In this document: positions 1 through 32,372 of the stretch, piece by piece | How positions within the stretch are numbered: the first letter of the stretch is position 1 | How the letters are laid out: each line of letters opens with the position of its first letter | Origin: Bacillota bacterium | Lineage (GTDB): Bacteria > Bacillota > Clostridia > Peptostreptococcales > Anaerovoracaceae | Assembly: GCA_029266295.1 (NCBI GenBank) | Contig: JAQSXD010000002.1 | Span: forward strand, 1 to 32,372 | DNA: 32,372 nt | Direction: 5' to 3' | The notes under the pieces: model-generated | Told to the model about the DNA's origin: nothing | The model's input: only the letters and a program-made list of their open reading frames with translations | Databases searched by the model: none | Translations under genes and position numbers: made by a program

Positions 1-1
1 T

Positions 2-97
2 GATCAGGAGGCATTTAGCCGTTTTAGCATAGACCTGGTTATTAAACCATTAAAAAAGAGCAGATCGATACTGGCCACCAGAAAAGGAACGGTCTAA
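2..97 (+). CDS. C-terminal fragment of an unidentified CDS truncated by the left window edge (…DQEAFSRFSIDLVIKPLKKSRSILATRKGTV*)
   Basis: Frame from nt 2 is open to the window start and ends at TAA 95-97; shorter than the ORF-track cutoff. Product not recognised. Confidence 0.45.
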   Translation, partial: DQEAFSRFSIDLVIKPLKKSRSILATRKGTV

Positions 98-112
98 TAC
101 CATTTTAAAATA

Positions 113-167
113 ACATCATAGTAACAATATCACAAACAGATAAGTACATCACAGTAAAAATATCACA
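113..167. repeat. Two near-identical 22-bp direct repeats (ACATCA[T/C]AGTAA[C/A]AATATCACA) upstream of the MATE gene
   Basis: Copies at 113-134 and 146-167 differ at 2 of 22 positions, 33 bp apart; a partial CATAGTAA copy lies at 176-183. Confidence 0.7.
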
Positions 168-222
168 GTTAACAGCATAGTAATAGAAAATCATATGAGT
201 GCAAAACAGGAGGCTTTTATAT

Positions 223-1668
223 ATGAAGGAAACTGAACAACAAATAATAAAGAAAAATTCTGAAATGAAGGAATCAAAAACATTGGAATCTGCCCAAACC
301 AAAAAGGAAATGGGAGCAAACCGAATGGGGGAACTTCCGGTAGGGAAGTTGCTGCTTGAATTTTCCGTACCTGCTATTATTGCAATGATAGCAAACGCCT
401 TATATAACGTAATCGATAGTATTTTTGTAGGCAGAGGCGTAGGCTCACTTGCCCTGACCGCTGTGACCATAGCATTTCCCATCATGATCATCTTAATGGC
501 TTTTGCTATGCTCATCGGCATTGGAGCTACCGCAATGATTTCGTTGAAATTGGGTCAGCAGAAAAAGGACGACGCGGAACGAATTTTGGGGACTGCGTTT
601 GCTTCCTCTGTTGTCATGGGAGTTACGCTTACCGTAATCTTCCTGATCATTTTGGATCCACTTTTGCTTTTTCTTGGAGCAACACCGGACGTATTCCTAT
701 ATGCAAAACAGTTTAGTACCGTAATTCTGATTGGTGCGGTCTTCCAGTTCCTATCCTTTGGGCTGAACAATATCATTCGGGCAGAGGGGAATCCGGTTAT
801 CTCCATGGCAACCATGCTGTTTTCAGCAGGAATGAACTGCCTGCTGAACCCACTGTTTATCTTTGTATTTCACTGGGGAGTCATCGGCTCTGCACTGGCC
901 ACAGTTACCACTCAGATATTGGTTTCGGCATATATCATCTACCACTTTACCATTGGAAAAAGCAATCTTAAGCTTCACAGGAAATACTTCAGATTAGCAC
1001 CGGATTTGATGGGGAAGATTGCTTCCATCGGCTTGTCTCCGTTCCTGCTTCAGCTTGCAGCAAGTGTGACCCTGTTTATTTTTAACAGTCATTTGCTGGA
1101 ATATGGCGGAGAAATGGCAGTTGCCGCAATGGGCGTCATCAACCGGACGGCGATGATGCTGCTCATGCCGATTTTTGGAATCAATCAGGGTGCTCAGCCG
1201 ATTATCGGCTATAATTACGGTGCAAAGAAATATGACCGCGTCAAAAAGACGCTGAGACTGGCGGCCATAGCTGCAACAGCTATCTGTATTTTTGGCTTTG
1301 CTCTTTCAGAGCTGTTCAGCCCTCAGATTATCGGGCTGTTCAACAAAGAACAAGAACTGATTGATATCGGAACAAGAGGAATTAGAATTTTTATGCTGAT
1401 GGTACCTTTGGTGGGAGTTCAGATCGTAATCACAAACTATTTCCAGGCTGTAGGAAAGGCACCGAAGGCAATCCTGCTGAGCCTGACAAGACAGGTCTTG
1501 TTTTTAATCCCTTTGATCCTGATTCTCCCCTCCTTCTTCGGACTGGACGGTATCTGGATGGCGGGTCCGATCTCAGATTTTTCATCATCCATGTTGGCCA
1601 TCGTCCTACTGATAAAAGAGTTCCGCTATCTGCAGGATAAGCATGATAAGGGTAGTTCGCTGCGATAG
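223..1668 (+). CDS. MATE family multidrug/Na+ efflux transporter
   Basis: Multi-TM protein with MATE-type sequence (GKLLLEFSVPAIIAMIANALYNVIDSIFVGRG; NQGAQPIIGYNYGAKKYDRV). The track's GTG start at 199 is probably wrong: AGGAGG at 208-213 precedes ATG 223. Confidence 0.93.
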   Translation: MKETEQQIIKKNSEMKESKTLESAQTKKEMGANRMGELPVGKLLLEFSVPAIIAMIANALYNVIDSIFVGRGVGSLALTAVTIAFPIMIILMAFAMLIGIGATAMISLKLGQQKKDDAERILGTAFASSVVMGVTLTVIFLIILDPLLLFLGATPDVFLYAKQFSTVILIGAVFQFLSFGLNNIIRAEGNPVISMATMLFSAGMNCLLNPLFIFVFHWGVIGSALATVTTQILVSAYIIYHFTIGKSNLKLHRKYFRLAPDLMGKIASIGLSPFLLQLAASVTLFIFNSHLLEYGGEMAVAAMGVINRTAMMLLMPIFGINQGAQPIIGYNYGAKKYDRVKKTLRLAAIAATAICIFGFALSELFSPQIIGLFNKEQELIDIGTRGIRIFMLMVPLVGVQIVITNYFQAVGKAPKAILLSLTRQVLFLIPLILILPSFFGLDGIWMAGPISDFSSSMLAIVLLIKEFRYLQDKHDKGSSLR

Positions 1669-1682
1669 CGGAGGACCCTTTC
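1648..1682 (+). terminator. Hairpin overlapping the MATE stop codon; possible terminator
   Basis: AAGGGT…CGCT…AGCG…ACCCTT imperfect stem; weak T-tract. Confidence 0.4.
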
Positions 1683-1684
1683 GC

Positions 1685-2785
1685 TTAACGAAGATTCTCA
1701 TTGAGAAAGAATAAGAGCACATTGGTTCTGTCCTGGCTTAGCTCCCAGATCATCGCGCCACCCATGCCGATCGATTTTAAATAATCTGTTTTGTATCGAA
1801 TGGATTCAGGGTCGTCGTAGCTGATGAAAACCGAGCCGTCAAAGAGCCAGGGCACAAGGGACTGGGGATGAAAAAAATAGGTGAAAAGAGCATTGTTGGC
1901 GTAGTTTGCCATAATTTGATCGTAACTAATAGAGTTTGCGCCGAAAAACGGCTGATACAAACCATAATTGAAATTGTTGACAGAAGCGTAGAGATAACCA
2001 TAGAAGGGAATTCCCATCATCAACTTGTTCATGGGAAATCCGCCAAGCTCCCACGTTTCGATTCCCGCAGCCACACTCCATTTATACTGGGGTGAGATAT
2101 CGTTGTTTTCAAACAGTGGTGCATTGAAGTCGGTGTAAGTGTCCCAAGTGCCATGAATGTCATAAGACATGATGCATGCATAATCAAGATAGGGATGAAT
2201 TCGTGACAATTCTACATTGTTTGCATAAAAAGCACCGTTTCCGCCAGCGATGGTAAGCAGATATGTAGTCTGATCAGCAGCACCTTGCTCATCAAGCCGC
2301 TCTCTCATCTTCTGCAGCAGCAGCGTAAAATTCTCTTTGTCTTCCGGTCTTCTAACATTGGTGGGAAGACCTCCGCTGACGGGATACTCCCAGTCCAGAT
2401 CTACCCCATCAAATCCATATTTTTTTATGAATTCAATACAGCTGTCTGCAAAGATCGTGCGTGATTCCTCCGTAAGCGCTACGTCGGAAAATCTTCCGGA
2501 CCAAGTCCAGCCGCCAACGGAGATCAATGTTTTCAGGTCGGGGTTCATCCGTTTTAAATCATTGAGTTGGCTGAAGTTAAAGGGATCAAGATTGGGATAA
2601 CCAAGGGTGATGGTCAGCTCCGGGCTGATATTGGCAAATGCGTAATTAATATGGGTGAGTTTTGTTGCATCGATTTGAGATGGAGTATAGCCGGTATTGA
2701 CTGACCAGGCCGTGTAATAACCAATCAGTCTTCTTCCGGAAGGCAGCACTGACGGAGTGCGGGCAGCCTCTACATTTCTTAGCAT
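1685..2785 (-). CDS. GH18 (chitinase-like) glycoside hydrolase paralog without signal peptide
   Basis: GYYTAWS…[15 protein letters not shown] contains the GH18 DxxDxDxE motif; closely similar to the next gene. Likely start ATG 2785 (GGAAG upstream); the track start is 2836. No hydrophobic N-terminal segment. Confidence 0.85.
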
Positions 2786-2865
2786 GTTCCATAACTTCCT
2801 TTCACATAGTGATTGGCGCCAGTCAGACATTACCAAAAGGATGTGATGTCAACCGAAGCTATGTA

Positions 2866-2893
2866 TATCATATGCGCCGTTGTAATCTGTGGT
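2866..2893 (-). promoter_or_regulatory. Candidate SigmaK-like promoter (AC-N17-CATATGATA)
   Basis: Minus strand reads AC, 17 nt, then CATATGATA, fitting the known AC-N16/17-CATAnnnTA consensus; located between the two GH18 genes. Confidence 0.4.
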
Positions 2894-2910
2894 GAGCTCT
2901 GCAATGATAC

Positions 2911-4059
2911 TCATTTGAATCCTTCCTGAAGTGCATTGAGAAGATCCCCATTCTTATCATGACGAAGCTCCCAGATCATAGCACCTGCCAGCCTCTTAGA
3001 TTTAATATATTGCAATTTGTGGAAGATAGATTCCTTGTCTTCGTATGAGATGAAGTCGGAACCATTCCAAAGCCAGGGAACTTTTGCCTGAGGATGAAAA
3101 AATCGTCGGTAATCGGGATTTGTAACGTAATCTTCGGTGATTTTTTTATAGCTTAGGGCCTTTGCTTTGGAAAAAGTCTGATACAGGCCGTCATTTCTGC
3201 TGCCGGTGGTCGAATAGTGATATCCGTAAAACGGAATTCCAGCCACAAGCTTTTCCGCAGGAAAAGAGGCATTGATCCAACCGTTTACTCCTGTATCGAA
3301 GCTGGCCTGATCTTGGGGGGATGATTTGCCGCTTATGTATAGTGGGGAATGAAAATCGGTATATTTGTCCCAAGGTCCGTGAAAATCATAGGTCATAATT
3401 ACAGCAAAATCCAGATACTTGTGAATCAGGGACAGTTCTGTATTCTTTATGTAAGAAGTGCCGGCCCCTCCGGCAATGGTTAATAGATATTGCTTTTCAT
3501 CAGCAGCACCCTGTTGATCCAGGGCTTCCCTGAGGGTCTTGAGCAAAAGGGTGAAGTTTTTCTTGTCGTCAGGCCGGGTCTTGTTAGATGTAAGCCCGCC
3601 AGCAACCGGGTATTCCCAGTCCAGATCAATTCCATCAAACCCAAACTGTTTCATAAAAGTGATGCAGCTTTCTGCGAATACTTGTCTGTTTTTTTCTGTC
3701 AATGCTGCGTCGGAAAATCTGCCTGACCAAGTCCAACCGCCAATGGAAATGAGGGTTTTTAATTGAGGGTTCTTCTGCTTCAATTGTTGTAATAACTTGA
3801 AATTTTCTGGATCTTTATCCGGATAGCCCATTCGAACACGAAGATCAGGTCCAATTTCCGCAAAAGCGTAGCTGATATGGGTCAGCTTGGAGGCCTGGAT
3901 GTGTTCCGGGGTATATCCGGAATAAGCAGACCAGGCCGTATAGTAGCCTGCCAGTATGGGCTCTGCCAGTTGGGGCTCTGCTGCTAAGGCATCTTGGCTG
4001 AAAAAGCCTGTGCTTAAAAACAGAACCAAGGATAGTACCACAATATTTTTTACGTTCAT
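2911..4059 (-). CDS. Secreted GH18 (chitinase-like) glycoside hydrolase
   Basis: Signal peptide MNVKNIVVLSLVLFLSTGFFSQDALAAEP after [22 protein letters not shown]. The track start (4149) is too long; ATG 4059 fits the SD and signal peptide. Confidence 0.88.
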   Translation of the reverse strand: MNVKNIVVLSLVLFLSTGFFSQDALAAEPQLAEPILAGYYTAWSAYSGYTPEHIQASKLTHISYAFAEIGPDLRVRMGYPDKDPENFKLLQQLKQKNPQLKTLISIGGWTWSGRFSDAALTEKNRQVFAESCITFMKQFGFDGIDLDWEYPVAGGLTSNKTRPDDKKNFTLLLKTLREALDQQGAADEKQYLLTIAGGAGTSYIKNTELSLIHKYLDFAVIMTYDFHGPWDKYTDFHSPLYISGKSSPQDQASFDTGVNGWINASFPAEKLVAGIPFYGYHYSTTGSRNDGLYQTFSKAKALSYKKITEDYVTNPDYRRFFHPQAKVPWLWNGSDFISYEDKESIFHKLQYIKSKRLAGAMIWELRHDKNGDLLNALQEGFK

Positions 4060-4098
4060 CAAAGCAGCCTCCAATATACAATCGGGTTTGATGAGGCA

Positions 4099-4104
4099 AG
4101 TATA
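4099..4104 (-). promoter_or_regulatory. Candidate extended -10 (TGC-TATACT) for the secreted GH18 gene
   Basis: Minus strand reads TGTGCTATACT about 40 nt upstream of ATG 4059; no good -35. Confidence 0.4.
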
Positions 4105-4155
4105 GCACACCGTATCCTCTTTGCGCATTGGTAATTCATGGAGCTGCAAGCTGAA

Positions 4156-4179
4156 AACCCTCTGATCGGAAGGAGGGTT
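4156..4179 (-). terminator. Hairpin downstream of the GGDEF gene
   Basis: Minus strand AACCCTC-N10-GAGGGTTTTC; 7-bp arms followed by a short T run. Confidence 0.45.
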
Positions 4180-4230
4180 AATCAGGCTGTTGATCGATCA
4201 AGGTATCAGATTGATAAGATGTTCAGAAGT

Positions 4231-5599
4231 TCATTTGGACGTACTTGTCCTATTTCTTCCGCTTTTTTTTGCATGATGCAGGGAGGATGAAACTCCTTGG
4301 AGCAAGCGTTCGGTATTTAGACTGCTGTCGTTGCTGTAGACCGTATTAATTCCGATGCTGACCGTGATCCTTATGGTTTCGCCATTTGCCCAGAAGACAA
4401 GGTTTTCTGTGAATTTCCTAATGTTTTCCGCTACAAAATAAGCGTTATCTTCCGTTGCTTCCGGCAGAATTACGAGAAATTCTTCCCCGCCATAGCGACC
4501 GAACAGATCTGTTTTTCTCACTTTTTCCATGCAGGCTCCTGCAAGGATCTTCAGCACCTCATCCCCAGCCTGGTGACCATACTGGTCGTTGACCTGTTTA
4601 AAATGATCGATATCAATTAAAAGGATCGAAAGACAGCCGCCACAGCGCTTCAATCGCTGAAGTTCCTTCTCCAATTCCTCAATTAATCTCCTTCGATTGT
4701 AAACCTCGGTGAGGCTGTCATGGCTTTCGATGTCGTGTAATACTCGAATCATCTCCTTCTGTCCAGTAATATCTTGAATGAAGTAGACGGAACCAAGGCT
4801 TTCACTTCCTTCCGTAAGGACCGTTTTTCGAAATGCATAATATACGCTTTCTCTGTTGCGGATTAACTTTAGCTCAAACTCCGGTTTTTTCTGCTCTACT
4901 ATTTTTTTCCCTTCCGGAAAGATTGTGATATCAATCCCGATTCGGCTAAAGTCCAGCCAGCTAAATATTTCTTTGCAGGCAAGATTAAAGTCAACCAGGC
5001 GATTTCTTCTGTCAAGAACCAATATCCCTTCATTAATCTCCAGAAAAACTACCTCCTTCATGATTTCCTGAAACTCAAGAAAACCGTAACGGAAGATTGC
5101 GATATAAAAGAATATACCTGAAACACAAAGTCCGAAGGGGGTAAGATCTAGATTTAGGGGCGAACCGCCGGAAAGATAAACCTTTTTCCAGGATGGGAAG
5201 AAGGGAGCCTTTGTAGCTGATAAAATCAATTGAGGTATAGAGAAGATGGTGGATATCATTTGTAACACCCAAAAATAACGTAAGAAAAGGAATGATCATG
5301 AAGAGAAGTGCAATGTGGAGGGGTGCAGACTGACGATGCCGAAATTTATAGGCGAACAGCAACCAAAATTCAGACATAAATGGAGCACCGAAAAATTCCA
5401 TCGTTAGGAAGAACATAAACTGCTCTGGAGTATGGGCTTGCAGCTCAAGCGCATAACCTGTTATGTAGATGGCTATGGCCAGACACAGGAAAGTAAAGGG
5501 AATCGCGAGACTGTTCCTTTTTTTATTCAGGGAGTATAGAAAAAGAATAAAAAAGGATAAGCCAAAACAAAGCAGCAAAATGGAAATAACATTGATCAA
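4231..5599 (-). pseudogene. 7TM(HK-type N-terminal)-PAS-GGDEF diguanylate cyclase interrupted by internal deletion plus frameshift
   Basis: ORF 5075-5599 (TTG start, SD AAGGAAGG) encodes the first part of the 7TM region (…NDIHHLLYTSIDFISYKGSLLPILEKG). ORF 4231-5268, in another frame, resumes at YLSGGSPLNLDLTPFGLCVSG…FRYGFL, then PAS and RYGGEEF. The middle of the 7TM domain is missing. Confidence 0.75.
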
Positions 5600-5703
5600 G
5601 CCGTTACCTTCCTTCTGTGATAGCGATCATCTGCGGCAGAATTCTGAACAACACTGGAATGATATGCTATTTATAACATAAAATATCATCGATGTAAACA
5701 AGT

Positions 5704-6255
5704 CTATTCTGATTCGGAATTAAAGCGCTGCAACTGCTTTCGAACCTTGCGGGCCCAGTCCAGTTCACTTTGGAAGGTAGACATCAGATTTACAGCAACC
5801 ATATTCCATAGAAAGGTTTCTCTGGGAGAGCGATTGGGCCAATCCTTCTCTCTGTCATATTTTTCTTTCTGAAGGGTAAGCTGCGTTTCGATCGTTTTCT
5901 CATAGTCTGACAACAGCTGTTCTAGCTCTTGATTACTGAGCATATCCGACCAAGCCAGCTGGATCAAAAAAGGCTTTTTTACTTCGGGGGCTTCGGTTCC
6001 GGACAAGATCCAGGTCTTTAATGCGCTAATCCCCTTTTTTGTCAGAGCATATACCTTTTTGGACGGCGCTCCGTCTTGATGAATGGTTTCTCCTGATATC
6101 AGGTCTTCTTTCTGAAGCTGCATCAGGGATTTATAAATTTGATTGTTGTTGCCAGACCAGTAAAGGTAAGGAGACTCCTCGAAAACCTTTTTCAGGTCAT
6201 AGCCGGTAGAAGGCTTCCAGCTCAACAGACCTAGGATCGCATATTGTATGGACAT
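5704..6255 (-). CDS. PadR family transcriptional regulator
   Basis: MSIQYAILGLLSWKPSTGYDLKKVFEES…YKSLMQLQKEDLI…KKVYALTKKG is PadR wHTH plus Vir-like C-terminal region. Confidence 0.88.
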   Translation of the reverse strand: MSIQYAILGLLSWKPSTGYDLKKVFEESPYLYWSGNNNQIYKSLMQLQKEDLISGETIHQDGAPSKKVYALTKKGISALKTWILSGTEAPEVKKPFLIQLAWSDMLSNQELEQLLSDYEKTIETQLTLQKEKYDREKDWPNRSPRETFLWNMVAVNLMSTFQSELDWARKVRKQLQRFNSESE

Positions 6256-6334
6256 GGTATCACTCCTTTTGCTAATGTTAGCAGAATGTACTCAATATGG
6301 TTACATACGAGCGGATAGCTATAGTTGGTTAATA

Positions 6335-6354
6335 ATATGATAAATATATCATAT
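6335..6354. promoter_or_regulatory. Inverted repeat ATATGAT-N6-ATCATAT in the padR/tetR intergenic region
   Basis: Perfect 7-bp arms; possible regulator operator. Confidence 0.35.
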
Positions 6355-6424
6355 GTTATATGAGAAGTCAAATAAGAAGAGGACAAGTCGAAACCTTGAA
6401 TTTAGGGTGGATGAACTTTTTTGT

Positions 6425-6453
6425 TTGACAATACGACGATTGTGTCGTAAAAT
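6425..6453 (+). promoter_or_regulatory. tetR promoter (TTGACA-17-TAAAAT) with palindromic operator TACGAC-N6-GTCGTA (6432-6449) in the spacer
   Basis: -35 at 6425-6430 and -10 at 6448-6453; the palindrome fills the spacer. A related site GACATTTGTGTC lies at 6466-6477. Confidence 0.7.
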
Positions 6454-6540
6454 TTTATAAAAAGAGACATTTGTGTCGCGACGCTAAAACCTACTAATTT
6501 TCAGATAGACAAATCGTATAAGACAAAGAAGGAGATTGAT

Positions 6541-7122
6541 ATGGCTGAAAAAGGAGATAAAACAAGACAGTTCATCGTTACAACATCGGCGAGCTTGTTC
6601 TCGCAGAAAGGCTTTACGGCTGTAACGATGAAAGATATCTGCGAAGTCTGCAGCTTAAGCCGTGGCGGGCTATACCGTCACTTCGGATCTACGAAAGAGA
6701 TCTTTATTGAAGTTCTTGAGAGGGATGAGAACGATGCGGAGGAGAGTCTGGATCAGGCTATTGCGTTAGGCCTGTCCCCTAAAAGGCTGCTGGAAGGGTT
6801 CTTTCAGCTCCAAAGGAATGATATCGCATATAACAGAAACCGAATTGAGATGGCGATTTATGAATTTTCCATTGTCCATCCTGATCAGAAGGACTTTCTG
6901 AATGAACGGTTTCAGGCTGCTGTCAGATCTTTTTCAAAGCTGATTGAATACGGACAGCAAAAGGGAGAATGCCATGAAGGCGATCCGCGCATCATGGCAG
7001 AGCATATTGTTATTTTCTTGGAAGGTCTGAAGATGTCTTCCAAGATTATCGCCCAATCTGATGATCTGCTGGAAGAACAGTTTCAACTGCTGATTCAAAA
7101 GGTAATTCGATCGGGTAATTAG
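6541..7122 (+). CDS. TetR/AcrR family transcriptional regulator
   Basis: N-terminal HTH FIVTTSASLFSQKGFTAVTMKDICEVCSLSRGGLYRHFGSTKEIF; SD AAGGAG. Confidence 0.93.
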   Translation: MAEKGDKTRQFIVTTSASLFSQKGFTAVTMKDICEVCSLSRGGLYRHFGSTKEIFIEVLERDENDAEESLDQAIALGLSPKRLLEGFFQLQRNDIAYNRNRIEMAIYEFSIVHPDQKDFLNERFQAAVRSFSKLIEYGQQKGECHEGDPRIMAEHIVIFLEGLKMSSKIIAQSDDLLEEQFQLLIQKVIRSGN

Positions 7123-7218
7123 GGTAATCCGATAGGGAGAGTCCAGAGAATCCATCAGTTATAGTGATTGCTGATTTCAATGCACTTCAGTCGTCCTGGA
7201 TGCGATCAGTAATGGTAA

Positions 7219-7232
7219 TGATATGTTTGTAA
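7219..7232 (+). promoter_or_regulatory. Degenerate BceR-like site TGATA-TGTT-TGTAA upstream of the GNAT-bceRS genes
   Basis: One mismatch to TNACA-N4-TGTAA. Confidence 0.3.
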
Positions 7233-7285
7233 TAGCATAGTGTGGGAATAATCCATGGTTTATATAACATAACAGAGAGGTTGAA

Positions 7286-8266
7286 ATGATGCGGATTAAG
7301 CGGAACAGAACCCTGAAGGATTTCATTGATATGGAGCAAATGGAGTTGCGTTTTTATTCGGAGGAGCACGTTACGCCACATGATGAGGCATACCGCTGGT
7401 ATCTTGCAAATCCAAACACGGATATGGCGATTGAAGATGGCGAAAAGATCATTGCATTTTCAGATATCCTTCCTTTGAAAAATCAGGTGTATGAACGAAT
7501 CCTGGATGGCAGTTTTAACGATAAATATCTGACCGGTGATGATATGATAAACATCGAGAAATTGAACGAAGGCGAGCATTGCAATCTCCTACTTTCCTGC
7601 GTGGTAGTCCATGAGGACTATAGAAAAACCGAAGCCTTGAAGCTGCTGCTAGATCATCATCTGGGTTACTACCGGGAAGCGGCTGCAAAGGATGTGCACA
7701 TTGATTGGGTTTTGACCAGCAATGTCACGGAGGACGGCGAAGGATTCTCTGAGCGCATGGGATTTGAACGGATCGGTAAATCAAGTCACGGCAGCACGCT
7801 TTATCGCATCCGATTTTCTGACTTTGATCAAAGGGTAAAATTGATGAAATCCAGGTTGGAAGAACTCTTGCTTGGAAAAGAACAGGACTTACTGTCTCAC
7901 GAGTTATGTAGGGAACGAAGCAAGCTTGAAAGGCTGCTGTCTGATGATTTCTTAGAGTACGGAACGTCTGGAACGGTTTACAGCAAAAGAGACACGATTG
8001 ACGCTTTGTGCGCAATGAAGAAAAGAGATATTGAAATTCATGAGTTTGAGGTTGATTCATTGGGACCTTATGCAGCTGTGGCCCATTACACCGCTTTTGA
8101 AAAGAAGGAGAAAGAAAGAGCTTGCTGTACCTTAAGAACTTCCATCTGGCGTTTGGAGGAAGGGGAATGGAAGCTGCTGTTTCATCAGGGCACTTGCTGT
8201 AATGAGGAATCAATTACAAGGGGCAAAGAAGAGCGTTTAGGGGGATTAGAATGTATAAAATATTGA
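7286..8266 (+). CDS. GNAT-like N-acetyltransferase fused to a C-terminal SnoaL/DUF4440-like domain
   Basis: N-terminal GNAT-like segment (LLLSCVVVHEDYRKTEALKLLLDHHLGYY…GFSERMGFERIGKS); C-terminal LLSDDFLEYGTSGTVYSKRDTIDAL…TSIWRLEEGEWKLLFHQGT resembles DUF4440/SnoaL. Overlaps the response-regulator start. Confidence 0.7.
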   Translation: MMRIKRNRTLKDFIDMEQMELRFYSEEHVTPHDEAYRWYLANPNTDMAIEDGEKIIAFSDILPLKNQVYERILDGSFNDKYLTGDDMINIEKLNEGEHCNLLLSCVVVHEDYRKTEALKLLLDHHLGYYREAAAKDVHIDWVLTSNVTEDGEGFSERMGFERIGKSSHGSTLYRIRFSDFDQRVKLMKSRLEELLLGKEQDLLSHELCRERSKLERLLSDDFLEYGTSGTVYSKRDTIDALCAMKKRDIEIHEFEVDSLGPYAAVAHYTAFEKKEKERACCTLRTSIWRLEEGEWKLLFHQGTCCNEESITRGKEERLGGLECIKY

Positions 8267-8925
8267 TTGTAGAAGATGACCGTACGATCGCAGAGATTTT
8301 GGATGAGCATCTTAGAAAATGGGGCTATGAGACATCTGCTGTGGAGGATTTCAGTGAGGTTTTATCGACTTATGTCAGGTTTGAGCCCCAGCTGGTCTTG
8401 CTTGATATCAATCTGCCTTACTACGACGGATTTTACTGGTGTTCCAAAATTCGGGAATTATCGGATGTGCCGATTCTTTTTCTTTCATCGAGAGACAGTG
8501 ACGGTGATAAAATCAGAGCGATAACACAAGGCGGTGACGACTATATGGAAAAGCCTTTTTCGCTGGATCTTCTGACGGCAAAGATTTCCGCAATCTTAAG
8601 AAGGGCGTATTCTTCTTCGGATCGGACACTGAATATTCTGCAACATGGGGAGATGATTCTCAATCTGGAAAAGATGCAGGTATTATATGGTGATACATCT
8701 GTGGAACTCACAAGGAATGAAGGAAGGATTCTTTCACTATTGATGAAAAGCCAGGGAAATACAGTCTCAAGAGGGCGACTGATGCAATATCTTTGGGATG
8801 ACGAAAGTTTTGTAGATGAAAATACGCTAACGGTTAATGTCAACCGGCTGCGGAAGAAGCTGTCTGAAACAGGAATGGGCGAAACCATTAAGACACGAAA
8901 GGGTGAAGGGTACCAATTGATATGA
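8251..8925 (+). CDS. OmpR-family response regulator, BceR-like
   Basis: Receiver domain ILIVEDDRTIAEIL…LLDINLPYYDG…EKPF and winged-helix DNA-binding domain; followed by a BceS-like kinase and BceAB-like transporter. Confidence 0.9.
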   Translation: MYKILIVEDDRTIAEILDEHLRKWGYETSAVEDFSEVLSTYVRFEPQLVLLDINLPYYDGFYWCSKIRELSDVPILFLSSRDSDGDKIRAITQGGDDYMEKPFSLDLLTAKISAILRRAYSSSDRTLNILQHGEMILNLEKMQVLYGDTSVELTRNEGRILSLLMKSQGNTVSRGRLMQYLWDDESFVDENTLTVNVNRLRKKLSETGMGETIKTRKGEGYQLI

Positions 8926-9986
8926 CGACAATCAAAGGAAAAGGGGACTCGCCGCTTATGATCTTAATCAATTATTTTAAAGAAAGATGGCTTTACTATT
9001 TGTTTCTGACTTTCTTTTTTCTTTTTTCTTTTTTTGTCTATCGTTTTGATCGCAGATTCTATATGACGGAGTCCAATGCTATTTATATTCTGGCGGGGTG
9101 GGTTCTGCTTCTTGTCTTGTTTTTTGCAGTTGATATGCTAATGCTTCACGCAAGCGAGGAAAAGTTTCGTACCTATTGCAATCAAACTCCCGATGCAGAT
9201 CCGGAGGAGATCTTCTTTCGTCCGGGAGACAGAAATAAAGCAGAATTGGTGAGAAATGCGTCGATTGAATACAGGACATATAAAGTGGAATCAGATGCAA
9301 GAGCAGCAGAAGAGATGGCGTTTATCACAAAATGGCTTCACGATGTAAAGGTGCCTATCGCGGCGGCCAAGTTGATATTGGAACGCCATGAAGAAAAATT
9401 GCCCCGGGATTTTCAGCGAAATATGGACAGGGAGCTCTTTGCACTGGAAGAGTCTGTGATGAGAGTTTTCTACGAGATGAAAAGCAATCGGTTCTCCGAG
9501 GATTATAAAATCGTAAGAACAGGAACGAAAAAACTCATTTCCATGGCCCTTAAGTCCTATTCCAGTTTCTTTCAATATAAACAACTGTCCCTGTCGGTGG
9601 AAGGTGAGGATTATACGGTTCTTACCGATGAGAAATGGAGTACCTATATTCTTTCGCAGCTCATTTCCAATGCTGTGAAGTATTCTCCAGAAGGCGGGTC
9701 CGTTGTTATCAGTACGGTGAAAAAACAGGGGGAAGTCTTTCTTTCTGTCAAAAACTCAGGAAAGGGGATTTCAGAAGAGGATCTCGGGCAAATCTTCAAA
9801 AAAGGTTATACTTCCGCTGAGGCGAGAAGCGGCGCAAAAGCGACCGGTTACGGTCTCTATCTTTCTGCTAAGCTCAGCGGGCTTTTAGGTCATTCTTTGA
9901 AAGCAGAATCAAAATACGGTGAATATGCTATGTTTCATCTGATCTTTCCGGAGATCGATTCATCACTTGACATGACAAAAATGTAA
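8922..9986 (+). CDS. Intramembrane-sensing histidine kinase, BceS-like
   Basis: Two TM helices with a very short loop, H-box FITKWLHDVKVPIAAAKL, ATPase motifs NAVKYSPEGG and GKGISEEDLGQIF…GYGLYL. Confidence 0.9.
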   Translation: MTTIKGKGDSPLMILINYFKERWLYYLFLTFFFLFSFFVYRFDRRFYMTESNAIYILAGWVLLLVLFFAVDMLMLHASEEKFRTYCNQTPDADPEEIFFRPGDRNKAELVRNASIEYRTYKVESDARAAEEMAFITKWLHDVKVPIAAAKLILERHEEKLPRDFQRNMDRELFALEESVMRVFYEMKSNRFSEDYKIVRTGTKKLISMALKSYSSFFQYKQLSLSVEGEDYTVLTDEKWSTYILSQLISNAVKYSPEGGSVVISTVKKQGEVFLSVKNSGKGISEEDLGQIFKKGYTSAEARSGAKATGYGLYLSAKLSGLLGHSLKAESKYGEYAMFHLIFPEIDSSLDMTKM

Positions 9987-10007
9987 GAAATCAAGATGGC
10001 AATGTAA
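9973..10007 (+). promoter_or_regulatory. BceR-like operator: TGACA-AAAA-TGTAA (9973-9986) plus second TGTAA half-site 21 bp downstream (10003-10007)
   Basis: Matches the BceR-type consensus TNACA-N4-TGTAA; AATGTAAGA repeated at 9980-9988 and 10001-10009; candidate -10 TATAAA at 10039-10044 upstream of the ABC genes. Confidence 0.6.
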
Positions 10008-10086
10008 GACCGTTCGATTTTGCTATGCGGTATTTCGATATAAAATGATAGAGAATTCGAATTCCAGAAAACAATGGAGGGGTAAC

Positions 10087-10845
10087 ATGCAGATTATAAA
10101 AGTGGAAAATATCAGCAAGGTATACGGTTCAAAAAAGAATTCCAATCATTATACCGCGCTGAAGAATATCAGCTTCGAGGTGAATCAGGGGGATTTTATC
10201 GGAGTAATGGGATCTTCCGGTTCCGGAAAGACTACGCTGCTCAACATTCTGGGCAGCCTGGACAAGCCTACAGGAGGAAGATTCCTTATGAACGGAAGCG
10301 AAGTGGGTGCTCTGAATCGGAATCAGCTGGCAAAACACAGAATGGAGAACATCGGATTTATCTTTCAGGACTACAATCTTCTAGAGACCATGACACTGAA
10401 AGAAAACATCATCCTTCCTCTAGCGCTTAGAGGAAAAGATATTGCCGCGATCGAGGCAAAGGTATCCTCACTGGCGGAGAATCTGGGAATCAGCCATGTA
10501 ATCGAAAAATATCCTTATGAAGTATCTGGAGGGGAGCAGCAGCGAGCAGCAGCCTGCCGTGCTTTGGTCAACGATCCAAAGGTAATTTTGGCAGATGAAC
10601 CCACCGGCAATCTTGATTCCAAGTCGGGAAAGGATTTGCTGAAACTGCTGACCCAGATTAACACAGAATTTGGGGCAACGATACTGATGGTGACCCATGA
10701 TGTTTTTGCTGCCAGCTATTGCCGTAAAATCCTATTTATCAGGGATGGGGAGATTTATAACGAGCTGTACGGGGGCAGCGACAGAAAGCAGTTCTTTGAT
10801 TCCATTATCAACGTGATGAGCATGCTGGGGGGAGGAGAAGGATGA
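10087..10845 (+). CDS. ABC transporter ATP-binding protein, BceA-like
   Basis: Walker A GSSGSGKTT, signature VSGGEQQR, Walker B VILADEPTGNLD. Start moved from 10045 to ATG 10087 behind GGAGGGG. Confidence 0.93.
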   Translation: MQIIKVENISKVYGSKKNSNHYTALKNISFEVNQGDFIGVMGSSGSGKTTLLNILGSLDKPTGGRFLMNGSEVGALNRNQLAKHRMENIGFIFQDYNLLETMTLKENIILPLALRGKDIAAIEAKVSSLAENLGISHVIEKYPYEVSGGEQQRAAACRALVNDPKVILADEPTGNLDSKSGKDLLKLLTQINTEFGATILMVTHDVFAASYCRKILFIRDGEIYNELYGGSDRKQFFDSIINVMSMLGGGEG

Positions 10846-12806
10846 ATTTATTTTCACTCGCAAGACGCAACATCCGGCTCAACGGAAAAAAATACAGCAT
10901 GTACTTATTTTCTATGGGCTTTAGCGTTTTTACCGTTTATACCTTTCTGGCACTGATGCGGAATGAAATCGTAAAGACCGCCTTCCGGTACGATGTAAGA
11001 TATCAATCGTTACTCAGCAGTTTTGCGGTCATCATTCTGGTCTTTGTCCTGTTTTTTCTCATTAGTTCCAACAACAGTTTTATCAGAGCCAGAAAGAAAG
11101 AACTTTCAACCTACGCGTTGTTCGGTATGCCAAACAGGAGGATCGGAGGTCTTCTGTTTCTTGAAACAGCCCTCGTGGGGCTTGGAATGCTTGTTACAGG
11201 GATAGGACTTGGAATCTTTTTTTCAAAACTGATGGCTATGATCCTGCTGGAAATGACCCTGGTGAACTTTGCCGGCAAGATTAACTTTTCCATAGATCCT
11301 GCAGCAGTCTATCAGACGGCGGCACTTTTTGGGGGAATCTTTTGTATTATGGGCCTTTCCGGATGGAGGGTTGTTTCAAGGTTTGAACTGGTGGATCTTT
11401 TTAAAGCCGATAAAGTTTCTGAGAAGAAGAGCAAAGGCTCCACGGCGGTTCTCATTCTGTCTATTCTGCTGATGGGCGCAGGGTACTTCATTGCGGTTAA
11501 CAAAGATCCCTATGTAGTGGTTGTGGGCTCAATACCAATTCTGATTCTTGTGATTCTGGGAACCTACCTTTTCTTCTGGGGTGGACTTCCTAAGGTTTTA
11601 GGAATGGTCAAGAGGAAGAAAGAGCTCTACTACAAAGGGGCGAACCTGATCTCCGTTTCCGCTGTATCACACCGAATGAGATCCGTTGCATCGGTTATGG
11701 CTACCATTGCAGTGCTTTCAGCCGTAGCGGTAACGGCTGTGGCTACCGGATTCACACTCTATGCAAATGCGGAACGAAATACCTATAGCAATGTGGGTTT
11801 TGATTTGACCTTCAAAAGCGGAGATGAAACGGTTCAGGCGAACGTCTCGGAAGTGCTGCGAAAGAACGGTGTCAAGGTGCTTGTGGATGAGGAACTGCCT
11901 CTTTATGAGACGGACACCCCAACGACTTCCATTGAAATGGATGGTATGCCGCTGCTTACGCCGGGAAACCCGGTCAGGGTTTATTCGGAAAGCGACTTTA
12001 GCAAACTGGTTTCGCTATCAAAAACGGAAATGGAAACAGCCAGTGTTGCGCCCGGTGAAGCACTCTTTCTATTTCCTTACTCACCGGATCGTATTGAACA
12101 AGCCATGCTTGGCCAGAAACTCGATATGAGCGGCTTTGTGGCCCAAATTGCAGATGTTGGGCGCTCAAATATTTCTGGTTTCGGGATGCTGAATACATTG
12201 GTACTGAATGATGGCGACTTTGCAAAACTCTTGACCGAGGGAAAATTATCACCTTCTTTCGTGGATGGTGAAGCAATTCACGCAGCAGTCTATAATTATG
12301 AAGGGGCTCTGAAAAACAGGCAGCTGAATGAGGAACTGAAAGCTGTGCTGGAAGGCCGCGGTGTCAAATACAGCACAGCGTACGGCTTGTATAACGAATC
12401 CATGGAGACGTTTGGATTGATCTGCTTTATCGGATTCTTTATGAGTGGGGTATTTATTCTGATGACTGCAAGTCTTCTTTACTTCAAGCAAATCATGGCG
12501 GCAGAAGAGGAACGGCATCAGTACCGGACGCTCAGGAGAATCGGACTTGATGGCAGGACGGAGCGGCAGGTGGTGCGGCGAAGGCTTTTGCCAGTGTTCT
12601 TTATCCCTCTTGCGATGGGAATCCTCCACAGTGTGTTTGCCATGAAAACGGCGGATACGGTTGTGTTTTCTCATATGATTCCGGCAACCAATTCTTACCT
12701 TTATGTTCTGGGCTTTTCGGCGATTATGTACGGAGTCTATGGACTGGTATACGCAATCTTTTATTGGATTACGAAATCTCAATACAGTAGGATTGTCCGA
12801 AGCTGA
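10842..12806 (+). CDS. BceB-like FtsX-family ABC permease with large extracytoplasmic domain
   Basis: 654 aa, FtsX-like TM segments flanking a roughly 200-aa soluble region; overlaps the ATPase gene by 4 nt. Confidence 0.9.
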   Translation: MNLFSLARRNIRLNGKKYSMYLFSMGFSVFTVYTFLALMRNEIVKTAFRYDVRYQSLLSSFAVIILVFVLFFLISSNNSFIRARKKELSTYALFGMPNRRIGGLLFLETALVGLGMLVTGIGLGIFFSKLMAMILLEMTLVNFAGKINFSIDPAAVYQTAALFGGIFCIMGLSGWRVVSRFELVDLFKADKVSEKKSKGSTAVLILSILLMGAGYFIAVNKDPYVVVVGSIPILILVILGTYLFFWGGLPKVLGMVKRKKELYYKGANLISVSAVSHRMRSVASVMATIAVLSAVAVTAVATGFTLYANAERNTYSNVGFDLTFKSGDETVQANVSEVLRKNGVKVLVDEELPLYETDTPTTSIEMDGMPLLTPGNPVRVYSESDFSKLVSLSKTEMETASVAPGEALFLFPYSPDRIEQAMLGQKLDMSGFVAQIADVGRSNISGFGMLNTLVLNDGDFAKLLTEGKLSPSFVDGEAIHAAVYNYEGALKNRQLNEELKAVLEGRGVKYSTAYGLYNESMETFGLICFIGFFMSGVFILMTASLLYFKQIMAAEEERHQYRTLRRIGLDGRTERQVVRRRLLPVFFIPLAMGILHSVFAMKTADTVVFSHMIPATNSYLYVLGFSAIMYGVYGLVYAIFYWITKSQYSRIVRS

Positions 12807-12854
12807 CCCAAACAAAGTGCAGCTGAACAAATTCCCTGTCGAATCGTGAAGAGC

Positions 12855-12897
12855 AAAGATTCCCTGGCGAATGCAACGCCATGGGAATCTTTATTTT
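12855..12897 (+). terminator. Rho-independent terminator after the bceAB-like genes
   Basis: AAAGATTCCC-t-GGCG-loop-CGCC-at-GGGAATCTTT followed by aTTTT. Confidence 0.85.
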
Positions 12898-12930
12898 GCT
12901 TCACCTTATAAATTTCTTCATTTCTGGTGT

Positions 12931-13269
12931 TTAATATCCCAGATAAATCAGATAGATCACCTGACCAGGCCAGATGACGTTTGGATTTTTAATCTGCGGA
13001 TTCTGGGAAACCACTTTTTGGTAATCCAGTTTAAATCGATTGGCGATGCCATAAATAGAATCATCCGGCTGGACCACATATTCGATGTATCCTTCCGCCG
13101 GAAGGGCAATTATGTCATGACCCGGAATCTCTAATGTCATTCCGGGATAAACGGGGACGGAATACAGTACGGGATTTGCTTTCATCATTTCGTTTTCGGA
13201 AATGCCGAAGCGGGAAGCGATGGTATCGATTGTTTCCCAAGTTTCCCATGGCTGTACGATGTACTTCAT
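12931..13269 (-). CDS. Small protein with two LysM domains
   Basis: YIVQPWETWETIDTIASRFGISENEMMKANP…YVVQPDDSIYGIANRFKLDYQKVVSQNPQI…WPGQVIYL; SD AAAGGAG. Confidence 0.85.
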   Translation of the reverse strand: MKYIVQPWETWETIDTIASRFGISENEMMKANPVLYSVPVYPGMTLEIPGHDIIALPAEGYIEYVVQPDDSIYGIANRFKLDYQKVVSQNPQIKNPNVIWPGQVIYLIYLGY

Positions 13270-13460
13270 TAATGACCAACTCCTTTTCGTATGCCGCCCA
13301 ACCCGCTTAGCAGATTGGTGACGGACGCATGCGAAGAAATCACGAATCGCTGGATGGAGTAGATTCCTTCTGATATTGTATAATATTCAGCCCACAGAAA
13401 TCCGTCTCTGCCAATCTCTGTTTTCTTTTGAAGAAGTATAAAATTTTCATCATTTTTCAT
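13269..13460 (-). CDS. Small hypothetical protein (63 aa) with stop overlapping the LysM gene start
   Basis: TAATG stop/start overlap with the LysM gene; no clear SD for its own ATG. Confidence 0.45.
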   Translation of the reverse strand: MKNDENFILLQKKTEIGRDGFLWAEYYTISEGIYSIQRFVISSHASVTNLLSGLGGIRKGVGH

Positions 13461-13542
13461 GTACTTTTAACGTAGTTTTAATGGTATAATATTTCAATGT
13501 GTTATAATAGAGAAAAATAAACTTTGCAAAAGGAGGCAATAG

Positions 13543-14106
13543 ATGGCGAAAGCGCTTCGATATATACTTCAGGGAGATGAGACGATCTTTCATTTTATAA
13601 ACAGCAGGGTAAAATGCAGAATTCTGGATGTTCTTATGCCTTTGGTCACCCATTTGGGCAGTGCCTGTTTTACGATAGTTTTTGCACTCGCAGCACTTTA
13701 CACGTATTGGAAGACAGACCGCATCATTGCAGTTTATACCGCGACTTCTCTGGCATCGAGCCATGTTATCATACATTTTATTAAAAAGGCTGTAGACAGA
13801 CCAAGGCCGAACATAACGCTTAGCAATGTACATACGTTCAATATACCGCTGTATAATTATTCCTTCCCGTCAGGTCATACGACAGCAGCATTTTCTGTGG
13901 CTGTTTCTGCGGCTTTTCTTCTGCCAGCATTTGCGACCCTTGCGATTATATTAGCGGCTTTAGTGGGATTTTCAAGAATCTATTTGGGCGTTCACTATCC
14001 TACGGATGTGATCATCGGCGCCTTTATTGGAAGCATCACCGCGATGTTTGTAAAATCAATTCTGGACTATTACTTTTATACTGGTTCCTCGATCATTATT
14101 ACATAG
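13543..14106 (+). CDS. PAP2 superfamily phosphatase (BcrC-like undecaprenyl-diphosphatase candidate)
   Basis: PAP2 motifs KKAVDRPRP, YSFPSGHTTAAF, SRIYLGVHYPTDVIIG; SD AGGAGG. Confidence 0.88.
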   Translation: MAKALRYILQGDETIFHFINSRVKCRILDVLMPLVTHLGSACFTIVFALAALYTYWKTDRIIAVYTATSLASSHVIIHFIKKAVDRPRPNITLSNVHTFNIPLYNYSFPSGHTTAAFSVAVSAAFLLPAFATLAIILAALVGFSRIYLGVHYPTDVIIGAFIGSITAMFVKSILDYYFYTGSSIIIT

Positions 14107-14149
14107 TATCTTTCGGTTCGTGGTAAAATAATACGGTGTTGATCCCAAT

Positions 14150-14177
14150 AAAAAAGACGCATGGAAATGCGTTTTTT
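14150..14177. terminator. Terminator between convergent PAP2 and HAD genes
   Basis: AAAAAAGACGCAT-GGAA-ATGCGTTTTTT; A- and T-tracts on both sides suggest bidirectionality. Confidence 0.75.
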
Positions 14178-14256
14178 GCTTTTGTTGCCATATTATTTCC
14201 ATTGGTCTGTCACAAAAAACTGGTCTGTAGCTTCATATGCACTACAATGCGATAAG

Positions 14257-14850
14257 CTACAGTGCGATTTTGAAATCCAGTACGTTTCTTTGTGCTCTGA
14301 TTTCCACAATGGTTTTAATCTGAAACCAATTCTTTACACGTGTTACGTTATGGGGCAGTTTGCCGTTGTTATAGCTGCAGTCGATGAGAAGAACATCAAA
14401 GCCGGCTTTGGCAAGCTGAAGTGCGTTAGAATAGTTGTCCTCAATAAATAGGTCTGATTGCAGCTCCCTGGCCTTATCGACTTTATAGTGACTTCCCAGC
14501 AGAGAAATGGTATCCAATGGCATTTGATGTTCGGCAAGCCATTCCAGGCTGACCGTTCTCATCTCTTCCTCTCTTGCGGTCACAAAATGGATATTGTGCT
14601 CCTGATAAAGCTTTTTAAGAACTTCGCTTGCACCAAATCTGGCTTCCGCTTCCCTGTGAAGCAATTTGCCATAAAGGCCATAGAATTCGTTATAGTCATC
14701 TTCTGCAATGTCCAAGACTCTGTGGATTTCATATACACTTACATCCTCAGGTGCTACCTGCTTTCCGAAGTATCTGTTTGCCCTGTTCAGCCAGTAAAAC
14801 GGTTCGGTTACCGTTCCATCAATATCAATACATAAATTTAATTTCTGCAT
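14257..14850 (-). CDS. HAD-superfamily hydrolase (5'-nucleotidase / YqfW-like)
   Basis: N-terminal CIDIDGTVTEP; HFVTAREE; LFIEDNYSNALQLAKAGFDVLLID. Confidence 0.8.
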   Translation of the reverse strand: MQKLNLCIDIDGTVTEPFYWLNRANRYFGKQVAPEDVSVYEIHRVLDIAEDDYNEFYGLYGKLLHREAEARFGASEVLKKLYQEHNIHFVTAREEEMRTVSLEWLAEHQMPLDTISLLGSHYKVDKARELQSDLFIEDNYSNALQLAKAGFDVLLIDCSYNNGKLPHNVTRVKNWFQIKTIVEIRAQRNVLDFKIAL

Positions 14851-14965
14851 TCCTTTTCCTCCTTTTTTTCGTTTTTACTTTTCATTTCTTTTCCATTATA
14901 TCGTGCTTCTATTAAGAATGAATGAGGTCAATGTAAAGATATTGTTAAAAAATATAAAAAAAATA

Positions 14966-14994
14966 TTGACTAATATAGTGATGTATGGTATATA
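14966..14994 (+). promoter_or_regulatory. Promoter TTGACT-17-TATATA for hsp20
   Basis: -35 at 14966-14971, -10 at 14989-14994, immediately upstream of CIRCE. Confidence 0.65.
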
Positions 14995-14998
14995 AAAA

Positions 14999-15025
14999 TT
15001 AGCACTCGTGTGTACAGAGTGCTAA
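14999..15025 (+). promoter_or_regulatory. CIRCE element (HrcA operator)
   Basis: TTAGCACTC-GTGTGTACA-GAGTGCTAA: perfect 9-bp arms with 9-nt spacer. Confidence 0.97.
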
Positions 15026-15066
15026 TACGATATCAAAACATACAAAATCGAAAGGAGTTGTTAATC

Positions 15067-15513
15067 ATGACCGGATTGGTACCATTTAACAGGAGGAACA
15101 CAAATCTGCTAAGCACAGGGTTTGAAGATTTTTACAACATGCTTGACGACTTTTTCAGCGATAATTTATCGCCAAGAAGGAGCCTGACAAGGGATACGTT
15201 TAAAATTAACGTGCAGGAAAATGACACAGAATATTTCATCGAGGCGGAACTCCCCGGTGTGAATAAAGAGGAAATCGATATCGATTTGACCGACGGCAGA
15301 CTCAGCATCTCTGTAAAGAAAGAGGAGAATCTCAACGAAGAAAAGAAAAACTACGTTCACAGAGAAAGCAGATACAGTTCTATGAGCAGAAGCATCTACC
15401 TTGCTGATGCAGAAAACAAAGGAATCAAAGCGAAGCTTGATAATGGAGTTTTGAATATTTCCATCCCCAGACAGGAAAAATTTACCAAGGCCGCAAAAAT
15501 TGAAATTGAATAG
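15067..15513 (+). CDS. Hsp20/alpha-crystallin small heat-shock protein
   Basis: FKINVQENDTEYFIEAELPGVNKEEIDIDLTDGRLSISVKKEE…KAKLDNGVLNISIPR; start moved from 15010 to ATG 15067 behind AAAGGAG. Confidence 0.93.
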   Translation: MTGLVPFNRRNTNLLSTGFEDFYNMLDDFFSDNLSPRRSLTRDTFKINVQENDTEYFIEAELPGVNKEEIDIDLTDGRLSISVKKEENLNEEKKNYVHRESRYSSMSRSIYLADAENKGIKAKLDNGVLNISIPRQEKFTKAAKIEIE

Positions 15514-15526
15514 GAACCGAACGTAA

Positions 15527-15543
15527 ACTGACAAGCGGTCAGT
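15527..15543. promoter_or_regulatory. Perfect inverted repeat ACTGAC-N5-GTCAGT between hsp20 and the VOC gene
   Basis: 6-bp arms; candidate TetR-type operator or weak hairpin. A promoter TTGTAA-17-TATGAT (15554-15582) follows. Confidence 0.4.
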
Positions 15544-15652
15544 AAAAATGAGATTGTAAATCTTTGCGGGAAAAGCTATGATAGATAAAAAGGAATCAAA
15601 ACTGTGAAGCAGTTTTGAAAATGAAATCCTTAAGAATAGGAAGGTGTTATCA

Positions 15653-16015
15653 ATGAGCTATTTATGGACGACTATTACTGTGAAAGATCTGGATGAATCT
15701 CTAGCGTTTTATCAGGAAATCGTCGGCTTGCCTTTGAATGCAAGAGTTCAGGCAGGACCGGAAACGGAGATTGCCTTTTTGGGCGATGGCGAGACAAAAG
15801 TTGAGCTTATCGCATATAAAGGAAAAGATGCAGCACCAGCAGGGAAGGGGATTTCTCTTGGCTTTTCCGTAGCTTCTCTTGAGGGGAAAATTTCGTTCCT
15901 GGAAGAAAAGGGGATCGGTATTGATGGGGAGATCATTTCGCCCAATCCTCATGCCAGGTTTTTCTTTATTCAGGATCCCAATGGGCTGCGCATTCAGTTT
16001 GTGGAACAGAAATAG
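15653..16015 (+). CDS. VOC (glyoxalase/bleomycin-resistance/dioxygenase) superfamily protein
   Basis: MSYLWTTITVKDLDESLAFYQEIVGLPL…FFIQDPNGLRIQFVE; SD AGGAAGG. Confidence 0.88.
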   Translation: MSYLWTTITVKDLDESLAFYQEIVGLPLNARVQAGPETEIAFLGDGETKVELIAYKGKDAAPAGKGISLGFSVASLEGKISFLEEKGIGIDGEIISPNPHARFFFIQDPNGLRIQFVEQK

Positions 16016-16017
16016 AA

Positions 16018-16599
16018 TTACTTCAGACAGAACGTTTCATACTCCTGAGGATCATTAATGTTTCTGAAGAAGGCGTTAGGATCACCGAAGCCTCTCAGCT
16101 CAGATTCCGGTATCTCTTTGATCCGTATCATGGAATAGAATCTCGTAATTTTGCGAAGATCGTTTTCCAGACAGAATCTTATGGGGTCGATGCAGGTTTT
16201 GCTGTATACGCTGCATAGCGGCTGGTATTTATCTTCAAACTTGGGCACAACTGCATCGTATCCCTCGGCTTGACTGGCCAGATAAAGAAGCAGCTGAGAA
16301 TTGATGAAAGGCATATCACACGGAACCACGATGCTGTACGCATTGCTTGCATGGGTGAGACCGGAATGGATACCGCTTAAAGGTCCCATTTGCGGGATAA
16401 TGTCTGTTATGGTTCTGACCCCCAGGGCAGCATAATCTTCCGGTGTGTTGGTAACAATCAGGATTTCGTCAAATACGGTCACTTGGTTGAGAATGATCTC
16501 AATGAGACTTTCCCCCCCCATTTTCAGGAGGGCTTTATTATTTCTATTCATCCGGCTGCTGAATCCGCCGGCAAGGATAATTGCTGTTGTTGCTGTCAT
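16018..16599 (-). CDS. mobA: Molybdenum cofactor guanylyltransferase
   Basis: TAIILAGGFSSRMNRNNKALLKMGGESLIE…VPCDMPFINSQLLLYL…VVPKFEDKYQPLCSVYS is MobA-type nucleotidyltransferase sequence. Confidence 0.87.
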   Translation of the reverse strand: MTATTAIILAGGFSSRMNRNNKALLKMGGESLIEIILNQVTVFDEILIVTNTPEDYAALGVRTITDIIPQMGPLSGIHSGLTHASNAYSIVVPCDMPFINSQLLLYLASQAEGYDAVVPKFEDKYQPLCSVYSKTCIDPIRFCLENDLRKITRFYSMIRIKEIPESELRGFGDPNAFFRNINDPQEYETFCLK

Positions 16600-16825
16600 A
16601 ATAACTCCTTGTGACCATAAGGGCTAAATCGTATCGTAGCAGAATAACCCAAGGTGATATATGGGTTGTTTATAGGCATAAGTTTTTACGATGTGTTATT
16701 TTTAAAGCCCCATGGTATAATCATAGGGTACAAAATAATCCTGAATGTTATATTGTAATTATTATTTGCAGGCGTTGAAATGGGGTCTGCTTTTTATTAT
16801 AACAATTCGAAACGAGGAGCGCTTG

Positions 16826-17464
16826 ATGGAACGTGAATTAATCTATATCAAGAACATGATACTGGTCGGTGCGACAGGACAAAACAGCGGAAAAACAACC
16901 TTTGCCACTGAGTTGATCCAAAGATGGAATCAGGAGATTCCGATCCTCGCGCTGAAGATTACCACCGTCAATCAAAAGCACGCTCATTGCGTCCGCGGAG
17001 GAGCTGGCTGCGGTGCATGCTCGAGTCCCTGCGGTGAATTCGAACTGACAGAGGAAACAGATCTGGCTTCCGGTAAAGATACATCCCTTCTGCTTGCAGC
17101 TGGGGCTCATAGGGTCTATTGGCTGAAATGCATGAAGGATCACCTTGGAGAAGCAATCCGGCAATTTCTCTCCACGATCCCGGAGGATGCTTTAATCCTG
17201 TGTGAATCGAACAGTCTTAGAAATGTTGTTCGGCCTGGCTTGTTTGTCATGCTTCAAAATTCAAAGGATTCAAGAATCAAGCCTTCTGCGGAAGAAGTAC
17301 TTCCAAAAGCTGATCTTATGATTGACAATCATTTTGAAGACGACATCAAAGACTATGTATCGCAGATCCAAATTCGACGTGGCGAAAGCGGCTTGGAGAT
17401 TCACCAGCTCGCTAAGACTTTCTCTTCAATGATATTTGCAACGGAAAAAGCATCATCAATATGA
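16826..17464 (+). CDS. MobB-like P-loop NTPase with Cys cluster (CX6CX2CX3C)
   Basis: Walker A VGATGQNSGKTTF; HAHCVRGGAGCGACSSPCGEFELTEE. Start moved from 16745 to ATG 16826 (GAGGAG upstream). Confidence 0.65.
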   Translation: MERELIYIKNMILVGATGQNSGKTTFATELIQRWNQEIPILALKITTVNQKHAHCVRGGAGCGACSSPCGEFELTEETDLASGKDTSLLLAAGAHRVYWLKCMKDHLGEAIRQFLSTIPEDALILCESNSLRNVVRPGLFVMLQNSKDSRIKPSAEEVLPKADLMIDNHFEDDIKDYVSQIQIRRGESGLEIHQLAKTFSSMIFATEKASSI

Positions 17465-17901
17465 TATACCGGGATGTTTCCCAAAACAAAGTGGATGTCG
17501 GATGCCACTGCGATCAGCTCCTCCGGCGAGCTGAGCAATTCCCTAGATCTGCCGGACCAGACCACTTCGATTTTCGGTTTGCCGCTGAGGCGGAAACCTT
17601 CTGCAATGATCAGATCAGCGTCTGCGTTCAGAGCGATCAGCTGGTCAATATTCCATTCCAGGTCAACCTTTTTCATCATAGTGACACCGTGGGGAGATGA
17701 AATCGTGACACTGTCTGCACCGGCCTGGGTGTGACGCCAGGTATCCTTGCCGGGATGATCTACGTCAAATCCATGGGTATCATGCTTCAACGTAGCAATT
17801 CGATAGTTTCTAGCTTTAAATTCCTTGATCAGTTTTTCGATCAGGATCGTCTTTCCACATCTTTTTTTTCCAACAATGCAAATGATTGGTGCCATCGCCA
17901 T
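17401..17901 (-). CDS. mobB: Molybdopterin-guanine dinucleotide biosynthesis adapter protein
   Basis: PIICIVGKKRCGKTILIEKLIKEFKARNYRIATLKHDTHGFDVDHPGKDTWRHTQAGADSVTISSP; IIAEGFR. 3' end overlaps the convergent NTPase by 64 bp. Confidence 0.92.
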   Translation of the reverse strand: MAMAPIICIVGKKRCGKTILIEKLIKEFKARNYRIATLKHDTHGFDVDHPGKDTWRHTQAGADSVTISSPHGVTMMKKVDLEWNIDQLIALNADADLIIAEGFRLSGKPKIEVVWSGRSRELLSSPEELIAVASDIHFVLGNIPVYHIDDAFSVANIIEEKVLASW

Positions 17902-17907
17902 AGCCTC

Positions 17908-19122
17908 CTATAATTTGAATATGGTAACCTTCTGCCCCTTTTCCAGCCCCGGCGTTCCCGCAGGAATATCGATGAGACAGTTGCAGTCTGAAAAGGAACT
18001 TAATACACCGGGAGAATGCTTGCTTCCGGGTTCCACAAATTCCTGGCCCTCTCGCTGAATCAATTTCCCTCGGAGCATCCGTCTTTTTGAACTCTCTTTC
18101 GGGTAGGGTGTTTCCATAATCGCTTCTGTTTTATGCAGGTCGACATCCTTATGATGGGAAACAAGTGATAGGACGGGTCTGGCGAGCAGTTCGAAGGTAA
18201 TTGCGGCAGCTGCTGGATTGCCGGAAAGGCTGATTACCGGTTTCCCTTCCAGTATGCTGCAGAGAGCAGGTGTTCCCGGCTTCATGTTCATCCTCCAAAA
18301 GAGGATTTCCGCTCCGACTGCTTTCATTGCATCCTTCAAGAGGTCCTTTTTTCCCACGGATACACCGCCAAGTGTAATGAGGATATCACAGTCTCTGGTT
18401 GCCGAAGTGATGGCTTCGCATAACTGATCCAGTTCATCGGGGGCACTGCCCAGCAGCAGCGGTTCCATCCCAAGCTCCTTAAGCCGCAAACCAATGGTAT
18501 ACAGATTGCTGTTATAAATTTTTCCGGGAGAAAGTTCGCTTCCGATATCCGTCAGTTCATCTCCGGTGCTGAGAACAGCTACCTTCGGTACGCGGTAAAC
18601 AGGAACCTCACGGAACCCCATGCTGGCAAGAATGCCGATTCCCACATAGTTCAGCAAGAAGCCATCTTTTAATAAGAGACTTCCTTTTTTGATATCTTCC
18701 CCCTTGAAACAGTAGTTTTCTCCTGGGGACAGTTGCTGACTGATGGTTACGAGATTCCCGGATTCGCTGGTGTCTTCTTGCCGTATGATACAATCGGCAC
18801 CCTTGGGAATCGGGGCTCCTGTCATGATTCTGCAGGCGGTTCCCGCGGTTAATTCCCGCTGCGGGCAGCTCCCGGCGCACACTTCTTCGATTACTTCCAA
18901 ACGGACGGGATTGGCAGCTTCTGCGCCAAGGGTGTCTGAGGATCTGAGCGCATAGCCGTCCAGAGGAGACCGATCAAAGGGTGGCTGGTCTATGGGCGCA
19001 TAAATATCTTGCGCAAGAATTCTCTGATGTGCTACGAGCAAGGGCACCGTCTCGGCAGGGGATGGGAATACCCGCGATGTGAGCATTTCCTGTGCTTCTT
19101 CTAATGTTACTTTTGTTTTCAT
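17908..19122 (-). CDS. moeA: Molybdopterin molybdenumtransferase MoeA
   Basis: PFDRSPLDGYALRSSDT; GTACRIMTGAPIPKGADCIIRQED; LSTGDELTDIG; GGVSVGKKD; SLSGNPAAAAITFELL. Start ATG 19122 after GAAAGGAG rather than 19152. Confidence 0.94.
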   Translation of the reverse strand: MKTKVTLEEAQEMLTSRVFPSPAETVPLLVAHQRILAQDIYAPIDQPPFDRSPLDGYALRSSDTLGAEAANPVRLEVIEEVCAGSCPQRELTAGTACRIMTGAPIPKGADCIIRQEDTSESGNLVTISQQLSPGENYCFKGEDIKKGSLLLKDGFLLNYVGIGILASMGFREVPVYRVPKVAVLSTGDELTDIGSELSPGKIYNSNLYTIGLRLKELGMEPLLLGSAPDELDQLCEAITSATRDCDILITLGGVSVGKKDLLKDAMKAVGAEILFWRMNMKPGTPALCSILEGKPVISLSGNPAAAAITFELLARPVLSLVSHHKDVDLHKTEAIMETPYPKESSKRRMLRGKLIQREGQEFVEPGSKHSPGVLSSFSDCNCLIDIPAGTPGLEKGQKVTIFKL

Positions 19123-19151
19123 CGATTCTTTTCTCCTTTCGCAGGAATCCA

Positions 19152-20135
19152 TTATGACAACCCGGAAGCGCGTTTGATCTTTGTTTTTACAGATAAAATC
19201 AGCGTATGTTCCAGACCGTTCAGTATGTCTGATATTGCTTTTTTTGCATCGTTATCAGGCAATTTTTTTAACAGACTGTCAGCTTTTTTCAGGTAGCTTT
19301 CCGCTAAATCAGCGGTTTTTTTGATTCCCCGCATTTTTCCAATGTGCTGACTGAGCTGATTAAAATCAGCAGAATCAATCAACTCCCAAATCCGACCCTG
19401 GTCTGCCAGGGATGTATAAATGACAGGCAGGGTGTAGAACCCCATCTTGATGTCATTTTGAACACTTTTTCCCGCAGACCCTTCGCTGGCAGTAAAATCC
19501 AGGATGTCGTCAATGATTTGAAAGGTGATTCCAAAATAGTAGCCGATCCTTTTTAGCGTTCTGCACAAATGAGCATCACAGCCGGAGATTTTTGCGCCAA
19601 GGTAGAAACTGACGGCAAAGAGGGAAGCTGTTTTATTGGCGGCAATTCGTATGTAACGGGGAATGCTGGCTTTTCGGGAATAACGGTTGTTGTACTGCAG
19701 CATTTCACCGTAAAAGATCTGATCCATGACCCGCAGAGCTTCCTGAGAATGGGAACCTTTGCTGATGAGGTTAAAGCTCCTGTTCAAAAGAAAATCGCCC
19801 ATAAATACGGCATAGTCTTTTCCGAATCTTGACTGCGCCGTTGCAATCCCCCTTCTGACAAGCGCCTCGTCGATGATATCATCGTGAATCAGCGTTGCCA
19901 TGTGCAGCATTTCAATTGCCGCAGCAGTCTCATAAATTTCATCATTCTGACCGATACCGAAATCCGATCCAAGGAGAAGAAACACAGGCCGCAATCTCTT
20001 CCCGCCGGAACCAATCATAGTGGTTAAGGTCTCCTGAACATTATTATGCCTGCTTTTGACTTGATTGTACATAATTTCTTCAACCCTGCGCATGCGTAGC
20101 GTAAGGGTTTCGTTTTTCTTTAAGCTGTCCAGCAT
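19152..20135 (-). CDS. Polyprenyl diphosphate synthase (trans-isoprenyl family)
   Basis: GGKRLRPVFLLL; HMATLIHDDIIDEALVRRG (first Asp-rich motif); FQIIDDILDF (second Asp-rich motif). Confidence 0.92.
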   Translation of the reverse strand: MLDSLKKNETLTLRMRRVEEIMYNQVKSRHNNVQETLTTMIGSGGKRLRPVFLLLGSDFGIGQNDEIYETAAAIEMLHMATLIHDDIIDEALVRRGIATAQSRFGKDYAVFMGDFLLNRSFNLISKGSHSQEALRVMDQIFYGEMLQYNNRYSRKASIPRYIRIAANKTASLFAVSFYLGAKISGCDAHLCRTLKRIGYYFGITFQIIDDILDFTASEGSAGKSVQNDIKMGFYTLPVIYTSLADQGRIWELIDSADFNQLSQHIGKMRGIKKTADLAESYLKKADSLLKKLPDNDAKKAISDILNGLEHTLILSVKTKIKRASGLS

Positions 20136-20146
20136 CGATTTATCTC

Positions 20147-20800
20147 CTAGTTATCATGTGATTGTTCCAACTCGACAAAGCTCTCGAGAATTAGGAGAAG
20201 CCCCCTGTAAAAGCTGGTCATGGCGGTTTCGCCCGCTGCGCTGCAGTAATCTCCGATCCAGCTGCCAAGGTGCTGAGTCAAGAATTCCCTCTCAATGGTT
20301 CTCATGTCGCCGAAGTCCTTTTGTGCATCTGCCTCCAGAAGGCAGAGCTGCTTCATAAAGTCCAGTTCGGTACAGAAAAAATCGGGGGAGTCGTTGGCAT
20401 AGCTTGTAGGGGCGATTCCTATGCGTTTATAGAATTTCTTAACGTTCAGGATAACGGTATGAGCGTCTTCTTTTTTCTTATAGAGCCCCTCATAGGGAGC
20501 TCTCAGTTTTCCTTTGCCAGCTGAGCGGATGAGTCTGGTACGGTCCACGGCCAATTCATCCATGATACGCTGGATGTTCTCGGCGCTGATCGCGTTCAGG
20601 TAGCTTCTGGTCATCCCGACACCCTTCCGAACTTTGGCATGATCCAGCTTGTGCAATTGCTCCAGAAAGGTTTGCATCTGCGAGCTTGTGATTCTTTGTA
20701 TGAATTCTTCATTTGGCAGGCGGATAAAGGCTTCTGTCAAAAATCCATAAATGTTCCCCCGCCACAGGGCAATTTTCACATTGTAATTATTATATGGCAT
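20147..20800 (-). CDS. TorD/DmsD-family molybdoenzyme maturation chaperone
   Basis: RGNIYGFLTEAFIRLPNEEF…PPYEGLY-like APYEGLYK, FYKRIGI…SPDFFCTELDFMKQLC…REFLTQHLGSWI typical of the TorD family; located in a dmsABC-like operon. Confidence 0.85.
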   Translation of the reverse strand: MPYNNYNVKIALWRGNIYGFLTEAFIRLPNEEFIQRITSSQMQTFLEQLHKLDHAKVRKGVGMTRSYLNAISAENIQRIMDELAVDRTRLIRSAGKGKLRAPYEGLYKKKEDAHTVILNVKKFYKRIGIAPTSYANDSPDFFCTELDFMKQLCLLEADAQKDFGDMRTIEREFLTQHLGSWIGDYCSAAGETAMTSFYRGLLLILESFVELEQSHDN

Positions 20801-20824
20801 ATGAAACTCCTTTGCTTAGTCTCT

Positions 20825-21883
20825 TTAGAAACCTGCTTTCATATAAAGCAGTCCATAACCGACAAACGCACAAATTGCAAAGCAGCCGATCAGAACCTGC
20901 GTCTCCTTTGCTGACGGGTGGTACATGCGCTTATCCTGAAACTGACTGTAAGGTTCCGGTATCATACTTTTCTGCTGAGGAAGAATTACTGCATGAAACT
21001 TCTCTATGAAGACCAGGACCAGCGAAAGTACAGCGGCGAGCAAGGGGAACACATCACTCGATGGCAAAAAATTCTCCGTAAACTGCTTCGCCAAAAGGAG
21101 CAGGATGATGAGCAGATTTAAGATGAGGACTGCTTTGCTGTCCTGATGGTTCTGCTTGAGGAGAGCGATTTTATGCGAAACAGAGGCGCCTAGCAGAAGC
21201 ACTGCAAGAATCAGCAGCAGCCCCGGCAGGGAGGCATGAATTCCGGGTGCAGGCGTTTGTAGGCCTCCTGCTGATGTTGTCAGAATCAGAAAAGCAGTGC
21301 CGCCTAATAAGCTTGCGATCAATGTTTCCAATCCCGAGAAAGCGTTGGTCTGGTAGCCCCCTTTTGTTCTGGACAGGAAAAACATGGTGTGTACTGCAAG
21401 GCAGAGATTGGCGGTAATCAGACAAAGGAGCGCCCATGCCAGCGTGATTCCTCTTGCGTCGGGAAGAACCCCGAGAAAGAAGACCAGGCTCAGAACAGTC
21501 GCCAAACCCAAGGTATAGAAATCCCACGTAAGCGGAGAGTGGAAATTATTACTTTTTATCATGAGAATTGCTCTGGAAGGCTTTCCAAGATCAATTCCCA
21601 GCAGGATCTGAGAACCGAAAAGCAGGGAAAAGGCAATGACACTTCCTACATCTGCCAGACGTTCTGCACCGTTTACATCCAGCAGAATCGCTGCCGAGAG
21701 GATCATCAGAATCCCCGTAGCCAGAGAGGAGAGGTAAAAACAACCCTGTACATAAATTCCCCATACGTAATGATCATTCAGATTGGTTTTCCGAAACCCC
21801 TGGAGCAGCTGCCTCAAAATGGCAATGCCGCCTGCAAGGGCAAGGAAACAAAGGATGATCAGTATCATCATTTCATTTTTCAT
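20825..21883 (-). CDS. DmsC-like polytopic membrane anchor subunit
   Basis: About 8 hydrophobic helices; LFGSQILLGIDLGKPSRAILMIKSNNFHSPLTWDFYT resembles DmsC; SD AGGAGGAG. Confidence 0.75.
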   Translation of the reverse strand: MKNEMMILIILCFLALAGGIAILRQLLQGFRKTNLNDHYVWGIYVQGCFYLSSLATGILMILSAAILLDVNGAERLADVGSVIAFSLLFGSQILLGIDLGKPSRAILMIKSNNFHSPLTWDFYTLGLATVLSLVFFLGVLPDARGITLAWALLCLITANLCLAVHTMFFLSRTKGGYQTNAFSGLETLIASLLGGTAFLILTTSAGGLQTPAPGIHASLPGLLLILAVLLLGASVSHKIALLKQNHQDSKAVLILNLLIILLLLAKQFTENFLPSSDVFPLLAAVLSLVLVFIEKFHAVILPQQKSMIPEPYSQFQDKRMYHPSAKETQVLIGCFAICAFVGYGLLYMKAGF

Positions 21884-21894
21884 CTCTTCTCCTC

Positions 21895-22500
21895 CTAACC
21901 GTTGATGTAATATACGGAAGGTTTTGTTTCAAGATCCTCCCGGAAGGGGCGGGCATTGCCCGCCGCGATTGCTTTGGATAGTTCACTGGACGGATCGTCA
22001 AGATCACCGAAAACGCGGCATTGGGATGGACAGGTTGTCACACATGCAGGTTCCAGACCTTTCTGAAGACGATTCAGACAAAAGGTGCACTTTACCACCG
22101 TGCCCTGCTGATATTCCTTGTGGCGCTTTTTTTCGAATAAAGTGACGGGAGCCTGCTCATAGTAGTTCTTGATTTCCCAGACGAATTGTCTTGCATCATA
22201 GGGACATGCTGTAACACAGCCCCTGCAGCCCATGCATTGATCTGCCAGCACTTCAACGATCCCATCGGGCCGTTTTACAGTTGCGCCGATAGGACATGCC
22301 TTCTCGCAGGGTGCATTTTCGCACTGCATACAGGGCATGGGAAGAAATTTCATCTTGGAATGAGGGAATTTCCCCACCTCGTATTTCATAATTTTGTGAA
22401 GGCTGACGCCGGAAGGCGTGCCGTTATGATTCCTGCAGGCGACAGTACACGCATTGCAGCCTACACATTTTGTTAAATCAATCATCATTCCGTATCTCAT
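21895..22500 (-). CDS. DmsB-like ferredoxin subunit, four [4Fe-4S] clusters predicted
   Basis: Cys motifs CVGCNACTVAC, CMQCENAPCEKACP, CMGCRGCVTACP, CTFCLNRLQKGLEPACVTTCPSQC. Confidence 0.92.
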   Translation of the reverse strand: MRYGMMIDLTKCVGCNACTVACRNHNGTPSGVSLHKIMKYEVGKFPHSKMKFLPMPCMQCENAPCEKACPIGATVKRPDGIVEVLADQCMGCRGCVTACPYDARQFVWEIKNYYEQAPVTLFEKKRHKEYQQGTVVKCTFCLNRLQKGLEPACVTTCPSQCRVFGDLDDPSSELSKAIAAGNARPFREDLETKPSVYYING

Positions 22501-25181
22501 TACGACAAACCTCCTTTTCTGATCAGTCTTACACAGGGAGCGATTTCAATTCCTCCGCTGACACTGTCCAGTGTCTCTTCCTTTGTGGTCAGAAGCCGGT
22601 TAAACAGAGGACCTTCCTTGCTCAGCGGATTGCTCTGAGCAGTCCCCATGCCATAAGCGCCGGAAATTCCTACCGCATCGGGATGGAACAGCTCAGAAAT
22701 GCGCACAAGTCCTTCCAGCTTTCCGTAACGGGATTCTACGGTTACCCGATCACCGTCCTTGATGCCCTTTTTTGCAGCAGTTGCACTGTTCAGACAGATG
22801 ACTGCCTCCCAGGGATCTTTTTGATAGATTTCCGCAAGCCAGGGATTCCCCACAACGCCGCCGATATCGGAAGAGTAGTAAGGGGTTTTCCAGTTGATGG
22901 CCCACAGATCGTATTCTTCGGATACGCCGAATTCTGAACTGGGCACCCAGTAGGGAACTGGCTTATACAGGTCGAAAACAAGGCTGTCATCTTCCACACC
23001 CGGGAATTTAATCTGATTCTTTTCGAGATTCTGCCTGAGCTGATCCGCTGTCTTTTTCAGATTGATGATATAAAACTCATGACGGGTCTTGTTATCCGGG
23101 TGATAGTAATAGTTGTAGGCCGTCTTTTTGGGCTGCCACTTGGCAATATGTCCTTCCCGCTCCAGATCTTCCATGGTTTCGCCTTCTCCGAATTTCCAGC
23201 TCTTGACCTGTAGTTCATGGATTACGGCCAGGGTATGTTTTTGATTGAGGTCAAGTAGATAAGGCGCTTTAAGGTTCAGGCCGTTTTCCTTGATGATGTA
23301 ATCCACGTCCTTGTTCAGATAATCATACATGCCGTTTTCGCCGTAAAGGATGCCGATTCTCTCTGCCAGCTCGGTAAAGATATCATCTACATGCATGGTG
23401 TTATAAATTGGCTTTACGGGCTGCCTCCTTTGGAGCATCTGCAGCGCGTGAACTTCATAGGACGCGGCCTGATGCTGAGGCCAGAATGGAGCCACTCTGG
23501 AGCGCTCCATAAAGCTGTGCTCCGGCAGGACCACATCGGACATGATGGTCGGCTCATCCATATGGTAAGCGATGGAAACACTAAATGGAATCTTTCGCAT
23601 CATATTGACATATTGCTCGGGATTTGCGTTGTACTTGATGATGTTCCCGCCGATATTCAGCCATGCCTTTACCTCGTATGTAAGGTAATATTTTTCCGGG
23701 TTGGATAATGCGTGGGCTACCAGATGGGGGGTGGTGTGGCTGTTGGGATAGAAGGTATGCATGCCGATGTCGGGAGGGAAGACAAAGGGTCTGTCTTTGG
23801 CCTCATAGCCGGGCATCATCGTACCGTCAGGTCCCGGCGCCAGCGCCTGGGGACCTCTGTATCCGCAGCCCAGACAGCCTCCCGGGACTTCGATCGCTCC
23901 GGCCAGCATATTGATGATCTTTGCCACAAGGTCGGAATAGGTTCCGCCTCGATGGTTCATAACATTCCGCTCAGTGTTGACGGAAACCGGTCGGTAGGGG
24001 AATTGGAAGCCCTCAATCTCAATGGTGCTTCCGATTCTCGCATGCTCGATAAATTCCCCTGCAATTCTTCTGATATCCTGTGCCGGTACAGTAGAGATGG
24101 ATTCCGCCCATTCCGGTGTATATTCCAGGAAGCCTTCTTTGATCAGCTGAAAACCGGTCTTCACTTCTTTTCCGCCTATTGAAAAGCTTCCTTCAAGAGC
24201 AACCTCTCCGAATTCCGCATCAAAGGCCTTTGCCTGACCGTCTGTCAAATCCCACATCATGGGCTTTCCCGTTTCCGTGTCCCTCAGGTAATCTCCTTGG
24301 GAATCGATGAGATAAGGACCGTTGGTTCTGTTTTTCAAAAACCAGTCATCATATTTCTGCACATCAAAAATGATGGAATGGGCAAGACCCAGCAAAAATG
24401 CAAGATCCGTCCCGGGCCTGATGGGCACCCATTCGCCCTTAGCAGCCTCGTAGGAGGATCGGGGGTCCACAACCACCAGCTTCATGCCCCGCTTCAGCGC
24501 CTTGGTCAGCTTTCTCGTACCGGGGACAGTGGCGATATTGGGTCCGATGGATCTTCCCAGGGTGATATGATAGTCGCAGTGTTCCAGATCAACGACAGAA
24601 ATAGGAAAATTGCCATGGATTAAGCCTGTGCCGTAATGTACCGTACAGAGCGAGCCATGAGCTCCGATTTCGTTGGGTGAGCCGAAGGCAAGGCGGAAGG
24701 GAATTCTCATGATGGTCTCTCTGTTTCCCCAGCCTTCACAAACAGCCAGCCCTCTCGGGTCTTCATCACGGACCTCCTTCAGCTTTTTCGCAGTATAATC
24801 AAGTGCCTCTTCCCAGCTGACTTCCTTCCACATGGGATCGATTTCCAGACCTTTTTCCGGATTCGTTCGGATCAAGGGGGTCTTGACGCGGTAGGGGTTA
24901 TACAGATTCATTGTAGCCGAATTACCACGGGGACACAGACTTCCGTAGTTGGGAGGGACTTGCCGTCCTTCCACCTTAACGACGACACCATCCTCAAGAT
25001 GAACGGCGGTAGCGCAGTCTCCCTGCATGCACATGCGGCATAAGCCGTGGAGAACCTGCTTCTCGCCTTCCACGGAAGGATTGGTGTTCTGCCACTGATA
25101 GGTGGAATAACCAAATACATTTTCATTGAAATCCACCTCCGACAGAACATTGTCGTAGGCGCCTTTCCTTTTTTTGAACAT
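22500..25181 (-). CDS. Molybdopterin (Mo/W-bisPGD) oxidoreductase catalytic subunit, DMSO-reductase superfamily, substrate unknown
   Basis: CRMCMQGDC…SLCPRGN N-terminal cluster site; GAHGSLCTVHYG; RGGTYSDLVAKIINMLAGAIEVPGG; AWLNIGGNI; VVLPEHSFMERS; GDRVTVESRYGKLEG. Stop/start TAATG overlap with the FeS subunit. Confidence 0.93.
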   Translation of the reverse strand: MFKKRKGAYDNVLSEVDFNENVFGYSTYQWQNTNPSVEGEKQVLHGLCRMCMQGDCATAVHLEDGVVVKVEGRQVPPNYGSLCPRGNSATMNLYNPYRVKTPLIRTNPEKGLEIDPMWKEVSWEEALDYTAKKLKEVRDEDPRGLAVCEGWGNRETIMRIPFRLAFGSPNEIGAHGSLCTVHYGTGLIHGNFPISVVDLEHCDYHITLGRSIGPNIATVPGTRKLTKALKRGMKLVVVDPRSSYEAAKGEWVPIRPGTDLAFLLGLAHSIIFDVQKYDDWFLKNRTNGPYLIDSQGDYLRDTETGKPMMWDLTDGQAKAFDAEFGEVALEGSFSIGGKEVKTGFQLIKEGFLEYTPEWAESISTVPAQDIRRIAGEFIEHARIGSTIEIEGFQFPYRPVSVNTERNVMNHRGGTYSDLVAKIINMLAGAIEVPGGCLGCGYRGPQALAPGPDGTMMPGYEAKDRPFVFPPDIGMHTFYPNSHTTPHLVAHALSNPEKYYLTYEVKAWLNIGGNIIKYNANPEQYVNMMRKIPFSVSIAYHMDEPTIMSDVVLPEHSFMERSRVAPFWPQHQAASYEVHALQMLQRRQPVKPIYNTMHVDDIFTELAERIGILYGENGMYDYLNKDVDYIIKENGLNLKAPYLLDLNQKHTLAVIHELQVKSWKFGEGETMEDLEREGHIAKWQPKKTAYNYYYHPDNKTRHEFYIINLKKTADQLRQNLEKNQIKFPGVEDDSLVFDLYKPVPYWVPSSEFGVSEEYDLWAINWKTPYYSSDIGGVVGNPWLAEIYQKDPWEAVICLNSATAAKKGIKDGDRVTVESRYGKLEGLVRISELFHPDAVGISGAYGMGTAQSNPLSKEGPLFNRLLTTKEETLDSVSGGIEIAPCVRLIRKGGLS

Positions 25182-25207
25182 ATTGCCTCCTTTGCAGTTC
25201 CTTTATT

Positions 25208-26137
25208 TTATTTCATACAGAGATCCGTAATCATAACCGCTATGACCACGGACAGTCCTGCTAGCTGATAGATATTAACTGTGGCCTGATTGGCACGAAC
25301 CAGCGTTCCGATATGATTATAATGAACGCTTGCAATCCTGCAGGCTTTGACAGCCATGGGAAGGCTGGAAAGCCCAAGGATCCATAGGAGATTTCCGGTG
25401 TAGACAGAGATGAGCAGAAATGCGGCATAAGCTGCGATAAAATTAATGGAATATACCCGGAGCCCCTTTTCCTTGCCCAGTCTGACAACCCAGTTTCTTT
25501 TATTGTTCTTCTTGTCAGCTTCATAATCGGGATATTGGTTGATCCACAGCACATTGGCGATGAGGATGCCGATGGGTATGGAAACCAAGGCTGGCAGCAG
25601 ATCGAGCTTTCCTGCCATGACAAGATACATTCCCAAAAAGATCAGCGGACCGTAGGTAATGCCCACTGTCAGTTCCCCCAGACCTCTATAGCACAGCGAA
25701 AAGGGAGGGAGACTGTAAGCGCAGGCCAGAAGTGTACCTAGAAGGCCGATGGCCAATACTCCCGGCTCGTGAAAGTATGCGATAAAAAGACCGATAGCAG
25801 AGGCCAGCGACAGCGTTATGATGCCAATGTATTTTGCTTCCTTCAAGGTCAGCAGACCTTCTGTAAGGACCTTTTTTCCTCCGCTGAAGGGAGTCACTTT
25901 GTCAGGCTCAATGGAAAGATCCACTCCTGATTTATAATCAACAATATCATTCAAGCAGTGTTTGCCGGTTTCGATCAGCATAATGCCAAGGAGTGACAGC
26001 AAACCCCATTTCAGCTCAAAACGATTGGTTTCCGCATAAGCCATGGCCGTAGCGGCAAGCATGGGAACCAGCGAGGCAATCCAGATCCTGATCCCCGCGA
26101 TTCTGCCAAGCCCCTTTAATATACGCTTCCATTCCAT
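25208..26137 (-). CDS. UbiA-family (MenA-like) membrane prenyltransferase
   Basis: NDIVDYKSGVD (NDxxDxxxD) and DYEADKKNNKRNW second Asp motif; multiple TM helices; SD GGAGG. Confidence 0.87.
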   Translation of the reverse strand: MEWKRILKGLGRIAGIRIWIASLVPMLAATAMAYAETNRFELKWGLLSLLGIMLIETGKHCLNDIVDYKSGVDLSIEPDKVTPFSGGKKVLTEGLLTLKEAKYIGIITLSLASAIGLFIAYFHEPGVLAIGLLGTLLACAYSLPPFSLCYRGLGELTVGITYGPLIFLGMYLVMAGKLDLLPALVSIPIGILIANVLWINQYPDYEADKKNNKRNWVVRLGKEKGLRVYSINFIAAYAAFLLISVYTGNLLWILGLSSLPMAVKACRIASVHYNHIGTLVRANQATVNIYQLAGLSVVIAVMITDLCMK

Positions 26138-26155
26138 TTTAGTACCTCCAAAAAC

Positions 26156-26184
26156 AAAATAACAAATTGAAACAGAATAAGCAA
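26156..26184 (-). promoter_or_regulatory. Candidate promoter TTGCTT-17-TATTTT for the ubiA-molybdoenzyme operon
   Basis: Minus strand -35 (26184-26179) and -10 (26161-26156) just upstream of ubiA; the -35 overlaps ATAAGCAA, repeated at 26225-26232. Confidence 0.45.
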
Positions 26185-26315
26185 TAAAACGTTGAATTTT
26201 GAACTATAGGAGCTAATTATGGGTATAAGCAAAAGTAATGGCAAAGAAGATTTTCCTCCCAAACCGTAATGAACATGGTATACTTTTCTGAGAGATTTGT
26301 TAGGAGGGTATGATT

Positions 26316-27209
26316 TTGGATATTAAGAGTCTGGATTCTTTCATCAAGGTTGCTGATGAGAAAAGTATTTCAAAGGTTGCCAATCAGCTTTACATTTCAC
26401 AGCCGGCATTGAGCCTGCAGATCAGGAAACTGGAGGAGTCCTTCGGACACAAGCTTTTGATCAGGACCAATAAAGGCGTCCAGCTCACCGATGCGGGGCA
26501 TATTCTTGAGACTCACGCAAGAAGCATACTGAAGATCTACAATCAGGCTTTTGAAGAAGTTAATAAGCTGTTCGGCGACAGGCAGGTGATCCGTATTGAT
26601 TCCAATATTACACTGGCCACCTATGCGCTGCCCTGTGCGGTCTATGTTGCCAAGTCTCAGCCCCAATTCAAGGATTATTATCTGGATCTGACCTTCAGCA
26701 CAGTCAACCCTGTGGAAAAGAATATCATCAGCGGCATCAGCGATCTGGGATATGTTCACCGGAAGGGAGAATACCAGGATATCAAATATGTAACGATCGG
26801 TACGGATAAGATGGTTCTGGTAGCTGCTTCAAACTTTCCTGTCCCGGACAGAATTACCGTAGAAGAACTGAAGCAATATCAATTAATTCAACTCAATGAT
26901 AAATTCAACGAAAGAAAGCTGCTTTCGGAAAGCCTTGGCTGCAGCCTGAAAGAATTCAACGTAGTCTTGGCGCTGGACTCCACTGAATCGGTGAAGACCG
27001 CGGTGTTCAAGGAATTCGGTCTTTCCTTCCTTCCTGAAAGTTCTGTCAGCAAGGAATTGCAGACAAGAATTCTGAAAGAGGTTGTGGTAGAGGATCTGTA
27101 TGATGAATACCCGATTTATCTTTGCTATCTAAAAGAAAATGAGTATAATCCAAGGCTAAAGCCTTTTCTGGATTATCTGAAGGTGCGCAAGACCATGGAC
27201 TTTTGCTGA
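26316..27209 (+). CDS. LysR family transcriptional regulator
   Basis: LDSFIKVADEKSISKVANQLYISQPALSLQIRKLEESFGHKLLIRTNKGVQLTDAG. AGGAGG at 26302-26307 fits TTG 26316 (8-nt spacing) better than ATG 26310. Confidence 0.92.
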   Translation: MDIKSLDSFIKVADEKSISKVANQLYISQPALSLQIRKLEESFGHKLLIRTNKGVQLTDAGHILETHARSILKIYNQAFEEVNKLFGDRQVIRIDSNITLATYALPCAVYVAKSQPQFKDYYLDLTFSTVNPVEKNIISGISDLGYVHRKGEYQDIKYVTIGTDKMVLVAASNFPVPDRITVEELKQYQLIQLNDKFNERKLLSESLGCSLKEFNVVLALDSTESVKTAVFKEFGLSFLPESSVSKELQTRILKEVVVEDLYDEYPIYLCYLKENEYNPRLKPFLDYLKVRKTMDFC

Positions 27210-27264
27210 TCTTTTTCTGTCAGGGGGTATCCCCTTAAAACGCACGGATTGTTGTAATACCCTT

Positions 27265-27285
27265 ATAATCTGCGGAATAGATTAT
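27265..27285. repeat. Inverted repeat ATAATCT-N7-AGATTAT upstream of the LysM-GH18 gene
   Basis: Perfect 7-bp arms; adjacent candidate -10 TATGAT at 27286-27291. Confidence 0.4.
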
Positions 27286-27377
27286 TATGATACTGAGGAA
27301 GCGCTGATTCAATAAAAGGTGTGAAGTTGTGTGCACGGAACAAATCAGTACTTCCCAAACTAAAAAGGGGTGTTAAC

Positions 27378-28523
27378 ATGCTGATTTATACCGTAAAACC
27401 CGGCGATGAGCTGGTGCAGATTGCATCAGAGTTTCAGGTGACACCGGAAATGATCATTGCGGTAAATGGCCTTCCCAATCCGTTCCGTCTGTTGACTGGG
27501 CAGTCTCTCATCATACCCACTGCAGAACCGGAGATTCAAAAAACAGAAGCCGGTGTGAATGGTTATCTTTACTTTTTAGGCGAGGACGGTGTTCCGATTG
27601 TGAAGGAAGCGGCACCATTCCTTACCTCTTTGACCCCTTTTTCTTACATTGTAAAGGAAAACGGAGGATTAAGGACCATAGATGACGAACCAATCATTCG
27701 TGCGGCTATGGAGAACCAGTTGACGCCAATTATGTGTATCACCAACTTTTCATCCACCGTAAAAGGCCAGAATATTGCCAATGCGGTGCTAAACAATGAA
27801 GACGCGGTGCAGAATCTTTTAAATAATATTATTTTCACAATGAAATATAAAGGATACCAAGGGCTTAATATCGACTTTGAATATGTTTTGCCAGAAGACC
27901 GGGAACGCTACAATTCTTTTCTTGCTCTGGCAGCAGACGTGCTGCATCAGGAGGGTTATTTTATTACAACTGCTGTGGCACCTAAGACGGGGCCTGATCA
28001 GAAAGGCTTGCTCTATGAGGCTATTGACTATCCCGTACATGGGATGCTCATGGACTATGTAATTCTAATGACCTATGAGTGGGGCTATCGCTTAGGACCT
28101 CCCCAGGCAATCTCTCCTTTGAACCAAATCAAAAGAGTGCTGGATTATGCAGTAACGGTGATCCCTCGTGAGAAGATTTACTTTGGTTTTCAGATTTACG
28201 CCAGAGACTGGAAGCTGCCGCATATTCAGGGAACTGAAGCGGAGACCATAAGCTGCCAGGCGGCTTTGGAACGGGCCGTTTATTATAATGCAGTGATCCA
28301 GTATGATGAATTGGCGGAATCGCCGTATTACCGATATCGTGATGAAGAAGGAAGAGAACACGAGGTTTGGTTTGAGGATGCCAGAAGTGCGCAGGCAAAA
28401 TTTGATACAGTGAAAGAATACGGCCTGGAAGGGATCAGCTATTGGGTGCTGGGGTATCCCTTTCCTCAGAATTGGACTTTGCTATATGAAAATTTTAATA
28501 TTGTAGCTGGGTCAAACGGTTGA
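27378..28523 (+). CDS. LysM-GH18 glycoside hydrolase (YaaH/SleL-like, spore cortex/coat associated)
   Basis: N-terminal LysM (IYTVKPGDELVQIASEFQVTPEMIIAVNGL), then GH18 with GLNIDFEYV and YWVLGYPFPQNW. Start moved from 27321 to ATG 27378 behind AAGGGG. Confidence 0.87.
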   Translation: MLIYTVKPGDELVQIASEFQVTPEMIIAVNGLPNPFRLLTGQSLIIPTAEPEIQKTEAGVNGYLYFLGEDGVPIVKEAAPFLTSLTPFSYIVKENGGLRTIDDEPIIRAAMENQLTPIMCITNFSSTVKGQNIANAVLNNEDAVQNLLNNIIFTMKYKGYQGLNIDFEYVLPEDRERYNSFLALAADVLHQEGYFITTAVAPKTGPDQKGLLYEAIDYPVHGMLMDYVILMTYEWGYRLGPPQAISPLNQIKRVLDYAVTVIPREKIYFGFQIYARDWKLPHIQGTEAETISCQAALERAVYYNAVIQYDELAESPYYRYRDEEGREHEVWFEDARSAQAKFDTVKEYGLEGISYWVLGYPFPQNWTLLYENFNIVAGSNG

Positions 28524-28591
28524 TTTTAAGCAAGCTGGTCTTGAAATGAATTTCTTTCGCTTAAAATTTAACATTGTATTCAATTGCCTCA

Positions 28592-28620
28592 TTGACAATC
28601 CCCATAGTGAAAGATATATT
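28592..28620 (+). promoter_or_regulatory. Strong SigmaA-like promoter TTGACA-17-TATATT
   Basis: -35 at 28592-28597, -10 at 28615-28620, about 90 nt upstream of the GGDEF-HD-GYP gene. Confidence 0.7.
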
Positions 28621-28711
28621 ATAAAGAAAGAATACAGATTTTTCCTTATTACCGTATTGCCTCAGTTTGAACGATTGAGGCTGATCCGCAGGATAGACCC
28701 GGAGCAGACAG

Positions 28712-30520
28712 ATGACAAACACAAAGGAAGAATTATTATTACATATTAAGAGATTAGAGATGCTGCTTGACAGCCTTCCTTTTGATGTCTGGATGAAGGA
28801 CGGGGAAGGCAGATATTTGTATGCAAACAAGAGCATTTCAGATGATACAGGGATACCAAAGGAAGAAATCGTCGGGAAAAGCGATTATGACCTATATGAA
28901 AAAGACCAGGCTGATTCGTTCAAGACCAATGACAAGGCCATTCTAGAAGGACAGGAAAGTGGTTTTTTTATCTCCAGACAGGGCCAAGAGGTCTTTGAAG
29001 ATTATAAAAGGATCATTTATGACGACAACGGATCACTGCTGGGGCTGGTTGGCTGCTCAAGGAATATCACACAGGAGGACAAGCTGCGGGATGAATTCGT
29101 TCGAAGTGAGGAGCAGTTCCGTACGATCTTTGAAGAAGCACCTCTTGGTATCGGAATTTTTGATTCAATATCCGGCAGAGCGATTCAGCTGAATGAGCGC
29201 TTTGCAGAAATCGTAGGAAGGTGCAAAGAAGAAGTACTGAGTATGGATTGGGCCGACTACTCTCATCCAGATGAAGTTGAAGAAAACAAGCACAGGGTAT
29301 CGTTGCTGCTGGAAGATAAAATTAGCGGGTTTTCCATGGAAAAGCGCTATGTAAGGCCAAATGGAGAAGAGGTTTGGGTGAACATGACTGTTAATCCATT
29401 CCGATCCTCGCATTTCCTGCCAACGCTCCATATGTGTATGATTGAGGATATCTCTGCCAGAAAGAAGGCGGAGGATGAGATTCTCTATCTCAGTTATTAC
29501 GATCAGTTAACCGGTCTATATAACCGCAGATTTTACGAAGAAGAATTAAAAAGGATTAATACCACACGGAATCTCCCCATAACCTTGGTTCTCGCAGATG
29601 TCAATGGATTGAAATTGACAAATGATGCGTTCGGGCATTCGCTCGGAGACAATCTTCTGAAGAAGATTTCCCAAATATTTAAAAAGGAATGCCGATCAGA
29701 GGATATGATTGCAAGAATCGGGGGGGACGAATTTGTATTTTTACTTCCTAAAACCGACGGCACCGAAGCTAAGAAAATAATTGAACGGATCAAAGCCGCT
29801 ATAGCGGACAAGAAACGAGAGCATCTCGTTTGCTCTGTTTCCTTTGGTTGGGCGACAAAGCACCATCAGAAAGAGGATATCCGGAAAATTTTCATTCAGG
29901 CTGAGGACTATATGTACCGGAATAAGCTATCGGAAAGTACGAGTATGCGGAATGAGACCATCAAGCTGATTACAAAGACGCTTTATCAGAAAAATAAACG
30001 GGAACAGCTTCACTGCGAACGAGTCGCAAAACTATGTGAACTGATTGGAAATGCGTTGAAAATGAGCTCGGATTCGGTTCGAGAACTAAAGATGGCAGGA
30101 TTATTGCACGATATTGGAAAAATAGGCATTGACGAAGCTCTCCTGACGAAACGAGGAAAATTTACTGAAACCGAATGGGCAGATATGAAACGCCACCCGG
30201 AAATCGGATACCATATTCTGAGATCGGTCAATGAGTTTGCACCCATCGCAGATTACGTGCTGCATCATCACGAAAGAGTGGACGGTACGGGATACCCCAG
30301 ACAATTAAAAAACAGCGACATCCCTGCCCAGTCTAAGATTATCAGTATTGCGGATGCTTACGATGCCATGACAAGTCATCGCCCTTATCGGGATGACCGC
30401 AGTCTGTCGGAGGTAATTGCCGAATTGAAGAGAAGTGCAGGAACACAATTTGATGCGGAAATATTGAAAGTCTTTATCGAGCAGATCCTAAAGCAGCGAG
30501 TCTGGAGACGTATGGACTAG
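28712..30520 (+). CDS. PAS-PAS-GGDEF-HD-GYP c-di-GMP turnover protein
   Basis: RSEDMIARIGGDEF (I-site RxxD and GGDEF), LLHDIGKIGID and HHERVDGTGYP (HD-GYP). Confidence 0.92.
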   Translation: MTNTKEELLLHIKRLEMLLDSLPFDVWMKDGEGRYLYANKSISDDTGIPKEEIVGKSDYDLYEKDQADSFKTNDKAILEGQESGFFISRQGQEVFEDYKRIIYDDNGSLLGLVGCSRNITQEDKLRDEFVRSEEQFRTIFEEAPLGIGIFDSISGRAIQLNERFAEIVGRCKEEVLSMDWADYSHPDEVEENKHRVSLLLEDKISGFSMEKRYVRPNGEEVWVNMTVNPFRSSHFLPTLHMCMIEDISARKKAEDEILYLSYYDQLTGLYNRRFYEEELKRINTTRNLPITLVLADVNGLKLTNDAFGHSLGDNLLKKISQIFKKECRSEDMIARIGGDEFVFLLPKTDGTEAKKIIERIKAAIADKKREHLVCSVSFGWATKHHQKEDIRKIFIQAEDYMYRNKLSESTSMRNETIKLITKTLYQKNKREQLHCERVAKLCELIGNALKMSSDSVRELKMAGLLHDIGKIGIDEALLTKRGKFTETEWADMKRHPEIGYHILRSVNEFAPIADYVLHHHERVDGTGYPRQLKNSDIPAQSKIISIADAYDAMTSHRPYRDDRSLSEVIAELKRSAGTQFDAEILKVFIEQILKQRVWRRMD

Positions 30521-30542
30521 GATAAAACAATATTGAAATACA

Positions 30543-30590
30543 AAAAAAGGAATCTCCCGGGAAAGCTTCTTCCCGGGAGATTCTCTATCT
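30543..30590. terminator. Strong (probably bidirectional) terminator between convergent genes
   Basis: Perfect 14-bp arms GAATCTCCCGGGAA (30550-30563) / TTCCCGGGAGATTC (30570-30583); minus-strand T7 tract. Confidence 0.85.
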
Positions 30591-30653
30591 TGTGGTTGCC
30601 CTCTCCAGGGAAAGAGTTTAGCCCAGGAGATGTTAATACTATGAGGGTCGGCA

Positions 30654-30986
30654 TCAATCCTCTACGATAAAGCCGATCCCGTCCAAAACTAAATTCTTAA
30701 TAAAAAAGTTTGTTTCCAGCCGGATTGTTACGATCTCTTTGGAAGCCTCGATGGCTTTCGGGGACAGGAAGAGTTGCGTATCGTCAACGTGGATCAGTTT
30801 GAGATTTTTATACGATTCGTTCTCCTTAAGAGCGCGAATGTAAGGGGTGTAATACTTTTTTGATTTTCCGCAGCCACAGCCGGAGTTTGTCATATCGGGG
30901 TTCATGTCGATAAGCAGCCGGCGGATGCCGGACTTTTGCAGATATGCCTTTGCCTCCTGTTCGATTGCGATGTTCAAAATAATCAC
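30654..30986 (-). CDS. Small HesB-like / possible CC/Se-motif family protein
   Basis: 110 aa with MNPDMTNSGCGCGKSKKYYTPY and C-terminal LVLDGIGFIVED; family assignment tentative. SD GGAGG. Confidence 0.5.
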   Translation of the reverse strand: MIILNIAIEQEAKAYLQKSGIRRLLIDMNPDMTNSGCGCGKSKKYYTPYIRALKENESYKNLKLIHVDDTQLFLSPKAIEASKEIVTIRLETNFFIKNLVLDGIGFIVED

Positions 30987-31009
30987 CTCCCTAATCGTGA
31001 TCTATTGAA

Positions 31010-32372
31010 TTAGGCCGTTGTCTCATCTGATGCTTGATCTCCTTTGTCAGCGGCAGCGGCTTCGTAGATGTAATCATCATATTCCTTCTTGTTTCCAAGT
31101 TGAATCAGAAGGCATAGAACGACACCCACCGCCAGGCCCCAGGCCGCTCCGCGGGTTGCAAGTACGGCTCCCATCACGCCTGCAATCCCAAGATCGTTGA
31201 AGGTCTTCGCTTTCATGACGCCAACGCGTACGGATACATATCCCTGAATCAGCATGGTGGATGCCATGGCAACGGCCAGGATCGGCTTTACCAGCGTGAT
31301 AATTGGCAGAAGGAAATATCCGGTAAGGGTTCCGAAACGGAAGCTTCCTGCTCCGGAGTTAATGGATTCCATGGCTTTGGCACCATGCTTAAATCGTTCG
31401 CATACAACAACCTGCATCGCAGCCCAAAGAGGACCGCACATGGTGATATCCGGTCCCAAGATGGACATAATGGTATTCCTGAGTCCAAAAACGATATGCG
31501 ATCTGTTTGGATTATAATCGATCTTTTCATCTGGTCTGTACCTGCCCGCGTCTTCCAGCAATGCCTGTGATTGAATCATATCGCCAAAGAGGATAACGTA
31601 AGCGGAAAAAACCATTGGAAGACCGCTTATGAACATGTTAAGCGGCGGGAAGCCCACGCCAAAGAAGGTCCATTCACTGAAGAGTGTGCCGAAAGCAGGA
31701 ATGGAGATTCCCCATTCGATCACTGGCCATTCGGCTTCGCCAACAAGCGGCGCAATGATAACCGCTAGAATAATGACGGGCAATATTCCGAGGTTTGAAA
31801 GAATTTTCGTAAAAGTATTGCTCTTTGCTATGCTCTTAAAGTGGTTGGAAAATAGAAGGTAGAACGCAATGCCGATACAGACTGTGATGGAGATGGGGAA
31901 CATATCGAAACGCTGCCCTTCTTTAAAGATAACCATAACTGCGGCAAACCCGGAGCCGAGAATCAAGCCTGCCTGCATTGCATTTGGAACCAATAAGATG
32001 ATTTTTTTACCAAGTCCGGTAATGCCTAAGATAATTGCTAAAATTCCAAGTGTTAATTCGAAGGCGATTAACGCCTGAATTCTTTCCGGCCCCATTTCAA
32101 ACTCACTGACATAGAGCATTAAAAGAGGGATTGCCGGAGTGACCCAGCCTGGTACGACAGGATCCCCTAAGAATACATGAAGACAATAAAGAATTCCGTT
32201 TAGAACGACTACTGCAAGAGCCACTTCAAAGGGCATTCCAAGATACTCTTGCAGCATGGGAATTGCGCTAAGACAAACAGCGCACATTAGAAGTCCCTGT
32301 ACATAGTCCGCAATCTCGAACCGGTAATGTACAAAGGGAACCCTGATTTTGAACGGCCCTGCGGGCAGATGG
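31010..32372 (-). CDS. NCS2-family nucleobase (xanthine/uracil-type) permease, truncated by the right window edge
   Basis: Frame is open through the window end (…HLPAGPFKIRVPFVHYRFEIADYVQGLLMCAVCLSAIP…), so the track start at 32287 is artificial; polytopic NCS2-like sequence. Confidence 0.85.
   Translation of the reverse strand, partial: HLPAGPFKIRVPFVHYRFEIADYVQGLLMCAVCLSAIPMLQEYLGMPFEVALAVVVLNGILYCLHVFLGDPVVPGWVTPAIPLLMLYVSEFEMGPERIQALIAFELTLGILAIILGITGLGKKIILLVPNAMQAGLILGSGFAAVMVIFKEGQRFDMFPISITVCIGIAFYLLFSNHFKSIAKSNTFTKILSNLGILPVIILAVIIAPLVGEAEWPVIEWGISIPAFGTLFSEWTFFGVGFPPLNMFISGLPMVFSAYVILFGDMIQSQALLEDAGRYRPDEKIDYNPNRSHIVFGLRNTIMSILGPDITMCGPLWAAMQVVVCERFKHGAKAMESINSGAGSFRFGTLTGYFLLPIITLVKPILAVAMASTMLIQGYVSVRVGVMKAKTFNDLGIAGVMGAVLATRGAAWGLAVGVVLCLLIQLGNKKEYDDYIYEAAAADKGDQASDETTA

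Follow-up and report, generated by a model that had tools for sequence, protein, structure and literature searches.

A molybdoenzyme operon of Anoxybacterium with built-in prenylation genes and a probable dependence on a scavenged quinone head group

Why should an operon for a molybdoenzyme carry genes for building the tail of a lipid electron carrier? The question is raised by the window, a 32,372-nucleotide stretch (positions 1 to 32,372, forward strand, of contig JAQSXD010000002.1) taken from a draft genome of the genus Anoxybacterium, family Anaerovoracaceae (478 contigs, 82% complete; G000 in what follows). The first-pass annotation had placed eight genes in one minus-strand run at 17401-26137, with short or overlapping junctions and a divergent LysR gene. 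All eight open reading frames lie at these sites and in this order, each with a family match, and the junctions from ubiA to mobB amount to 26, -1 (overlap), 11, 24, 11, -1 (overlap) and 6 nt, the largest gap thus being 26 nt. The gene content of the run stands; the molybdenum-cofactor block continues beyond its stated limits, into mobA and an associated P-loop reading frame. The features are as follows, in the order of transcription of the operon.

26310..27209, plus strand: lysR, LysR-family regulator, divergent from the operon (Pfam HTH_1, LysR_substrate)
26216..26244, minus strand: candidate sigma-70-type operon promoter, TTGCCA-N17-CATAAT (10/12 matches)
26176..26229, minus strand: conserved intergenic block, candidate LysR operator, nearly identical in the window, G008 and G002
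25208..26137, minus strand: ubiA, UbiA-superfamily prenyltransferase, MenA/DmkA-like (Pfam UbiA, 7.7e-30)
22500..25181, minus strand: cat, molybdopterin oxidoreductase catalytic subunit, PsrA/PhsA/ArrA-like (Molybdopterin 1.8e-20, Molybdop_Fe4S4, Molydop_binding)
21895..22500, minus strand: 4x[4Fe-4S] electron-transfer subunit, DsrO/ArrB/NrfC-like (16 cluster cysteines in four groups)
20825..21883, minus strand: membrane anchor of NrfD fold with a putative quinol site (structure model and PDB fold matches)
20147..20800, minus strand: TorD/NarJ-type chaperone (Pfam Nitrate_red_del 5.1e-15, TIGR03482)
19152..20135, minus strand: pps, long-chain trans-polyprenyl diphosphate synthase, HepT/DmkB-like (Pfam 2.1e-56)
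17908..19152, minus strand: moeA, MoeA molybdopterin molybdotransferase (family match)
17401..17901, minus strand: mobB, molybdopterin-guanine dinucleotide adaptor (TIGR00176, above cut-off)
16745..17464, plus strand: associated P-loop reading frame (72-87% identity in G002 and G008)
16018..16599, minus strand: mobA, associated, MobA-like nucleotidyltransferase (Pfam NTP_transf_3 5.8e-39; syntenic in G008 and G002)

The P-loop reading frame has no Pfam or NCBIfam match; it encodes a Cys-rich stretch (CVRGGAGCGACSSPC), converges on mobB, the end of which it overlaps, and adjoins mobA. Upstream of ubiA, the candidate promoter is kept in three species, with a TTGTCA variant in one of them, and overlaps the conserved intergenic block; promoter-like sites in the region are not more numerous than in shuffled sequence. 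LysR orthologs of 45-97% identity are found at most of the cat loci examined in the order, and the intergenic block may serve as the operator of the regulator.

The catalytic subunit, a protein of about 900 amino acids with an N-terminal Fe-S motif, has its best solved relatives in PsrA/PhsA and ArrA, and alignment with either places Cys179 at the position of the Mo ligand. Its scores lie well under the curated cut-offs for PhsA (218 vs 694), ArrA (151 vs 1600) and dmsA (114 vs 778); the AlphaFold model of the subunit was weak (pLDDT 67) and was left out of the fold search. The anchor gave a model with a pLDDT of 83.5. At E<=0.001 this model has eight matches in the PDB, each being either an NrfD-type subunit from ACIII or menaquinone-bound PsrC. 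As modelled, the anchor is of the NrfD/PsrC type; it reaches 25.4 bits on the Pfam NrfD family, just below the cut-off of 25.8, and has no DmsC match in Pfam. A DmsABC-type enzyme, to which the first-pass annotation referred, is ruled out by the fold of this anchor and by a dmsA score far below cut-off, together with the lack of a Tat signal.

Neither the catalytic nor the Fe-S subunit carries a Tat signal, and none is found in the clade of 16 cat sequences sharing at least 52% identity, the lone RR of L133 preceding the probable start; the sister sequences L139 and L141 carry RRTFLK, a Tat motif. Absence of the signal throughout the clade suggests that the enzyme is likely cytoplasmic, and we consider the clade, on sequence criteria, to have probably moved to the cytoplasmic face. 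It is of PsrA/ArrA-like character and occurs in Clostridia, Thermodesulfobacteriota and Spirochaetota. The neighbours of cat vary between loci, comprising TRAP, DASS and amino-acid transporters as well as HMGL-like, FAA hydrolase and fumarase genes (the fumarase identified by eye from the reading frame), and as an ensemble they indicate no more than a small organic compound that is imported. The window's genome (L044, G000:C1 135-2813), A. hadale (L046) and G039 (L045) encode a further molybdoenzyme of PsrA/ArrA-like type, distant at about 25-31% identity; in the latter two loci it is accompanied by an Fe-S subunit and by a larger protein bearing a TorD-like domain.

The prenyltransferase shares 28% identity with E. 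coli MenA and has no match to E. coli UbiA. Its Asp-rich motifs, NDIVDYKSGVD and NQYPDYEAD, are of the MenA type, and its top NCBIfam scores are mostly to MenA models, none of them above the curated cut-off (79.1 bits on TIGR00751, menA, for which 102.15 is required; the DmkA encoded in the flavin-based extracellular electron transfer (EET) locus of A. hadale scores 31.8). Human UBIAD1 is its sole PDB match. The enzyme is thus closer to MenA than to E. coli UbiA, and a MenA/DmkA-like activity is predicted for it. In the tree the operon UbiAs constitute one clade (100/100), on a long branch and separate from the EET-locus DmkA clade, so that identity with EET DmkA is ruled out. Of 391 genomes sampled from the class, 15 have UbiA relatives at 47-58% identity, in mixed contexts; given these occurrences in unrelated contexts of other Clostridia, this type of UbiA is not exclusive to the molybdoenzyme. 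Two other Clostridia have homologs (47-52%) within flavin-EET loci, beside Ndh2, EetA and a polyprenyl synthase, which lends support to a naphthoate substrate. The polyprenyl synthase shows the motifs DDIID and DDILD, with a small residue five positions ahead of the first DDxxD, as expected for long-chain products. In other Anaerovoracaceae, a UbiA and a polyprenyl synthase lie within an Hdr-like/Asr-like redox operon (L084 in G022, L086 in G014), which adds a third kind to the redox operons that contain prenylation genes; the domains at L084 include a four-cluster Fe-S protein, HdrB, HdrA, Fer4_22 and NAD-binding/DHODB Fe-S proteins.

From which source, then, would the head group come? The search for its biosynthesis covered MqnA/D, MenD and MenB. 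No MqnA/D (PF02621) was detected in 25 genomes, and the models of MenD (25 genomes) and MenB (13 genomes) retrieved only relatives below cut-off, also in the complete genome of A. hadale; positive controls passed. The lack of men genes noticed earlier in the window therefore extends, as far as checked, to the genomes of the tail-gene carriers. The idea of a near self-contained module has to be given up, for the head-group pathway is apparently absent not just from the window but from the whole genome, and self-contained quinone synthesis is ruled out by the lack of MqnA/D and of above-cut-off MenD or MenB. With no ring pathway detected, the head group is probably taken from neighbouring microbes, and the operon UbiA may use scavenged 1,4-dihydroxy-2-naphthoate (DHNA). 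UbiE, at scores above cut-off, is absent from all genomes with an operon UbiA and was found only in G021 and G196, in each case adjoining the genome's own UbiA.

Based on this evidence, we propose with moderate confidence that the operon encodes a quinol-linked molybdoenzyme at the cytoplasmic face, along with the finishing of its demethylmenaquinone carrier from scavenged DHNA. The polyprenyl synthase would make the tail, and the MenA/DmkA-like UbiA would attach it to a naphthoate, most likely DHNA acquired from other microbes. Lacking UbiE, the pathway would stop at demethylmenaquinone. A type-2 NADH dehydrogenase, either the Ndh2 of the EET locus or the NDH-2-like protein encoded beside cat in relatives, could reduce the demethylmenaquinone pool. 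The NrfD subunit would oxidise the quinol and pass the electrons, by way of the Fe-S subunit, to the Mo centre; there, in the cytoplasm, the enzyme would reduce a substrate taken up by the cell, either an organic or a sulfur compound, the divergent LysR protein presumably sensing that substrate. DHNA as the prenylation substrate, its scavenging, quinol oxidation, the reductive direction and the role of LysR are the parts of the scheme that we infer.

Comparative evidence bears directly on this proposal. The whole gene order is syntenic in Anoxybacterium hadale MT110 (G008), a cultured strain from the Mariana Trench (PMC11362086) with a complete genome in one contig of 4,941,017 bases, and in one further species (G002). 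Among 196 relatives, cat orthologs (identity at least 54%) occur in nine and close ubiA genes (61-100% identity) in five, all five lying among the nine; within Anoxybacterium, both genes are present in G000, G002 and G008 and both are absent from the other six genomes. The probability of such nesting by random draw is about 5e-8 for genomes and, with three genera inside six out of 137, about 5e-5 for genera, neither value being corrected for common descent. The co-occurrence of tail genes and catalytic subunit, which the first-pass annotation named as a check, is thus borne out by synteny and by nesting. Of the two results that would have refuted its interpretation, lack of co-occurrence in relatives and a complete men/mqn operon elsewhere (looked for through MqnA/D, MenD and MenB), neither was found. 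Beyond the genus, G039, a MAG from another genus, carries pps (57%) and ubiA (61%) at a distance of 4 kb downstream of cat; in its sister, G114, the contig ends where G039 has the tail genes. In an Oscillospiraceae MAG (L128; cat 73% identical), genes for a polyprenyl synthase and an NDH-2-like flavoprotein immediately precede cat, and the single UbiA lies away from the locus, beside UbiE. Against the association speak above all the cat loci L129-L133 and L137-L139, the majority of those outside Anoxybacterium, which are without linked tail genes, and the UbiAs of 47-58% identity in mixed contexts.

The alternative that retains most force, although we deem it unlikely, is that UbiA and the polyprenyl synthase provide a general supply of demethylmenaquinone to NDH-2, EET and other reductases, their place in the operon reflecting co-regulation only. 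Consistent with it, no UbiA besides that of the operon was found in G000, which is incomplete (82%), similar UbiAs elsewhere stand alone or in EET loci, and Sinanaerobacter chloroacetimidivorans (G074) has the ubiA/pps pair unlinked to cat. (In that species the pair, L082, adjoins genes of an amine-oxidase-fold flavoprotein and an isochorismatase-family protein.) Against it, close UbiA copies are confined, among the 196 relatives, to cat-bearing genomes, and A. hadale and G002 keep the operon pair despite having a second one: the other Anoxybacterium species, these two included, and several relatives as well, possess a DmkA/DmkB pair in a flavin-EET locus composed of Ndh2, DmkB, DmkA, NusG_II/EetB-like, EetA-like and ApbE genes. 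In A. hadale this locus (L087) spans G008:C1:468500-488300, and it is conserved in the genus despite the lack of MqnA/D and of above-cut-off MenD; the window operon has no Ndh2, EetA, EetB or ApbE. By virtue of the EET pair, the operon's ubiA and pps may be redundant. Of the earlier view that the operon supplies both the enzyme and the tail-building steps, gene content and co-occurrence hold, while self-containment and a sole tail pair in the genus do not. One could go further and envisage an operon-made quinone pool, distinct from EET demethylmenaquinone in tail length or head group, that is reserved for one molybdoenzyme facing the cytoplasm; we regard this as rather doubtful. If true, it would mean that an obligate anaerobe respires one substrate only when that substrate and the scavenged head group are both present.

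The proposed direction of electron flow could also be reversed, the molybdoenzyme then acting as a dehydrogenase that oxidises an imported substrate and delivers electrons through the demethylmenaquinone pool to flavin-EET. The EET loci that the genus and several cat-bearing genomes possess would suit such a role, as would one cat locus situated near ETF and acyl-CoA dehydrogenase genes. An NDH-2-like gene, which indicates electron entry, is however the commonest upstream neighbour of cat in relatives (TIGR03169-related and directly before cat in L128, L129, L130, L131 and L138), and the closest solved relatives, PsrA/PhsA and ArrA, are reductases, even if relatives in the group can run in reverse. 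Overall, we judge the dehydrogenase quite improbable. Lower still we place the idea that UbiA prenylates a substrate other than DHNA, for example an aromatic acid, with a new quinone, or a lipid without electron-carrier function, as the product: the undetected head-group genes, the score below the curated menA cut-off and the long branch are compatible with it, yet the MenA-type motifs, the best scores mostly to MenA models and the homologs in EET loci speak for the naphthoate, making another substrate distinctly improbable. A chance neighbourhood of unrelated co-oriented genes has next to nothing to recommend it except that most of the distant cat loci are without ubiA and pps, and it is strongly contradicted by the conservation of the order, overlapping genes included, in two species besides that of the window, by the linkage in G039 and the pps of L128, and by the co-occurrence in 196 genomes.

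Our study has importance in suggesting a different physiology for these organisms. If the quinol-linked reductase fed by scavenged DHNA is true, strict anaerobes that have been described as fermenters would be capable of respiration on condition that DHNA is cross-fed to them. The description of A. hadale makes no mention of quinones (PMC11362086); the genetic unit is present in this cultured strain, MT110, and the proposal is so rendered testable. The operon additionally points to a probably cytoplasmic PsrA/ArrA-like clade. In the open-access literature searched, we found no report of molybdoenzyme operons with prenyltransferases, those of Anaerovoracaceae included. The union of a respiratory enzyme with the final steps of quinone synthesis in one operon is known for oxygen, in Streptococcus agalactiae, and for metal reduction, in EET.

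Regarding the enzyme itself, the resemblance to DmsABC consists in a set of catalytic, four-cluster Fe-S and membrane subunits with a TorD/DmsD-like chaperone, and it ends at the NrfD-type anchor of the window operon and at a catalytic subunit that lacks Tat and scores 114 vs 778 on dmsA. PsrABC/PhsABC and ArrAB come nearer, in that they share a Mo subunit with N-terminal Fe-S motif, a 4x[4Fe-4S] subunit and the aligned Mo-ligand Cys, and Psr/Phs also the NrfD-fold anchor; unlike them, the window enzyme is without Tat, has PhsA and ArrA scores far below cut-off and is linked to prenylation genes. The flavin-EET locus of Listeria and Lactiplantibacillus (ndh2, dmkA, dmkB, eetA, eetB, apbE/fmnB) offers the parallel of a DmkA/DmkB-like pair in a redox operon, whereas the redox partner in the window operon is a molybdoenzyme and the EET locus of A. 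hadale is separate. L. plantarum needs exogenous DHNA, and its dmkA and dmkB mutants are still capable of EET (PMC10746273).

There exists, finally, a close analogy to the ndh-cydAB-menA operon of S. agalactiae, a host that converts imported DHNA into DMK-10 (PMC6030563). In both cases, a quinol-linked terminal enzyme (putatively so here) and MenA (or its predicted like) are brought together in one operon, demethylmenaquinone is the expected product, and the remainder of the menaquinone pathway is missing, as searched here for MqnA/D, MenD and MenB. The two differ in that the S. agalactiae operon encodes cytochrome bd and the window operon an anaerobic-type molybdoenzyme, for whose carrier the use of DHNA is predicted; the window operon moreover holds a polyprenyl synthase and Mo-cofactor genes and is without NDH-2, an NDH-2-like gene standing beside cat in relatives. 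On this analogy, the window operon is best read as an anaerobic counterpart of ndh-cydAB-menA in which a molybdoenzyme replaces the oxidase.
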